Below are positions 1 to 64,000 of a DNA stretch of 64,000 nucleotides, piece after piece. Position 1 is the stretch's first letter; the number at the start of each line of letters is the position of its first letter. The position numbers and the translations under genes were made by a program. The notes beneath the pieces were generated by a model, which saw nothing but the letters and a program-made list of their open reading frames with translations, was not told the DNA's origin and did no database searches. The stretch spans positions 4,092,001 through 4,156,000 of the forward strand of contig NZ_CP016793.1 of NCBI RefSeq assembly GCF_001701025.1, written 5' to 3'. The DNA is from Lentzea guizhouensis. Its GTDB lineage: Bacteria > Actinomycetota > Actinomycetes > Mycobacteriales > Pseudonocardiaceae.

Positions 1-153
1 GCGGGCATGTGCTTCATGTTCGGCGCCAGCGAGGAACAGGTCCGGCACGCGCTCGGCCTCGTCGCCGGGAACGGCTGGGACGAGGCCGAGCGGGACGAGG
101 AGCCGGGTTACGCCTTGCACTCCAGCAACGTCTGCGTGGAGCTGCCGTCGTAG
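1..153 (+). CDS. C-terminal end of an unidentified protein, cut by the window edge
   Basis: Frame 1 is open from the window edge to a TAG at 151-153, giving about 50 residues of the C-terminus of a protein that starts outside the window. Nearly every third codon position over the first 40 codons is G or C, as in the confirmed genes here, so the frame is probably coding. The piece beginning AGMCFMFGASEEQVRHALGL matches no family I recognise. Its last 46 bases overlap the 3' end of the convergent glycosyltransferase gene, so the real arrangement is two converging genes with overlapping tails. Confidence 0.45.
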   Translation, partial: AGMCFMFGASEEQVRHALGLVAGNGWDEAERDEEPGYALHSSNVCVELPS

Positions 154-2162
154 AGCGCCGGGTCGACGGCGGTGCAGTGTTGCGTGATCCACTCCTGGCG
201 GCCGTTGTCCGTGCCGCCGGGACCGCGCATGCCCGTGCCGCCGGCGTTGCCGAGCACGAACTTCAGCTCGCCCTCGCTCACCCACGCCTGCAGCTGACCG
301 ACTGACGGGGCGTTGTCCGAACCGGAGAACCCGCCCATGCCGATGACGACCTCGTCGGAGCCCATGATGAACGGCGACGCCATCTGCGCGGAGCCCGCGA
401 CGGCGAGGGTGATCCCGGCGCCGCCGCTGTTCTTCTTGGCGTAGTCGAGGATCTTGCGCTGTTCGTCGGTGAGCTCACGGCCGCCGAACCCGGGACCGCC
501 CATCTGCTGGCCGCGGTTCGCCCGGCCGTTCGGCGCCTGCTGGGTCCCATCAGGTGCTTGCTGCCCGTCCGGTGCCTGCCGGCCGTTCGGAGGCGTCTGG
601 CCCGGTGTCCGGCCCGGCGCCTGCCCGTCGCGGAAGAACATCCCGCCACCACCATCAGCCGGACCGGCCGCCGGCATCACCCCGTTGCCGCTCGCCGTCG
701 CCGCCGTCGCGGTCGACCACACGGCGGGCACCAGCAGCACCGCCACCACCGCGGCGACCAGTCCGGCCCGGCGCAGCCCCAGCAGCAGCACGACGACCGC
801 CACCGCGGCCACCACGACAACCGCCCAGCGCGCCCACCCGTGCCACGACGTGTCCCGCGAGACCACCAGGAACGCCCACGCCGCCGTCACAGCGACCGAC
901 ACCGGCAGCAGGAACCGCACGAAGCTCCTGGCCCGCCAGAACATCACCAGGCCGGCGGCGCTGATCGCGGCCACGGCCGGCGCGAGCATCGTCGTGTAGT
1001 ACGGGTGGAAGATGCCCTGCGCGAAGCTGAACACCACCATCGTCACCAACAGCCAGCTGCCCCACATGAACCAGCCCGCGCGCTCGGCCGCGTCACCGGG
1101 GACCTTCGCCCGCCGGCGCAACACGCCACCCGCGGTCATCACGACGAGCACCAGCAGCGACAACGGCAGCAACCACGAGATCTGCCCGCCGACCGCGCTG
1201 TCGAACATCCGCGTCGCACCGGCCTGACCACCGAACATCGCCCCGCCACCGGGCCCGGAGACCTCCATGCCCGCCGGCGGCTGACCGATCATCCGCTCAC
1301 CGCCACCGCCCCGGTTGCCGCTGCCGCCGAACACCCGGCCCAGGCCGTTGTAGCCGATGATCAGATCCCACGCGCCACCGTCGGCCGACCCGCCGATGTA
1401 CGGCTTCGAGCCGGGCCAGAACGCGTGCAGCGCCACCCACCAGAACGACGACACGACCAGCACCCCAGCAGCCGCGGCCAGGTCAGCGATCCGCCGCTTC
1501 AACGGCGAGTTCGACGCCACAAGGTAAGCCAGCGCGAAGCCCGGCACCACGATCCACGCCTGCAGCATCTTCGTCAGGAACCCGCAGCCGATGAAGAAGG
1601 CGCACCACAGCAACCACTTCGTCCGCACCCGGCTCTCGGCGGCCTGCACCGACCGCGTGAACGCGTAAGCCGCCGCGACCAGCATCAGCACCAGCAACGT
1701 GTCCGGGTTGTTGTCCCGGTTGATCGCCACCGTGATCGGGGTCAGCGTGAAGATCAACGCCGCGAGCAGCGCCACCTTCTCGTCCGCCCACCGCCGGACC
1801 GTGCGGTGCAGCAGGAACACCGCCGCGACGCCCTCGACGACCTGCGGCAGCAGCACCGCCCAGCCGTGGAACCCGAAGAGCCACACGGAGACCGCCTGCG
1901 GCCACAACGCCATCGGCGGCTTGTCGACCGTCACCACCCCGGCCGGGTCGAACGACCCGAACAGGAAGTTCGTGAACGACGTCGACATCGACTTCGCGGC
2001 GGCCGCGTAGTAGGAGTTGCCCACCTGGCCCGCGCCGATCTGCCACACGTACAGCGCACCGGCGGCCACGCAGATCGCCGCGAGCGCCCAGGCCGGCCAC
2101 CGCGCCGGTCGGGTTTCGGCAGGCGTGGCAACGGGTGCGGCCACCTCGACAGCGGCGGTCAT
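108..2162 (-). CDS. GT39 / ArnT-like membrane mannosyl- or glycosyltransferase
   Basis: A 684-residue integral membrane protein of the GT39/ArnT superfamily, which moves sugar from a polyprenyl-phosphate donor to an extracytoplasmic acceptor. A first membrane span (about residues 18-37) is followed by a loop with the Asp-containing motif VTVDKPPMALWPQAV, the place of the essential Asp in this superfamily, and then about ten more hydrophobic spans. Past about residue 500 the protein is soluble: a low-complexity Pro/Gln/Gly/Asn linker with a repeated QAPDG unit, then a small extracytoplasmic C-terminal domain. The ATG at 2162 overlaps the TGA of the GT2/GtrA gene (ATGA), so the two are translationally coupled; that partner probably makes the polyprenyl-sugar donor. 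The acceptor cannot be read from sequence. Confidence 0.85.
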   Translation of the reverse strand: MTAAVEVAAPVATPAETRPARWPAWALAAICVAAGALYVWQIGAGQVGNSYYAAAAKSMSTSFTNFLFGSFDPAGVVTVDKPPMALWPQAVSVWLFGFHGWAVLLPQVVEGVAAVFLLHRTVRRWADEKVALLAALIFTLTPITVAINRDNNPDTLLVLMLVAAAYAFTRSVQAAESRVRTKWLLWCAFFIGCGFLTKMLQAWIVVPGFALAYLVASNSPLKRRIADLAAAAGVLVVSSFWWVALHAFWPGSKPYIGGSADGGAWDLIIGYNGLGRVFGGSGNRGGGGERMIGQPPAGMEVSGPGGGAMFGGQAGATRMFDSAVGGQISWLLPLSLLVLVVMTAGGVLRRRAKVPGDAAERAGWFMWGSWLLVTMVVFSFAQGIFHPYYTTMLAPAVAAISAAGLVMFWRARSFVRFLLPVSVAVTAAWAFLVVSRDTSWHGWARWAVVVVAAVAVVVLLLGLRRAGLVAAVVAVLLVPAVWSTATAATASGNGVMPAAGPADGGGGMFFRDGQAPGRTPGQTPPNGRQAPDGQQAPDGTQQAPNGRANRGQQMGGPGFGGRELTDEQRKILDYAKKNSGGAGITLAVAGSAQMASPFIMGSDEVVIGMGGFSGSDNAPSVGQLQAWVSEGELKFVLGNAGGTGMRGPGGTDNGRQEWITQHCTAVDPALYDGSSTQTLLECKA

Positions 2163-3403
2163 GCTGGTTCCTTTCGGTCGTCCCGGCGGAACACCCAGCT
2201 CCGCAACAGGAAGAAACGTCCCGCCGTGCCGAACGCCGACGAGCCGAGCAGCACCGCCAGCTCCAGCAGGCGGGACGGGTCTGGTTCGGCCGCGTGCAAC
2301 ACGAGCAAAGCGGCCGAGGTGAACGCGTAGTAGAGGCCGAACACCACGAACCCCTGCAGATGGGTCTTGCCGCGGGCGGTGTTGCGGGCCGTGAAGGTGA
2401 AGCGCCGGTTGGCCTCCGTGTTGAACAGGGTGGTGATCACGAGCGCCAGCAGGTTCGCCGTCAGCACCGGCCACCACGTGCGGAAGACGCCGTACAGCGC
2501 CAAGTTCGCGAGCGTCGACACGACACCGATCACCGCGAACGACAGCACCTGCCAGGACAGCCCGCCCTCGCTGCGGCTCAGCACCGCGTCGGGGTGGATC
2601 GCCCGCGGCTCCGGGCGCCGCGGCAGGTCCGGCACGCGCGCGGTGCCGTTCGCCTTGGCCTTCGCCACCCGGACCAGCCCCAACACGTCGTCGAGCGCGG
2701 TGCCGAGGACGTCGACCCGGCTGTCCACGTCCTCGACCCAGTCGACCGGCACCTCGTGCACCCGCAAGCCGTTGTGCTCGGCCAGGAGCAGCAGTTCGGT
2801 GTTGAAGAACCACGCGTCGTCGCCCGCCCGTTCGAGCAACGGCCGGACCACCTCCAGCCGGGCTGCCTTGAAACCGCACTGGGCATCGCTGAACCGAGCG
2901 CCGTGCGTGAGCCGGATCAACGCGTTGTAGGCGCGCGACACGAGCTCGCGGCGTGGTCCGCGCACGGTCCGCGAACCTGGCGCCAGCCGGGAGCCGATCG
3001 CGAGGTCGGAGTGACCGTTGACCAGCGGCGCGACCAGCGGCAGCAGGCCGTCCAGCCCGGTGGAGAGGTCGACGTCCATGTACACGACCACGTCCGCCTC
3101 GCTGGCGCCCCACGACTCCTTCAGCGCGAGCCCGCGGCCCTTGCGGTCGAGGTGGTGCACGCGCACCCGGTCGTACCGCTGGGCCAGGTCGTGCGCGGTG
3201 GCCAGGGTCGCGTCGGTGCTCGCGTTGTCGACGACCACGATCGACCAGTCGAACGGGAACTGCTCGCGCAGGAACGCGTGCAGCACCTCGACGCACCCCG
3301 GCAGCGCGCGTTCCTCGTTGTGGACGGGGATCATGACGTCCACGGCCGTCGTGGTTCTCCCGTCACGGCGCCGCACCGGGGCTGGCGCTGGGCTGACCGC
3401 CAT
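2159..3403 (-). CDS. Bifunctional GT2 glycosyltransferase / GtrA-like protein
   Basis: A 414-residue protein with two parts. Residues about 20-250 are a GT-A glycosyltransferase of the DPM1/DPG-synthase type, which charges polyprenyl phosphate with a sugar: VDVMIPVHNEE at the nucleotide-binding start, VVVDNASTD, and the metal-binding YMDVDLSTG. Residues about 285-405 are a GtrA-like four-helix membrane domain, a family thought to help flip the polyprenyl-linked sugar. This fusion is common next to ArnT-like genes in actinobacteria, and the next gene starts inside its stop codon. The gene is divergent from the response-regulator gene across a 153-base gap, so the two-component system is a plausible regulator (inference). 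Confidence 0.87.
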   Translation of the reverse strand: MAVSPAPAPVRRRDGRTTTAVDVMIPVHNEERALPGCVEVLHAFLREQFPFDWSIVVVDNASTDATLATAHDLAQRYDRVRVHHLDRKGRGLALKESWGASEADVVVYMDVDLSTGLDGLLPLVAPLVNGHSDLAIGSRLAPGSRTVRGPRRELVSRAYNALIRLTHGARFSDAQCGFKAARLEVVRPLLERAGDDAWFFNTELLLLAEHNGLRVHEVPVDWVEDVDSRVDVLGTALDDVLGLVRVAKAKANGTARVPDLPRRPEPRAIHPDAVLSRSEGGLSWQVLSFAVIGVVSTLANLALYGVFRTWWPVLTANLLALVITTLFNTEANRRFTFTARNTARGKTHLQGFVVFGLYYAFTSAALLVLHAAEPDPSRLLELAVLLGSSAFGTAGRFFLLRSWVFRRDDRKEPA

Positions 3404-3488
3404 CTGCTCTCCGTTCCACAGTGGACACTTTGCGTCGTTCCGCGGTCCAGGTTTCCGGTGCGGTCGTGAGAACGTCCTTGGCTTCTGC

Positions 3489-3549
3489 TGAGAGATTCGT
3501 GAGAGCCCGCGTGCTCACACAGCGGGCTCACAGACTCCGGCCCTACCGT
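3489..3549 (+). promoter_or_regulatory. Direct repeats and -10-like element before the response-regulator gene
   Basis: Two copies of TGAGAG start at 3489 and 3500, an 11-base period typical of tandem OmpR-family binding sites. Two copies of GCTCACA start at 3513 and 3526. A -10-like TACCGT lies at 3544-3549, seven bases before the ATG at 3557, which suggests a leaderless transcript. The repeats sit in the divergent gap and could serve autoregulation as well as control of the glycosyltransferase pair. Confidence 0.4.
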
Positions 3550-3556
3550 CGCTGTC

Positions 3557-4222
3557 ATGCGACTGCTGGTGGTGGACGACGACCCGGACGTGCGGGACAG
3601 CCTGCGGCGCAGCCTGGAGTTCGAGGGCTACGAGGTCACCACCGCCGCGGACGGCGCGGAGGCGTTGCGCCGGCTCACCGGTGTGGACCTCGCGATCCTC
3701 GACCTGATGATGCCGGTGCTGGACGGGTCGGAGGCCTGCCGCCGGTTGCGCGCGGCCGGCGAGCGGTTGCCGGTGCTGATGCTCACGGCGCGCGATGCGT
3801 TGGGGGACAGGGTGACCGGCCTGGACGCCGGTGCCGACGACTACCTCGTCAAGCCGTTCGCGCTGGAGGAGCTGCTGGCCCGCGTGCGCGCGTTGCTCAA
3901 GCAGAACCGCCGCCGAGCCGCGCCGTCGCCGCTGCAGTTCGCCGATCTGCGGATGGACCCCGTCGAACGCGCGGTCTGCCGCGGCGGCGGCAGGCTCGAC
4001 CTGACGCCGACCGAGTTCGACCTGCTCGAGGTGTTCCTCGCCCATCCCGGCCGGTTGCTCACCAAGCAGCACCTCAAGCACGCCGTGTGGGGCCACGACC
4101 ACGGCACCAACAACCTCGACGTGTACATCGGCTACCTGCGCCGCAAGACCGAGGCCGGTGGTCGCCCCCGGCTGCTGCACACCGTGCGCGGCATGGGTTT
4201 CATCCTCCGCGAGACGTCGTGA
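3557..4222 (+). CDS. OmpR/PhoB-family response regulator
   Basis: A 221-residue response regulator. The receiver domain (residues 1-115) shows the acidic pocket VVDDDPD, the phospho-acceptor Asp at about residue 49 ([12 protein letters not shown]), the switch Thr in MLTARD and the conserved Lys in DDYLVKPFA. The C-terminal winged helix (about residues 128-221) has [33 protein letters not shown] and RGMGFIL, diagnostic of the Trans_reg_C domain. The stop overlaps the GTG of the kinase gene (GTGA), so the pair is made as an operon. Closest in architecture to MprA/TcrA regulators of actinobacterial envelope stress; the signal is unknown. Confidence 0.92.
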
Positions 4223-5580
4223 AGGGGCCCGTGCTGCTGCGCAGCAAGCTCGCGGTCATCACCGCGTGCGTGGTCGCTGTCGCGATCGCGGGCATCAGCG
4301 TCGTCACGTGGCTGGTCACCGAGCACAACCTCCGTTCGCAGCTCGACAAGTCGCTGATGGCGAGCCTGCCGCCGCCGGTGCGCCTGCCGCCGCATCCCGG
4401 CGAGATCCGTGTGTTCAAGCTGCGCTGCGACGAAGGCGTGCCTGGTCAGGGGCTGCAGCAGGTGCTCCAGGGCATCCAGGAGCTCCGGCCGGACGGCACC
4501 AGCTGCGCGCCACCCGGCGTCGACCCGGTCGTCACCACCACCGCCGACCTGCAGACGCCGACCACGACGTTCCGCGACGGCGTGACCAGCTCAGGAGCCT
4601 CGGCACGGGTGCTGCTGCAGCCGCTGGACAACGGCAACGTGCTGGTGCTCAGCCGCAGCCTCGCCGAGGTCGACGGCACCCTCGCCACGCTCGCCGGTGT
4701 GCTCGTGAGCGTCTCCCTGCTGGGGGCGTTGCTGGTCGCCGCAGGTGGCCTGTGGCTCACGAGGCGCGCGCTCGCACCGATGGAACGCCTTACGGAAACG
4801 GCCGAGCACATAGCCCGCACCGAGGACCTGACGACGCCGGTCACCGTGTCGGGTCAGGACGACGTGGGGCGGCTCGGCCGGGCGTTCACCGCGATGACCG
4901 CCGCGCTGGCCGAGTCCCGCCGCCGCCAGCGCGACCTGGTCAACGACGCCGCGCACGAGCTGCGCACGCCGTTGACCAGCCTGCGCACCAACATCGACCT
5001 GCTGGTGCGCGCCGAGCACACCGGTCGCGAGCTGCCGGACCGCGGTGAGGTCCTGGACCGGGTGCAGGCCCAGAGCCGGGAGTTCGGCGACCTGGTCAAC
5101 GAGCTCGTCGTGCTCGCGCGCGACGACCGCGAGCTGGCCCGCGAGCCCGTCGAGGTGGCCGCGGTCGTCGACCGAGCGGTGCGGCGCGCCCGCAGCCGGG
5201 CCCACGACCACGTCTTCGACGTCGAACGCGCCGAGTGGTCGGTGCTCGGCGACGCCGGCGCGTTGGAACGCAGCGTGCTGAACCTGCTGGACAACGCGGT
5301 GAAGTTCGGACCGGCCGGGTCGATCATCACCGTGCGGTCGCGGCCGGGCTGGCTCACCGTCACCGACGAGGGGCCCGGACTGCCCGTGGAGCACCGGAAA
5401 GCGGCCTTCGAACGGTTCTGGCGCGCTCCTGGCGCGCGGGGCCTGCCCGGTTCCGGCCTGGGGCTGGCGATCGTGGCGGACATCGTCGCCGGGCACGGCG
5501 GATCGGTCCGGTTCGTGCCCGGCGGACGTGGCGCCTCGGTGCGCGTCGAGCTGCCGCCGCGGTGCCCCGGTGGTGCGTGA
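4219..5580 (+). CDS. Membrane sensor histidine kinase (MprB/TcrY-like)
   Basis: A 453-residue HisKA-type sensor kinase, cognate to the regulator just upstream. The GTG start is chosen because it overlaps the regulator stop and is followed at once by the first membrane span (about residues 8-33). An extracytoplasmic sensor of about 115 residues follows, then a second span (154-176), a HAMP linker, the H-box [12 protein letters not shown] with the phosphorylated His at residue 246, the N-box [10 protein letters not shown], and the ATP-lid boxes DEGPGLP and GSGLGLAI. All catalytic motifs are intact. The sensor domain has two cysteines (in LRCDEG and TSCAPP) that could form a disulfide. No known sensor fold recognised. 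Confidence 0.9.
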
Positions 5581-5602
5581 GACCTGCGGGTATCGTAGGG
5601 CC

Positions 5603-6160
5603 GTGGCTGGGACACGGGACGCGAAGCAGCGCGTCATGGACGCGACGGTCGAGCTGATCCGCGAGGGCGGTCTGCGGGCCGCCGCTCCCGCCGCGATCGC
5701 CGAACGGGCCGGCGCGGGCAAGATGTCGCTCTACCGGCACTTCGACGGCAAGGACGACCTGGTGGCCGAGGCGTTGAAGGACTACCTGCCCCAGCAGCTC
5801 GCGTTGCTGCTGGGCCCGTGGGACGCCCCCGACCCCAGGCAGCGCATCCTCGACGTGTTCGACCGCCTTGCGCGCGTTGCCGACAACGGCACCATCAAAG
5901 CGTGTGTGTACGTCACCACACGCCTGGAGGCCGCGGACGCATCGCATCCGGCGGCGCCGTTGGCCGTTACGTACAAGAACAACGTCGTGAAGGCCTTCAC
6001 GGACGCGTTGGCCGAGATGGGTCATGCCGATCCTGAGACGACTGGACGCATGATCGCCATGCAGGTCGACGCGGCTGTCGTGCACGCGATCGTCTACGGC
6101 AACGCACGGCCCGTGCACGATGCACGCCGCATCGTGGAGATGCTGCTCAATACGGCCTGA
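5603..6160 (+). CDS. TetR/AcrR-family transcriptional repressor
   Basis: A 185-residue TetR-family regulator. The N-terminal helix-turn-helix runs from about residue 5 to 50 (AERAGAGKMSLYRHFDGKDDLV), with the typical recognition-helix YRHF; the rest is an all-helical ligand-binding domain. The GTG at 5603 is preferred over an upstream in-frame ATG inside the kinase gene because a -10-like TATCGT sits six bases before it, suggesting a leaderless message, and because the family starts about 10 residues before the first HTH helix. It converges with the dehydrogenase gene and overlaps its 3' end by 14 bases. That neighbour has a double palindrome in its promoter and is the obvious candidate target. 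Confidence 0.88.
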   Translation: MAGTRDAKQRVMDATVELIREGGLRAAAPAAIAERAGAGKMSLYRHFDGKDDLVAEALKDYLPQQLALLLGPWDAPDPRQRILDVFDRLARVADNGTIKACVYVTTRLEAADASHPAAPLAVTYKNNVVKAFTDALAEMGHADPETTGRMIAMQVDAAVVHAIVYGNARPVHDARRIVEMLLNTA

Positions 6161-6848
6161 CCGCCAGCACGTCCTCGATGGCGCCGGACAACGCCGCCCG
6201 CGTGTCCGTGGTGAACCGGTCGGCGAGCACCTCGGTGCGGTCCTCCAGCAACGCCTTGACCGTCTGCGCGGCGAGGTCCTCCGCGGTGATCTTCGGTGCG
6301 GTGACCGCCGCGCTGAACTCCGTGTCCACGAAGCCGGAGTGCACGCCGACGACCAGGGTCTGCGGCAGGCCGACGCGGAGCGCGTTCGTCAACGACCACG
6401 CCGCCGCCTTCGACGCGGCGTAACCGGGCATGGTCCCCGACGTCCACCACGAGGCCACTGACAGCACGTTGACGAGCGCGCCGCCGCCGTTGCGGGAGAG
6501 CGTCGGAGCGAACGCGCGCGCTACCTCCCACGGCCCGAACACGTTGGTTTCCATGACTTCCCGCGCGACGCTCAGCGGCCCGTTGAGCAGCTGTGCCTCA
6601 ACGCCGCTCATGCCGGCGTTGTTGACCACGATCGTCACGTCCTGTGCGAGCTCGGCGGCCTTGGCGATGTCGTCGGGGTTGGTGACGTCGAGCTTGACCG
6701 GGGTGAGCCGCGGGTCGGTGACCGTCTCGGGCCTGCGGACGGCCGCGTACACCTTGGTGGCGCCGTTCTCCAGCAGTGCCAACGCGATCGCGTGGCCGAT
6801 GCCGCGGTTCGCCCCGGTCACCAACGCGACGGATCCCTCGATCTGCAT
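6147..6848 (-). CDS. Short-chain dehydrogenase/reductase (classical SDR)
   Basis: A 233-residue NAD(P)-dependent oxidoreductase. The Rossmann motif TGANRGIG is at residues 11-18, the structural NNAG at 76-79, the catalytic Ser near 130-133 and the YxxxK pair at Tyr143/Lys147. R38/R39 after the second strand (AVRRPE) suggests NADP preference. ATG 6848 is favoured over ATG 6863 because AAGGG lies seven bases upstream of it. The substrate cannot be read. It faces the TetR gene tail to tail, and two adjacent palindromes just upstream indicate repressor control. Confidence 0.88.
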   Translation of the reverse strand: MQIEGSVALVTGANRGIGHAIALALLENGATKVYAAVRRPETVTDPRLTPVKLDVTNPDDIAKAAELAQDVTIVVNNAGMSGVEAQLLNGPLSVAREVMETNVFGPWEVARAFAPTLSRNGGGALVNVLSVASWWTSGTMPGYAASKAAAWSLTNALRVGLPQTLVVGVHSGFVDTEFSAAVTAPKITAEDLAAQTVKALLEDRTEVLADRFTTDTRAALSGAIEDVLAVRPY

Positions 6849-6875
6849 GGTCGTACCCTTCATGAGGCAGGCTTA

Positions 6876-6912
6876 TGAGACCTCAAGGTCTCGTGAGACC
6901 TGAAGGTATCAC
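6876..6912 (-). promoter_or_regulatory. Tandem palindromic operator upstream of the SDR gene
   Basis: Two palindromes lie end to end. GAGACCT-CA-AGGTCTC (6877-6892) is a perfect 7+7 inverted repeat, and GTGAGACCT-GA-AGGTATCAC (6893-6912) is a 9+9 repeat with one mismatched pair. Their centres are 18 bases apart, so both also form an 18-base direct repeat (TGAGACCT.AAGGT.TC). The block ends about 30 bases before the chosen start codon. This is the geometry of a repressor binding two dimers side by side, as in several TetR-family operators. Confidence 0.7.
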
Positions 6913-6923
6913 AAGCTCGTGCG

Positions 6924-8384
6924 TCAGTAGCGGTACGGGATGCGTGCCAGGGGTTCGACGAGTTCGCGTTCCTCGTAGGAAAGGTGTGACAGCAGGGTGT
7001 CCGTGAGCACGTCGACCGCGGCTTGGAGGTCGACGATCTTGAGCGGGTCGGCGACCGTGGCCACCAATGCGGCGTCCACGCGTTCAAGCACGTCGTGGAT
7101 AACACGGTGTTCTTCGCTGAGACGGTCGAGCACGGGCCCAAGGCGTTCATCGCCCTTGCGCAGCTGCGGGTACAACGAACGGTCTTCGTGCGTGTGGTGG
7201 ATGGTGACCAGACGGCAGTAGCTCTCGCAGTACGCGCCCATCGCCCAGTTGTTCTGGCGCATGGTCATCGTGTTGATCTCGCTGCGGGCGGCGCCGACGC
7301 CGAGCGTGCCGTTCGCGACCTGCTGCACCAGTGAGCGGATCTTGGTCAGCTCCTGCCGCAGGTGGTCGTGCACGTCGATCAGCTGCCGGCTCAGCGCCGT
7401 GCCGGACCGCGAGTAGACGGCGTCGGCGGCCGGCGCGGGACCGGTCGGGCGCGCGGACTCGTCCCACAGTCGTTCCGCGGACAGCTGCGTGCCGTCGTCC
7501 GGCGTCGGGGTCACGCCCAGGCTGCTCGGAACCTGGTGGCGTGGCTGGTGTTCGGCGGTCACGAGCTCGCGCACGGCCGGAACGACCTCCTCGGCGAACC
7601 GCTTGAGCTCGTCGTCGTTGTCGACCATGAGGATGAAGCCGCTGATGCCGTGCGTGAGCGCCAGGTCGGCGAGCTGCTCGGCGGTGAGGTCGGCGGTGAT
7701 GTTGTAGAGCCGCCGGATGGCGCTGGGGGAGCGGCCCGCCTCGTGCGCGGCGTCGTCGATGATCCGGTTCATGGCGCCGAGCTGCTCCGGCGGCGCGTAC
7801 GGGCTCGACGGCAGCCACCCGTCGGCTTTCCGGCCGGTCAGCTGCAGCATCCGCTTCTTGTAGGCGCCGAGCCAGATGCCGATGTCGTGCGCGGGGAACG
7901 GGCCGGGGCGCGCGCCGTTGAGCGAGTAGTGCTTGCCGTGCAGGCGAAGGCCGCGCCCAGGTGTCCACAGTGCCCTGATCACGTCGATGGCCTCGTCGAG
8001 CGCCTCGACGGACTCCGGTGGTGTGCGGTGCGGGCCGTCCATGGCCGCGATGGCGTCCCAGAACGCCCCGGCGCCGAGTCCCAGCTCCACGCGCCCGCCG
8101 GTGATGAGGTCCAGACTCGCCGCAGCGCGCGCAAGGACCGCCGGTGGCCTGAGGGGGAGATTCGCGACGTTGGGGAACACGCGCACGTTGCTCGTTGCCG
8201 CCGCGAGCACCGACAAGGACGTCCACGTGTCGAGGTGCGTCGCGTTGTACGGGTGGTCCTGGAGGCTGACCAGGTCGAGTCCGAGCACGTCAGCGGCCTG
8301 CGCGAGCCGCAACGTGTCGCTGAACCGCTCCGCGGCGGGCGGCAGGAACACGCCGAACTCGAGCGGGTGGCCGTAATCTGTCAT
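6924..8384 (-). CDS. LLM-class flavin-dependent oxidoreductase fused to a hemerythrin domain
   Basis: A 486-residue two-domain protein. Residues 1 to about 270 are a luciferase-like (bacterial luciferase/F420-type) TIM barrel: FGVFLPPAAERF, SLQDHPYN, FPNVANLPLRPPAVLARAAA, GGRVELGLGAG. About 55 residues of linker lead to a hemerythrin-like four-helix bundle (about 330-486) with putative iron ligands in DVHDHLRQEL, IHHTHEDRSLYPQL, EEHRVIHDVL and LLSHLSYEERELVEPL. The frame is continuous, so this is a true fusion. The ATG at 8384 has a CATACT -10 six bases upstream and TTTACA 16 bases before that, implying a leaderless message. Divergent from a MarR gene. The diiron domain may sense or supply O2 for the flavin reaction (inference). 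Confidence 0.85.
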   Translation of the reverse strand: MTDYGHPLEFGVFLPPAAERFSDTLRLAQAADVLGLDLVSLQDHPYNATHLDTWTSLSVLAAATSNVRVFPNVANLPLRPPAVLARAAASLDLITGGRVELGLGAGAFWDAIAAMDGPHRTPPESVEALDEAIDVIRALWTPGRGLRLHGKHYSLNGARPGPFPAHDIGIWLGAYKKRMLQLTGRKADGWLPSSPYAPPEQLGAMNRIIDDAAHEAGRSPSAIRRLYNITADLTAEQLADLALTHGISGFILMVDNDDELKRFAEEVVPAVRELVTAEHQPRHQVPSSLGVTPTPDDGTQLSAERLWDESARPTGPAPAADAVYSRSGTALSRQLIDVHDHLRQELTKIRSLVQQVANGTLGVGAARSEINTMTMRQNNWAMGAYCESYCRLVTIHHTHEDRSLYPQLRKGDERLGPVLDRLSEEHRVIHDVLERVDAALVATVADPLKIVDLQAAVDVLTDTLLSHLSYEERELVEPLARIPYRY

Positions 8385-8390
8385 GCCGAA

Positions 8391-8440
8391 AGTATGCCAT
8401 GCAGATGTTCTGTGTAAAGACGTTCTGTTCGGGCTACTAT
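8391..8440. promoter_or_regulatory. Divergent LLM/MarR promoter region with direct repeats
   Basis: The 63-base gap holds, for the minus-strand gene, TTTACA (reverse complement 8413-8418), 16 bases and CATACT (reverse complement 8391-8396), six bases from its start. For the plus-strand gene, TACTAT at 8435-8440 lies seven bases before the GTG. Two direct repeats AGA(T/C)GTTCTGT at 8403-8413 and 8418-8428, 15 bases apart, overlap or adjoin these elements and are candidate binding sites for the MarR protein. Confidence 0.5.
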
Positions 8441-8447
8441 TGGTCGG

Positions 8448-8930
8448 GTGACCGCACTCGATGAAGACTTCGGCTGGACGCTCGGCGTGGTCTTCCGCGC
8501 GTACGTCAAGGCCACGAACGCCGCGGTCGGCGACCTGCCCGGCGGCCACCGCGGCTACCAGATCCTCACCGCCGCGACCCGTGACCAGCCGGAGAGCCAG
8601 TCCGCGCTGTGCCAGCAGCTCGGAATCGACCGCACGGTCATGACCTACCTGCTCGACGACCTCGAACGCGCCTCGCTGGTGACCCGGCGGCCCGCGCCGG
8701 CCGACCGGCGCACCCGGCTGGTGGTGGCGACGGAGGTGGGGCGCACCCGGCTGGCCGAGCTCGACCTGCGGCTCTCCCACGCCGAGGCGCACGTGCTGTC
8801 GGGCCTGCCGGAGGGCGACCGGGAGACGTTCAAGGCGCTGCTCTGCCGGTTGGCCGGGCACGTCAACGAGCTCGACCCGGTGCCGAGCGCGTGCCAGGCC
8901 GTGCAGGACATCGCGGAGAGCAGGCCATGA
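8448..8930 (+). CDS. MarR-family transcriptional regulator
   Basis: A 160-residue winged-helix regulator. Helices around SQSALCQQLGIDRTVMTYLLDDLERASLVTRR form the DNA-reading HTH, and RRPAPADRRTRLVVATEVG is the wing, with the DxR signature of the family. The GTG start is set by the -10-like TACTAT seven bases upstream and by the family's usual N-terminal helix. It is divergent from the LLM-hemerythrin gene, the classic arrangement for autoregulation plus control of the neighbour, and overlaps a small membrane-protein gene downstream (ATGA). The ligand is unknown. Confidence 0.88.
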   Translation: MTALDEDFGWTLGVVFRAYVKATNAAVGDLPGGHRGYQILTAATRDQPESQSALCQQLGIDRTVMTYLLDDLERASLVTRRPAPADRRTRLVVATEVGRTRLAELDLRLSHAEAHVLSGLPEGDRETFKALLCRLAGHVNELDPVPSACQAVQDIAESRP

Positions 8931-9112
8931 CGGCGAAGGTGCTGTACGTCGCCATCGCGCTGCTGGTCGCCGTGGCCGGTGGGCTGGCCGCGGTGTGGTT
9001 CCGGCAGCGGGAAGGACATCACGGCTACTGGCTCTGGCTGGGCGGCGCGTGGGTGTTCGTGATCGTGGCGTTCATCGGTTTGCTGGTCTTCCGGAGCTTC
9101 GGTCTGCTGTAG
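8927..9112 (+). CDS. Small two-span membrane protein
   Basis: A 61-residue protein starting at the ATG that overlaps the MarR stop codon (ATGA). It has two hydrophobic segments, about residues 4-23 and 40-59, joined by a charged/aromatic loop with RQREGHHGYW. The translational overlap is the main reason to believe it. It resembles no family I can name. It may be the direct product controlled by the MarR protein. Confidence 0.6.
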   Translation: MTAKVLYVAIALLVAVAGGLAAVWFRQREGHHGYWLWLGGAWVFVIVAFIGLLVFRSFGLL

Positions 9113-9201
9113 TCCCGATTCCGGAAGATCAGCCGGCGTTCACCTCGGCGACGCGTTGGCCGTTCAGAATGCGCGCCTCCGAGCTCTCCGAGGAGGACCA
9201 C

Positions 9202-11376
9202 GTGGTCCGGTTGTGCACAGGCCTGGTGGCCTTCGTGTTGCTGGTGACGGCCGCGCCCGCCGCGGCGACGGCACCGGCGAGGTTCCAGCGCTTCGACACG
9301 ATGCCGGTGTTCCGCAACAGCTCCGCGGCCGAGCACACCGCCGCTGAGATCGCCGCCGCCACCGCGGACGGCAAACTGGTCGTCTACACCGACTCGCCCG
9401 CGCGCCGGATCGGTTTCGCCAGGCCGGGCCGCAAGATCACCCCCGACGGCGTGCTGGCGATGCCCGGCGAACCCACGTCGGTCGACATCCTCGGCGGCCT
9501 CGCGCTGGTCGCGGTCAACACCTCGAAGTCGTTCACCGAGCCGTCCGGCCTGCTCGTCGTCGTCGACCTGGCGCGGCGCACGATCGTGGCCACGCACGAG
9601 CTCGGCGGCCAGCCGGACTCGATCGACATCTCTAAGGACGGCCGGTACGCCGCCATCGCGATCGAGAACGAGCGCGACGAGGACGTGAACGAGGGCGAGA
9701 TCCCGCAGCTCCCCGCCGGTTACCTGCAGATCGTCGACCTCGTCGGCAAGCCGGACTCGTGGCAGCTGCGCGAGGTCTCGCTGACCGGCCTCGCCGAGGT
9801 CGCCCCGTCCGACCCCGAGCCCGAGTACGTGAGCATCAACGGCCGCAACCAGGTGGCCGTGACGTTGCAGGAGAACAACCACATCGCGGTCGTCGACCTG
9901 CGCTCCGGCCAGGTCCTGCGCCACTTCTCCGCCGGCACCGCCACCGTCGCGGGCGTCGACACCGAGGACGACGGCAAGATCGCGCCGACCGAGACCATCA
10001 CCGCCGCCCGCGAACCCGACGCCATCGCCTGGCTCGACGACCACACCCTCGCCACCGCCGACGAGGGCGACTACGCCGGCGGCTCCCGCACGTGGACGAT
10101 CTTCGACGCCACCTCCGGCCAGGTCGTGTTCTCCTCCGGCAACTCCCTGGAACAGGCCGCCGTCAAGCAGGGCCAGTACCCCGACGGCCGCTCGGACAAC
10201 AAGGGCGTCGAACCGGAAGGCCTCGCCGTGGCCACCTTCGGCCGCGACCGCTACGCCTTCGTGGGCCTGGAACGCGCCAACCTCGTCGCCGTCTACGACG
10301 TCAACAACCCCCGCAAGCCCCGCTTCCTCCAGGCCCTCCCGACCGGCGTCGCCCCAGAAGGCCTGCTGCCGATCCCCGCCACCGGCACCCTCGTGGTCAG
10401 CGCGGAGGAAGACTCCGACGGCATCCGCTCGTCCCTGACCGGCTACCGCCTCACCCGCACCCCGCTGGCCTTGTCGTTGCAGCGCAACCAGGGCACGCCC
10501 TCGATCACCTCCGACGGCATCGGCTTCGGCGCCCTGTCGGGCCTCTCCGGCATCCCCGGCAACGCCCGCGACGTCGTCGCCGTGACCGACGCCGCCTACA
10601 CCCCGACCCGCATCCTGACCATCGACACCCAGGCCGCCCCGGCCCGCGTTCGCCGTGAGTTGACGCTGACCAAGAACGGCGCCGGTGCCGGCTACGACGG
10701 CGAGGGCATCGCCGCCCGTCCCGGCGGCGGCTACTGGCTGGCCGTGGAGGGCGACGGCAAGAAGTCGCCGAACCTGCTGGTGGAAGTCGCCGCCTCGGGT
10801 GCCGTGGTCCGCGAGATCCCGCTGCCTGCCGCTGTGGCTTCCGCTGCGACCAGCAACGGCTTCGAAGGCGTGACGGTCGTCGGCCGCGGCCGTTCCGAGC
10901 AGGTCTGGCTCGCCGTCCAACGCGAGTGGAAGGCCGACCAGCCGGGCCAGGCCACCCTCGCCCGGTACACCCCGGCGACCGACTCGTGGGCGTTCGCCGC
11001 GTACCCGCTCGACGTTCCGCAGGCCGGCGCCTGGATCGGCCTGTCGGAGATCACCGCGCTGAACGACCGCACCCTGCTCGTGCTGGAACGCGACAACCAG
11101 CGCGGCGACGCGGCTCGTGTGAAGAAGGTCTACCGCGTCGACATCAGCCGCCTGACGCCGGTGCCGGCGGGCGTGGTGAAGCCGGTCGTGTCGAAGACGC
11201 TGGCTCGCGACCTGCTGCCGGCACTCGCGGCCGATGGCGCCGCGGTGCACGACAAGCCGGAGGGCCTGGCCGTGGTCGGGTCGTGGCCGGTGCAGCGGCT
11301 GGTCGGCGTGGTGGACAACGACGGCGTGGACGACGCGCCGGGCGAGTCGGTGTTCCTGCGCCTCGGCCGCATCTGA
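9202..11376 (+). CDS. Secreted phytase/esterase-like beta-propeller protein
   Basis: A 724-residue exported protein. The GTG at 9202 follows AGGAGG at 9191-9196 with a five-base gap and starts a clean signal peptide (VVRLCTGLVAFVLLVTAAPAAA). The N-terminal two thirds repeat blade-like segments (GGQPDSIDISKDGRYAAIAI, GVEPEGLAVATFGRDRYAFV), like the choice-of-anchor/YncE-type propellers. The C-terminal third (AGYDGEGIAARPGGGYWLAV, GFEGVTVVGRG, WIGLSEITAL) has the pattern of the esterase-like phytase family. Acidic clusters such as DTEDDGKIAPTET suggest calcium binding. Likely extracellular phosphate-ester hydrolysis, but activity is not proven by motif. A long perfect hairpin follows the stop. 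Confidence 0.75.
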   Translation: MVRLCTGLVAFVLLVTAAPAAATAPARFQRFDTMPVFRNSSAAEHTAAEIAAATADGKLVVYTDSPARRIGFARPGRKITPDGVLAMPGEPTSVDILGGLALVAVNTSKSFTEPSGLLVVVDLARRTIVATHELGGQPDSIDISKDGRYAAIAIENERDEDVNEGEIPQLPAGYLQIVDLVGKPDSWQLREVSLTGLAEVAPSDPEPEYVSINGRNQVAVTLQENNHIAVVDLRSGQVLRHFSAGTATVAGVDTEDDGKIAPTETITAAREPDAIAWLDDHTLATADEGDYAGGSRTWTIFDATSGQVVFSSGNSLEQAAVKQGQYPDGRSDNKGVEPEGLAVATFGRDRYAFVGLERANLVAVYDVNNPRKPRFLQALPTGVAPEGLLPIPATGTLVVSAEEDSDGIRSSLTGYRLTRTPLALSLQRNQGTPSITSDGIGFGALSGLSGIPGNARDVVAVTDAAYTPTRILTIDTQAAPARVRRELTLTKNGAGAGYDGEGIAARPGGGYWLAVEGDGKKSPNLLVEVAASGAVVREIPLPAAVASAATSNGFEGVTVVGRGRSEQVWLAVQREWKADQPGQATLARYTPATDSWAFAAYPLDVPQAGAWIGLSEITALNDRTLLVLERDNQRGDAARVKKVYRVDISRLTPVPAGVVKPVVSKTLARDLLPALAADGAAVHDKPEGLAVVGSWPVQRLVGVVDNDGVDDAPGESVFLRLGRI

Positions 11377-11384
11377 GTCCTGTT

Positions 11385-11423
11385 CCGCGCTCCGGTCGTG
11401 CTCGGCGCACGACCGGAGCGCGG
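11385..11423 (+). terminator. Long perfect hairpin after the phytase-like gene
   Basis: CCGCGCTCCGGTCGTG (11385-11400) pairs perfectly with CACGACCGGAGCGCGG (11408-11423) around a seven-base loop, nine bases past the stop. There is no U tract, which is common for actinomycete terminators. Confidence 0.65.
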
Positions 11424-11442
11424 CCTGGCAGGATGACCGGTC

Positions 11443-13110
11443 GTGGTCGTGACCAGGAGCGCGGTGCGGAAGCTGGCTGACGCGAAGTCGTTCGAGCGCG
11501 GTGAGAGGTACTTCGCGGCCGGCCAGGTCAAGCGGGTCACGCTGAACGGGTCGACGGTGAGCGCCACGGTCGACGGCACCCGCACCTACCGGGTGCGGCT
11601 CGATGTCACGCCGACGGGACTGAGCGGGCGCTGCTCCTGCCCGTACGGAATGGACGGAGCGTTCTGCAAGCACTGCGTCGCCGCTTCGCTGGCCTGGCTG
11701 GAGCAAGGCGGTGAGGTGGCGGAGTCACGGCAGAAGCCGTTGTCGGACAAGCGCTTGCGGTTGTTCCTGCGGGGCTGCGACCAGGAGTGGCTGATCGAGC
11801 AGCTGATGACGGCCGCGAAATCGGACCACCTGCTCCGCGCCCGGCTCGCCGCAGCCGCCGGGCACGGGGACGCGTTCGACGATCGGGACGTCCGAGAACG
11901 CCTGGAACGCGCCATCCACATCCACGACTTCGTGGACTACGCGGGTGCGTACGGCTACTTCGCGCACGTCGGCGATGCCCTGGACGAAGTCGAGAAGCTG
12001 GTGCACGGCGGGTTCGCCGATGCCGCGATCATCCTCGCCGAGCACGCCCTGGAACTGCTCGAATCCTCCGGTGAGCTGGTGGACGACTCCGACGGCGGGC
12101 TGTCCGACGCGATCGCCCGCGCGGAGGAGATCCACCTCGCGGCGTGCGAAGCCGGGTCACCGGACCCCGTGGAGCTGGCCGAACGTCTGCTCACGCGTGC
12201 GTTGGACAGCGCGTACGAGGTGTTCTTCGACGTGCTGCCCGACTACGAGGAGGTGCTCGGCCCGGCGGGCGTGGCGCGTTTGCGGGAACTCGTCGAGGAA
12301 GCGTGGCAGAAGCTGCCGTCGAAGAAACCGAACGACTACAGCGGCCGCCGCCTCGTCATCACCCACCTCATGGAGCAGCTGGCGGAGTCGGCGGGAGGCA
12401 CGAACGGGCTGGTGGAGGTGCTGGCGCGGGACGTGTCGAGTGCCTACGACGTGCTCCGCATCGCCGAGCGGCTGTGCGCCGACGGCCGTGACGACGAAGC
12501 GCTCACCTGGCTGGACCGCGGTCTCACCGACTTCGACCCCGACTCCCGCCTGCGCGACCTGGCGGCCGAGATCCACGTCCGTGCGGGTCGGCGAAATCAG
12601 GCGGGGGAGATGCTGTGGGCCAACTTCACCGCCCGCCCGACCCTGGACTCCTACCGCGCGCTTCGCCAGGTCACCGCCGAGGACTTCCCAGCCTGGCGGG
12701 AACGCGCGCTCGCCTTCCTCGCCGACGCACCACCCGCCGCAGCTCCGTGGTCGCGAGGCCGTTCGACGCTGGTGGAGATCCTGCTGGCCGAGGACGAGGT
12801 CGGCGCCGCCTGGCAGGCCGCCGTCGACGGTGGTTGTACGGACGGCCTGTGGCTCCGTCTGGCGCGCGCCCGTGCCGCAAGCCACCCGGCCGATGCCATC
12901 CCGGTCCTGCTCCGCGCCGCAGAGCAGGCGATCGAGCTCCGCAACCGCGACTCCTACCAGGTAGCTGCCCGCCTGCTGGTCGAGACGAAGGCGTTGTTCA
13001 CCCGCTGCGACCGCGCCGAGGACTTCCAGGAGCACATGGCCGCCGTTCGCCACGACCACCGCACGAAGTGGGCGCTTCGTCAGGAGCTCGACCGGGCACG
13101 GCTGCCCTGA
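11443..13110 (+). CDS. SWIM zinc-finger protein
   Basis: A 555-residue cytoplasmic protein. Near the N-terminus the SWIM finger CxC...CxH is complete: CSCPYGMDGAFCKHC, at about residues 66-80, preceded by the usual strand-rich lead (SFERGERYFAAGQVKRVTL). The rest is alpha-helical, TPR-like (EVLARDVSSAYDVLRIAERL, DALTWLDRGLTDFD style helices), as in other actinobacterial SWIM proteins. SWIM domains bind zinc and are thought to mediate nucleic-acid or protein contacts; no enzymatic domain is visible. The GTG start lies eight bases after CAGGAT, a -10-like element, consistent with a leaderless message. Confidence 0.82.
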   Translation: MVVTRSAVRKLADAKSFERGERYFAAGQVKRVTLNGSTVSATVDGTRTYRVRLDVTPTGLSGRCSCPYGMDGAFCKHCVAASLAWLEQGGEVAESRQKPLSDKRLRLFLRGCDQEWLIEQLMTAAKSDHLLRARLAAAAGHGDAFDDRDVRERLERAIHIHDFVDYAGAYGYFAHVGDALDEVEKLVHGGFADAAIILAEHALELLESSGELVDDSDGGLSDAIARAEEIHLAACEAGSPDPVELAERLLTRALDSAYEVFFDVLPDYEEVLGPAGVARLRELVEEAWQKLPSKKPNDYSGRRLVITHLMEQLAESAGGTNGLVEVLARDVSSAYDVLRIAERLCADGRDDEALTWLDRGLTDFDPDSRLRDLAAEIHVRAGRRNQAGEMLWANFTARPTLDSYRALRQVTAEDFPAWRERALAFLADAPPAAAPWSRGRSTLVEILLAEDEVGAAWQAAVDGGCTDGLWLRLARARAASHPADAIPVLLRAAEQAIELRNRDSYQVAARLLVETKALFTRCDRAEDFQEHMAAVRHDHRTKWALRQELDRARLP

Positions 13111-13135
13111 ACATCCCCTTCCCGGTCGTGCGGGA

Positions 13136-13927
13136 CTACGCCGGGTTCTCCGCGACGGCGAGGTAGTCCGTGTAGATCTGCGGCGAGCCCGAGAACGAGG
13201 CCAGCTGCTTCCACTCCTCGTACATCTGCTTGGTGTCGCGGTGGGCGGCCGCGAACTCCGCGGCCTCGCCGGTGGCGATGTCGGGCTCGGGGTAGAAGAC
13301 GTCCAGCGCGTCCAGGCTCGCGATCTCCATCATCATCACGTACTGGTCGAGGCGGTTGCCCCGCTCGCCCTTGAGCACGTGGAACCGCCAGTCCGGGTAG
13401 TCGTCGATCCGGTGGTGGTTCTCGGCGATGAAGCGGTCGAACATCTCCTCGGTCACACCGGCGCGCAACGCCAGGTTGTGGATCCCGATGACCCTGGCGA
13501 CGGGCTCCTCCCCAGGGCGGTCGCGGTAGCGGGGGCCGGGCGTGACCGTGCTCCGCGGGTTGTCGGCCAGCAGCCGGTAGTCGGTGAACAACGTCGGCAG
13601 CTCACCGAACGTGCCCAGCCGCCGCCATCGCGCCAGCACAGCCTCCGCCTCGGGGTGCCGCGCCCAGAACTGCCGGGCGAGCTCGGTCTGCTCACCCCGG
13701 GCTGTGACGTAGCGGTCGCGTTGCTCGGCGCTCTCGATCTCGTACAGCATCAGGTACTGCCCGGTCCGCTCTCCGCGCAACCCGCGCAGCAGAGTCCACC
13801 GCCACCCTGGGTACAAGGGCAGGTGAACGCCTTCACCACGCACGAAGGCCTCGAACTCCTCCGGCGTGACACCGGCCTCCGTGTCGATGGCGATGTACTG
13901 GAAGGTGAACACCGACGAGCGTCCCAT
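13136..13927 (-). CDS. Protein of two tandem dimeric alpha/beta-barrel-like repeats
   Basis: A 263-residue protein made of two similar halves of about 120 residues. GVTPEEFEAFV...YPGWRWTLLRGLRGERTGQYLMLYEIES in the first half aligns with GVTEEMFDRFI...YPDWRFHVLKGERGNRLDQYVMMMEIAS in the second, and both end in (T/Y)DYR/LA..(A/D)N. The size, the YPxWR(W/F) motif and the strand-helix pattern resemble NIPSNAP or EthD-type small barrels, but I cannot assign a family firmly. ATG 13927 is chosen over an earlier ATG because GAGGA lies nine bases upstream. It converges on the SWIM gene. Confidence 0.65.
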   Translation of the reverse strand: MGRSSVFTFQYIAIDTEAGVTPEEFEAFVRGEGVHLPLYPGWRWTLLRGLRGERTGQYLMLYEIESAEQRDRYVTARGEQTELARQFWARHPEAEAVLARWRRLGTFGELPTLFTDYRLLADNPRSTVTPGPRYRDRPGEEPVARVIGIHNLALRAGVTEEMFDRFIAENHHRIDDYPDWRFHVLKGERGNRLDQYVMMMEIASLDALDVFYPEPDIATGEAAEFAAAHRDTKQMYEEWKQLASFSGSPQIYTDYLAVAENPA

Positions 13928-14086
13928 TGCGTCCAATCCTCGGGCCAGGAAGGGGAACGCGCGTCCGACGAGCACGATTCCCCTGAACCACATCCTGCCA
14001 GCTCCAGAGAACGGGCCCTACCGGCGCAGCCGCGGACCAGGCGGTAATGCGGTCCACCTGCGGAAGGTGGGAGGAGCGGTGGGGGT

Positions 14087-14130
14087 CCGGGGGCTCGCCC
14101 CCGGCTGGGGTCTGGGGGCTCGGCCCCCAG
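14087..14130 (-). terminator. Two strong hairpins downstream of tRNA-Arg
   Basis: CCGGGGGCTCGCCCCCGG (14087-14104) and CTGGGGGCTCGGCCCCCAG (14112-14130) each fold into a near-perfect GC hairpin with a short loop. They lie 60-100 bases beyond the 3' end of the tRNA on its strand and may terminate it. G/C hairpin pairs of this style recur between actinomycete genes. Confidence 0.5.
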
Positions 14131-14191
14131 AAAACGCCCGAAGGCGACCCGGTTCGCGCTTTCCGCGAACACGAATCGCCCTCGACTGTGG

Positions 14192-14263
14192 TGCCCCCGG
14201 CAGGATTCGAACCTGCGCACCCGCCTCCGGAGGGCGGTGCTCTATCCCCTGAGCTACGGGGGC
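14192..14263 (-). tRNA. tRNA-Arg (anticodon CCG)
   Basis: The minus strand folds as a full cloverleaf of 72 bases: acceptor GCCCCCG pairing with CGGGGGC, D arm GCTC...GAGC, anticodon arm CCGCC-CTCCGGA-GGCGG with anticodon CCG (reads CGG Arg codons), T arm GCAGG-TTCGAAT-CCTGC, and discriminator A. The 3' CCA is not encoded. Confidence 0.95.
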
Positions 14264-14377
14264 GCTACCAACGTGAAAGATCCTAGCGCACTCCGGAGCC
14301 AACCCCTTACACCCACCCCCACGAACACCCGTCAGGTGGCCTCCGTCACGTCCGCCGCACCGCGGGAATACCTCCGA

Positions 14378-14404
14378 TTGCACTCATGCGCATGTCGCTA
14401 TATG
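14378..14404 (+). promoter_or_regulatory. CDF promoter with a palindrome in the spacer
   Basis: TTGCAC (14378-14383) and TATATG (14399-14404) are spaced 15 bases apart, and the ATG follows nine bases later, so the message is probably leaderless. A perfect 10-base palindrome CATGCGCATG (14385-14394) fills the spacer, where MerR- or ArsR-type metal sensors usually bind. Confidence 0.45.
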
Positions 14405-14413
14405 TTCCCAAGC

Positions 14414-15322
14414 ATGGGTTATGGGCACGGGCACGGATCAGCGTCCGCGAGCGGGCAGCACGCCGGCAAGCTGTGGGTCGCGTTCGGGATCGGCGCGGTC
14501 TTCATGGTGGTCGAGTTCGTCGTGGGGTTCGCGACGTCCTCGCTGGCACTGATCTCCGATGCCGCGCACATGCTCACCGACGTGCTCGGCGTCGGGATGG
14601 CGCTGGCCGCGATCCTCGTGGCCAGGAGGGCCAAGGCCGGGAAGAACCGGACGTTCGGGTTCTACCGGGCCGAGGTGCTGGCGGCGCTGGCCAACGCGGT
14701 GCTGTTGTTCGGGGTTGCCGGGTACGTGATCTACGAGGCGGTCGGCCGGTTCCAGGAGCCGCCGGCGGTGTCGGGGTGGCCGGTGCTGATCGCGGCGAGC
14801 CTCGGGCTGGCCGCCAACCTGGTGTCCTTCAGCGTGCTCAAGGAAGGCGCGAAGGAGAGCATCAACGTCAGGGGTGCGTACCTGGAGGTCTTGGCGGACC
14901 TCATCGGGTCGATCGGCGTGCTCGTCAGTGCGCTCGTGACCATCACGACCGGGTGGAAGTACGCGGACCCGATCATGGGTGTGCTGATCGGTGTTTGGGT
15001 GTTGCCGCGGACGTACTCGTTGGCCAAGAACGCCTTGCACATCCTGTTCCAGCACGCGCCGGAGCGGTTGGACGTCACGGAGGTGCAGGAGGCACTGGCG
15101 CAGCTGCCCGGCGTCACCGAGGCGCACGACCTGCACGTGTGGACGCTCACCAGCGGGATGGAGGTGGCGTCGGCGCACCTCACGACGGCGCCGGACGCCG
15201 ATCACGAGAGCGTGCTCAAGGCGGCCCAAACCCTTCTCAGGGCCGAGTACCACATCGAGCACGCCACGTTGCAGGTCGAGGGTGGCTCGTCAGCGCAGCG
15301 GTGCCGCGAGCTTTCCTGGTGA
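14414..15322 (+). CDS. Cation diffusion facilitator (CDF) metal/H+ antiporter
   Basis: A 302-residue CDF transporter that exports divalent metal, probably zinc, cobalt or cadmium, in exchange for protons. It has a His-rich N-terminus (MGYGHGHG), six membrane spans, and a cytoplasmic ferredoxin-like tail from about residue 205 (VQEALAQLPGVTEAHDLHVW). The metal site uses SDAAHMLTD in span 2 (His and Asp). Span 5 has LEVLADLIGS, where many zinc CDFs have HxxxD; the Glu in the His place may alter selectivity. ATG 14414 sits nine bases after a -10; an ATG 12 bases upstream in frame overlaps that -10 and is less likely. Confidence 0.9.
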   Translation: MGYGHGHGSASASGQHAGKLWVAFGIGAVFMVVEFVVGFATSSLALISDAAHMLTDVLGVGMALAAILVARRAKAGKNRTFGFYRAEVLAALANAVLLFGVAGYVIYEAVGRFQEPPAVSGWPVLIAASLGLAANLVSFSVLKEGAKESINVRGAYLEVLADLIGSIGVLVSALVTITTGWKYADPIMGVLIGVWVLPRTYSLAKNALHILFQHAPERLDVTEVQEALAQLPGVTEAHDLHVWTLTSGMEVASAHLTTAPDADHESVLKAAQTLLRAEYHIEHATLQVEGGSSAQRCRELSW

Positions 15323-15523
15323 GCTGACCGGCAGGGAGCGCACGGCGTCCTTGGTGGACGGGATGCCGGTTCGTGACGGAACTGGCTTGCGCTGTTCCGG
15401 TACCGAGACCCACGTCCTGCCTTGGGCGAACGGCACCACAGCGACCTCCCCGAACTGCTCCAACGAATCGTGAGAATCCCACCGCGAAACCTACCGCACC
15501 GGAAAGATCCGTTCAGGTGAACG

Positions 15524-15560
15524 GAGAAGACCGCGCTCCGTGACGGAACGCGGTCTTCTC
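15524..15560. terminator. Bidirectional hairpin between CDF and GH92 genes
   Basis: GAGAAGACCGCG (15524-15535) pairs perfectly with CGCGGTCTTCTC (15549-15560). It lies between the two convergent genes, and the rest of the 252-base gap (15323-15574) shows no gene or other signal. Confidence 0.7.
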
Positions 15561-15574
15561 ACCTCAGCCGGGCG

Positions 15575-18500
15575 TCACAGGCCGGAGCACTGTCCTGACT
15601 TCGGGCCCTTGACGTCGTTCGCGAAGCCGTTGTTCACCGGTGGCGGGTTGTTGCCCGTGCAGGACAACGGGCCGCCGACGGTGGAGAACGCCACCACGGA
15701 ACGGGTCTTGTTCGACGTCAGCGACACCGGGCCGCTGACTGCGGTGTTCTCCACGGCCAACTCCGAAGAAGCGCCGTGGACGGTGACCGGGCCGCCGACC
15801 TTGGTGCCCACCAGGACCACGGAACCGGCGTCCGCGGCTGACAGCGGGCCCTTGATCTCACCGCCGAACACGTACAGCGTGGCGCCGCGGGCGACGGTCA
15901 CCGGACCGCTGATCGTCGCACCGTCCACATAGGTCACGCCGGTGACCTGCAGCGGGCCGTTCACCGTGCCGGTCACCGTCTTGGTGGCGGCGGGCAGCGG
16001 CTTGGCCAGCAGCTCGAACTCCGACAACGCGACGTCGCCGGCGAACTCCAGGCGGTAGAACGAGTAGCGGCCCGGCGAGGCGATCTTGAACGACCGGGTG
16101 TACTGCTGCCACTGGAAGCTCTCGCCGGAGCGCTTGTCGACGGTCGCCCACGTCTTGCCGTCGTAGGAGCCCTTCAGCTCCCACGACGTCGGTGACGTGC
16201 CGACCTTCGCGTTCGTCAGCGTGTAGAACTCCGCCTTCTCCTTGGCGTCGGCCGGCTTGAAGTCGACCGTGCGGACCGTCGCGGAGGTCGCGGAGTTGTT
16301 GTCCGTCAACGCCGCCACCGACAGGCCGGAGGCGGTGTCACGCAGCGGCGTGGGGACCTCGTCGCCCTTGGTGATCGACTCGGGGGCGTCGTCGGCGCCC
16401 GTGCCCCACTTCGACGGGGCCGGGCCCATGTCGAAGTCGATCGTGGCGCCGTTCGCGAGGACGTCGTGCGGCAGGGACGTCTTGTTCCACGCCTTGCCGT
16501 TGACCTTCACGCCCTGCACGTAGATGTTCTTCGCGCTGTTCTTCGGCGCGTTGACCACCAGCTTCTTGCCGTTCTCCAGCTTCACCGTCGCCTTGGTGAA
16601 CAGCGGCGAGCCGATCGCGTAGGCCGGCTTGCCCATCTGCAGCGGGTAGAAGCCCAGCGACGAGAACAGGTGCCACGCGGACATCTCGCCGTTGTCCTCG
16701 TCACCCGCGTAGCCCTGGCCCTCCTGGCTGCCGACGTAGAGGCGCGACAAGATCTCGCGCACCTTCTCCGCCGTCCGCGCGGGCTGACCGGCGTAGTTGT
16801 ACATGTAGGCGATGTGGTGCGAAGGCTGGTTGGAGTGGCCGTACTGGCCCATCCGCACGTCCCGCGCCTCGATCATCTCGTGGATCACGCCGCCGTAGCC
16901 GCCGGGGAACTTCGCGGTCTCCGGCAGGGTGAAGAACTGGTCGAGCTTCTTCGCCAGCGCGTCCCGCCCGCCGTACAGGTTCGCGAGACCCTGCCCGTCG
17001 TGCGGCACCGTGAACGCCATGTTCCAGCCGTTCGTCTCGGTGTAGTCGTAGCGCCATTCCTGCGGGTTGTACTTCGCCGGGTCCTCGACCCGCCACGAGC
17101 CGTCGACGTTGCGGCCCTGGAAGAAGTCGATCCGCTCGTCGAAGGTCAGCACGTAGTTCAGCGAGCGGTTGAGGAAGTACTCGTGCTCCTCCAGGTACCG
17201 CTTCTCACCGGTCTTCTCGTGCAACGCCTTCGCCATCTGCGCGATGCCGTAGTCGTTGAGGTAGCCCTCGATCGCCCACGACCACGCCTCGTGCAGCTGG
17301 TCGTTGCCGGTCCAGCCGAGGAAGATCGACCGGTCCATGCCCTTGCGGCCGACCGCGCTGTTCGGCGGCACCACCGAGGCGTTCTTCACCGCGGCGTCGT
17401 AGGCGGCCTTGACGTCGAAGTTGTTCACGCCCTTGAGGTAGGAGTCCGCGAACGCCACGTCCGAGCTCGTGCCGGTCATCAGGTCCGCGTAGCCGGGGGA
17501 GGACCAGCGGGAGATCCAGCCGCCGTCCTTGTACTGCTGGACGAAGCCCTCGGCCATCTCACCCGCCTTGGCCGGGGTGAAGAAGCTGTAGGCGGGCCAG
17601 GTCGTGCGGTAGGTGTCCCAGAACCCGTTGTTGACGTAGATCTTGCCGTCGACGATCTTCGCGCCGGTCTGCGTCGGCGTGTTCTGGCCGGTCGCGGGCG
17701 ACACGGGAGACGCGTACTGGAACTTGTCGCCGACCTTCTCGTAGCCGGAGTTCGGGTATAGGTAGAGCCGGTACATGTTGGAGTACAACGTGATCAGCTG
17801 GTCCTCGGACGCACCCTCGACGGAGAGGATGCCGAGCACCTTGTCCCAGGCGGCCTGCGCGCGGTCGCGCACCGACTCGAACGTGTCGGAGGCGTTGACC
17901 TCCTGCTCCAGGTTCGACCTCGCCTGGTCGACCGAGATCAGCGAGGTGGCGAGCCGCAGCTGGACGGTCTTGTCCGCGAACGAGAAGTAGCCGCCGACGT
18001 TGTCGCGCCCGGCGCCGGTGAGCTTGCCGCTCGCCGTCACGGGCTTGTCGACCTTGCCGTAGACGAACATGCGGGTCGTGCCGGCCGATCCGATCCTGAT
18101 GTCGGAGAAGCCGGTGACGACACCGTTCGCCGCGTCCAGGGTGAGACCACCGGAGTTGTTCACGTTGTCGAAGACGACGTTCTTCTGCGCCTCGTCGTTG
18201 AACGTGAACCGGAACACCGCCGCGTGGTCGGTCGGCGCGATCTCGGTCTTCATGCCGTTCTCGAACGTCACACCGTAGTAGTGCGCCTTCGCGACCTCGT
18301 TGTCGTGCTTGAACGGCAGTGCCCGCAGCGCCCGGTCCTGGGTCGGGGCCTTGTCGGACGGCATGACCTGGAACGTCTGCCGGTCACCCATCCACGGGCT
18401 CGGCTCGTGCGAGGCCGTGAACGCCTGCAGCGTCGGCAGGTTCTGGTCGTTGTTGCGCTGCTGGTACTCGTAGAGCCAGCTGGTGGAGCCCGCGTTCGTC

Positions 18501-19807
18501 ATCGGGGTCCAGAAGTTGAAGCCGTGCGGCACCGCGGTGGCCGGGAAGTTGTTGCCCCGCGAGAAGGAGCCGTTCGAGTTCGTGCCGCGCGTGGTCAGCA
18601 CGTAGTCCGACGGCTTGGCGTACTGCTTGGTGACGACGTCGCCGATCCGCACGTCGTCGAGCCAGCCGCCGAACTCCGTCGGGCCCTTGGGACCGTCGTA
18701 GGCGACCAGGATCCGCTTGATCGTCTTGCCGGCCGCGACCGTGCCGATCGTGGCCGCCACCTTGTTCCACTGGTTGGCGTAGAGGAACTTGCCCGCGCCC
18801 TGGCCCTGGGGCGACAGCACCGCGCCGTGCTGGTCGACCGCCTTGAGGTCGCTCAGGTACGTGCCGTCGGAGAACGCGAGGTCGACCGACGCGTACGTGC
18901 TCGGGTAGTCGAGGTTGTCGGTGACGAAGTTCGGGAAGATCATGTACGACAGCTCGGTCGACCGGGTCACCGGGACGTCGACGTCGAAGACCTTGTTGTA
19001 GCTGTAGCCGCGGCCCTCGGCGGTGTGCCGGCCCTGGTAGCGGAACGCCCGCACGCCGGTCCAGCCCACCCGCGCCTTGGCCGTGTAGCCGCCCGTGGGG
19101 CCGTTGCCGACGACGCTGCGCATGTTCTCCGGCGCGGGCGCGTCGCTGCCGTCGGAGAGCTGCACCTCGGCGAGCTGGATGATGTTCGGGGAGCCGTTGT
19201 TGCGGGTGATGTCGAGCTTGTAATACGTGAACGCGGCGGGGTTCGCCACGTCGAACACCCTGGTCACGAAGGGCTCGTCGGTGAAAGACTCGTTCGTGCG
19301 GGTGTCGACCACGGTCCAGTCGGTGCCGTTGGCGGAACCCTGCAGGGTCCAGTCCCGCGGGTTGCGCTCCGGCGCGTCGTTCGCCGAGGTGAGGGCGTAC
19401 TTCTTGATCAGCTGCTCGCCGCCGAACTGGAACGACGCCCACCCGGTGTTCTGGAAGACCAGCCACTTCGTGGTGGTGGTGCCGTCGACGAGGTTCTCCT
19501 TCACCTCGTTCGAGTCCGCGTTCTCACCGTTGGCCTTGACCGCCAGCACCTTGTCGGAGACGTTGCCGGGGATGCCGGAGCCGTCCGAGCCGACCACGCC
19601 GGAGGCCTTCCGGTTGCCGGCCGCGTCGGTCTCCACGGTGTTGGACCACGACGGTTGTGGTTGACCGTCCTCAAAGGACGTCGAAAAGCCCACGCCTTGC
19701 TCCTCTGGTGCGGCGGCCGCAAAGCCGTTGGTGACGCCGCACACCAGTGTCGCAGTGATCGCAACGCTCAACAGAGCCGTAGTTCGTCTCTTCCCCAGTT
19801 GCCTCAT
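15575..19807 (-). CDS. Secreted GH92 alpha-mannosidase-like enzyme with F5/8C and repeat domains
   Basis: A 1410-residue exported glycosidase of family GH92 (calcium-dependent exo-alpha-mannosidases). ATG 19807 follows a GGAAGGG ribosome site and begins a signal peptide ending near FAAAA. An F5/8-type (discoidin) carbohydrate-binding domain lies at about 90-190. The GH92 core (about 390-1070) carries FPATAVPHGFNFWTP, FLGWTGNDQLHEAWSW, NQPSHHIAYMYNYAGQP and GYAGDEDNGEMSAW, which holds the putative catalytic Glu. A second discoidin-like domain (about 1110-1240) follows. The last 130 residues repeat a 19-20-residue unit with GP(V/L) about six times, probably a small beta-helix. Likely degrades mannan or N-glycans outside the cell. 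Single gene, with operator-like palindromes upstream. Confidence 0.9.
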   Translation of the reverse strand: MRQLGKRRTTALLSVAITATLVCGVTNGFAAAAPEEQGVGFSTSFEDGQPQPSWSNTVETDAAGNRKASGVVGSDGSGIPGNVSDKVLAVKANGENADSNEVKENLVDGTTTTKWLVFQNTGWASFQFGGEQLIKKYALTSANDAPERNPRDWTLQGSANGTDWTVVDTRTNESFTDEPFVTRVFDVANPAAFTYYKLDITRNNGSPNIIQLAEVQLSDGSDAPAPENMRSVVGNGPTGGYTAKARVGWTGVRAFRYQGRHTAEGRGYSYNKVFDVDVPVTRSTELSYMIFPNFVTDNLDYPSTYASVDLAFSDGTYLSDLKAVDQHGAVLSPQGQGAGKFLYANQWNKVAATIGTVAAGKTIKRILVAYDGPKGPTEFGGWLDDVRIGDVVTKQYAKPSDYVLTTRGTNSNGSFSRGNNFPATAVPHGFNFWTPMTNAGSTSWLYEYQQRNNDQNLPTLQAFTASHEPSPWMGDRQTFQVMPSDKAPTQDRALRALPFKHDNEVAKAHYYGVTFENGMKTEIAPTDHAAVFRFTFNDEAQKNVVFDNVNNSGGLTLDAANGVVTGFSDIRIGSAGTTRMFVYGKVDKPVTASGKLTGAGRDNVGGYFSFADKTVQLRLATSLISVDQARSNLEQEVNASDTFESVRDRAQAAWDKVLGILSVEGASEDQLITLYSNMYRLYLYPNSGYEKVGDKFQYASPVSPATGQNTPTQTGAKIVDGKIYVNNGFWDTYRTTWPAYSFFTPAKAGEMAEGFVQQYKDGGWISRWSSPGYADLMTGTSSDVAFADSYLKGVNNFDVKAAYDAAVKNASVVPPNSAVGRKGMDRSIFLGWTGNDQLHEAWSWAIEGYLNDYGIAQMAKALHEKTGEKRYLEEHEYFLNRSLNYVLTFDERIDFFQGRNVDGSWRVEDPAKYNPQEWRYDYTETNGWNMAFTVPHDGQGLANLYGGRDALAKKLDQFFTLPETAKFPGGYGGVIHEMIEARDVRMGQYGHSNQPSHHIAYMYNYAGQPARTAEKVREILSRLYVGSQEGQGYAGDEDNGEMSAWHLFSSLGFYPLQMGKPAYAIGSPLFTKATVKLENGKKLVVNAPKNSAKNIYVQGVKVNGKAWNKTSLPHDVLANGATIDFDMGPAPSKWGTGADDAPESITKGDEVPTPLRDTASGLSVAALTDNNSATSATVRTVDFKPADAKEKAEFYTLTNAKVGTSPTSWELKGSYDGKTWATVDKRSGESFQWQQYTRSFKIASPGRYSFYRLEFAGDVALSEFELLAKPLPAATKTVTGTVNGPLQVTGVTYVDGATISGPVTVARGATLYVFGGEIKGPLSAADAGSVVLVGTKVGGPVTVHGASSELAVENTAVSGPVSLTSNKTRSVVAFSTVGGPLSCTGNNPPPVNNGFANDVKGPKSGQCSGL

Positions 19808-20142
19808 TGCAACCCTTCCGCCGCCCTTGCCTGCCCCGTTCGCGAGGCAGCGTTTCTGCACGTGACATCGTTGTCAAGGGACAGGACGGAAATCTGTCGT
19901 GCAACCTGTCCGCCCACTGGTTCCAACGTTGTAGGGGCCCGAGGAAAACAGCGGTCAGCGGTTGGGCCCAGGTCCCCCGGAGATGCGCTCTGAATCGGTC
20001 TTCAAAGTTACTCTCTGAGAGTAGTTGGGTGAGTCCCGCCTGGTGATTCACTCATTTGCCGTATCTGTGAACGACAGCTTGTGGCTTAGCGTTACCGGCA
20101 CCTCCTCCTGGAGGGTGTTGTGTCCTTCCGTTGCAAAGGGGA
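19808..20142. promoter_or_regulatory. GH92 upstream region with palindromes
   Basis: No gene is supported here. TGACATCGTTGTCA (19863-19876) is an inverted repeat with TGACA/TGTCA arms about 55-70 bases before the GH92 start. TTCCAACGTTGTAG (19921-19934) carries a centred CAACGTTG. Both look like LacI-family sites, a usual regulator type for actinomycete glycoside hydrolases. TACTCTCTGAGAGTA (20009-20023) is a perfect 15-base palindrome further upstream. Confidence 0.45.
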
Positions 20143-20231
20143 GTCGGTAGGGGGATGCGGGGGACGTAGCCCCCTACCGACCGTGCACGGGGCAGGTGCC
20201 GCGCCCGCACCACCATCAGCCTGCCCCGTGC
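20143..20231 (-). terminator. Two hairpins after the acyl-CoA dehydrogenase gene
   Basis: GCACGGGGCAGG (20185-20196) pairs with CCTGCCCCGTGC (20220-20231), starting nine bases past the stop. A second hairpin, GTCGGTAGGGGG (20143-20154) with CCCCCTACCGAC (20170-20181), follows. Both stems are 12 perfect pairs. Confidence 0.7.
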
Positions 20232-20240
20232 AGCACTCCC

Positions 20241-22115
20241 TCAGCGGGGTGTCGGCCGGTGGACGTTGGCCGCCGTCGACTCGCGGTGGGTCGAGTCCGC
20301 GATCCAGCTGCCGGGGATCGACGGGTCGGCGATGCCGTGCTCCAGCCAGGTGAACCGGCCGTCCATGACCTGCTTGGCCAGCGTGATGTCGCTGTCGTCG
20401 GTGTTCTTCCACAGCTTCTCGAACAGCTCGTCCACGCGGACCCGCGCCTGCCGGCAGAACGCGTCGGCCAGCAGCTGCGCGTCCGGGTTCGTGTCCTGCA
20501 CCGCCCGCACGCACGCCGCGCTCATCGCGAACAGCTCGGCCCCGATGTCCACGATCCGGCTCAGGAACCGCTGCTTGCGCTCCATCTTCCCCTGCCACCG
20601 CGACATCGCGTAGAACGTCTGCCGCGCCAGCTTGCGCGCCGCCCGTTCGACGAACCGCAGGTGCTTGGCTAGCGGACCGAACTCCGTGTACCCGGCCGGG
20701 CTCTGCCCCTTGCCGACGACCAGGGTCGGGAACCACTTGGCGTAGAACCCACCTGCCTTCGCCGCCGCCCTGATCTTGGCCTGCCGGTCGGCGTCGGGGT
20801 CGATGATGTCGCCGGCGACGGACAGGTGCGCGTCGACGGCCTCGCGCGCGATCAGCAGGTGCATGATCTCCGTGGAGCCCTCGAAGATCCGGTTGATCCG
20901 CAGGTCCCGCAGCACCTGCTCGGCCGCGACGCCCCGTTCCCCGCGCGCCGCCTGGCTCTCCGCCGTCTCGTAGCCGCGGCCGCCGCGGATCTGGACGAGC
21001 TCGTCGGCCACCAGCCAGGCCTTCTCGGACGCGTAGAGCTTGGCCAGCGCGGCCTCGATGCGGATGTCGTGGCTCCCGGCGTCGGCGAGCTCGGAGCTGA
21101 GGTCCAGCACCGCCTCCAGCGCGTACGCCGTGGCCGCGATGTAGGCGATCTTGCCCGCGATGGCCTCGTGCCTGCCGACCGGCAGCCCCCACTGCACGCG
21201 TTCGGTGCTCCACTCGCGCGCGATCTTGAGGCACCACTTGGCGCCACCGGCGCAGAGGGCGGGCAGGCTGAGGCGGCCGGTGTTCAACGTGGCCAGGGCG
21301 ATCTTGAGGCCGGCGCCTTCCTTACCGATGACGTTCTTCTTGGGCACCCGGACGTTGTGGAACCTCGTGACGCCGTTCTCGAGCCCCCGCAGCCCCATGA
21401 AGGCGTTGCGGTTCTCCACGGTGATGCCCTCGGCGTCCGCCTCGACGACGAACGCGGTGATGCCCTTGCCCGGCACCTGTGCCATGACGACGAGGAGGTC
21501 GGCCACGACACCGTTGGTGGTCCAGAGCTTGACGCCGTTGAGGACGTAGTCGTCGCCGTCCTCGGTCGCGGTGGTGCCGAGCCTGGCCGGGTCGGAGCCG
21601 ACGTCGGGTTCGGTGAGCAGGAAGGCGGTGATCTCCCCCTTGGCGCACCGGGGCAGGAACTCCTTCTTCTGCTCGTCGCTGCCGAACATCGCGATCGGCT
21701 GGGGAACGCCGATGGACTGGTGCGCGCTCAGCATGGCGCCGATGGCGGGGTTGGCGCTGCCGACCAGCATGAGCGCCTTGTTGTAGTAGACCTGCGTCAG
21801 CCCGACGCCGCCGTACTCGGGCTTGATCTTCATGCCGAACGCGCCGAGGTCCTTGAGCCCCTTGAGCACCTCGTCGGGAATCCGCGCGTCCCGCTCGATG
21901 ACGGCGTTGTCGATGTTCGACTCGGTGAACACCTTGAGCTTCTCGAGGAACGCCTCCCCGCGCTGCCGGTCGTCGGGCGACCCGGACGGGTGCGGGTGGA
22001 TGAGGTCGACGCGGAAGTGGCCGAGGAAGAGCTCTTTGCCGAAGCTCGGTCGCTGCCAGCGGGTTTCTCGGGCTTGTTCGGCGACCTGTCTGGCCGCGCG
22101 CTCGTCGACGGTCAT
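20241..22115 (-). CDS. Acyl-CoA dehydrogenase (very-long-chain type)
   Basis: A 624-residue flavoenzyme for alpha,beta-dehydrogenation of acyl-CoA in fatty-acid oxidation. The ACAD core (about 65-450) shows FGMKIKPEYGGVGLTQ, AFLLTEPDVGSDPARLGT, the FAD loop TRFHNVRVPKKNVIG, VQIRGGRGYETAESQAARGE, and RIFEGSTEIMHLLIAREAVD with the catalytic-type Glu. A C-terminal extension of about 170 helical residues makes it the size of VLCAD/ACAD9-like enzymes rather than the usual 380 residues. ATG 22115 follows GGAGGT by five bases. It is a single transcription unit closed by two hairpins, so its electron-transfer partner is elsewhere. Confidence 0.88.
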   Translation of the reverse strand: MTVDERAARQVAEQARETRWQRPSFGKELFLGHFRVDLIHPHPSGSPDDRQRGEAFLEKLKVFTESNIDNAVIERDARIPDEVLKGLKDLGAFGMKIKPEYGGVGLTQVYYNKALMLVGSANPAIGAMLSAHQSIGVPQPIAMFGSDEQKKEFLPRCAKGEITAFLLTEPDVGSDPARLGTTATEDGDDYVLNGVKLWTTNGVVADLLVVMAQVPGKGITAFVVEADAEGITVENRNAFMGLRGLENGVTRFHNVRVPKKNVIGKEGAGLKIALATLNTGRLSLPALCAGGAKWCLKIAREWSTERVQWGLPVGRHEAIAGKIAYIAATAYALEAVLDLSSELADAGSHDIRIEAALAKLYASEKAWLVADELVQIRGGRGYETAESQAARGERGVAAEQVLRDLRINRIFEGSTEIMHLLIAREAVDAHLSVAGDIIDPDADRQAKIRAAAKAGGFYAKWFPTLVVGKGQSPAGYTEFGPLAKHLRFVERAARKLARQTFYAMSRWQGKMERKQRFLSRIVDIGAELFAMSAACVRAVQDTNPDAQLLADAFCRQARVRVDELFEKLWKNTDDSDITLAKQVMDGRFTWLEHGIADPSIPGSWIADSTHRESTAANVHRPTPR

Positions 22116-22191
22116 GGTTACCTCCGAGTAGGGTGTGACCCACGTTACTCAGGGGTAGGCGGATGTCCACCGGCTCGGAGGGTGAAAGCCC

Positions 22192-22296
22192 TCAGCCGCC
22201 GGGCACCTTCCGCCGGCTCACCGACAGGATTCGCAGCAGCAGGACCACGGCCGTGAGCCGGCCGAGGTAGCGGCGCTTGCGGTGCCAAGGGGCCAC
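22192..22296 (-). CDS. Possible 34-residue basic/hydrophobic small protein
   Basis: GTG 22296 is preceded by AGGGAG with a five-base gap and opens a 34-codon frame: a basic start (APWHRKRRYLGR), one hydrophobic stretch (LTAVVLLLRIL) and a basic end (SVSRRKVPGG). The ribosome site and pattern support a small membrane peptide, but there is no family match I can recall and it could be chance. It lies in the gap upstream of the acyl-CoA dehydrogenase, on the same strand. Confidence 0.3.
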   Translation of the reverse strand: MAPWHRKRRYLGRLTAVVLLLRILSVSRRKVPGG

Positions 22297-22333
22297 TGCG
22301 GCTCCCTGTTGCGGTACGGCCGGGCAACGCACG

Positions 22334-22364
22334 AGGCCGCCCCCTCCGAGGAGGGGACGGCCCT
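22334..22364 (-). terminator. Hairpin after the DUF305 gene
   Basis: AGG(G)CCGTCCCCTCCTC on the minus strand pairs back through GGAGGGGGCGGCCT with one small mismatch. It starts 15 bases past the stop at 22379. Confidence 0.6.
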
Positions 22365-22378
22365 GGAAGAGCGACCGG

Positions 22379-23086
22379 CTACGGCAGCGGGGCGGCTCCG
22401 CGCTTCGCCAGGTAGTCCTTCATCAGCTCGGTCTCCGACGACTGCGACTTCAGCATGTTCTCCGCCAGCGTGCGCACCGCAGGCTGGCCCGCGCGGGTCG
22501 AGGCGTACTCGGCCATCGGGCCGCCGCCGAGGTGGTGGCGGAGCATCAGCTGGAGGAAGTACACGTCGAGGTCGCGGCCGGTGGAGGTGCGGAGCTTGGC
22601 CAGTTCCTCGGTGGTGGCCATGCCCGGCATGGCGGGCTTGCCCGGTTCGGCGGTGGTGGCGCCGTGGCCGTGGATGCCCGCGTCGTTCATCCAGGTCATG
22701 TAGACGCCGGAGACGTTCTGCTCGTGCTCGTTCCACATCATCAGCCAGCCCTTCATGCGGCCCACCTGTTCGAGCTGGGTGGAGGCGATGTCGAAGGCGA
22801 GCTGGCGGATGTCGGGGTCGGTGGAGCGGTCGCGGGCGATGTTGGCCATCTGGATGCCCTGCAGGTGGTGCATGGCCATGTCCTGGCAGAAGCCGACGTC
22901 GACCGAGCCCGAGGCAGGGGCCGCGGTCGAGGAGGACGTGCCGGGGAGCTTCACGAGCAGGCCGACGGCCGCGCCCAGCAGCAGGACCGCGAGCACGGCC
23001 GCGGTGATGACCAGGGTCCGGGCGACGCCGGAGGGCGGGCGCCCGGACCCCACGACCACGACCTCGTCGTCGGAAGGAGCCGTCAT
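22379..23086 (-). CDS. DUF305 exported four-helix-bundle protein
   Basis: A 235-residue protein with an N-terminal signal anchor (about residues 22-46) and a DUF305 domain outside the membrane. The ferritin-like signatures are two copies of an M/H-rich helix: FCQDMAMHHLQGIQMANIA and FLQLMLRHHLGGGPMAEYA. The paired His and Met suggest binding of copper or another soft metal; DUF305 genes often accompany copper handling. ATG 23086 shares one base with the stop of the DUF3105 gene (TGATG), so the two are co-translated. This DUF3105-DUF305 pairing is common in actinobacteria. Confidence 0.85.
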   Translation of the reverse strand: MTAPSDDEVVVVGSGRPPSGVARTLVITAAVLAVLLLGAAVGLLVKLPGTSSSTAAPASGSVDVGFCQDMAMHHLQGIQMANIARDRSTDPDIRQLAFDIASTQLEQVGRMKGWLMMWNEHEQNVSGVYMTWMNDAGIHGHGATTAEPGKPAMPGMATTEELAKLRTSTGRDLDVYFLQLMLRHHLGGGPMAEYASTRAGQPAVRTLAENMLKSQSSETELMKDYLAKRGAAPLP

Positions 23087-23907
23087 CAGCTCGACGGCGG
23101 CGTCGAGGCGGAGCCCGACGGCGGCGGCGTGCTGGCCTGGGGCTGCTCGACCACGGAGTCGTCCTTGCCGCCGTCCATCGGCACGGCGTCGGCGCCCGGC
23201 TTCTCGGCGACGAACGGGGCCGGGTTCGACAGGAACGCGGTGTTCTCGCAGGACGCGCCGACCTCGGGGTAGGTGTTCGAGTTGCGCAGCAGCGAGGAGA
23301 TGAACTGGTCGATGCGCTCGTCGTCGGCGTTGTCGACCTTCAGCTGGTGGCCCCACGACTGCAGGGAGACCGGCTTGTCGAGGCCCGGGTACGGCGACAT
23401 CATCATGTACGGGATGCCCTCGACCTTGGTCTTGAGCTTGTTCAGCGCGTCGCCGGAGACCTGGTCGGGGTTGTAGGCGATCCAGACGGCGCCGTGCTCG
23501 AGGCCGTGGACCATGTTCTCGGTGCGGACCGCCTTGTCGTAGACGACGCCGGTGCAGTCGGCCCACTGGCCGTCGTGCGGGCCGCCGAACGCGGGGGTCT
23601 GGTCGTAGGCGACGCGCTGGGTCGCCTCGACGTGGCGGGAGCCCTTGTACTCCTTGACCACGATGCCCGCGAGCGCTGTCGACGGGTCCTTGTTCGTGTC
23701 GGAGGGGCGCCACTTGGCCAGGGCGGCTTCCTTGACGTTCTGCTCGTGGATCTGCGAGTACGCGTAGCCGAAGACGCCGCCGGCGAGGCCCAGCACGGCG
23801 ACTACCGCGATGATCGTTCCCCACGGCTTGGGCTTCTTCCCCACCACCGAGGAACGGGCTGCGGCCACGCTGTTGCGTGTGGCCTTCGTCTTCTTGCCGC
23901 TGGTCAT
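23086..23907 (-). CDS. DUF3105 membrane-anchored protein
   Basis: A 273-residue protein with a basic cytoplasmic tail, one membrane span (about residues 31-53) and an extracytoplasmic DUF3105 domain. Family motifs include PAFGGPHDGQWADCTGVVYD, ENMVHGLEHGAVWIAYNPDQ and MMMSPYPGLDKPVSLQSWGH, with His residues (HGLEHG) likely to bind metal. The tail is Pro/Ser/Thr-rich. ATG 23907 is favoured over 23955 because GAGGCGGA lies just upstream. First gene of a two-gene operon with DUF305, divergent from argS. Confidence 0.85.
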   Translation of the reverse strand: MTSGKKTKATRNSVAAARSSVVGKKPKPWGTIIAVVAVLGLAGGVFGYAYSQIHEQNVKEAALAKWRPSDTNKDPSTALAGIVVKEYKGSRHVEATQRVAYDQTPAFGGPHDGQWADCTGVVYDKAVRTENMVHGLEHGAVWIAYNPDQVSGDALNKLKTKVEGIPYMMMSPYPGLDKPVSLQSWGHQLKVDNADDERIDQFISSLLRNSNTYPEVGASCENTAFLSNPAPFVAEKPGADAVPMDGGKDDSVVEQPQASTPPPSGSASTPPSS

Positions 23908-24062
23908 GTCCGCCTCAGATGTCGTCCTGGTCAACCGGCGCCAGTGTAGGGACAAGGTGTCTGGTCACTGTCAGGGCAGTGCGTTACCACGTGCGCGTTA
24001 ACACTTGCCGTCTCACCCTCCGAGACCCGGTAACCCGGTCGAGACCTGCGACAACGCTTCTC

Positions 24063-24068
24063 TAGACT
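24063..24068 (+). promoter_or_regulatory. argS -10 element (leaderless)
   Basis: TAGACT lies eight bases before the GTG start, placing the transcript start at or next to the start codon. No convincing -35 is visible. Confidence 0.45.
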
Positions 24069-24076
24069 CATCGTCC

Positions 24077-25705
24077 GTGACACCTGACGCGCTCGCCGAT
24101 CTGGTACGGACCACGGTTGCCCGCTTGCTCGCCGACCGAGGCCTGGACACCACCGCCGCGCCGGCTCAGGTGACGGTCGAACGACCCAGGAACCCCGAGC
24201 ACGGCGACTACGCCACGAACGTCGCACTGCAGCTCGCCAAGAAGGTCGGCGTCGCTCCGCGCGACCTCGCCACGTGGCTCGTCGACGCCCTGCAGGACCA
24301 GCCCGCCATCGCCGGTGCCGCCGTCGCGGGTCCCGGCTTCATCAACCTCACCCTCGCCACCGAGGCCCAGGGCGCCATCGTGCGGGACGCGCTGGCGGAC
24401 GCCTACGGCACCGGAACCGAGCTGGCCGGCCAGAAGATCAACCTGGAGTTCGTCTCCGCCAACCCGACCGGCCCGATCCACCTCGGTGGCGCGCGCTGGG
24501 CCGCGGTCGGCGACGCGCTCGGCCGGGTCCTGCAGGCCCGCGGTGGCGAGGTCACCCGCGAGTACTACTTCAACGACGCCGGCGCGCAGATCGACCGGTT
24601 CGTCCGGTCCCTGATCGCCGCCGCGAAGGGCGAGCCGGCCCCCGAGGACGGCTACGCGGGCACCTACGTGAGCGACATCGCGGCTGAGGTCCTGCGCCGC
24701 GAGCCGGGCGCGCTCTCGGACCAGGAGAAGGTGCGCGAGGTCGGCGTCGGGCTGATGTTCGACGAGATCAAACGCGCGCTGCACGAGTTCGGCACCGACT
24801 TCGACGTGTACTTCCACGAGGACTCGCTGCACCAGAGCGGCCGGGTCGGCGAGGCGGTCGCGAAGCTCAAGGCCAACGGCTCGCTGTACGAGAAGGACGG
24901 CGCCTGGTGGCTGCGGTCCACCGACTTCGGCGACGACAAGGACCGCGTCGTCATCAAGAGCGACGGCAACCCGGCCTACATCGCCGGTGACATCGCCTAC
25001 CTCGTCGACAAGCGCGGCCGCGGCTTCGACCTGTGCATCTACATGCTCGGAGCGGACCACCACGGCTACGTGGCGCGCCTCAAGGCCGCCGCTGCTGCCC
25101 TCGGTGACGACCCGGACAGCGTCGAGGTGCTGATCGGCCAGCTGGTGAACCTCGTCAGCGAGGGCCAGCCGGTGCGGATGAGCAAGCGCGCGGGCACGGT
25201 CATCACGATGGACGACCTGGTCGACGCGGTCGGGGTGGACGCCGCCCGCTACGCCATGATCCGCTCGTCGGTCGACTCGGGCCTCGACATCGACCTCGAC
25301 CTGCTCCGCAAGCACAGCAACGAAAACCCGGTCTACTACGTGCAGTACGCCCACGCGCGCACGTCGTCGATCCTGCGCAACGCCGCCGATCTCGGCATCA
25401 CCCCCGGTGAGGACTTCGCGCTGCTCACCCACGAGCGCGAGGGCGACCTCATCCGCACCATCGGCGAGTTCCCCCGCGTCGTGGCCACCGCCGCCGAACT
25501 GAGGGAACCGCACCGCGTCGCCCGCTACCTCGAAGAGCTCGCGGGCACCTACCACCGCTTCCAGCAGGACTGCCGCGTGCTCCCGCGCGGCGACGAGGAG
25601 ACGACTCCGTTGCACCAGGTCAGGCTTCAGCTCGTGAACGCCACGAGGCGTGTGTTCGCCGCAGGTCTCGGCCTGCTCGGCGTGACCGCCCCGGAGCGCA
25701 TGTGA
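24077..25705 (+). CDS. argS: Arginyl-tRNA synthetase
   Basis: A 542-residue class I synthetase that charges tRNA-Arg. The N-terminal Add-1 domain (about 1-110) is followed by [20 protein letters not shown] with the HIGH motif as [15 protein letters not shown], the Rossmann core, [13 protein letters not shown], and the second signature [13 protein letters not shown]. The C-terminal DALR anticodon-binding helical domain (about 425-542) includes [16 protein letters not shown] and ends ERM. The GTG start is supported by the leaderless -10 at 24063 and by homologous starts. Its last codon and stop overlap lysA (ATGTGATG), making argS-lysA one transcription unit, as in mycobacteria. Confidence 0.95.
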
Positions 25706-27123
25706 TGCGCGCGCACCCGGCCGGACCCCGGCACGCCGACGTTCTCGTCCCCGGCAGCACCGCCGGTGACCGCCCCTCCACCGCCGACCAGCTCGACCAC
25801 CTTCACCCGAAGGTGTGGCCCCGCAACGCCGCCCGCACCGCCGCCGGCGTCGTGGAGCTGGCGGGCGTGGACGTGCGCGAGCTGGCCGAGCAGTACGGCA
25901 CCCCGTTGTTCGTCATGGACGAGCAGGACTTCCGCGCCCGCTGCCGGGAGCACGCCGAGGCGTTCGGCGACCCGACGCTGGTGCACTACGCCTCCAAAGC
26001 GTTCCTGAGCGTCCAGATCGCGAAGTGGGTGGCCGAAGAGGGCCTCTCCATCGACGTCTGCAGCGGTGGCGAGCTCGCGATCGCGCTGCGGGCGAACTTC
26101 CCCGCCGAGCGGATCGCGTTGCACGGCAACAACAAGAGCGTTCCCGAGCTGATCGCGGCCGTCGAGGCGGGCGTCGGCGGGATCGTCGTCGACTCCTACC
26201 ACGAGATCGCGCGCCTGGACCAGATCGCGCGCGAACGCGGTGTGGTGCAGCCGGTGCTGATCCGCGTGACGGTCGGCGTCGAGGCGCACACGCACGAGTT
26301 CATCGCGACCGCGCACGAGGACCAGAAGTTCGGCTTCTCGCTGTCGTCGGGTGACGCGGCCGAGGCCGTGCGGCGCGTGCTGAAGGCGAGCGGTCTCAAG
26401 CTCGTCGGCCTGCACAGCCACATCGGCTCGCAGATCTTCGACGCGTCCGGCTTCGAGGTCGCCGCCCGCCGGGTGATCGGCCTGCTCGCGGACGTCCGCC
26501 GGGAGCACGGCGAGATCGACTCGCTGACCACCGTCGACCTCGGCGGTGGCCTCGGCATCGCCTACACGCCGGACGACGACCCGCCCCCGCCGGCCGAGCT
26601 CGCGCGGCAGCTGCACAACATCGTGCAGAAGGAGTGCGAGCACAACGGCCTGGGGATGCCTCGCATCGCGGTCGAGCCCGGCCGCGCGATCGTCGGCCCC
26701 GGCACGGTCACCGTGTACGAGGTCGGCACGATCAAGGACGTCGAGCTGGACGGTGGCGCGCGCCGCCGGTACGTCAGCGTCGACGGCGGCATGAGCGACA
26801 ACATCCGCACGGCGCTCTACGACGCGGTCTACGACTGCAAGCTGGTGTCCAGGGCCGCCGAGCCCGAGGCGCGCGCCGTGCTGTGCCGCGTCGTGGGCAA
26901 GCACTGCGAGGCCGGCGACATCGTCGTGCGCGACTGCTGGCTGCCCGACGACCTCGCGCCGGGCGACCTGGTGGCCATCGCTGCGACCGGGGCCTACTGC
27001 TACTCGATGGCGAGCGGGTACAACCGACTTCCGAGGCCCGCGCTCGCCGCGGTGACCGACGGGGAGGCGCGGCTGCTGCTGCGTCGCGAGACCGAGGACG
27101 ACCTGTTCCGTCTGGAGGTATGA
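25705..27123 (+). CDS. lysA: Diaminopimelate decarboxylase
   Basis: A 472-residue PLP enzyme for the last step of lysine synthesis, meso-diaminopimelate to L-lysine plus CO2. The fold-III barrel has the PLP Lys in [32 protein letters not shown] and the phosphate loop [11 protein letters not shown]. The C-terminal barrel has [18 protein letters not shown], and the active-site Cys in KHCEAGD (commonly CESGD; here Ala replaces Ser). ATG 25705 overlaps the argS stop; a GTG one codon earlier is also possible. Four bases separate it from hom. Confidence 0.95.
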
Positions 27124-27126
27124 ACG

Positions 27127-28428
27127 GTGGCGAAGCCAAAACCCATTCGTGTGGCCCTTCTCGGGTGCGGCACGGTGGGCACGGAGGTGGTCCGGCTGCT
27201 GACGGACCAGGCCGGTGACCTCGCCGCCCGCATCGGTGCGCCGATCGAGCTCGCCGGGATCGCGGTGCGCAGGCCGAACAAGCACCGCGAGGTGCCGGAG
27301 CACCTGCTCACGACGGACGCGTCCGCGCTGGTGAAGTCGGACGACGTGGACGTGGTCGTCGAGGTCATCGGTGGCATCGACCCCACCCGCGGGCTGCTGC
27401 TGGAGGCCCTGCACAACGGCAAGTCCGTGGTGACGGCGAACAAGGCGCTGCTGGCCGAGCACGGTTCCGACCTGTTCGAGGCCGCTGACGGCTCCGGTGC
27501 GGACCTGTACTTCGAGGCGGCCGTGGCGGGTGCGATCCCGTTGCTGCGCCCGCTGCGGGAGTCGCTGGCGGGTGACCGGATCACGCGGGTGATGGGCATC
27601 GTCAACGGCACCACCAACTTCATCCTGTCCGCGATGGACGCCACGGGCGCCGGCTACGCCGAGACGCTCGAGGAGGCCTCGCGGCTGGGGTACGCCGAGG
27701 CCGACCCGACCGCGGACGTGGACGGGTTCGACGCCGCGTCCAAGGCCGCGATCCTCGCGTCCCTGGCGTTCCACACGCGCGTGACGGCCGCGGACGTGTA
27801 CCGCGAGGGCATCCGCCAGGTGTCCGCCGCCGACATCGCGGCCGCCAAGGGCCTGGGCCGCACGGTGAAGCTGCTCGCGATCTGCGAGCGGGTGACCTCC
27901 CCGTCCGGTCAGGAGTCAGTCGCGGTTCGAGTGCACCCCGCCATGATCCCCAGGACGCACCCGCTGGCCTCGGTCAACGGCGCGTTCAACGCGGTGTTCG
28001 TCGAGGCAGACGCGGCGGGGGAGATGATGTTCTACGGGCAGGGTGCCGGTGGCGCCCCGACGGCGAGTGCGGTTGTCGGCGACCTGGTCGCCGTGGCGCG
28101 CAACAAGGTCGCGAGCGGGCGTGGCCCGCGCGAGTCGGCCTACGCGGCGCTTCCCGCGCAGCCCATGGGGAACACGCCCACGCGCTACCACATCAGCCTC
28201 GACGTGGCGGACAAGGCGGGTGTCCTCTCGCAGGTCGCCGCCGTGTTCGCCGAGCACGACGTGAGCATCGCCGCGGTGCGCCAGGAAGGCCGCACCGAGG
28301 ACGCCAGCCTGGTGATCGTCACGCACGCGGCGACCGACGCCGCGCTGCGGTCCACTGTGGACAAAGTCGGTGGCCTCCCCGTGGTGCGGGACGTCGTCAG
28401 CGTCATGAGGGTAGAGGGCGAAGAGTGA
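27127..28428 (+). CDS. hom: Homoserine dehydrogenase
   Basis: A 433-residue NAD(P)-dependent enzyme that reduces aspartate semialdehyde to homoserine. The Rossmann motif [12 protein letters not shown] is at the start, followed by [12 protein letters not shown], the catalytic region [14 protein letters not shown] and [18 protein letters not shown]-terminal ACT domain (about 350-433, [20 protein letters not shown]) is typical of threonine feedback control in actinobacteria. The GTG start follows GGAGG located in the end of lysA. Its stop overlaps thrC (GTGA). Confidence 0.95.
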
Positions 28429-29492
28429 GTCCAGAAGGTGTGAACTCCGCAAGAGCGGGCTGGCCCGGACTCATCAACGCCTACCGGGACCGCATCGAGA
28501 TCCCGGAGGGCGCGGAGGTCGTGACGCTGCACGAGGGCGGCACGCCGCTGGTGCACGCCCGTCGTCTCTCCGCGGCCACCGGCTGCGACGTGTACGTGAA
28601 GGTCGAGGGCGCGAACCCGACCGGGTCCTTCAAGGACCGCGGCATGACCGTGGCCATGACCTACGCGCTGGCGTCCGGCCTCAAGGCCGTGATCTGCGCC
28701 TCCACCGGCAACACGTCGGCGTCTGCCGCGGCCTACGCGGCCAAGGCGGGGCTCACGGCGGCGGTGCTGGTGCCCACGGGCAAGATCGCGATGGGCAAGC
28801 TCGCGCAGGCCGTGATGCACGGCGCGAAGATCCTGCAGATCGACGGCAACTTCGACGACTGCCTGGAGCTCGCGTCGAAGACCGCGGCCGAGTACCCGGT
28901 GACGCTGGTCAACTCGGTCAACCCGGTGCGGCTCGTCGGTCAGCAGACCGCCGCGTGGGAGGTCTGCGACGTGCTCGGCCAGGCGCCGGACGTGCACTGC
29001 CTGCCGGTCGGCAACGCGGGCAACATCACCGCGTACTGGAAGGGCTACACGTCCTACGACCAGGGCCTTCCTCGGATGTTCGGGTTCCAGGCCGCGGGTG
29101 CCGCGCCGCTCGTGAGCGGTGCGCCGGTGCCGAACCCGGAGACCATCGCGACCGCCATCCGGATCGGTTCACCGGCGTCGTGGACGGGTGCGGTGAACGC
29201 GCGGGACGAGTCCGGCGGCCTGATCGACGCCGTCACCGACGAGCAGATCCTCGCGGCCTACCGGCTGCTGGCGTCGTCCGAGGGCATCTTCGTGGAGCCC
29301 GCGTCGGCCGCGTCCATCGCCGGTCTGCTCAGGACCGCCGAGGACGGCCGGCTGCCCAAGGGCTCGACGGTTGTGTGCACCGTCACCGGACACGGTCTGA
29401 AGGACCCGGACACCGCGTTGCTCGGCACCACCGAGGTCGAGCCGGTCCCGGTCGACCCCGGAGCCGTCGCGCACGCGCTGGAGCTCGCGTGA
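28425..29492 (+). CDS. thrC: Threonine synthase
   Basis: A 355-residue PLP enzyme that converts O-phosphohomoserine to threonine. The PLP Lys lies in [15 protein letters not shown] (about residue 66), the phosphate-binding loop is [15 protein letters not shown], and C-terminal features include [13 protein letters not shown]. This is the short class without the N-terminal extension of the E. coli form, as in mycobacteria. The GTG start overlaps the hom stop, and its own stop overlaps thrB, so hom-thrC-thrB are tightly coupled. Confidence 0.95.
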
Positions 29493-30334
29493 GGTTCGTC
29501 GTCACCGTCCCCGCGTCGACCGCGAACCTCGGTTCGGGGTTCGACGCGCTGGGCATGGCCCTGGGGTTGTACGACGAGATCGAGGTGGCCGTCGCCGACG
29601 GTCTGTCGATCACGGTGGAGGGTGCTGGATCGGGTGAGGTCCCGCTCGACGAGTCGCACCTGGTCGTGCGGGCCGTCCGCGCCGCCGGCTACACCGGTGG
29701 GCTCGCCCTGAAGTGCCACAACGTGATTCCGCACGCACGTGGGCTCGGCTCTTCGGCCGCCGCGATCGTGGCGGGTGTCGCAGCCGGGTTCACCCTGACG
29801 GGTCGCGAGTTGGACACAGACGCGTTGCAAATCGCCGCCGAGTTCGAGGGGCACGCGGACAACGTCGCCGCCTCTCTGTACGGCGGTGTTGTCGTCGCGT
29901 GGTCGGAGGGGGAGCGCTACCGCTCCGTCCGGATGGCCGCGGACGCACGCGTGCGGCCGGTCGTGCTGGTCCCGGCGCAGGAGTCGTCCACGAGGACGAC
30001 CCGCGGCCTGCTTCCGGCCGAGGTGCCGCACGCGGACGCCGCGCACGCCGCCGGCCGGGCCGCCCTGGCGGTGCACGCGCTGACGGCGGATCCGTCAGTT
30101 CTCCTTGCCGCCACTGAGGATCGCCTCCACCAGAACTACCGCGAGCCCGCCTGGCCCGACACCGTTCGAGTGATCAGTGATCTCCGCAAGCTCGGGGTTC
30201 CCGCCTGCGTGTCCGGGGCAGGACCGACGGTGATCGCGTTCGGGGACCTCCCGCCCGAGGTCGACGTGCACGGCTTCGACGTGCGGAGACTCGACGTCGA
30301 CGGCTCTGGCGTGCGCGTTCGTCCATTGGACTGA
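29489..30334 (+). CDS. thrB: Homoserine kinase
   Basis: A 281-residue GHMP kinase that phosphorylates homoserine for ThrC. Motif 1 [19 protein letters not shown], the ATP loop [16 protein letters not shown] (P-x3-GLGSSAA) and motif 3 [12 protein letters not shown] are all intact. The GTG start overlaps the thrC stop (GTGA). It is the last gene of the argS-lysA-hom-thrC-thrB run. Confidence 0.95.
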
Positions 30335-30655
30335 CACGCCCGACCCCGGTTGTTGCATGGTGGAGGAGCGGCGTCTACCCTCGGGGGCGATCAGTCACCG
30401 CGCGCACGGGCGCCGGTGTCGCGCCCGGACACTCGTTCCGGGTCGCAATCCTTTTGTGTTTCGGCCCTGTGCCGTGCGGGCGGGGCGAACGCAAAAGAGG
30501 CACCCGATCGCCGTGTGACCTGACAAAAGTCCCGTGCTTGCCGGAAGCGGTGTGTGCTTCCGTCTGCATCGGACTGACCGTCGTTCCCCAGTTGAAGTGG
30601 GAAGACGGGTCCGCTGGGCCGCGTAGGAGGCGGGGCCTGGTCAGGAAGGACATGT
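30335..30655 (+). promoter_or_regulatory. rho leader region
   Basis: This 321-base stretch has no supported gene. CGGGCGC (30407-30413) pairs with GCGCCCG (30421-30427), a weak terminator for the thr operon. GGAAGC...GCTTCC forms a further hairpin near 30543-30561. Long untranslated leaders are known for rho genes under autoregulation, so most of this is probably rho promoter and 5' leader. AGGAAGGA at 30643-30650 is the ribosome site for rho. Confidence 0.4.
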
Positions 30656-32668
30656 GTGAGCAACACCGATTTGCTGAGCAGCGATGTCGCAGCTGCTTCT
30701 GGTTCTGGAGCCGAGGAGACCGCTCTGTCCACCCCTTCGAACGGCACGACGCCGCGCCGCCGCGCGGGTCTGTCCGGCATGGTCCTCGCTGAGCTCCGTG
30801 AGCTCGCCGGCCAGCTGGGCATCACCGGAACCGCAGGCCTGCGCAAGGGCGACCTGATCGCGGCCATCAAGGAGAAGCAGGGCTCCGGAGCCCCCGCTGC
30901 CAAAGCCGAGAAGCCGGCGCGGGCCCCGAAGCAGGCCGCCGAGAAGCCGGCTCCCGTCGCGGAGCAGCCGGTGGCCGAGAAGCCCGCAGAAAAGCCTGTT
31001 CAGCAGCAGCTCGAGGTAGCCGCGGAGAAGCCTGCCGCCGCTGCCGTCGACGCCGGAGCCGAGGACGGGGGTCGTGCCTCCGAGGAGGGCGGCCGCCGTG
31101 GCAACCGCCGCCGCCGTTCCGGCCGTGGTGGGGGCAGCGCCGAGGCGGGCGACGGCCAGCAGCAGCCGCAGGAACAGCGTCAGGAGCAGCGCCAGGAGCG
31201 TGCCGAGCGGTCCGACCGCGGGGAGCGTTCCGAGCGGTCTGACCGTGGCGAGCGCTCTGAGCGTTCCGACCGTGGTGAGCGCTCTGAGCGTGGCGAGCGT
31301 TCCGACCGTGGCGAGCGTTCTGACCGTGGTGAGCGCGGCGACCGTGGTGACCGGGGCGGCCGTGACCGCAACCGCGACCGTGGTGAGCGCGGCGACCGCC
31401 AGGGCGGGAGCCAGCAGGGTGACGACGACGGCGATGGCCGTCGTGGCCGCTTCCGCGACCGCCGCCGTCGTGGTGGCCGTGGCGAGGGCACCGAGCGTCC
31501 GGACCGCGAGACCGAGGTCCGCGACGACGACGTCCTGCTCCCGGTCGCGGGCATCCTGGACGTGCTGGAGAACTACGCGTTCGTCCGCACGTCGGGCTAC
31601 CTGGCCGGCTCGAACGACGTCTACGTCTCGTTGTCGCTGGTCCGCAAGTACGGCCTGCGCCGCGGTGACGCCATCACCGGCGCCGTCCGCCAGCCGCGCG
31701 ACGGCGAGCAGCAGCGCCAGAAGTTCAACCCGCTGGTCCGCGTCGACAAGATCAACGGCCTGGACCCGGACGAGGCGCGCAACCGCCCGGACTTCACGAA
31801 GCTGACGCCGCTCTACCCGAACGAGCGTCTGCGCCTGGAGACCGAGCCGCACATCCTCACCACCCGCGTCATCGACCTGGTGATGCCGATCGGCAAGGGC
31901 CAGCGCGCCCTGGTCGTGTCACCCCCGAAGGCCGGCAAGACCTCGGTGCTCCAGTCGATCGCCAACGCGATCACGAAGAACAACCCCGAGTGCCACCTGA
32001 TGGTCGTCCTCGTCGACGAGCGTCCGGAAGAGGTCACCGACATGCAGCGCTCGGTGAAGGGCGAGGTCATCGCCTCGACCTTCGACCGCCCGCCGTCGGA
32101 CCACACCACCATCTCCGAGCTCGCCATCGAGCGCGCGAAGCGACTGGTGGAGATGGGCCACGACGTGGTCGTGCTGCTCGACTCGATCACCCGCCTGGGC
32201 CGCGCCTACAACCTGGCAGCCCCGGCCTCCGGCCGCATCCTGTCCGGTGGTGTCGACTCGACGGCCCTCTACCCGCCGAAGCGCTTCCTCGGCGCGGCCC
32301 GCAACATCGAGGGCGGCGGCTCGCTGACCGTCATCGCCACGGCGCTGGTCGAGACCGGCTCCGCCGGCGACTCGGTCATCTTCGAGGAGTTCAAGGGCAC
32401 CGGCAACGCCGAGCTCAAGCTCGACCGCAAGATCGCCGACAAGCGCACCTTCCCGGCCGTCGACGTCGACAGCTCGGGCACGCGCAAGGAAGAGCTCCTG
32501 CTCTCCCCGGACGAGATGGCGGTCACGCACAAGCTCCGCCGCGTGCTCCACGCCCTGGACGGCCAGCAGGCCATCGACCTGCTGCTCGACCGGCTCCGCA
32601 AGTCGCGCACCAACATCGAGTTCCTGATGCAGGTCGCGAAGACGACGCCGGGCGCCGAGCAGGACTGA
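30656..32668 (+). CDS. rho: Transcription termination factor Rho
   Basis: A 670-residue hexameric RNA helicase that ends transcription. An N-terminal Rho_N/SAP-like helix (MVLAELRELAGQLGITG) is followed by a long low-complexity insertion (about residues 80-280), first Ala/Lys/Pro/Glu-rich, then Arg/Asp/Glu/Ser-rich. The cold-shock RNA-binding fold has ILDVLENYAFVRTSGYLAGSNDVYVS, and the ATPase has Walker A SPPKAGKTSVLQSI, Walker B VVVLLDSITRLGRAYN and the R-loop near ELKLDRKIADKRTFPA. Such insertions mark actinobacterial Rho and increase RNA binding. GTG 30656 is set by AGGAAGGA five bases upstream. A perfect intrinsic terminator follows the gene. Confidence 0.96.
   Translation: MSNTDLLSSDVAAASGSGAEETALSTPSNGTTPRRRAGLSGMVLAELRELAGQLGITGTAGLRKGDLIAAIKEKQGSGAPAAKAEKPARAPKQAAEKPAPVAEQPVAEKPAEKPVQQQLEVAAEKPAAAAVDAGAEDGGRASEEGGRRGNRRRRSGRGGGSAEAGDGQQQPQEQRQEQRQERAERSDRGERSERSDRGERSERSDRGERSERGERSDRGERSDRGERGDRGDRGGRDRNRDRGERGDRQGGSQQGDDDGDGRRGRFRDRRRRGGRGEGTERPDRETEVRDDDVLLPVAGILDVLENYAFVRTSGYLAGSNDVYVSLSLVRKYGLRRGDAITGAVRQPRDGEQQRQKFNPLVRVDKINGLDPDEARNRPDFTKLTPLYPNERLRLETEPHILTTRVIDLVMPIGKGQRALVVSPPKAGKTSVLQSIANAITKNNPECHLMVVLVDERPEEVTDMQRSVKGEVIASTFDRPPSDHTTISELAIERAKRLVEMGHDVVVLLDSITRLGRAYNLAAPASGRILSGGVDSTALYPPKRFLGAARNIEGGGSLTVIATALVETGSAGDSVIFEEFKGTGNAELKLDRKIADKRTFPAVDVDSSGTRKEELLLSPDEMAVTHKLRRVLHALDGQQAIDLLLDRLRKSRTNIEFLMQVAKTTPGAEQD
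31196..31404 (+). repeat. Imperfect tandem repeat inside rho (RGERSD/ERSDRGE units)
   Basis: The DNA repeats units like GACCGTGGCGAGCGTTC, encoding runs of ERSDRG, ERSERSDRG and RGERGD. Unit spacing is 18 to 36 bases with silent changes. It is in frame throughout and is a protein low-complexity region, not a CRISPR array. Confidence 0.8.
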
Positions 32669-32686
32669 TCGCCCGCGCAGGTTTCA

Positions 32687-32729
32687 CGTGAAAAGGCCCC
32701 CGGTGCAGGTCACCGGGGGCCTTTTCACG
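32687..32729 (+). terminator. Intrinsic terminator after rho
   Basis: CGTGAAAAGGCCCCCGGTG (32687-32705) pairs perfectly over 19 bases with CACCGGGGGCCTTTTCACG (32711-32729). The loop is five bases, and the 3' arm has a TTTT run. It lies 19 bases past the stop. Confidence 0.9.
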
Positions 32730-33108
32730 TCTGTTCACTCGAATGCCGAACAGCGCGGCGTTTCGGCGGCCGGGCCAGGTGAACGTGGGGCTGGGTCGGG
32801 CGTGGACCCCGCGATGGTGACGCAGGCAGGCTCGCGCAGGGGTCCCCCTGTGTTTCGGCTCCCCCGCGACCCACGCTACTCACGGGGTCTGACAGTTTCG
32901 GACGTTGCTCTGGAGGCCAGGCAGGCAGAGGCAGGCCGCGACTGGGCCGTACCGGACCCGGCAAAGTGATCGAGCGAAGCGAGACGAAAAGCCCACGCAC
33001 GCCCAGGCGAAGTTTCAGCCAGTGCCCTGCTCAACCACGCACTTAAGGTGATTGACCTGGTACGGACCCAAGCCGCCACAACCACGGTCCCGCAAGCCAG
33101 GCGCCGGA
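32730..33108. other. Gap without a supported gene
   Basis: I see no convincing reading frame, RNA or repeat here. Short frames on both strands lack ribosome sites and recognisable content. Confidence 0.4.
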
Positions 33109-33495
33109 TCAGCGGCAGTCCGACGCCGCCGCCCCTTCATCCCCTCGCACCAAACACTGGAACACCAGCCCCAGCAGCACCGGCACCCCCACCACCGCCG
33201 CCACCAACGCCGGAACCTCAACAGCCCCGACCAGCACCCCACCCGCCAGCACGCCCCCGAGGTACGGCCACCTCACCCAGACCCGCTGCCACCGCCGCCC
33301 CCACCGCACGCCACCCGACACCGCCGCGGCCACCGCCACCCCGGCCCCGGACACGACCGGCGACAGCGGCACGGACGCGAAGGACGCGCTGACCAGCCCT
33401 GCCGACCCCATGAGGCCGAACACGGCTGCGGAGAACAGGAACGGCACGGCGAGCCACACTCTCCAGCTCAGCGGCCGATCGGCGGTGCAGAACAC
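33109..33495 (-). CDS. Small hydrophobic membrane protein
   Basis: A frame of about 128 residues from a GTG at 33495, with four hydrophobic segments: VWLAVPFLFSAAVFGLMG, VVSGAGVAVAAAVSGG, YLGGVLAGGVLVGA and VEVPALVAAVVGVPVLLGLV, each followed by positive charges. The pattern is that of a real four-span protein, but the start is unsure (no ribosome site; an upstream TTG at 33582 is in frame), and I recognise no family. It is divergent from rpmE. Confidence 0.5.
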   Translation of the reverse strand: MFCTADRPLSWRVWLAVPFLFSAAVFGLMGSAGLVSASFASVPLSPVVSGAGVAVAAAVSGGVRWGRRWQRVWVRWPYLGGVLAGGVLVGAVEVPALVAAVVGVPVLLGLVFQCLVRGDEGAAASDCR

Positions 33496-33750
33496 GGCAT
33501 ACAGTCTGATGGAACACGTCCAACAACATGGAGCCGTATCCCGCCGAACGGCCACACCTTGCGCCGAACGGCGTACCAGCAAGGTTAAGCGGTTGTGACT
33601 TCAGCCACCCGCCACCCGTCGGCCAGCCGTCGGGAACAACCGCGTTTTTGCACGTGTTGAACGGTCTGGCAAACTAAATGGTCGAGTCCGGCTCCGGTTC
33701 ACCCGTCCGCAAACAGGGACCCGGCGGCCATCCTTGAAAGGGACAAGATC

Positions 33751-33963
33751 TTGAAGACTGGCATCCACCCCGAGTACACGGTCACCGAAGTGACCTGCAG
33801 CTGCGGTAACAGCTTCACCACGCGCAGCACCACCGCTGCGTCCGAGGTCCGCGTCGAGATGTGCTCGAACTGCCACCCGTTCTACACGGGCAAGCAGCGC
33901 ATCCTGGACACCGGCGGTCGCGTCGCGCGCTTCGAGGCGCGTTACGGCAAGCGCAACAAGTAG
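33751..33963 (+). CDS. rpmE: 50S ribosomal protein L31 (zinc-binding type), TTG start
   Basis: A 70-residue L31 of the zinc-binding C+ type: CSCGNSF supplies two Cys, and [13 protein letters not shown] two more. The body is canonical from MKTGIHPEY to [11 protein letters not shown]. The start codon is TTG, fixed by homology and by GAAAGGGA nine bases upstream, with no ATG or GTG nearby. It lies between rho and prfA as in other actinobacteria. Confidence 0.95.
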
Positions 33964-34051
33964 CTGCTTTCACGGCGCCTGACCTCGGCCACCACGGCCG
34001 GGGCGGGCGCCGTCGCCGTTTCCAGGCCAATTCTGACCGAAAGCAGGAGAA

Positions 34052-35116
34052 GTGTCGCAGTCGCTGGACAGCTTGCTCGCCGAGTACGACGAGCTGGAGA
34101 AGAAGCTCGCCGACCCCTCCGTGCACGCTGACCAGGCGGGGGCGCGCAAGCTCGGCAAGCGCTACGCCGCGCTCGGCCCGATCGTGAAGGCGGCCCGGGA
34201 GATCGAGCAGGCGCGCAGCGACCTGGGAGCGGCCAAGGAGCTCGCGAGCGAGGACCAGGCGTTCGCCGACGAGGCCAAGCAGATCGAGGAGCAGCTTCCC
34301 AAGATGGAGGAGAAGCTCACCGAACTGCTGCTGCCGCGCGACCCGCACGACGGCGACGACGTGCTGCTGGAGATCAAGTCCGGTGAGGGCGGCGAGGAGA
34401 GCGCGCTGTTCGCCGGCGACCTCCTGCGCATGTACACGCGGTACGCCGAGCGCCAGGGCTGGAAGGTCGAGATGCTCGACGGCACCGACTCCGACCTGGG
34501 CGGGTTCAAGGACGTCACGGTGGCCATCAAGGCCAAGACCACGACCCCGGACGGCGTCTGGAGCCGGCTCAAGTGGGAGGGCGGCGTGCACCGGGTGCAG
34601 CGCGTGCCCGTCACCGAGTCGCAGGGGCGCATCCACACGTCCGCGGCCGGCGTCCTGGTCTTCCCGGAGACCGAGGAGACCGCCGAGGTCGAGATCGACG
34701 AGAAGGACCTGCGCATCGACGTCTACCGGTCGAGCGGCAAGGGCGGTCAGTCGGTCAACACCACCGACTCCGCGGTCCGCATCACGCACCTGCCGACCGG
34801 CATCGTCACGTCCTGCCAGAACGAGCGCAGCCAGCTGCAGAACAAGGCCCGCGCCATGCAGGTCCTCCAGAGCCGCCTGGTCGCGCTCGCCGAGGAGCAG
34901 AAGGCGCAGGAGCAGAGTGACGCACGTCGCACCCAGATCCGGACGGTCGACCGGAGTGAACGGGTGAGGACCTACAACTTCCCCGAATCGCGCATCTCCG
35001 ATCACCGGGTTGGGTACAAAGCGCATAACCTGGACCAGGTGCTCGACGGGGACCTGGACGCGGTGGTGGACGCTCTCGCCGCCGCTGACCGGGCAGAACG
35101 GCTCGCAGGCGGGTGA
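34052..35116 (+). CDS. prfA: Peptide chain release factor 1
   Basis: A 354-residue release factor for UAA and UAG. It has the PxT-type stop-recognition motif [16 protein letters not shown] and the universal GGQ in [15 protein letters not shown], whose Gln is methylated by PrmC. Helical domain 1 and the C-terminal [18 protein letters not shown] segment are typical. The GTG start follows AGGAG. In related genomes prmC comes next; here two unrelated genes intervene. Confidence 0.96.
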
Positions 35117-35138
35117 TCCGACGTGAGAGGGGCGCGTT

Positions 35139-36347
35139 GTGGCCGAGATCCTGGTGAACCCGAAGACAACGCCCCTCGACCAACCGGTCGACATCGTCGT
35201 CGTCGGCCTCCCACCCGGTGACGAGGTCACCGTCCAGCTCTCCACCGGCGACCGCGCGTCCCACGGCGTCTTCAAGGCAGACGACCGCGGTGTCGTGGAC
35301 CTCACCCGGCACGCCCCGGTCGAGGGCACCTACCAGGGCGTCGACCCGATGGGCCTGTTCTGGTCCCTCGAACGCACCGGCGGCAAGCCGGGCCCGATGT
35401 GCCTGTCGGTGCCGGGCGCCGGCGAGGTCGAGCTGGAGCGCCTGAGCGTGCCCAGGAGCGTCGAACGCGTCGAGGTCCGCGAGAACGGTCTCGTGGGCAC
35501 GCTGTTCGCCCCTGAGGACGACGGTGGCGAGCTCCCCGGCGTGATCGTGCTGAGCGGTTCGGAAGGCGGCCTGCACGAGTCGGACGCGGCTCTGCTGGCC
35601 GCGCACGGGTTCGTCACGTTCGCGCTCGGCTACTTCGGGTTGAAGGGCCTGCCGGAGCACCTCGTGGACATCCCGCTCGAGTACTTCGGCGAGGCGATCG
35701 AGCACCTGTCCGAACGAGCCGGCCCGATCGGTGTCGTCGGCGGCTCGCGCGGCGGTGAGCTGGCGTTGCTCATCGGTGCGACGTTCCCGCAGGTCAAGGC
35801 GGTCGTCAGCGTGGTGGGCAGCGGCGTGGTCACCCAGGGCATCGGACCGGGCGCGAACCTGCTGCAGAAGCTCTCGTACGAAGCGGCCTCGTGGACCTGC
35901 AAGGGCGAGCCGCTGCCGTACCTGCCCTACGACATCGGCGACGAGCTGCGCGCCAAGATCGTCAACGACGAACCGGTGCCGTTGCGGCTCGCCTTCACCA
36001 CCGAGGACGGCGTCCCGGAAGACGTCGAGATCCCGGTGGAACGCATCCAGGGCGGTGTGTTGCTCATCTCGTCCGGCCACGACGACGGGTGGCCGTCGGC
36101 CGAGCTGAGCGAGGTCGCGCTGCGCCGGCTGAAGGACCACGACCACCCGTTCCCGTACGAGCACGTCGTGTATCCCGAGGCAGGACACCTGATCGCGGGC
36201 CCGCCGCACCGGCCGGCCACCGACGTGACCTATCCGGGGCCCGGTGTCACCTTCTCGGGTGGTGGTGTTCCGCAGGCCACCGCACACGCTCAAGCGAACG
36301 CTTGGAAAAGGACCGTCGAGTTCTTGCAGGAGCAGCTGGGCACCTAG
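35139..36347 (+). CDS. Acyl-CoA thioesterase / BAAT-family hydrolase
   Basis: A 402-residue two-domain protein. Residues about 8-115 form the Ig-like Bile_Hydr_Trans domain (PLDQPVDIVVVGLPPGDEVT, RHAPVEGTYQGVDPMGLFWS). Residues about 130-400 form the BAAT alpha/beta-hydrolase domain with nucleophile elbow GVVGGSRGGELAL, an acid in the LLISSGHDDGWPSAELSE region and a His in YPEAGHLIAGPPH. The nucleophile is Ser, as in acyl-CoA thioesterases, not Cys as in amino-acid N-acyltransferases, so thioester hydrolysis is the better call. GTG start 22 bases after prfA. Confidence 0.83.
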   Translation: MAEILVNPKTTPLDQPVDIVVVGLPPGDEVTVQLSTGDRASHGVFKADDRGVVDLTRHAPVEGTYQGVDPMGLFWSLERTGGKPGPMCLSVPGAGEVELERLSVPRSVERVEVRENGLVGTLFAPEDDGGELPGVIVLSGSEGGLHESDAALLAAHGFVTFALGYFGLKGLPEHLVDIPLEYFGEAIEHLSERAGPIGVVGGSRGGELALLIGATFPQVKAVVSVVGSGVVTQGIGPGANLLQKLSYEAASWTCKGEPLPYLPYDIGDELRAKIVNDEPVPLRLAFTTEDGVPEDVEIPVERIQGGVLLISSGHDDGWPSAELSEVALRRLKDHDHPFPYEHVVYPEAGHLIAGPPHRPATDVTYPGPGVTFSGGGVPQATAHAQANAWKRTVEFLQEQLGT

Positions 36348-36356
36348 GGTGTGCTT

Positions 36357-37742
36357 ATGAGCGCACACTTTGATGTCGTGGTCGTGGGTGCGGGTCCCGG
36401 CGGGTACGTCGCCGCGATCCGTGCGGCTCAGCTCGGGCTGAAGACCGCCGTTGTCGAGGAGAAGTACTGGGGCGGCGTCTGCCTGAACGTGGGCTGCATC
36501 CCCTCGAAGGCCCTCCTGCGCAACGCCGAGCTCGCGCACCTCTTCATGCACGAGCAGAAGACGTTCGGCATCAAGGTCGACGGCACCGTCAGCTTCGACT
36601 ACAGCGCGGCGTGGCAGCGCAGCCGCAAGGTCGCCGACGGGCGCGTCAAGGGCGTGCACTTCCTCATGAAGAAGAACGGCATCACCGAGTACAACGGGTG
36701 GGCCAACTTCACCGACGACCACACGCTGACCGTCGGGGACGAGACGATCACCTTCGGCCACGCGATCATCGCCGTGGGCGCCACGACCAGGATGCTGCCG
36801 AACACGCAGAAGTCCGACCGCGTCGTGACCTACGAAGAGCAGATCATGACCGAGGACCTGCCCGAGTCGATCATCATCGCCGGCGCGGGCGCCATCGGCG
36901 TCGAGTTCGCGTACGTCATGCACAACTACGGCGTGAAGGTCACCATCGTCGAGTTCCTCGACCGGATGGTGCCGCTCGAGGACGAAGAGGTGTCCGCCGA
37001 GCTGCTCAAGCGCTACAAGAAGCTGGGCGTCGACGTGCGCGTCGGCACCCGCGTCGAGTCGATCGACGAGTCGGGCGAGAAGGTCCGCGTCACGGTGTCG
37101 AAGAACGGCACTGAAGAGGTCCTGGAAGCCGACAAGGTCATGCAGGCCATCGGTTTCGTGCCGCGCGTCGAGGGCTACGGCCTGGAGAACACCGGCGTGA
37201 AGCTCACCGAGCGCGGTGCCATCGACATCGACGGCCGCGGCCGCACCAACGTGCCGCACATCTTCGCGATCGGCGACGTGACCGCGAAGCTCATGCTCGC
37301 GCACACCGCCGAGTCGATGGGCATCATCGCCGCCGAGACCATCGCGGGTGCCGAGACGATGGAGCTCGACTACGTGATGATCCCGCGGGCGACGTTCTGC
37401 CAGCCGCAGATCGCCTCCTTCGGCTACACCGAGAAGCAGGCCCGCGAGAAGGGCTTCGACGTCCAGGTCGCGAAGTTCCCGTTCACCGCGAACGGCAAGG
37501 CGCACGGCCTGGCCGAGCCCGGCGGCTTCGTGAAGCTGATCAGCGACGGCAAGCACGGCGAGCTGCTCGGCGGCCACATCATCGGCCCCGAGGCGACCGA
37601 GCTGCTGCCCGAGCTCACCCTGGCCCAGCAGTGGGACCTCACCGTCCACGAGGTCGCGCGCAACGTCCACGCGCACCCGACGCTGTCCGAAGCCGTCAAG
37701 GAAGCGGTGCACGGCCTCGCCGGGCACATGATCAACTTCTGA
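36357..37742 (+). CDS. lpdA: Dihydrolipoyl dehydrogenase
   Basis: A 461-residue FAD disulfide oxidoreductase, the E3 of 2-oxoacid dehydrogenase complexes. It has the FAD motif [14 protein letters not shown], the redox pair [13 protein letters not shown] (two Cys five apart), the NAD motif [30 protein letters not shown], and the C-terminal dimer motif [13 protein letters not shown] with the His-Glu dyad. ATG 36357 lies six bases after a -10-like TAGGGT (36345-36350), so it may have its own leaderless promoter. Its E1/E2 partners are not nearby. Confidence 0.93.
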
Positions 37743-37756
37743 GGTCCCCCTTTCCC

Positions 37757-38629
37757 ATGATGGACCGGCAGCCGCTCCGCCTCGCGATCTCCGAGGCGGC
37801 CACCATCCTCGCCGACGCCGGCGTGGACAGCCCGCGCGTGGACGCGGAGCTCCTGGCCGCGCACGTGCTCGGGGTCGAGCGCGGGCGGCTGCCGCTCATC
37901 CCGCTGGTCGACCCACCGGTGGTCGACCGGCTGCACGAGCTCGTCCGGGTGCGCGCCTCGCGCATCCCGTTGCAGCACATCGTCGGCTGGGCGCCGATGG
38001 GGTTGATCACGGTCGAGGTCGGGCCCGGTGTGTTCGTGCCGCGGCCGGAGACCGAGCTGTTGATGGAGTGGGCGCTGAAGGCCGTGGCCGCGGTGCCCGC
38101 ACCGGTCGTCGTGGACCTCTGCACGGGCACGGGCGCGCTGGCGTTGTCGATCGCCGCCGCCCGTCCCGACGCGGTGGTGCACGCGGTGGAACTGGACCCG
38201 CAAGCGCTTGCGTGGACGCGTCGCAACGCCGATGCGCGGGCGGCCGCGGGGGACACGCCGATCCGGCTGCACCACGGTGACGCGACCGACCCGGCGCTGC
38301 TGTCCGATCTGGACGGTGCGGTCGACCTGGTGGTGTGCAACCCGCCCTACGTGCCGGAGGGGACGCCGGTGCAGCCCGAGGTCGGCGTGCACGACCCGCA
38401 CCACGCGGTGTTCTCCGGTGCCGACGGGCTGGACGTGATCCGGCACGTCGTGTCGGCCTCCGCGCGGTGGCTGCGGCCAGGCGGGTCCGTCGGGATCGAA
38501 CACGACGACACGCAGGGCGAGTCGGTGCCGGCGCTGCTGTCGGCGCGGCGGGTGCTGACCGACGTCGCCGACCACGCGGACCTGGCCGGGCGGCCGCGGT
38601 TCGCGACCGCCCGCAGGGTGTCCGGCTAG
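37757..38629 (+). CDS. prmC: Release-factor glutamine N5-methyltransferase
   Basis: A 290-residue SAM-dependent enzyme (HemK) that methylates the Gln of the GGQ motif in release factors. The N-terminal helical domain (about 1-80) is followed by the methyltransferase domain with FVPRPETELL, the SAM motif DLCTGTGALALSIA and the catalytic VVCNPPYVPEG (NPPY). It sits 14 bases after lpdA. Two adjacent ATGs (37757, 37760) are possible starts. Confidence 0.93.
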   Translation: MMDRQPLRLAISEAATILADAGVDSPRVDAELLAAHVLGVERGRLPLIPLVDPPVVDRLHELVRVRASRIPLQHIVGWAPMGLITVEVGPGVFVPRPETELLMEWALKAVAAVPAPVVVDLCTGTGALALSIAAARPDAVVHAVELDPQALAWTRRNADARAAAGDTPIRLHHGDATDPALLSDLDGAVDLVVCNPPYVPEGTPVQPEVGVHDPHHAVFSGADGLDVIRHVVSASARWLRPGGSVGIEHDDTQGESVPALLSARRVLTDVADHADLAGRPRFATARRVSG

Positions 38630-38644
38630 AACGGCTGGAACGGG

Positions 38645-38968
38645 CTAGTACAGGGCGTCGAAGGCCTTCGCCAGCTCCTTCATCTGCTCACCCAGGCCTC
38701 GGTCGGCCAGCTTGTCCATCAGGTGCGCGGTGACGTCCTTGCTGGGCTTGGGTTTGCGCGCCTCGGCCCGCAGGTCGTCGACGGCCTCGACGGTCGACGT
38801 GGCCGCCTGGGCGTCGTGGAGGGCCTCCCGCAGCTCGTCGAGCAGCCGCAGCGCCGCGGACACGTCCCTGATGTGTCCGATGTGGACGTCCCCGGCCTTG
38901 GCGCGCCCGCTGGTGCCGATGTTGCTGCCCAGCACCGGCCCGCTGATCTCGAAGTTGTGGTCCCTCAT
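38645..38968 (-). CDS. Small helical protein with N-terminal GPV..SN..GRA.AG motif
   Basis: A 107-residue cytoplasmic protein of unknown family. ATG 38968 overlaps the TGA of the membrane-protein gene (ATGA). Residues 6-31 form a Gly-rich motif, starting FEISGPVLGSNIGTSGRAKA, matching the C-terminus of the upstream protein at 13 of 26 positions. The rest is predicted helical: VSAALRLLDELREALHDAQA, a linker rich in Lys/Pro (ARKPKPSKD), and TAHLMDKLADRGLGEQMKEL. An N-terminal self-assembly-type motif on a helical effector is the layout of bacterial amyloid-signalling partners (inference). It converges on prmC, 15 bases away. Confidence 0.75.
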   Translation of the reverse strand: MRDHNFEISGPVLGSNIGTSGRAKAGDVHIGHIRDVSAALRLLDELREALHDAQAATSTVEAVDDLRAEARKPKPSKDVTAHLMDKLADRGLGEQMKELAKAFDALY

Positions 38969-39057
38969 CCCTTTTCCCTGCCCGTCTTGACGTTGCCCGC
39001 ACGTGCCCGTCCGGTCGAGGCGACGTTGCTGGAGATGACCGGACCGGTGATGTGCAC
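38876..39057 (-). repeat. Matched 26-residue motif on both sides of a gene junction
   Basis: The last part of the 579-residue membrane protein (38980-39057) and the first part of the 107-residue protein (38876-38953) encode the same pattern: I-x-GPV-x2-SN-x4-GRA-x-AG-x-V-x2-G, with 13 identities in 26 ungapped positions and mostly conservative changes elsewhere. The two copies are 26 bases apart, across the overlapping stop and start codons. Confidence 0.75.
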
Positions 39058-40704
39058 GTTGTTGTTCGTCACCTGCATGGCCTGTTCCATGAACTCGGTG
39101 ACCGAGATGCCCTTGCTCTCCAGGAACTCGCCGAGCGTGCGCAGCAGCCGCGACTCCAGGACCTTGACGTAGCGCTCGATGTCGGTGAGCTGGAAGTAGT
39201 TGTCCACCTGGCGTTCGCTGGCGAGCTCGCGCAGGCTGGTGGTGGCGCCGTAGCGTTCCGCGATGTAGGTGCCTTCGGCCTGGTGGACCGGGACCAGCCA
39301 GTTGACCGCCGTGGCGAACCGCCTGGGCAGCGACGCGGGGAACGTGAGCAGGTCGAGCAGCGCCTCCAGCAGCGGCCGGACCGACTGCTCCGGCAGGACG
39401 TCGATCTGCCGGTGCCGCGCCTCGATCGGGTGCAGGATGCAGGGCGTCCACTCGACGTACAGCATCTCCTCGTCGAGCCCGAACGTGAGGTAGGCCGACA
39501 CCACGACGTCGCGGTCCCACGTCTCGACCTGGAACGACCGGAAGTACCGCATCCACTCCATCGGCCGGGTGATCAGACCGTCCACAACGGACCTGTCGAC
39601 GGTCGGTCGCGGTGCGTCGTCCTTGTTGGGCAACACGATCCGCGCCTCGACGTCGTCGATGTGGTCGACCAGCTCGACGGCGGAGATCACCACGCGGTCA
39701 CCGGTGGTGAGGTCCTTGAGGCGGTGTCCGGGGGACAGCGACGGCGAGCGGCCGGTCTTGAGCAGCTCGGCGGTGAGGCGGTCGTAGAGCTCCGGCAGCT
39801 CGAACCCCGGCCGCGGCATGTCCTCGTGCTCCTCGGTCGGCTTGAGCGGCAAGGCCATGGACCACGGCTCGAACATCGTCCCGGAGCCGACGAACGGCCG
39901 GTAGCCGTGGTAGACGGTCACCTGGGCCTGGTCGGCGGGCGCCGGCTCGTCGTCCTCGGCGGGGAAGAGCCGCAACGCGCTGTCGTAGCCGGAGTTCCCG
40001 AGCCTGCGCAGCGTCCACTCGTTGCGCCACAGCTCCTCCGGCCCGCGGCTGGCGCGAAAACCCCTGCGCCGGAAGCTCTTCGTGACCAGCAACCACACCA
40101 GCACCCGGTCGGTCAGCAGCACCGCGAAGATCAGCGCGATGACGACGACCATGACCGCGAGCTCTCCGTCGCTCTGCACCTCGCACGCCGTCGGGTACCG
40201 CCGGCAGTAGGAGGCGCTGGGCCGGTCGAGTTCCTCGATCACCTTGTACATCACGAAGAACAACGCGATCGCACCGGCCACGCCACCCAACGCGAGCGGC
40301 ACGCGCCGGTACGGGGCAACGGCCTTCGGTTGCTTGCCCGGCCGGATGCGCTGCCCGGAGATCACCGCCACGACCGCCGCCGCAACCGCAGCGCCGAGGA
40401 ACCAAAGCCCGAGCTGGAAACCGGTCCCCGTGGCCAGCAGCACGACCGCCAGCACGAGCAACACCGCATCGCGCACCTTGCGCCGCGTGCGCGCCGCCAC
40501 CGCCTCCCGCAACACCGCACCCGCGTTGACACCGGGCGACCGCGGAATGGACCGGGTGCTCTCCACGAGGTACTCGCGAATGGCCGAGTCCGCGAACTCC
40601 TCATCGCGGTGCGCGGCCCCGCAGAGGAAACGAGTCGTGTCGTCGCGTAACCGCGGAGAAACCTCCACCGGATCCGCCGCCGGAGCTGACATTGTCCTGT
40701 CCAC
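38965..40704 (-). CDS. Membrane protein with C-terminal GPV..SN..GRA.AG motif
   Basis: A 579-residue protein I cannot assign to a family. The N-terminal 75 residues are soluble and acidic/basic mixed. Four hydrophobic segments follow: two close together near 80-115 (DAVLLVLAVVLLATGTGF and GLWFLGAAVAAAVVAVIS), then near 135-155 and 185-210. A cytoplasmic region of about 350 residues follows, mixed alpha/beta, with many Arg/Asp/Glu. The tail (about 547-572) carries the Gly-rich motif VHITGPVISSNVASTGRARA, repeated at the start of the next gene. The layout is a membrane receptor or scaffold with a signalling tail (inference). Start GTG 40704 or ATG 40692. Divergent from a TIR gene. Confidence 0.7.
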   Translation of the reverse strand: MDRTMSAPAADPVEVSPRLRDDTTRFLCGAAHRDEEFADSAIREYLVESTRSIPRSPGVNAGAVLREAVAARTRRKVRDAVLLVLAVVLLATGTGFQLGLWFLGAAVAAAVVAVISGQRIRPGKQPKAVAPYRRVPLALGGVAGAIALFFVMYKVIEELDRPSASYCRRYPTACEVQSDGELAVMVVVIALIFAVLLTDRVLVWLLVTKSFRRRGFRASRGPEELWRNEWTLRRLGNSGYDSALRLFPAEDDEPAPADQAQVTVYHGYRPFVGSGTMFEPWSMALPLKPTEEHEDMPRPGFELPELYDRLTAELLKTGRSPSLSPGHRLKDLTTGDRVVISAVELVDHIDDVEARIVLPNKDDAPRPTVDRSVVDGLITRPMEWMRYFRSFQVETWDRDVVVSAYLTFGLDEEMLYVEWTPCILHPIEARHRQIDVLPEQSVRPLLEALLDLLTFPASLPRRFATAVNWLVPVHQAEGTYIAERYGATTSLRELASERQVDNYFQLTDIERYVKVLESRLLRTLGEFLESKGISVTEFMEQAMQVTNNNVHITGPVISSNVASTGRARAGNVKTGREKG

Positions 40705-40855
40705 TTTCTGTCATTGAATCGAGCACGGGACGTCTGTGCTGGTCAAGGGCTTGGTGAACACATATTTCTCGATGTGCTGGCACAATAGCCCCGCCGAGTC
40801 GTCATCGGGCCGAGGTGACGAAAATGCCCATTGTCAATGCGCCGAACGAGGGTAG
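40705..40855. promoter_or_regulatory. Divergent promoter region between membrane-protein and TIR genes
   Basis: This 151-base gap is more A/T-rich than its surroundings. It holds an inverted repeat CACAT-N8-ATGTG (40759-40776) and must contain both promoters, suggesting co-regulation. GAGGG at 40848-40852 is the TIR ribosome site. Confidence 0.4.
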
Positions 40856-41812
40856 ATGACAGCGTCTTTCGACTCTCCGCCGATCCGCTGTTTCCTGAGC
40901 TACGCCCGCCAGGACGACGTGGTCATGGACTTCGTCGCCCCGTTCGCGGCCTCGTTGCGCCAATACGCCTACTCCGACCGCGGCCGTTCCCTCGACGTCT
41001 TCCTGGACCGCGAGGCCATCGGCTGGGGCGACCTGGTCCAACCGGTCCTGCGCTCCGCCGTGCGAGGCGCCACCGTCTTCCTCCCGGTGGTCACCCGCCG
41101 CTACTTCGACCGCCCCTACTGCCGCGAAGAGCTGTTCCTGTTCTACAACCAGGCTTCCGTGGCCGGCGTCCGCACCCTGCTCCTGCCCGTCGTCCTGCTC
41201 GGCGACTCGTTCCTGACCGAGGACAACCCCGACCTGGCCGTGCGCCTCATCGTGGAACGCCAGTTCCGCTCAGTCCGCGAAGCCTGGCTGGAAGGCCCGT
41301 CCTCCCCGACCTGGCGCCGCACGATGCTCTCGCTGGCCGGCGCCCTCGTCGACGCCGTGGAAGAAGCCGAACTGGCCCTGGCCGCACCTCCGCCTGTTCT
41401 CGACGCGGACATCTCCGCCGAGCTCGACCGCTTCTCCCTCGACGTGCGAACGGTGATCGCCGAAACCCGTTCCGTCATCACGGAGTTCCAATCCCTGGTC
41501 GGCGGCGACCCCTCACTGCTGCTTCCCGGCGCCCACCGCCTCCGCGAAGCCGGCTGGACCTTCGAACGCCGCGCCTTCGAGCTCGACCGCCTGCTCCGCG
41601 CCACCGGCCGCTCCTTCCCGGCAGCCCCCACCGCCGAACTCCTCGCCCTCCTCCCCGGCATCGAAGCCCTCCTCACCAGCACCCGCCGAGCCGAAGCCAC
41701 GAACGCCCCGGTCCGCCGCACGATGACGGTGTTCCGCGAGGGCCTCACCGCGCTGCGCAGCGGCCTGTGCATGGTGAAGTCTTGGTCAGAGTTGCCAAAT
41801 CCTGGCCAATAA
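40856..41812 (+). CDS. TIR-domain protein
   Basis: A 318-residue protein with an N-terminal TIR domain (about 10-145): RCFLSYARQDD (box 1), SLDVFLDREAIGWGDLVQP, ATVFLPVVTRRYFDRPYCRE with the CxxE that in NADase TIRs supplies the catalytic Glu (Glu92), and TLLLPVVLLGDSF. The C-terminal half is all helical with no known domain (SFLDV... style LDRFSLDVRTVIAETRSVI). Bacterial TIR domains usually hydrolyse NAD+ or make cyclic ADP-ribose signals in immunity. No signal peptide. It is divergent from the membrane/small-protein operon, which suggests one functional module (inference). Confidence 0.82.
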   Translation: MTASFDSPPIRCFLSYARQDDVVMDFVAPFAASLRQYAYSDRGRSLDVFLDREAIGWGDLVQPVLRSAVRGATVFLPVVTRRYFDRPYCREELFLFYNQASVAGVRTLLLPVVLLGDSFLTEDNPDLAVRLIVERQFRSVREAWLEGPSSPTWRRTMLSLAGALVDAVEEAELALAAPPPVLDADISAELDRFSLDVRTVIAETRSVITEFQSLVGGDPSLLLPGAHRLREAGWTFERRAFELDRLLRATGRSFPAAPTAELLALLPGIEALLTSTRRAEATNAPVRRTMTVFREGLTALRSGLCMVKSWSELPNPGQ

Positions 41813-41867
41813 GCCGCCGTTAGCTCCCCTTGGGGCCAAACGGCCGTATGTTTCCTCGTGGGGAGGG

Positions 41868-41915
41868 CACACGGTCACGCGCTGATGGATCCGCCGCCTC
41901 GCGCGTGACCGTGTG
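41868..41915 (+). terminator. Hairpin after the TIR gene
   Basis: CACACGGTCACGCG (41868-41881) pairs perfectly with CGCGTGACCGTGTG (41902-41915). It lies between the converging TIR gene and ESX operon. Confidence 0.75.
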
Positions 41916-41921
41916 GCTGGC

Positions 41922-42043
41922 CTACAGGATTACGCTTCGCTCGAACCACGCCTGGATCTGAGCCTTCTGCACCGTCTGCATGACGAGCTGGCCCAGTTGC
42001 ACGTGGGTGAGGCGGGTGGCGGTCGGCGATCAGCTGCTCGAGT
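41922..42043 (-). pseudogene. Possible remnant of a small gene at the end of the ESX operon
   Basis: Just past the EspG-like stop, one frame reads ELEQLIADRH (without a start codon) and another reads TATRLTHVQLGQLVMQTVQK and on to AWFERSVIL before a TAG at 41922-41924. Together they resemble the two ends of a short helical YbaB/EbfC-like protein, a family often found beside ESX genes, with the middle deleted and the frame broken. This is pattern recognition on very short pieces. Confidence 0.3.
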
Positions 42044-42799
42044 TCATCGGTCGCTCGTCATCGCCAGGATCTGGCCGAGGTGGCGGGCGAGACCCATGTT
42101 GTCGGCGGGCGCGATGGTGAACCAGCCGGTGCGCAACTGGACGTTGGCGTAGCGGCCGGTTTGCGTGTCGATCCAGGTGACCGGCGGGTAGTCGCGCTTG
42201 GTGCGGCCCTGTTCCATCTGGACGAGGAAGTGGCCGTTGCCGAGTGCGGGGCCGGTCAGCATCTGCTTGGCGAGGCGGACGTCGTCGTTCTCGGTGGTGC
42301 GGACGGCTTGGCGGAAGCCCTCCTGTTGCTGTGGCTGCTGGGCCTCGAAGGCCTGCGTGGGCACCGTCACCAGCTTGCCCTGGCCCGGCCGGCTCTGGGG
42401 CATGGCGCCGGCGAGGCTGGTGGCGATCTCGTTGGGCTGCACCTGGGTCAGCGTCATCGTGGTGTCCTCTTGGGACACCAGCACGGCGTAGCCGCCGCGT
42501 GCGACCACGCAGGCGCGAACGAGCTTCTCCTGGCTCATGTCCGGCATGCACAGTGCGATGACGCGCAACTCGGGACGCGCCAACAGGTTCAGCGCGTCCT
42601 CGAGGTCCGGCTCAGGGCGGCCGCGGCGGGCGAGGCCGCGGCGTTCGAGGTCCTGGTGCACGGCGGCCTTGATGCGGTCGCGTTCGTCGAGCGTGTCGCC
42701 ATGCGAGGTGATGTCGAACGGGTAGGGCACGCTCCCCGCCCGCAGGCCCTCCCAGAGGACCTCGAACGCGGGCAGGGAGAGCTGCGCGATCTGCCTCAT
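42044..42799 (-). CDS. EspG-like ESX secretion-associated chaperone
   Basis: A 251-residue cytoplasmic protein. It begins MRQIAQLSLPAFEVLWEGLR and continues LPYPFDI-type strands, DLEDALNLLARPELRVIALC and GYAVLVSQEDTTMTLTQVQP, a pattern I know from actinobacterial EspG/ESX-associated proteins, which bind PPE-type substrates before secretion. The length fits (mycobacterial EspG about 270-290). ATG 42799 overlaps the stop of the PPE-like gene (ATGA), as expected for a chaperone and its substrate. Confidence 0.78.
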   Translation of the reverse strand: MRQIAQLSLPAFEVLWEGLRAGSVPYPFDITSHGDTLDERDRIKAAVHQDLERRGLARRGRPEPDLEDALNLLARPELRVIALCMPDMSQEKLVRACVVARGGYAVLVSQEDTTMTLTQVQPNEIATSLAGAMPQSRPGQGKLVTVPTQAFEAQQPQQQEGFRQAVRTTENDDVRLAKQMLTGPALGNGHFLVQMEQGRTKRDYPPVTWIDTQTGRYANVQLRTGWFTIAPADNMGLARHLGQILAMTSDR

Positions 42800-44080
42800 C
42801 CGCCGATCACCGGCGGCGCGACCATGCGATCGTCGTCGAAGAACTCGTCGGTGGGCACCAAGTAGTTCGACTTGTGTTCCTTGTCCTCCGCGCCCTGGCC
42901 AGCACCAGCACCAGCACCACCGCCGGCACCCATGCCAGCCGCACCGGCTGCGCCACCACGTCCGGCGCCACCCGCGCCCGCGCCCACCGGTGCCGGCACC
43001 TGCGCCGCCCATGACGCCGGCGCCACCGGGGTTGGCCGGGCCGAAGCTGCCCATGCCGCGCCGGCACCTGCGCCGGCACCTGCACCTGCACCGCCGGGTC
43101 CGCCGCCCATGCCGCCGGGCCGCCCATGCCGCGGCCACCACCGGACCACCAGGGCCGCCGCCGGGACCGCCTGGGCGCATGCCGCCGGGGCCGCCCATCG
43201 GCGGTCGGCCGGTCTGGTTGCCACCGGGAGGCCGCATGCCGGGCGGGAAGATGCCGGGTGGGGTGCCGATCGGCGGGCGGTTCTGGTTGTTGCCGCCGTT
43301 CTGGTTCTGGTTGTTGTTCGGCAGGTTGTTGGAGTCGTTGACCTGCGGTGCCACCCAGGAGGCGTTGGTCGTGCCGTTGCCGGTGCTGCCGGGGGGCGGC
43401 ATGCCGGGCATGCCCGTGGTGCCGGGCGGGCGGTAGCCGGGGGTGTTGCCCAGGGTGTTCTGGTTGTTGTTGTTATTGGGCGGTTGCGTGATGCCCTGGT
43501 CGTTGGTGACCTTGGGCGGCGCTTCCATGGTGGGCATGGACATGGCAGCCGACATCATCGTGTTGTCGCGCGTTTGCATGACTTGCACGGCTTCAGCCTT
43601 GGCGTCCTGCTGTTTGTTGTAGGTGGAGATCATCTCGATGGGCGCGCCCACCATCATGATCGGGCTGATCATGCCGCCCTTGTTCGTGAACCAGTCACCT
43701 GCGATCTTCAACGGGTTGAAGCTCACCGGCTCCGGCATGCGGTTGTTCGCGTTGACTGCCGCGTCCCGCTGCTGCTCGATAGCACCCGACGTCTTGTAAA
43801 ACGTCTCGCCCGTGTGTTCCACGAACGTGCCTACCTTGTTCAACGCGTTACGTACGCCGTCGGCGGCCTGCCCCGTCCACGCGCTCTGGGACCCGTTGAC
43901 GAGGATCTTGAAGTCGGTCGCCAACTCCCGGAACGTGTCACCGAAAGACTTCCAGATGTCCGCGGTGTCAGTGGCCGTGTCCGGGGCGTAGTTATCGGTC
44001 ACGAGCGACTTCATGTGCTCGTGTTTCTGGCCCGGATAGTTGTCGTTCGGTGTCGGAACAGCGGCCTGGGTGGGCGCCAT
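42796..44080 (-). CDS. WXG/PPE-like ESX substrate, frame broken in its Gly-rich part
   Basis: The N-terminal 200 residues are helical with the WxG turn in NGSQSAWTGQAADGVRNAL, then an Asn/Gln/Pro-rich and a Gly/Pro/Met-rich tail. The expected C-terminus (KSNYLVPTDEFFDDDRMVAP then PVIGG) lies in a different frame. Following the Gly-rich coding pattern, the frame changes near 43141, 43117, 43057 (each one base short) and 42985 (one base extra). All four fall in G/C runs. Pieces such as GMGSFGPANPGGAGVMGG in the first frame and GAGGAGRGGAAGAAGMGAGG in the last show that both are coding. Either sequencing errors or recent decay. Coordinates span the whole gene. Confidence 0.7.
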
Positions 44081-44103
44081 GAGAATTTCCCCCTCGGGCG
44101 TCG

Positions 44104-44643
44104 TTACGGCAGCTTCGGTGCGATGAGCTCAGCGGCTTTGGTCGCGCGTTCACACGCGGCCGCAGTGTCGGTCGACGACGCCAGCATGTTCGCCAGCACG
44201 GCCACAGACGATGTATCGCTTGCCGAGATCAGGACGGCGCAACTGGACTTCGATCCGTCCTGAGCCTCGACCTTGGTGGCGGAGAACTTGCCGACCTTGA
44301 CCTCGGAGACCTTGTCACCCTGAGCGTTCAGGTCCTTGACGCCCTGGCTGGCGCGGATGCCGACTTGCAGGCCTCCGTTGCCAGGGATCGTCCAGTCGCA
44401 GATGGCAGCGGGGCCGATTTTGTCCTCTTCGCCCGGCAACTTGGCGTCGAATGTCGTCGCCTCAGCATCGGTGAGGAGATCGCAGGGCTTGAGAGCGTTC
44501 AGGCCCTGCGACGAGTTGTTGTCGGACGTCGGCGTGCTGCTGCCGCCTGTCGTCGGAGTCGGAGTCGGGTCTCCCGCAACGCCGGAGCAGCCGGCGGTGA
44601 GCGCAGAAAGACCGACCAGGGTGGCGATCAGGATGCGATTCAT
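44104..44643 (-). CDS. DUF3558-like lipoprotein
   Basis: A 179-residue exported lipoprotein. The signal peptide MNRILIATLVGLSALTAGCSG carries the lipobox LTAGC. A Thr/Ser/Pro linker leads to the DUF3558 domain with LKPCDLLTDAEATTF, AICDWTIPG and SSCAVLISAS, whose four Cys probably form two disulfides. ATG 44643 overlaps the stop of the upstream gene (ATGA). DUF3558 lipoproteins recur in ESX-associated operons of this order; the function is not known. Confidence 0.83.
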   Translation of the reverse strand: MNRILIATLVGLSALTAGCSGVAGDPTPTPTTGGSSTPTSDNNSSQGLNALKPCDLLTDAEATTFDAKLPGEEDKIGPAAICDWTIPGNGGLQVGIRASQGVKDLNAQGDKVSEVKVGKFSATKVEAQDGSKSSCAVLISASDTSSVAVLANMLASSTDTAAACERATKAAELIAPKLP

Positions 44644-45095
44644 GACTTCCCGTTGATCTTCTTGAACGAGTCGGAGCCTGCCTCGTCGACATTCTTGTAC
44701 GATGCGCGGCTCTTCTCGATCTGCGTCTTCAGCGACTCGATGGCGCGGTCGATGTCGTCGATCTGTTTGATCGCGGCTTGGCCGAACGTCGTGTTGGCCT
44801 TGGCGATCTCCATCGCGTATCCGCCGCCGATCTTCATGTTCAAGCTCAGCTGGTCCCGCTTGCGCCGGATCTTGGCGAGCTCGTCCCGCATCTCGTTGAG
44901 CTTTTTGATCATGGCGTCGACCAGGTTGGGGTCGACGGACAGCTGCTGGGTCTCGACGGCTACCTCGACTGCCTTGCTGGCAGCGAGCACCGCGGCGAGA
45001 CCTCCCCCTAGAACAGCGCCCCACGAGGCGTTGGCCACGGCTTGCTGAGCAATGCTCGTGCCGACTACGCCGCTGGTGCTGATTGGTTCTGACAC
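44640..45095 (-). CDS. Coiled-coil protein, first gene of the ESX accessory operon
   Basis: A 151-residue protein. A Gly/Ala-rich stretch (NASWGAVLGGGLAAVLAAS) near residues 23-41 could be a weak membrane segment. It is followed by a long charged helix (DPNLVDAMIKKLNEMRDELA and KIRRKRDQLSLNM) and a second helix (QIDDIDRAIESLKTQIEKSR). The size and helical hairpin recall WXG-like helpers, but there is no WxG turn. It leads the operon that continues with the lipoprotein, PPE-like and EspG-like genes. Confidence 0.6.
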   Translation of the reverse strand: MSEPISTSGVVGTSIAQQAVANASWGAVLGGGLAAVLAASKAVEVAVETQQLSVDPNLVDAMIKKLNEMRDELAKIRRKRDQLSLNMKIGGGYAMEIAKANTTFGQAAIKQIDDIDRAIESLKTQIEKSRASYKNVDEAGSDSFKKINGKS

Positions 45096-45373
45096 AGGAG
45101 CTCGACCCTCCCCGATTGCGCTCTGTGGTCGGTCAATGACGATACAACGGTGCGCCCATTCGGAGGATGAGTTGAACTACTTACACCCGTTTGGGGCAAA
45201 ACCGTGCCTGGTCAGCAAGGGTTTGGTCGCCTCAAGTGAGAACCGGCGCGCAGGTTGAGGCCGGGTGGTGCGGGGCGGGGTTGGGGATACGCAGGGCGAG
45301 CGTCGGGCGGTGGAGGTGGGGATGCGGCGGGGTAGCGGTCACCTGGTCGGGAACGCTGGCTAGGCTCAGCGAG
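45096..45373. other. Divergent gap, ESX operon and tsaC promoters
   Basis: No gene is supported. It must hold the promoter of the minus-strand ESX operon. For tsaC, TAGGCT (45361-45366) lies seven bases before the GTG, a likely leaderless -10. Confidence 0.4.
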
Positions 45374-46024
45374 GTGAGCACGGTCTACGACTGCAGCGAG
45401 CCCAGCAACCGCGCGGCGGGACTTGCCGCTGCTGCCGGTGCGGTGCGGAGCGGGCGCCTCGTCGTCCTGCCCACCGACACCGTTTACGGGATCGGGTGTG
45501 ACGCGTTCGACGCGGAAGCGGTTCGGAGTTTGCTCCGGGCCAAGGGGCGCGGGCCGGACATGCCGGTGCCGGTGTTGGTCGGGTCCTGGACCACGATCGA
45601 CGGGCTGGTGCTGAGCGTGCCTCGGCAGGCGCGGGCGCTCATCGAGGCGTTTTGGCCCGGTGGGTTGAGCATTGTGTTGCCGCACGCGCCGAGTTTGGCG
45701 TGGGATCTGGGGCAGACGCGCGGGACGGTGATGTTGCGGATGCCGTTGCACCCCGTGGCCTTGGAGCTGTTGAGGGACGTCGGGCCGATGGCCGTGTCCA
45801 GTGCCAACAAGACGGGGCACGCGCCGGCTGCCAGTGCGCAGGAGGCGTTGGAGCAGCTCGGGGACGAGGTGCCGGTGTACCTGGACGGCGGGTTGAGCGG
45901 AGAGAACATCGCCTCCACGATCGTCGACCTGACCGGGGCGGACGCGCTCATCCTGCGGGAAGGGGCGGTCAGCAGGGCGGACGTCAACGAGGTGCTCGGC
46001 ATCGAGGTCGAAGTCGCCGGGTAG
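45374..46024 (+). CDS. tsaC: L-threonylcarbamoyladenylate synthase
   Basis: A 216-residue YrdC/Sua5-family enzyme that makes threonylcarbamoyl-AMP from threonine, bicarbonate and ATP for the t6A37 tRNA modification. Key motifs are VVLPTDTVYGIGCDAF, the basic RAKGRGPDMPVPVLV (K-R-x3 binding loop), PGGLSIVLP, GTVMLRMPLHPVALELL and MAVSSANKTGHAPA. Only the YrdC domain is present, so it is the short TsaC form. GTG 45374 follows the TAGGCT -10. It holds the same place as Rv1301 in mycobacteria. Confidence 0.93.
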   Translation: MSTVYDCSEPSNRAAGLAAAAGAVRSGRLVVLPTDTVYGIGCDAFDAEAVRSLLRAKGRGPDMPVPVLVGSWTTIDGLVLSVPRQARALIEAFWPGGLSIVLPHAPSLAWDLGQTRGTVMLRMPLHPVALELLRDVGPMAVSSANKTGHAPAASAQEALEQLGDEVPVYLDGGLSGENIASTIVDLTGADALILREGAVSRADVNEVLGIEVEVAG

Positions 46025-46107
46025 CGGGCTGCTGCCAGAATTGATCATGGCGCCGCGGGTACCGTGGCGGCCACCTCGAGACAAACCCCGACCTGATTGG
46101 TAGGCCC

Positions 46108-47244
46108 GTGGGGCCCGCATCCTCGTTCGTTCTGCCGGTGCGCGAGTACCTGCTCGTCGCGTTGACGGCTGCCGTCGTGACGTTCTTGCTCGTCGGCCTG
46201 GTGCGCGCGCTTGCGTTCCGGGTCGGTGCGGTGGCTTATCCGCGCAAGCGCGACGTGCACGTGCAGCCGATGCCGCGCATGGGTGGCGTTGCCATATATG
46301 GCGGCGTGCTCGGTGGCATGTTCCTGGCGCACCAGCTGCCGGTGCTGCGGGCGGCGTTCGACTTCTCCAACGACCCGTGGGGTGTCATCGTCGCGGGCGG
46401 CGTCATCGTGCTCGTGGGTGCGATCGACGACCGGTTCGAGCTCGACTCGCTGACGAAGCTCGCCGGTCAGGTCACGGCGGCGGGGATCCTCGTGCTGTTC
46501 GGCCTGCAGTGGATGCTCGCGTGGGTGCCGGGGCTGGGTGCCACGGTGTCGCTGGACCAGAACCAGGGCGCGCTGCTCACGGTGCTGCTCGCGGTCACGA
46601 TGATCAACGCGATGAACTTCGTCGACGGCCTCGACGGGCTCGCCGCGGGCATCGGACTCATCGCAGCCGCCGCCACGTGCGCGTTCTCGATCGGCATCCT
46701 CGTCGAACGCGAAGGTGCGGTGGAGGCCTACCCGCCGGCGCTGATCGCGGCCGTGCTGGCCGGTGCGTGCCTCGGGTTCCTGCCGCACAACTTCAACCCC
46801 GCGCGCATCTTCATGGGCGACTCGGGGTCCATGCTCATCGGTCTCATGCTCGCCGCCGCCACGACCAGCGCGTCGGGCAAGATCAACCCGTCCACGCGCA
46901 GCGCCGCCGACCTGCTCGGTCTGCTCTCGCCGCTGATCGTCGTGGCGGCCGTGCTGTTCGTGCCGGTGCTCGACCTGCTGATGGCCATCATCCGGCGCAC
47001 ACGACGCGGCGAAAGCCCGTTCTCGCCCGACAAGATGCACCTGCACCACCGGTTGCTGGAGATCGGGCACTCACAACGGCGCGCGGTGCTGCTCATCTAT
47101 TTGTGGGCGGGCGTGCTTGCGTTTGGGGCCGTAGCGTTGACGCTGTTCGATCCCGTCATCGTGGCGACCTGCTTCGTCATCGGCTTGGTCGTGACCGCCG
47201 TCGTCTCCGTCATTCCGCGTTTGCGCGAGACCCGCAAGTCCTGA
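46108..47244 (+). CDS. wecA: Undecaprenyl-phosphate GlcNAc-1-phosphate transferase
   Basis: A 378-residue polytopic enzyme with about 11 spans that puts GlcNAc-1-P on decaprenyl/undecaprenyl phosphate, starting arabinogalactan or teichoic-type polymer synthesis. Motifs are AYPRKRDVHVQPMPRMGG, the Mg-binding VGAIDDRFELDS, NAMNFVDGLDGLAAG, ARIFMGDSGSMLIG and the HxHH-type KMHLHHRLLEIGHSQR. GTG start. It lies between tsaC and atpI as rfe does in mycobacteria. Confidence 0.93.
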   Translation: MGPASSFVLPVREYLLVALTAAVVTFLLVGLVRALAFRVGAVAYPRKRDVHVQPMPRMGGVAIYGGVLGGMFLAHQLPVLRAAFDFSNDPWGVIVAGGVIVLVGAIDDRFELDSLTKLAGQVTAAGILVLFGLQWMLAWVPGLGATVSLDQNQGALLTVLLAVTMINAMNFVDGLDGLAAGIGLIAAAATCAFSIGILVEREGAVEAYPPALIAAVLAGACLGFLPHNFNPARIFMGDSGSMLIGLMLAAATTSASGKINPSTRSAADLLGLLSPLIVVAAVLFVPVLDLLMAIIRRTRRGESPFSPDKMHLHHRLLEIGHSQRRAVLLIYLWAGVLAFGAVALTLFDPVIVATCFVIGLVVTAVVSVIPRLRETRKS

Positions 47245-47302
47245 CGGATTCGCCAGGGGGCTGCCTGCAGGGCGGGAAAAGCGGGTTCCTACACTTCGGG
47301 AC

Positions 47303-47749
47303 ATGAGCGACGCGGACAAGGCCGTCACGCACGAGCTGGTGATCCAGCGGCTCGCCGGTGAAATGTTCCGCGCGGCCGTGTGGGCCGCGCTCGGCACGTT
47401 CGCAGCCGGCGTGGTCGTGTCAACTGTGATCTGGGGGACGCAAGGTCTCTACGGATCACTCATCGGCGGTGTCATCGCCATTGCGTCGAGCCTTGCGACG
47501 CTGTTGTTGATGCGCAAGACCGCGGCTCTCGACCCGATGTTCGTGATGGTCGCCGCACTCGGCGGATTCATGGGCAAGCTGCTCGTCCTGCTGGCCGCGG
47601 TGATCCTGCTGCGCGGGCAGGACTGGCTCGAACCCAAGGCACTGGGAATCACCCTGGTGGCGACCGTCCTCGTGACGTCGTGGCTGGAGGCCAGAGCGTC
47701 GAAGCGCAGCCGCAGCCAGATGGTGGTCCCCGCCTCCGAAGGCACCTGA
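47303..47749 (+). CDS. atpI: ATP synthase accessory protein AtpI
   Basis: A 148-residue protein with four hydrophobic spans (AAVWAALGTFAAGVVVST, YGSLIGGVIAIASSLATLLL, VMVAALGGFMGKLLVLLAAV, ALGITLVATVLVTSWLEA), the usual four-span AtpI/UncI form that helps assemble the c ring. Position directly before atpB supports the call. It holds the Rv1303 position. Confidence 0.85.
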   Translation: MSDADKAVTHELVIQRLAGEMFRAAVWAALGTFAAGVVVSTVIWGTQGLYGSLIGGVIAIASSLATLLLMRKTAALDPMFVMVAALGGFMGKLLVLLAAVILLRGQDWLEPKALGITLVATVLVTSWLEARASKRSRSQMVVPASEGT

Positions 47750-47899
47750 GACCTGCTGATATGGTCCGCGCTGACCAGGGACATCCGATCGCAGGGGTGC
47801 CTCTCGTAGTCGCTTGCGAACCGTAAGGTACGTTAAGTCCAGATCGTGACGATTCCCCCGGCGGAGTGAACGCCGGCCGGGAGAACCGGAAGGAACACA
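47750..47899 (+). promoter_or_regulatory. atpI-atpB gap and atpB leader
   Basis: A 150-base gap. CCGGC...GCCGG can fold near 47856-47876, just before the ribosome site GGAAGGA. TTGCGA at 47814-47819 and nearby A/T-rich TAAGGTACGTTAAG could be an internal promoter, but no clean spacing is visible. Confidence 0.3.
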
Positions 47900-48995
<1,096 letters not shown>

Positions 48996-49024
48996 CCTAA
49001 CCCTTCAACGCGTTAGGAGACGTC

Positions 49025-49579
49025 GTGTTCGACACCCTGATCCTGGCTGCGGAGGATCCGAACAAGGTCAACCCTGTCCTCCCGCACACCTCGGAGATCA
49101 TCCTCGGTCTCGTCGCGTTCCTGCTCCTCTTCTTCGTCATCAAGAAGTTCGTGTCGCCGCGCTTCGAAGCGCTGTACGCGGAGCGGACGGCCAAGATCGA
49201 GGGTGGCATCGAGAAGGCCGAGCAGGCACAGGCCGAGGCTCAGAAGACTCTCGAGCAGTACAAGGAGCAGCTGGCCGAGGCTCGTGCCGAGGCCGCGCGC
49301 ATCCGCGACGACGCGCGGGCCGAGGGCCTGCAGATCATCGAGGAGCTGCGGGAGCAGGCTCAGACCGAGTCCGCTCGCATCGTGGCGCAGGGCCAGCACC
49401 AGCTGGACGCGCAGCGCGCCCAGATCGTCGCCGAGCTGCGTGCCGACCTCGGCCGCACCGCCGTCGAGCTGGCGAGCAAGGTCGTGGGTGAGTCCCTCGA
49501 GGACGACGCCCGCCGCCGCGGCACCGTCGACCGCTTCCTCAACGAGCTGGACGCCGTCGCGGCGCCGGCGAGCAAGTAG
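49025..49579 (+). CDS. atpF: ATP synthase F0 subunit b
   Basis: A 184-residue peripheral-stalk subunit with one N-terminal span ([19 protein letters not shown]) and a long charged coiled coil to the C-terminus ([20 protein letters not shown]...). GTG start, TTAGGAGA upstream. Not fused to delta, unlike the mycobacterial atpH. Confidence 0.94.
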
Positions 49580-49588
49580 AGGCAGCCG

Positions 49589-50416
49589 ATGACGTTGCAT
49601 GCCGCAAGTCGTGAAGCTCTGGCAGCCGCGGAACTGCGGCTGCTGGAGCTCGCCGACGCGACCACGACGACGGACGAGCTCGCCAAGCTGGGCGAGGAGC
49701 TGTTCGCCGTGCTCGGCCTGCTGATCGAGCAGCGGACGCTGCGCGGCGCGCTCGCCGACGCCTCGTCCGAGGCCGCCGGTCGTGAGCAGCTGCTCCGCGG
49801 CCTGTTCGCGGGCAAGGTGAGCGACGCGACCCTGCAGGTCCTGGTCGCCGTCGTGACCGCGCGCTGGTCCAGCCCGCGCGAGCTCGTGGACGGTGTCGAG
49901 TCGCTCGCCCGCACCACGCTGCTGGTGCGCGCCGAGCGCGACGGTGAGCTGGACTCGACCGAGGACGAGCTGTTCCGGCTCGGCCGGATCGTGGCGAACT
50001 CCAACGAGCTCGAGCTGCTGCTGGCGGACCCGGCCGGGTCGGTCGACGGCAAGGTCGCGCTGGTCGGCTCGCTGATCGAGGGCAAGGTCAGCTCGGTCAC
50101 CGCGACGCTGGTGAGCCAGCTGGTCCGCAACCCGCGCGGTCTGCGCGTGGCGGACGGCCTGGCGGAGCTCGCCGACCTGGCGGCCAAGCGCCGGCAGCGT
50201 TCCGTCGCGCACGTCCGGTCCGCGGTGGAGCTGACCGCGGAGCAGGTCGACCGCTTGACCGCGACGCTGACCACGATCTACTCGCGCCCGATCGCGCTGC
50301 ACGTCGAGGTCGACCCGGCACTGGCCGGCGGACTGTCGATCAAGATCGGCGACGAGATCATCGACGGAAGCATCGCCGGCCGGTTGGCGGCACTGCGCCG
50401 CAATCTCGCCGGCTAG
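49589..50416 (+). CDS. atpH: ATP synthase F1 subunit delta
   Basis: A 275-residue delta subunit (OSCP type) that joins the stalk to F1. It is longer than the 180-residue E. coli form, with the extended N-terminal half seen in Streptomyces. The conserved C-terminal strand region is HVRSAVELTAEQVDRLTATL and VDPALAGGLSIKIGDEIIDGS. ATG start 10 bases after atpF. Confidence 0.93.
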   Translation: MTLHAASREALAAAELRLLELADATTTTDELAKLGEELFAVLGLLIEQRTLRGALADASSEAAGREQLLRGLFAGKVSDATLQVLVAVVTARWSSPRELVDGVESLARTTLLVRAERDGELDSTEDELFRLGRIVANSNELELLLADPAGSVDGKVALVGSLIEGKVSSVTATLVSQLVRNPRGLRVADGLAELADLAAKRRQRSVAHVRSAVELTAEQVDRLTATLTTIYSRPIALHVEVDPALAGGLSIKIGDEIIDGSIAGRLAALRRNLAG

Positions 50417-50461
50417 CCCCCGAGCCCTTTCCCAGAACGAAGAAGTGAGAGCAGGAACGAC

Positions 50462-52108
50462 ATGGCGGAGCTGACGATCTCGTCGGACGAGATCCGCAGT
50501 GCGATCGAGAAGTACGTCTCGAGCTACTCCCCGGAGGTCAGCCGGGAAGAGGTCGGTACCGTCTCCGAGACCTACGACGGCATCGCCATCGTCGAGGGCC
50601 TTCCGGGCACGATGACCAACGAGCTGCTCGAGTTCCCCGGTGGCGTCCTCGGCGTCGCCCTGAACCTCGAGGTCCGCGAGATCGGTGCGGTCATCCTCGG
50701 TGACTTCGACAAGATCGAAGAGGGCCAGGAGGTCCGCCGCACGGGCAAGGTCCTCTCCGTGCCGGTCGGCGACGGCTTCCTCGGTCGCGTCGTCAACCCG
50801 CTGGGCCAGCCCATCGACGGTCTCGGCGACATCGTCGCGGACGACACCCGCGCCCTGGAGCTGCAGGCGGCGTCCGTGCTGCAGCGCCAGCCGGTGTCCG
50901 AGCCGATGCAGACCGGCATCAAGGCCATCGACGCGATGACCCCGATCGGCCGCGGTCAGCGCCAGCTGATCATCGGTGACCGCAAGACCGGCAAGACCGC
51001 GGTCTGCATCGACACGATCATCAACCAGAAGAAGGCCTGGGAGTCGGGCGACCCGAAGCAGCAGGTCCGCTGCGTCTACGTCGCCATCGGCCAGAAGGGC
51101 TCCACCATCGCGGGCGTCAAGACCGCGCTGGAGGAGGCGGGCGCACTCGAGTACACGACGATCGTCGCCGCCCCCGCTTCTGACTCGGCCGGCTTCAAGT
51201 GGCTGGCGCCGTACACCGGCTCCTCCATCGGCCAGCACTGGATGTACCAGGGCAAGCACGTCCTGATCATCTTCGACGACCTGACCAAGCAGGCCGAGGC
51301 GTACCGCGCCATCTCGCTGCTGCTGCGCCGCCCGCCGGGCCGCGAGGCCTACCCCGGCGACGTCTTCTACTTGCACTCGCGTCTCCTCGAGCGTTGCGCG
51401 AAGCTGTCCGACGACCTCGGTGGCGGTTCGATGACGGGTCTCCCGATCATCGAGACCAAGGCGAACGACGTGTCGGCGTACATCCCGACCAACGTCATCT
51501 CGATCACCGACGGTCAGTGCTTCCTCGAGTCCGACCTGTTCAACGCCGGTGTCCGCCCGGCCGTCAACGTGGGTATCTCCGTCTCCCGCGTCGGTGGTGC
51601 CGCGCAGATCAAGGCGATGAAGGACGTCGCGGGCTCGCTGCGCCTCGACCTGTCGCAGTTCCGCGAGCTGGAGGCCTTCTCCGCGTTCGCGTCCGACCTC
51701 GACGCCGCGTCGCGCGCCCAGCTGGACCGCGGTGCCCGTCTGGTCGAGCTGCTCAAGCAGGGCCAGTACTCCCCGGTCCCCGTCGAGGAGCAGGTCGTCG
51801 AGATCTTCGCCGCGACCAAGGGCCACCTCGACGACGTGCCCGTCGCCGACATCCGCCGCTTCGTCGCGGACTTCAAGGACTCGCTGCGCCGCAACCACGC
51901 GGACCTGCTGAGCAGCATCGTCGAGACCAAGAAGTTCCCCGAGGACTCGCAGAAGCGCGTTGCTGCCGCCGTGGCCGACTTCAAGAAGCAGTTCACCGCT
52001 TCCGACGGCACGACGATCGTCAACGAGGCGCCCGAGAAGGCGATGGACGCCGACAAGGTCGCGCAGGAATCGGTGAAGCTCCACAAGCCCGAGCCCACCA
52101 AGAAGTGA
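50462..52108 (+). CDS. atpA: ATP synthase F1 subunit alpha
   Basis: A 548-residue non-catalytic nucleotide-binding subunit. Its Walker A is [14 protein letters not shown], and it shows [14 protein letters not shown], the alpha/beta signature region [19 protein letters not shown] and the Arg finger in that segment. The C-terminal tail of about 40 residues is charged, as in actinobacteria. Confidence 0.96.
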
Positions 52109-52116
52109 TCTGAGCC

Positions 52117-54460
<2,344 letters not shown>

Positions 54461-54493
54461 GCTGGGTTCGACGCGATAGCTGAAGGTTCCTGA

Positions 54494-54528
54494 GGGCCGT
54501 TCCTCCCTGGTGGGAGGGGCGGCCCTTT
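54494..54528 (+). terminator. Strong terminator directly after atpD
   Basis: GGGCCGTTCCTCCC (54494-54507) pairs with GGGAGGGGCGGCCC (54512-54525) through 14 pairs (two G-U) around the loop TGGT, followed by TTT. It closes the atpI-atpD transcription unit. Confidence 0.85.
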
Positions 54529-54565
54529 GGGCTGTCAGGGGATCCGTTGTCGCGGCGGTGGCGCC

Positions 54566-55837
54566 ATGGTGCGTTCGTCTTTCCGGTCAGTGGAAACCGG
54601 GCTCCCGGCTGTCGGTTTGTCGCCGCACGATGCACGGCAACACCAGGCCCTCATCGAGGAGGACGAGCGCGTGAACAAGTGGGTGTTGCCGCTGTGCTGG
54701 ACGGCGGTGTTGCTGGACGGCTTTGACCTCGTCGTGCTCGGCACGGTGATTCCCGTGCTGTTGCAGGAGAAGCTGCTCACCACGGCCTCTGCCAGCGCGG
54801 TGTCCACGGCCGGGTTGGTCGGGATGATGCTGGGCGCGCTCGTCATCGGGACCATCACCGACGTCGTGGGGCGGCGCAAGGTGATGATCTACGCGGTGGC
54901 CGGGTTCTCGGTGTTCACGCTGGCTTGTGCCTTTGCGACCGATGCGACGACGTTCGGGGTGTTGCGGTTCTTGGCCGGGCTGGGGCTGGGCGGGTGTTTG
55001 CCGACGGCGATCGCGTTGGTGAACGAGGCGCGGCCGTTGCGGGGTGGGCGGGCGACCACGCTCATCATGACCGGGTACCACGTCGGTGCGGTCATCACGG
55101 CGTTGCTGGGGATCGTGCTGATTCCGGACTTGGGGTGGCAGGCGCTGTTCGTGGTCGGGGCGTTGCCCGCGGTGGTGCTGGTGCCGTTGATGGTCAGGTA
55201 CCTGCCGGAGACGGTCACGCGGAAGGCTCCTGCGGGGGAGGCGGTCGGGTCGTTGTTCAAGCCCGGGCTGCGCAAGGCGACGGTGGCGTTCTGGGCTGCG
55301 TCGTTCATGGGGTTGTTGTTGGTGTACGGGCTGAACACCTGGTTGCCGCAGATCATGCGGAGTGCCGGGTACGAGCTCGGGACGGCGCTGGCGTTGTTGC
55401 TGACGCTCAACATCGGCGCGGTGGTGGGGCTTTTGATCGCCGGCACGGTTGCGGACCGGGTGGGGGTTCGGCCCGCTGCGATCGGGTGGTTCGGTGGGGC
55501 GGTGGTGTTCTTGGCGCTGCTGAGCATCAAGTTGCCGGGTGTCGGTGTGTACGTGGCCGTGTTCTTGGCCGGGTGCTTCGTGTTCAGCGCGCAGGTGCTC
55601 GTTTACGCCTACGCGGGGCGGGTGTACGAGGAGAACCGGGCCACCGGGATCGGGTGGGCCGCGGGGATCGGGCGGCTCGGGGCGATCAGCGGGCCGTTGG
55701 TCGGTGGGGCCTTGTTGACGGCCGGGCTGGCGTATCCGTGGGGGTTCTACGTGTTCGCGGTGGTGGCGGCGCTCGGGGCGGCCGGGGTGGCTGCGGTGGG
55801 GATGAAGGACAAAGCGGTCGTGCAGCGCGCGGGGTGA
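54566..55837 (+). CDS. MFS transporter, aromatic-acid/H+ symporter (AAHS)-like
   Basis: A 423-residue 12-span transporter. The AAHS-type start ALIEEDERVNKWVLPLCWTA precedes span 1 with the Asp motif LLDGFDLVVLGTVIPVL. The loop 2-3 motif is GTITDVVGRRKVM and its second-half counterpart GTVADRVGVRPAAI. The proton-coupling Asp in DGFD fits aromatic-acid carriers. Codon use is heavy in TTG (Leu) and GGG (Gly), unlike the flanking atp genes. It sits between atpD and atpC, away from any catabolic operon. Confidence 0.83.
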   Translation: MVRSSFRSVETGLPAVGLSPHDARQHQALIEEDERVNKWVLPLCWTAVLLDGFDLVVLGTVIPVLLQEKLLTTASASAVSTAGLVGMMLGALVIGTITDVVGRRKVMIYAVAGFSVFTLACAFATDATTFGVLRFLAGLGLGGCLPTAIALVNEARPLRGGRATTLIMTGYHVGAVITALLGIVLIPDLGWQALFVVGALPAVVLVPLMVRYLPETVTRKAPAGEAVGSLFKPGLRKATVAFWAASFMGLLLVYGLNTWLPQIMRSAGYELGTALALLLTLNIGAVVGLLIAGTVADRVGVRPAAIGWFGGAVVFLALLSIKLPGVGVYVAVFLAGCFVFSAQVLVYAYAGRVYEENRATGIGWAAGIGRLGAISGPLVGGALLTAGLAYPWGFYVFAVVAALGAAGVAAVGMKDKAVVQRAG

Positions 55838-55852
55838 TGGCAGGGTTCGGGC

Positions 55853-57361
55853 ATGGCCCGACATGTGCCCTATGACGAACCAGGAGTGCCGGACCTCCGA
55901 TCGCCCTGGCGGTACCTGTGGTGGCTGGCGTGGGTGCAGCGCCGGCGGGTGCTCGCCGGGGCGTGGTGGGGGTCGTCGTGGATGTGCGGGCTGATCGTGC
56001 CGCCCTACCTCATCCAGCGGGCCGTTGAGGACGGTCTGCGGGGTGGGGACCGGCAGGCACTGGTGTGGTGGTGTGCGGCGCTCGTGGGCATGGCTGCCTT
56101 GCTGGCCGTGCTGGGGATGTTGCGGCACCGGACGATGACGAAGGTGCGGACCGACGCGTCGTTGCGCACGGCGCAGTTGGTCGTGCGGCACGTCACCGGG
56201 CTGGGTGGGGTGGTGCGGCGCAAGCTCTCCACGGGGGAGCTGACCTACCTGCAGAACGGTGACACGGCGCGGATCGCGCACGCTCTCACGACCACCGGGC
56301 CTGGGGTCGGGGCGGTGGTCGCGTACGCGGTGACGGCGGTGTTGCTGGTGCGGATCTCACCGTTGGTGGCCGTGGTGGTGTTGCTCGGGGTGCCGGTGAT
56401 GGCGGTGGTGTCCGGGCCGGTGCTCAAGCGGCTGCACGCGGTGGAGGCCGGGTACCGGGACAGCCAGGGCGAGCTGACGTCACGGGCCGGGGACATCGTG
56501 GCCGGGCTGCGGGTGCTGTCCGGGATCGGCGGCAAGCCCGCGTTCGAGCAGCGGTTCCGGGAACGGTCGGCGGTGGTGCGGGAGCACGGGTACCGGGTGT
56601 CCGTGTGGCACAGCTGGGCGCAGGTGATGTGGGTGCTGCCCACGCTGTTCCTCGCGGTGGTCACGTGGATCGTGGCGCGGATGGCGGTGACCGGCGAGAT
56701 CACCGTGCCGGAGATGATCGCGGTCTACCTGTACGTGACGACGTTGATCGTGCCGGTCAGCTTCTTCGTGGAGGGCGCGGACTCGGTGCCGCGGGCGCTG
56801 GTGTCGGCGCGGCGGGTCGTGGACCTGTTGTCGTTGCGGCCGGAGGAGGCCCTGGACCGGCCCGGGCTGCAGGTCGAGAGCGGTGCGTTGACGGTCGTGG
56901 TGTCGGCGGACCCGGCGGCGGCGCGGGAGGCGGTGGAACCGCTCGGGCTGGTGGCGGACAACGACGACTACCTGTTCCGCGGGCCGGTGCGGGAGGCGGT
57001 GTCGGTCGCCGAGCACGACGAGCTGGTGCTGGAGCAGGCGATCTGGGCGGCGGCCGCGGTGGACGTGGTGGAGGCGTTGCCGGACGGGCTCCACTCGCAC
57101 CTGGAGTCGCAGGGGCGCAACGTGTCCGGCGGGCAGCGGCAGCGGTTGCGGCTCGTGCGGGCGTTGCTCAGCGAGCCGGACGTGCTGGTGCTGGTGGAAC
57201 CGACCTCCGCGCTCGACGCGGTGACCGAGGCGGCGGTGGCGCGGCGGGTGAAGCAGGCGCGGGCCGGGCGGACCACGGTGGTCGTGTCGTCGTCGCCGTT
57301 GTGGGTGGGGCAGGCGGACCACGTCGTGCACCTCGACGCGGTGCTGGAGGAGAGCCGATGA
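55853..57361 (+). CDS. ABC exporter half with degenerate Walker motifs
   Basis: A 502-residue half-transporter: a six-span exporter domain (about 25-320) and an NBD (about 330-502). The NBD has lost Walker A: the place reads SGALTVVVSADPAAAREAVE, with no GxxGxGK(S/T). Walker B is VLVLVEPTSALD, with Val for the Mg-binding Asp but the Glu kept. The signature NVSGGQRQRL (about 421-430) is perfect. So it cannot bind ATP canonically but can supply a signature to its partner. Its stop overlaps the next gene (ATGA). TTG/GGG codons are frequent, as in the MFS gene. Confidence 0.85.
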   Translation: MARHVPYDEPGVPDLRSPWRYLWWLAWVQRRRVLAGAWWGSSWMCGLIVPPYLIQRAVEDGLRGGDRQALVWWCAALVGMAALLAVLGMLRHRTMTKVRTDASLRTAQLVVRHVTGLGGVVRRKLSTGELTYLQNGDTARIAHALTTTGPGVGAVVAYAVTAVLLVRISPLVAVVVLLGVPVMAVVSGPVLKRLHAVEAGYRDSQGELTSRAGDIVAGLRVLSGIGGKPAFEQRFRERSAVVREHGYRVSVWHSWAQVMWVLPTLFLAVVTWIVARMAVTGEITVPEMIAVYLYVTTLIVPVSFFVEGADSVPRALVSARRVVDLLSLRPEEALDRPGLQVESGALTVVVSADPAAAREAVEPLGLVADNDDYLFRGPVREAVSVAEHDELVLEQAIWAAAAVDVVEALPDGLHSHLESQGRNVSGGQRQRLRLVRALLSEPDVLVLVEPTSALDAVTEAAVARRVKQARAGRTTVVVSSSPLWVGQADHVVHLDAVLEESR

Positions 57362-59091
57362 CCCGGTTGCCCGTCGCGGACCGGCGGGAGGTGCGGCGGG
57401 CGGCCGTGCGGCTGGTGCGCGGCGAACGCGGTGCGCTGGCGGTGGTGTTGCTGCTCACCACGCTCGCGGCGCTGGCAGGGCTGGTCGGGCCATACCTGCT
57501 CGGCAAGATCGTGGGCGGGATCGAACGCGGTGGGCTGACGTTGTCCACTGTGGACTGGATGGCCGCCGGGGTGCTCGGTGCGGCGGTGGCCCACCTGGTG
57601 CTGGTGCGGTACAGCAGCCTGGTGACGACGCGGCTGGGCGAGCGACTGCTGTCGTCGTTGCGCGAGGAAGCCGTGTCGAGGTCGCTCGCGCTGCCGGCGC
57701 GGGTGGTGGACCGGCTGGGCGTCGGCGACCTGCTCATGCGCGTCACCAGCGACGTGGGCACGGTCGGGGTGACGCTGCGGGACGGCGCGCCGGAGGTCTT
57801 CACCGGGGTCGTGCACCTGGTCGTGGTGTTCGTGGCGGTGCTGTGGCTGCACCCGGCACTCGGGCTGGCGGCGCTGGTCGGCGTGCCGTTCGTCGCCGTG
57901 ACGATCCGCTGGTACCTCCGGCGGGCGCGGGCTGCCTACCTGGCGGAGAACGCGGCGGTCGGCGACGTGGCCGAGCTGACCGCGGCGGTCGGCGAGGGCA
58001 GCAGGACGATCGAGACGTACGGGTTGCGGGCGCGGATGCGGGTGGCCGCGGACGGTGCGATCGCGGTGTCGTACGCGACCAGAATGCGAACCCTGTTGCT
58101 GCGCAACGTGTTGTTCCCGATCGTCGAGTTCGTGAACATGCTGCCGACCGCCCTGGTGCTGCTCGTCGGCGGCTCGGCGTACCTGTCCGGCCAGGTGCCG
58201 ATCGACGTCGTGGTCACGGGCGGCCTGCTCGTGTGGCGGCTGGTCGAGCCGATGGACCGGATCCTGTTCTGGGTGGAGAACGTCCAGCGCGGCGCGGCGT
58301 CGTTCGCCCGCGTCGAAGGCATCGGGGCGCAGGTCGAACCGCCGGTGGAACCTGTTGTGCCGCAGGGCGATCGCATCGAGCTGCGCGGCGTCAGGTACTC
58401 CTATGTCGACGGACACGAGGTGCTGCACGGCGTCGACCTCGTGGTCCAGCCGGGAGAACGGCTCGCGATCGTGGGCGTGTCCGGTGCGGGCAAGTCGACG
58501 CTGGGCCGGTTGGTCGCCGGGGTGGACCGGCCGGACGAGGGCGACGTGCTGGTCGGCGGCGTGCCGGTCGCGGACCTCGTGGCGGCGGGCGAGCAGCGGG
58601 TCGTCCTCGTGACGCAGGAGCACCACGTCTTCATCGGCACCCTGCGGGAGAACCTGGCGGTGGCCGCTCCCGGCGCGCCGGACGAGCGGCTGACCGAGGC
58701 GTTGCGGATGGTGGGCGCCCACTGGTCCACCACGCTGCCGGACGGCCTGGACACGGTGCTCGGGGCGGGCGGCCTGACGCTGGATCCCGCGCAGGCACAA
58801 CAACTCGCGCTCGCCAGGGTCGAGGTCGCCGATCCGCACACGCTGGTGCTCGACGAGGCCACGTCGTCACTCGACCCGGCGACCGCCCGGCACGCCGAGC
58901 GCGCGATCGCGGCCGTGCGGGAGAGCCGCACGGTGATCGCGATCGCGCACCGGCTGCAGACCGCCCAGGACGCCGACCGGATCGCGGTCGTCGACGCGGG
59001 CCGGGTCGTCGAGCTCGGCACCCACGACGACCTCGTCGCGCTGGGCGGTACGTACGCGGCGCTGTGGCGGTCGTGGCACGGGGGTGACTAG
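57358..59091 (+). CDS. ABC exporter half with intact Walker motifs, degenerate signature
   Basis: A 577-residue half-transporter with an N-terminal exporter domain and an NBD (about 345-577). Walker A is GVSGAGKST (about 372-380), Q-loop VLVTQEHHVF, Walker B LVLDEATSSLD (about 497-507) and H-loop IAIAHRLQ, all intact. The signature is LTLDPAQAQQLAL instead of LSGGQ. With the upstream half, only one composite ATP site would work: these Walker motifs with the partner's SGGQ. ATG 57358 overlaps the partner stop. The TAG stop (59089-59091) contains the TA into which an insertion sequence landed. Confidence 0.88.
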   Translation: MTRLPVADRREVRRAAVRLVRGERGALAVVLLLTTLAALAGLVGPYLLGKIVGGIERGGLTLSTVDWMAAGVLGAAVAHLVLVRYSSLVTTRLGERLLSSLREEAVSRSLALPARVVDRLGVGDLLMRVTSDVGTVGVTLRDGAPEVFTGVVHLVVVFVAVLWLHPALGLAALVGVPFVAVTIRWYLRRARAAYLAENAAVGDVAELTAAVGEGSRTIETYGLRARMRVAADGAIAVSYATRMRTLLLRNVLFPIVEFVNMLPTALVLLVGGSAYLSGQVPIDVVVTGGLLVWRLVEPMDRILFWVENVQRGAASFARVEGIGAQVEPPVEPVVPQGDRIELRGVRYSYVDGHEVLHGVDLVVQPGERLAIVGVSGAGKSTLGRLVAGVDRPDEGDVLVGGVPVADLVAAGEQRVVLVTQEHHVFIGTLRENLAVAAPGAPDERLTEALRMVGAHWSTTLPDGLDTVLGAGGLTLDPAQAQQLALARVEVADPHTLVLDEATSSLDPATARHAERAIAAVRESRTVIAIAHRLQTAQDADRIAVVDAGRVVELGTHDDLVALGGTYAALWRSWHGGD

Positions 59092-60295
59092 TAGACCGTC
59101 GCTTCTAACCTTTGGGGTAGAGGTGGCGGAGTCGGGTGCGGGCGTCGTGAGTGGTGAACTGCCAGTCGACGCCGCGCTGGTTGGTGTTGGTGGCGTGTTG
59201 CCAGGCGGCGAGTTCGGTGTTGAGGGTGTCGAGGTCGCTGATGCGGCGGTCGAGGCACTGGCGGCTGAGTGCGGAGAGTTCGATCTCGGCGATGTTGAGC
59301 CAGGATCCGTGTTTGGGGGTGTGGTGGATTTCCAGGCGCTGGGCCAGGGCGAAGGCCTCGGCGGGCGGGAAGGCGTCGTAGAGCGAGGCGATGGTGTGGG
59401 TGTTGAGGTTGTCCATGACCAGCACCACGGTCCCGGCGTCGGGGTAGTCGACGGTCAGGAGTTGTTTGACCTGCCCGGCCCAGTCGAGTTTGGTCCGCTG
59501 GGCCAGGGCGTGGACACGCCGCCAGCCGCGCAGGGGGTCGGTGAACACGAAGATCGAGCAGGTGCCGCGCCGGACGTATTCGCTGTCCTGGCGGGCATCG
59601 CGGCCCGGCCGGGCCGGCAGCGGGTCGCGGACCTCGCCGAGGAACTGGAAGGGTTTCTCGTCCATGCACACGACCGGGCGGGCGGGATCGTACGGGCGGG
59701 CGTAGACGGCGAGGACGTCTTCCATGCGGGCGGCGAACTCGGCGTTGGCGCGTGGCGGGATGGTCCAGCACTTCCTCAGATGAGGACGCAGTTGCGTTTT
59801 TTCAACACCCGGCCGATGGTCGAGTGGTCCAGGTTCGGGATGTCCTCGGTGAGCTCGACATGCTTTTCCAGCAGCCGCAACGACCACCGGGCATGCCCGG
59901 CCGGCGGTGCCGAGCACGCCAGCGCGATCAGCCGGGCCTCGACCTCCCCGGTCACCGGCGACGGCACCGGCGGAAGAGCACGCTTCTTACGTCCGATCGT
60001 GGCAAGAACATCACCGCCGGTCTCGGCGAACCGCCTGGCGACCAGCCGCAGCATCTCACCCGAGACCCCGAGCCGGGTCGCGATCACTTCCTTCGGATCG
60101 GGTTCGCCCACCGAGGTGTCCAGCGCGAGCAGCACCCGCGCCCGCCTGATCGCCGACGCCGCACGCACACCCGTGGTGGTCAGCCGGATCAGCTCTTCAC
60201 GATCCCGTGCCGACAACGTCACCGGCCGCTTCAACTGGGAGGCCATGACAACAGCCTCCCAGCCAAAACGCCGTAAGTAAGCAGCGACACACTAC
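59091..60295 (-). mobile_element. IS630-type insertion sequence, 1205 bp, complete
   Basis: The ends are GTAGACCGTCGCTTCTAACC (59091-59110) and, inverted, GTAGTGTGTCGCTGCTTACT (60276-60295), matching at 14 of 20 positions. A TA dinucleotide flanks each end (59089-59090 and 60296-60297), the target duplication of the IS630/Tc1 group. It carries one transposase in two overlapping frames. The left TA-G junction forms the stop codon of the ABC gene. Confidence 0.9.
59105..60246 (-). CDS. IS630-family transposase, two frames joined by -1 frameshift
   Basis: The first frame (60246 to 59776) encodes about 156 residues with the helix-turn-helix ([20 protein letters not shown]). The second (59917 to 59105) carries the DDE domain: [11 protein letters not shown] (Asp), [11 protein letters not shown] (Asp) and [13 protein letters not shown] (Glu). 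They overlap at AAAAAAC on the minus strand (T run 59797-59802), where a -1 slip joins LKK of the first to TQLRPHLRK of the second. This is programmed frameshifting as in many IS630 elements, so the transposase is likely active. The fused product is about 380 residues. Confidence 0.88.
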
Positions 60296-60297
60296 TA

Positions 60298-60459
60298 GTG
60301 GTGTGGCTCGGAACGTTGCCGGGGGAATTCGCGGTCAGACGGGTGCATCGTGGTGTCGCCCCCACGTCCTCATACTGGACCGTATGGGGGCGTGGGGGCG
60401 GCGCCGCGAGGTGCCCTGCTGAGCGTGGATCACCTCGCCGACGTTCCGAGTCGCGCCAC
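60298..60459. mobile_element. MITE-like element, 162 bp, between TA dinucleotides
   Basis: The ends GTGGTGTGGCTCGGAACGTT (60298-60317) and, inverted, GTGGCGCGACTCGGAACGTC (60440-60459) share 16 of 20 positions, including a 10-base identical core. TA flanks both sides (60296-60297 and 60460-60461). It has no gene and a strong inner hairpin. The ends differ from those of the adjacent IS, so a different TA-targeting transposase moved it. Confidence 0.7.
60357..60400. terminator. Hairpin inside the MITE-like element
   Basis: CGCCCCCACG (60357-60366) pairs with CGTGGGGGCG (60391-60400), with an inner CATAC/GTATG stem. It may act as a terminator for the converging genes on either side. Confidence 0.55.
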
Positions 60460-61697
60460 TAGAGCGGGACCTCCGTGGTGTTGCCGTGCTGCCACAGCGT
60501 GACCTGGGTGATACCCGGCGGTGCGAGCCATGCGTCCCGCCGCTCCTCGGGACCGAGCAGTGCACCGCGCTCGGCCAGGATCACGCCCTGGGCGTCCGGC
60601 AACGTGATCCGCACCGGCACGGTCAGGTCGCGCTGCACCGGGCCACCGGGCAGGAGGCGGTCGAACCTGCCGTCGGCGTGGTAGATCGCCGCGACCAGTT
60701 CCTCGCTCGCCTCGAACACCGTCGCGAACCGGCCGTCCGGGAGCCAGGCCCGCACCTCCCAGCCCGTCAGCGCGCCGGACCCGCTGCCGAAGTCGAGGTA
60801 GCCCCGCTTCTGCAGGTCCGTGACGACCGACCGGTCCTGGCCGGTGCCGGGCAGGTCGGGCTCCTGCAGCCGGGTGGCCCACATCACGTCCGGCCAGCCG
60901 AGCACGCCGGGGTGCTGGGTGAGGACCTCGCCGAGCTGCAACTCCTTGGCGGAGACGATCCGTTCTTGCTGCAGCGCGAAGAAGTCCTTCGACCCCGGCT
61001 CGCTCGTCGTGCGCAGGAACACCGGCTTCTCGGTGCGCTTCGCGGTCAGCACGGCGACGCCCGTCATGCCGGTCTCCGCCCGTTGCCACGACCGGGACCA
61101 GCGCTGGTCGGGACCGCGAGTGGGGTTGACCGACCAGTAGACGCTCCTGCCGAGGCCCAGTACCACGAACGTCGAGTCGTCAGGGCCGAACTGGTAGATG
61201 CCGCGTTCCTGGCCGCCGGCCTGGACGACCTCGCTGTCCACAACGGCGTCACCCACCACGAGGCCCACCATCGTCCGCGCGTCCTCGGAGTTGTGCGCTT
61301 CCACCGGCTGCACCACCAGAGCGGCAGGGCCACCCGGTGTTCTCGCCGCCCAGAACACCTTCGGCCTGGCCGAGACGTCAGTCACGGCGTTCCTGGCCAG
61401 CGCGGAAACGGTCTGGGCGTCCCGCCACACGTCCAGCGACCTGGTGAGGAACTCGGTGTCGGCGGCCAGGTCCCCGCTCGTCGCCGCGGTCAGCCGCGGG
61501 TCGTCCGCACTGGGCGCCGGGTTCGACCCGGTCAGCACCACCCCGGTGACGAGACCCGCGAGCAGCGCCACCACGGCGGTCACCGTCAACAGCTTGCGGG
61601 TGTGCCGTCGGCGCGCCCCGGTCATCACGTCCCCCACGAATCCGGGCCGCACGTCGAGGGTCTCGGTCGCGGTCTCCATCGCCTGCTTCAGCTCCAC
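60459..61697 (-). CDS. Membrane-anchored protein encoded with a SigE-family sigma factor
   Basis: A 412-residue protein with a short cytoplasmic N-terminus (about 35 residues), one span (TVTAVVALLAGLVTGVVL) and a large extracytoplasmic domain of unknown fold. Genes of this layout usually follow SigE-family sigma genes in actinomycetes and may act as sensor or anti-sigma factor, though no zinc-type anti-sigma motif is present. The GTG at 61697 overlaps the sigma gene by 10 bases. Its TAG stop spans the TA (60460-60461) used by the MITE-like element. Confidence 0.75.
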   Translation of the reverse strand: MELKQAMETATETLDVRPGFVGDVMTGARRRHTRKLLTVTAVVALLAGLVTGVVLTGSNPAPSADDPRLTAATSGDLAADTEFLTRSLDVWRDAQTVSALARNAVTDVSARPKVFWAARTPGGPAALVVQPVEAHNSEDARTMVGLVVGDAVVDSEVVQAGGQERGIYQFGPDDSTFVVLGLGRSVYWSVNPTRGPDQRWSRSWQRAETGMTGVAVLTAKRTEKPVFLRTTSEPGSKDFFALQQERIVSAKELQLGEVLTQHPGVLGWPDVMWATRLQEPDLPGTGQDRSVVTDLQKRGYLDFGSGSGALTGWEVRAWLPDGRFATVFEASEELVAAIYHADGRFDRLLPGGPVQRDLTVPVRITLPDAQGVILAERGALLGPEERRDAWLAPPGITQVTLWQHGNTTEVPL

Positions 61698-62176
61698 GTC
61701 AGCACCTGCTCACCCATCAGCTCCCGCATGCGGGCGAGGCCGCGCGAGGTCTGGCTCTTCACCGTGCCGACACCGCAACCCAGCGCACGGGCGGTGTCGG
61801 CCTCGCTCAGGTCGTCGAAGAACCTCAGCACCAGCACGGCCCGCATCTTCTTCGGCAGCTCCGCCAACGCGCGCACGACGCTGTCCGCGGCCACGACCTG
61901 GTCCTCGTGACCTGAGGTCGTCGGCGTCCGCGCGTGGTCCATCGGCGCTTCCGGCTTGCGTGCCCTGCGCCGCCACCGGTTGGCGGCGGCGTTGGCGAGT
62001 GCCTTGCGCGCATAGGCCTCCGGTGAGGTCCGGATGCGCCGCCACTTGCCGTACATGCCCATCAGGACGTCCTGCAGCATGTCCTCGGCCGCCTGCCGGT
62101 CGCCGCCGCACAGCAGGTACGCGGTGCGCAGCAAGGCCTGCGAACGCAGCGCCACGAACTCCTCGAACTCCTGCAT
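61688..62176 (-). CDS. SigE-family ECF-type RNA polymerase sigma factor
   Basis: A 162-residue ECF-size sigma factor. Region 2 has [20 protein letters not shown] and [21 protein letters not shown] basic linker follows, then region 4 [46 protein letters not shown] with its HTH. The YLLCGD and KWxRI patterns mark the actinobacterial SigE-like group. It is divergent from atpC over 105 bases and overlaps its downstream membrane-protein gene. Confidence 0.88.
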
Positions 62177-62243
62177 GTCCCCCTCCGGCGGTTGTCGAAG
62201 GTACTGACACCGGGCGGGGCGGCAAGGTTGTCAGGCGACCGTT

Positions 62244-62249
62244 TAGACT
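62244..62249 (+). promoter_or_regulatory. Candidate -10 element for atpC
   Basis: TAGACT, identical to the argS element, lies 33 bases before the atpC start. No clear -35 is visible. It supports separate transcription of atpC. Confidence 0.4.
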
Positions 62250-62281
62250 CAGCTCGACTCCAGACGACGAGGGAGATGCGC

Positions 62282-62647
62282 GTGGCCGAGATGACCGTTG
62301 AACTGGTCGCCGTTGAACGCCGCCTGTGGTCCGGCAAGGCCACTTCCGTTTCGGCGCAGACGACCGAGGGCGAGATCGGCATCCTGCCCGGTCACGAGCC
62401 CGTTCTCGGTCAGCTGGTCGAGGGCGGTGTGGTGCGAATCCGCACGACGGACGGTGCACTGGTGACCGCCGCAGTACATGGGGGCTTCCTGTCCGTGACC
62501 GGTGACGGCGTGTCGATTCTCGCCGAGGACGCCGAGCTCGCGGGCGAGATCGACGTGAACGCGGCGCGTTCGGCGCTGCAGGACGCGGACGACGCAGAGC
62601 GCGCACGTGCGGCAGCGCGCGTGCGGGCCGTGGAACAGTCGGCCTGA
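62282..62647 (+). CDS. atpC: ATP synthase F1 subunit epsilon, detached from the operon
   Basis: A 121-residue epsilon subunit, which couples rotation and inhibits ATP hydrolysis. The N-terminal beta sandwich has [40 protein letters not shown] and [20 protein letters not shown]. The C-terminal helices ([20 protein letters not shown]) are short. GTG 62282 is chosen over ATG 62276 because GAGGGAG lies six bases before it and homologues start there. It is normally right after atpD; here 7.8 kb separates them. Confidence 0.94.
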
Positions 62648-62669
62648 GACCGGGCACGAGGCCGCAGCC

Positions 62670-63101
62670 GTGGGGATCACCGAGATTGCCGGACTGATCC
62701 TTCTTGGGGTGGCAGTCGTCATGGCCTTGTTCGCCTGGCGGCGGATCAGGCTGCTGCGCGAGGGCGGCGTGCACGTCGCCCTGCGCAGCCGGTTCGACGA
62801 CCGCGGCCGGGGCTGGCACCTGGGCGTGGGGCACTACCGGGGCGACTCGTTCGCCTGGTTCCGGGTGCTCTCGCTGGGGTCCGGTCCCGACGAGATGATC
62901 TCCAGAGACGGCCTCGAGATCGATGCGCGCCGGGAGCCCACGGGGCCCGAGGCGTACGCGATGCCGGTGGGGGCGACGGTGCTGCGGTGCCGGTCCGCGT
63001 CGGGCGAGGTCGAGATCGCGATGGGCCCGGATGCGCTGACCGGATTCTTGTCCTGGTTGGAGTCAGCGCCTCCGGGCCGGTCCATTCCCTGGGCCTCGTA
63101 G
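62670..63101 (+). CDS. DUF2550 membrane protein
   Basis: A 143-residue protein with one N-terminal span (ITEIAGLILLGVAVVMALFAW) and a mainly beta domain (GGVHVALRSRFDDRGRGWHL, GVGHYRGDSFAWFRV, ALTGFLSWLESAPPG). It matches the DUF2550 family that follows atpC in many actinobacteria (Rv1312 in M. tuberculosis). Function unknown. GTG start 22 bases after atpC. Confidence 0.87.
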   Translation: MGITEIAGLILLGVAVVMALFAWRRIRLLREGGVHVALRSRFDDRGRGWHLGVGHYRGDSFAWFRVLSLGSGPDEMISRDGLEIDARREPTGPEAYAMPVGATVLRCRSASGEVEIAMGPDALTGFLSWLESAPPGRSIPWAS

Positions 63102-63104
63102 ACA

Positions 63105-63150
63105 CGACGAAGAGGGCGCCTTCCGCTACAGGGAGGCGCCCTTCGTCGTT
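63105..63150. terminator. Bidirectional terminator between DUF2550 and adenosyltransferase genes
   Basis: ACGACGAAGAGGGCGCCT (63105-63122) pairs with AGGCGCCCTTCGTCGT (63135-63150), with a two-base bulge. It sits between converging genes. Confidence 0.8.
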
Positions 63151-63152
63151 CG

Positions 63153-63725
63153 TCAGGCGTTGCCGCCCGGCTGCCACAGCACGTCACCGTCCGGGTTCGC
63201 CACCCGAGCCAGGATGAACAGCAGGTCCGACAGCCGGTTCAGGTACTTCGCCGTCAGCACGTTCGTGTGCTCCGCGTCGTCCTCGATGAGCGCCCACGCC
63301 CGCCGTTCCGCGCGCCGGGCGATCGTGCGGGCCTGGTGCAGCAGGGCCGCGCCGGGGGTGCCGCCGTTGAGGATGAACGAGTCGAGCTTGCCGAGGCGTT
63401 CGTTGAACGTGTCGCAGTAGCCCTCCAGGCGGTCCACGTACGCCTGGGTGATGCGCAGCGGCGGGTACTTCGGGTCCGGGACGATCGGCGTGCAGAGGTC
63501 CGCTCCGACGTCGAAGAGGTCGTTCTGCACCTTGCGGACCACGTCGTGCACGTCTTCGGCCAGCGAACCCAGTGCCAGGGCCACGCCCAGGGCCGCGTTG
63601 GTCTCGTCCACGTCCGCGTAGGCCTCGATGCGCGGCGAGGTCTTGGGGACGCGGGAGAAGTCGCCGAGTCCGGTCGTGCCGTCGTCGCCGACCCGTGTGT
63701 AGATCTTGGTGAGATGTACCGCCAT
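63153..63725 (-). CDS. Cob(I)yrinic acid a,c-diamide adenosyltransferase (PduO type)
   Basis: A 190-residue trimeric enzyme that makes adenosylcobalamin from cob(I)alamin and ATP. The N-terminal ATP motif is TKIYTRVGDDGTTGLGDFSR. ETNAALGVALA, FILNGGTPGAALLHQART, RRAERRAWAL and NRLSDLLFILARVAN follow, all typical of PduO. ATG 63725 gives the canonical MAVHLTKIYTR start. It holds the Rv1314c position. Confidence 0.92.
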   Translation of the reverse strand: MAVHLTKIYTRVGDDGTTGLGDFSRVPKTSPRIEAYADVDETNAALGVALALGSLAEDVHDVVRKVQNDLFDVGADLCTPIVPDPKYPPLRITQAYVDRLEGYCDTFNERLGKLDSFILNGGTPGAALLHQARTIARRAERRAWALIEDDAEHTNVLTAKYLNRLSDLLFILARVANPDGDVLWQPGGNA

Positions 63726-63748
63726 GACCGGCACTCTATGGCCGTACG

Positions 63749-63754
63749 TAGGAT
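63749..63754 (+). promoter_or_regulatory. murA -10 element (leaderless)
   Basis: TAGGAT lies six bases before the murA GTG, placing the transcript start at the start codon. Confidence 0.45.
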
Positions 63755-63760
63755 TGCCGC

Positions 63761-64000
63761 GTGAGCGAGCATTTCCGGGTACACGGTGGCGCACGTCTGG
63801 TCGGCGAAGTTGATGTCGTCGGCGCCAAGAACAGCGTCCTGAAGCTGATGGCCGCTGCTTTGCTCGCCGAGGGCACGACAACCCTCACCAACTGCCCGGA
63901 CATCCTGGACGTGCCGCTGATGGCGGACGCGTTGCGCAGCCTGGGGTGCGAGGTCGAGCTCGAAGGTGACGTGGCGAGGATCACCACGCCGGCCGAGCTG
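63761..64000 (+). CDS. murA: UDP-N-acetylglucosamine 1-carboxyvinyltransferase, N-terminal part
   Basis: The first 80 residues of MurA, which adds enolpyruvate to UDP-GlcNAc, the first committed step of peptidoglycan synthesis. [20 protein letters not shown] with the catalytic Lys in GAKNSVLKL, and [20 protein letters not shown], are diagnostic. GTG start with a leaderless -10. The gene runs off the window, so the fosfomycin-site Cys is not visible. Confidence 0.94.

Follow-up and report, generated by a model that had tools for sequence, protein, structure and literature searches.

A membrane protein whose last residues resemble the first residues of the small protein encoded directly after it raises the question of whether the two communicate through the shared motif, and whether a neighbouring TIR gene belongs to the same system. 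The case described here lies in a 64,000 nt stretch of Lentzea guizhouensis DNA (the window). The preliminary description had placed a TIR gene divergent from an overlapping two-gene operon, and the coordinates, strands and lengths were all confirmed. The TIR gene (nt 40856–41812, plus strand) encodes 318 aa, while the operon, on the minus strand, carries P2, a membrane receptor-like protein of 579 aa (nt 38965–40704), and P1, a small partner of 107 aa (nt 38645–38968). The stop of P2 and the start of P1 overlap by the 4 nt ATGA (nt 38965–38968, minus strand), through which translational coupling is likely. The conserved flanking gene (nt 37757–38629, plus strand), which we take from its sequence to be prmC, marks orthologous loci in four genera. 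Aligned by eye, the P2 tail VHITGPVISSNVASTGRARAGNVKTG and the P1 start FEISGPVLGSNIGTSGRAKAGDVHIG are identical at 13 of 26 residues, as first described. The C-terminal motif of P2, defined from its sequence and from matching within the pair, spans residues 547–575, NNNVHITGPVISSNVASTGRARAGNVKTG (nt 38980–39066, minus strand), and the N-terminal motif of P1 spans residues 3–31, DHNFEISGPVLGSNIGTSGRAKAGDVHIG (nt 38876–38962, minus strand).

The motifs of bacterial amyloid signalling sequences (BASS) fall into many families, are frequent in multicellular Actinobacteria, and lie at the N-terminus of an NLR protein and at the C-terminus of an effector with a BELL domain. These sequences of NLR-BELL gene pairs were reportedly described by Dyrka and colleagues in 2020.

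In P2, four long membrane helices (approximately residues 61–210) precede a cytosolic alpha/beta domain (approximately 259–550) and the motif. Its AlphaFold2 model has a mean pLDDT of 85.9 and a pTM of 0.86, with the tail (553–579) below 50. At E≤0.001 the window P2 matches no family of Pfam, NCBIfam or PADLOC, and no NLR domain (NB-ARC or NACHT) was found among 61 members of its family scanned against Pfam at that threshold; one of these 61 relatives matched mad3 of PADLOC (E 6e-4). P1 consists of the N-terminal motif followed by a four-helix DUF5955-like body, with predicted helices at residues 30–52, 57–70, 77–88 and 93–106 and a pLDDT below 50 for residues 1–29. DUF5955 (PF19380) was matched at E≤0.01 by 20 of 49 aligned members of the P1 family, the relative L113 scoring 34.0 bits against a cut-off of 27.1, and the window P1 itself gave no match. 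These matches fall in the helices of the small partners, outside the motif. Neither P1 nor P2 matches any PADLOC model at E≤1, in a library of systems described by 2023. Both motifs are predicted to be unstructured in the two models, which are of monomers and hence uninformative on a complex.

Motifs of P2 and P1 diverge between operons yet remain matched inside each operon. With P1 as blastp query the P2 tail was recovered in all 18 Lentzea loci that keep it (E 1e-6 to 2e-4). Among 69 divergent operons, defined as those below 45% P2 identity, the tail scored on average 70.6 with its own partner, against 29.0 with the partners of other operons, and none of 20,000 permutations reached the observed value (maximum 2468, observed 4874). 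The own partner ranked first in 47 of these operons and among the top three in 61. Because the P1 query finds the P2 tail in every such Lentzea locus, and because matching recurs across 69 divergent operons, the shared motif is not a product of chance. Own scores exceeded cross scores in 5668 of 5677 operon pairs at 25–35% P2 identity, in 1119 of 1157 at 35–45% and in 236 of 255 at 45–60%, the pairs in these bins not being independent of each other. The prmC locus is common to Lentzea, Umezawaea, Saccharothrix and Actinokineospora, and the motifs differ among them. The proposal that P2 and P1 carry a C-terminal and an N-terminal motif matched as a pair, in the manner of BASS, thus stands, the pair being kept despite divergence. 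The motifs have a median length of 27 residues and occupy the extreme ends of the proteins (median start at residue 5.5 of the partner, 58 operons); they contain 20% Gly, 10.5% Asn and few charged residues. In one natural P2-motif-P1 fusion a single motif is present.

Another partner ranked above the own one in 22 of the 69 operons, and in eight (L204, L222, L226, L252, L266, L307, L345, L353) the own partner ranked tenth or lower; a wrong start or gene from the gene caller probably explains some of these low ranks. The caller used a simple codon-score method that gives approximate starts and misses some genes (e.g. the TIR gene of L116), and in L251 and L260 it took a later gene as partner. 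Thirty of 203 P2 rows were excluded before the statistics, 28 lacking a partner ORF by coding score and two having a match that ended early. Hand-read frames provided partners for seven excluded rows, scored separately and outside the 69-operon statistics: the own partner ranked 2 of 70 for the TIR protein of L116, 3, 3 and 2 for PNP proteins (L118, L310, L312), 3 for an EAD1 protein (L308), and 1 for each of two helical proteins (L321, L327).

A common Gly-rich tail, or homogenisation by DNA copying at the gene junction, would produce similar ends with no paired function. The own score exceeded 95% of composition-shuffled tails in 65 of the 69 operons, and the P2 tail scored only 21.9 against the partner body, both of which tell against a mere Gly-rich tail. 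The window motif pair uses the same codon at only 6 of 14 identical residues, and so did not arise by a recent duplication of DNA. Across 58 operons the codon is shared at 62.5% of 901 identical residues compared with 58.6% expected (sd 1.3), an excess of 3 sd which lends homogenisation some support, as do near-identical codons in a few operons (0.92 in L314, 0.84 in L326); genome-wide shared codon bias could be the source of the small excess, and most operons are not well above their flanking genes. In the genome of the window, a DNA pattern for GPVxxSN-like codons occurs at seven places, two of them the P1 and P2 motifs, with L157 among the remainder and seen as DNA only; a profile of the small partners found P1 (E 1e-24) and nine further matches (E 0.05 to 3.5). 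The motif of P1 is uninterrupted in all 18 Lentzea loci with a P2 tail, and is deleted or altered, with the body retained, in all seven where P2 is broken or missing. Such decay upon loss of P2 also speaks against motifs with no paired function, an explanation that can hardly be credited.

Partner proteins are most often DUF5955-like helices, but PNP, EAD1 and cyclase-like partners occur as well, and PNP-death and TIR once each. The own motif outscored more than 95% of its shuffled versions in 139 of 142 DUF5955-like partners, 15 of 16 PNP partners (L342 fails), two of four EAD1 partners (L307 and L313 fail) and both cyclase-like partners. In L116, a Lentzea paralogue operon, the direct partner of P2 is a TIR protein bearing the motif, and none of 200 shuffles reached its own score. 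Immune-type domains (EAD1, PNP, TIR) thus do occur among the partners. Since the two motif copies co-vary and the partner carries different domains of this kind, signalling from receptor to effector by motif contact is indicated. A candidate partner, the DUF5955-like motif protein of G076 (E 1.2e-10), was rejected because its start does not pair with any of the four P2 tails from Crossiella (L189, L191) and a related genus (L086, L087), which 0.60–0.98 of shuffles match equally well. The G076 gene adjoins one for an FHA-domain protein.

We consider it probable that P2 and P1 form a two-gene, BASS-like homotypic relay from receptor to effector, in which a membrane receptor replaces the NLR and the motif ends are reversed. 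P2, with its four membrane helices and cytosolic domain, would receive a signal from the envelope or membrane, upon which its C-terminal motif may be exposed or clustered. Like would then bind like, this motif pairing with the matching N-terminal motif of the partner, and the most likely mode would be the stacking or templating of beta-arches, as in amyloid signalling motifs; the partner domain would thereby be concentrated at the membrane and activated. The output domain appears interchangeable, being DUF5955-like here and PNP, EAD1, PNP-death, TIR or cyclase-like elsewhere. Alternatively, the motifs might form a stable non-amyloid complex, such as a shared beta-solenoid, that tethers or inhibits P1 at the membrane receptor with no templated polymerisation. 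Identical co-variation would be expected, the motifs are short and terminal, and one motif type weakly resembles LpxA beta-helix rungs (E 0.038); their Gly/Asn-rich, charge-poor and model-unstructured character is, however, what is expected of signalling amyloids, and we regard a stable complex as unlikely. Were P1 harmful and P2 there to inhibit it, the P1 body would be unlikely to outlive the loss of P2, yet it does so in seven loci. This persistence of the body in the absence of both motif and P2 points, therefore, to a use outside the relay.

Whether the TIR protein is a third part was judged from the Lentzea loci. It matches TIR_2 (PF13676; E 3.4e-9, 37.7 bits, cut-off 28), and Glu92, within YCREEL, occupies what we take to be the usual position of the NADase glutamate. 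In PADLOC (systems described by 2023) it matches only PDC-S66, at E 0.016. Like Thoeris and the other defence systems built on TIR NADases, the neighbourhood of P2-P1 thus includes a TIR domain whose glutamate lies where expected; this TIR protein differs in scoring 17.4 bits against a cut-off of 220 for the Thoeris type III model and in being dispensable. The divergent TIR could be the true effector in Lentzea, activated via P1 or P2. Across 24 Lentzea genomes, each of the ten close TIR orthologues neighbours the P2-P1 unit, an intact TIR is present at 10 of 18 loci with an intact pair and at none of seven with a broken or missing P2 (remnants persist in two), and TIR accompanies P2-P1 at a second, prmC-less locus in two genomes assigned to L. 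terrae and L. flava; the motif-TIR partner of L116 gives a precedent. Against this, eight of the 18 intact Lentzea pairs have no TIR, two genes separate it from P2 in four loci, and it shows no motif by eye, as already remarked in the preliminary description. No TIR relative was found outside Lentzea by phmmer, with the window and L116 TIR proteins as queries, among the called genes of the longer loci. The TIR protein as effector is accordingly a possible but somewhat doubtful reading. The suggested three-part system is not supported as a fixed one, P2-P1 units regularly occurring without a TIR neighbour, but the association is not random. The evidence partly supports a link of the TIR protein to the pair, to which in Lentzea it is a dispensable accessory.

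Of the 394 genomes sampled from the class, 68 carry P2 (53 after removing 15 with only a match to a tail-less branch), and its distribution is patchy. Among 292 sampled genomes of Cyanobacteria, the phylum of Phormidium, one had P2, with no partner directly downstream. Phage records gave no match and plasmid records five weak ones. The P2 proteins of Crossiella (L189, L191) and of a related genus (L086, L087) have a motif-like tail and no adjacent partner. A housekeeping role in the envelope or in cell division, rather than immunity, would fit the apparently vertical inheritance at the core prmC locus, the weak similarity of P2 to SepX/GlpR (15.6 bits, cut-off 110) and the stand-alone DUF5955 proteins, with neither motif nor P2 neighbour, seen in three genomes that belong to a single genus (probably Streptomyces). 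It is nevertheless quite improbable, given the patchy presence, the repeated decay in Lentzea, and partners with EAD1, bDLD3, PNP and TIR domains, which are typical of conflict systems.

Like BASS, as generally understood, the P2-P1 unit places a short Gly/Asn-rich motif in proteins of adjacent genes, with receptor and effector copies matched within the pair. Unlike BASS, the receptor is a membrane protein, its motif is C-terminal and that of the partner N-terminal, and the main partner is DUF5955-like, although its helical body may bear a distant resemblance to BELL. Only L363 approaches the BASS layout: a motif-bearing P1 relative precedes an NTPase, weakly STAND-like, with a matching motif at its start (score 70, reached by none of 500 shuffles), which ties the P1 partner family to an NLR-type arrangement. 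Systems with EAD or bacterial death-like domains (PF19955, PF20690) have a modular adaptor-effector logic in common with P2-P1, and EAD1 and bDLD3 also occur among P2 partners; those systems are generally held to match through a folded helical domain, whereas P2-P1 uses a short motif that drifts together within each operon.

It is about evenly balanced whether P2-P1 represents a large group of hitherto undescribed signalling systems for immunity or stress in actinobacteria, with a membrane receptor in place of an NLR, interchangeable effectors, operon-private amyloid-like motifs that act as an orthogonal code separating parallel pathways in one cell, and small effectors shared with STAND-type receptors. 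If this is true, prion-like motif signalling in bacteria would extend beyond NLRs to a family of transmembrane receptors that operate a switch of the same type. The naturally co-varying motif pairs would constitute a large test of specificity in like-with-like recognition, and a ready assay of whether PNP, EAD1, TIR and DUF5955 domains serve as parallel outputs of one sensor.

P2, the 579-aa membrane receptor-like protein (nt 38965–40704), and its small partner P1 (107 aa; nt 38645–38968) are encoded on the minus strand of the window, divergently from the TIR gene (nt 40856–41812). All three lie between prmC and an ESX-like block (nt 42044–44990, adjoining the TIR gene) followed by sua5, the names prmC, ESX and sua5 being putative assignments by sequence. 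ESX-like genes akin to these recur at the P2-P1 locus in many Lentzea genomes. P2 matched no named family in Pfam, NCBIfam or PADLOC profile searches. It comprises four long hydrophobic helices, a cytosolic-type domain that is modelled with confidence (mean pLDDT 85.9) and a tail (residues 553–579) of pLDDT under 50. Arg/Lys-rich stretches were read from the sequence ahead of helix 1, in the loop joining helices 2 and 3, and past helix 4, a placement suggesting that both termini are inside. P1 is modelled as four helices preceded by a 29-residue low-confidence start.

The preliminary description placed the same motif at the P2 tail and the P1 start, and this holds: 13 of 26 residues are identical in the window, and one copy retrieves the other by blastp in all 18 Lentzea loci retaining the P2 tail. 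Recent DNA duplication is excluded as the source of the window pair, since the codon is also the same at only 6 of 14 identical motif residues. Among the other collected loci (L numbers), the motif copies of L314, L326 and L223 have nearly identical codons, which suggests recent copying between P2 and the partner gene in some operons. Some partners (L253, L259, L262, L303, L306 and L324) carry, by eye, two tandem copies before the helical body.

Relatives of P2 were gathered from overlapping sets of 149 relatives, 296 phylum, 394 class and 397 order genomes, in which P2 was present in 41, 11, 68 and 53, respectively, under each search's own E limits; 60 named loci were a further source. For 15 of the 68 positive class genomes the sole match belongs to a branch stopping short of the tail. 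This branch (L151, L152 and many class-sample rows) ends near model position 488 and comes from one genus, probably Streptomyces; no adjoining partner gene was seen at L151 or L152. A cyanobacterial P2 (Phormidium, L220) bears a motif-like tail, and no partner was found directly downstream.

Across P2 relatives the body is conserved and the tail hypervariable, and the gene after P2 mostly begins by repeating the tail of that same P2, as in L221 (GVQINGGTQNGPVTGG in the tail and GVQINGGTQNGPVTGG in the partner start), L149 (NNGVINTGEMSNVQNQPGALG and NSGIQNSGSMQNVQNQPGAFN) and L223 (VTISGGQQHGINFGKAEAGSHFG and VHFTGGQQHGINFGTAESGSHFG). Tail and partner start co-vary. For statistics, 173 of 203 non-identical P2 were used (30 dropped) and dereplicated to below 45% P2 identity, leaving 69 operons. 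The tail scored a mean of 70.6 against its own partner's start versus 29.0 against those of other operons, and none of 20,000 permutations reached the own-partner value; against partner bodies there was no match (21.9). The own partner ranked first in 47 of the 69 and third or better in 61, and the own score exceeded more than 95% of shuffled tails in 65. Own exceeded cross in 5668/5677 operon pairs at 25–35% P2 identity, 1119/1157 at 35–45% and 236/255 at 45–60%; among close relatives (123/201 at 60–80%, 28/98 at 80–95%) the difference is gone, as expected. The own partner was not first in 22 operons, and tenth or lower in eight; of these, L204 and L222 are apparently genuine mismatches. Lentzea, Umezawaea, Saccharothrix coeruleofusca and Actinokineospora carry different motifs at the prmC locus, yet matching is maintained; in A. 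diospyrosa (L194) only a partner remnant follows P2.

The effector behind the motif is exchanged among operons. Where a partner gene was called (175 P2), its body was DUF5955-like (142, as in P1), PNP (16), EAD1 (4), cyclase-like (3) or of no class (10); after 60% dereplication (n = 102) the counts were 75, 15, 3, 2 and 7. Pfam confirmed the PNP_UDP_1 and EAD1 domains. The own motif exceeded more than 95% of shuffles in 139/142 DUF5955-like (failing in L222, L252 and L268), 15/16 PNP (failing in L342), 2/4 EAD1 (failing in L307 and L313) and both scored cyclase-like partners. In L293, Pfam places bDLD3 and Death after PNP. Hand reading added a motif-PNP partner (L118) and a motif-TIR partner (L116; TIR_2 E 1.4e-11), the latter with an own score of 61, rank 2 of 70 and 0/200 shuffles reaching that score. 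The cyclase-like domains (L207, L208, L225), so labelled by eye and without a Pfam match, begin near GFVxDIVxxG; in L225 both partner and P2 appear by eye to be without the motif. A Lentzea paralogue, L102 (gene at 8472–10343), is a natural in-frame fusion of P2 and small partner with one motif copy.

Integrity of the P1 motif depends on P2. In 18 of 25 Lentzea loci P2 keeps its tail (once split across two contigs), and the P1 motif is uninterrupted in all 18. In the other seven (L078–L084) P2 is truncated or undetected. Of their P1 motifs, that of L078 contains one inserted residue, that of L079 differs at several conserved positions, and the rest are shortened by 4 (L080), 7 (L081), 11 (L082) or 21 residues (L083, L084). 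Because these lesions differ, they suggest several independent events. Two of the genomes concerned (G003, G017) have an intact P2-P1 pair elsewhere. The helical body remains 77–84% identical to that of window P1; it therefore appears that the motif works for P2 and that the body has another use.

The TIR gene, proposed earlier as a fixed third part, was not borne out as such: it occurs at 10 of the 18 Lentzea loci with P2 and none of the seven without (remnants in L078 and L080). Ten orthologues of at least 62% identity were found in 24 Lentzea genomes, all adjoining a P2-P1 unit, and two further matches at 33% lie elsewhere. In four loci two genes separate TIR and P2, one overlapping TIR by 4 nt. 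The TIR protein, a companion found here in Lentzea only, is plausibly an accessory effector and is not part of the conserved core.

In the mechanism we propose, P2 would receive a signal, its tail would become exposed, the motifs of tail and partner start would stack or template, and the effector would be activated. The DUF5955-like body could possibly act on the membrane, a guess based on the hydrophobic C-terminal stretch that ends it in most representatives (mean hydropathy 0.69, against −0.61 over the remainder of the body; above 0.5 in 71%, n = 51); by eye, window P1 is less hydrophobic there. At L073–L076, L087, L090 and L095 (by gene cluster) and L194, L208 and L226 (by eye), the gene immediately 5' of P2 encodes a Thr-rich protein that is apparently anchored in the membrane and has an outward-looking domain; another membrane gene, of cluster 20, runs divergently. 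Together these may represent a sensor arm belonging to the P2 unit and lost in the window.

BASS pairs work in like manner, and two features define them: an NLR receptor bearing an N-terminal motif and an effector bearing a C-terminal one. Of the BASS-type layout suggested in the preliminary description, the matched pair at P2 C-terminus and partner N-terminus stands, whereas the receptor is of another kind and the motif lies at the opposite end of both receptor and effector; for these reasons we do not class P2-P1 as BASS.

Relatives of P1 also occur beside other genes. A DUF5955-like motif protein directly follows an FHA-domain protein in L362 (1519–2691), but its start gave no match to the P2 tail from that genome. 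In L363 (553–5267) a motif-bearing P1 relative (A2 profile E 1.3e-7; no Pfam match) is flanked on one side by a caspase-WD40 gene and on the other by a 703-aa weakly STAND-like NTPase (AAA_16 27.3 bits, cut-off 32.6; nSTAND1 19.4, cut-off 27.1), whose start matches the motif of the P1 relative (TSIHIGGNLTGQVNVGNSNT and TSVHVGGDVVGQLVVGDHNI; score 70, 0/500 shuffles). This adjacency, at one locus, suggests one set of small effectors shared by membrane-receptor and NLR-type systems.
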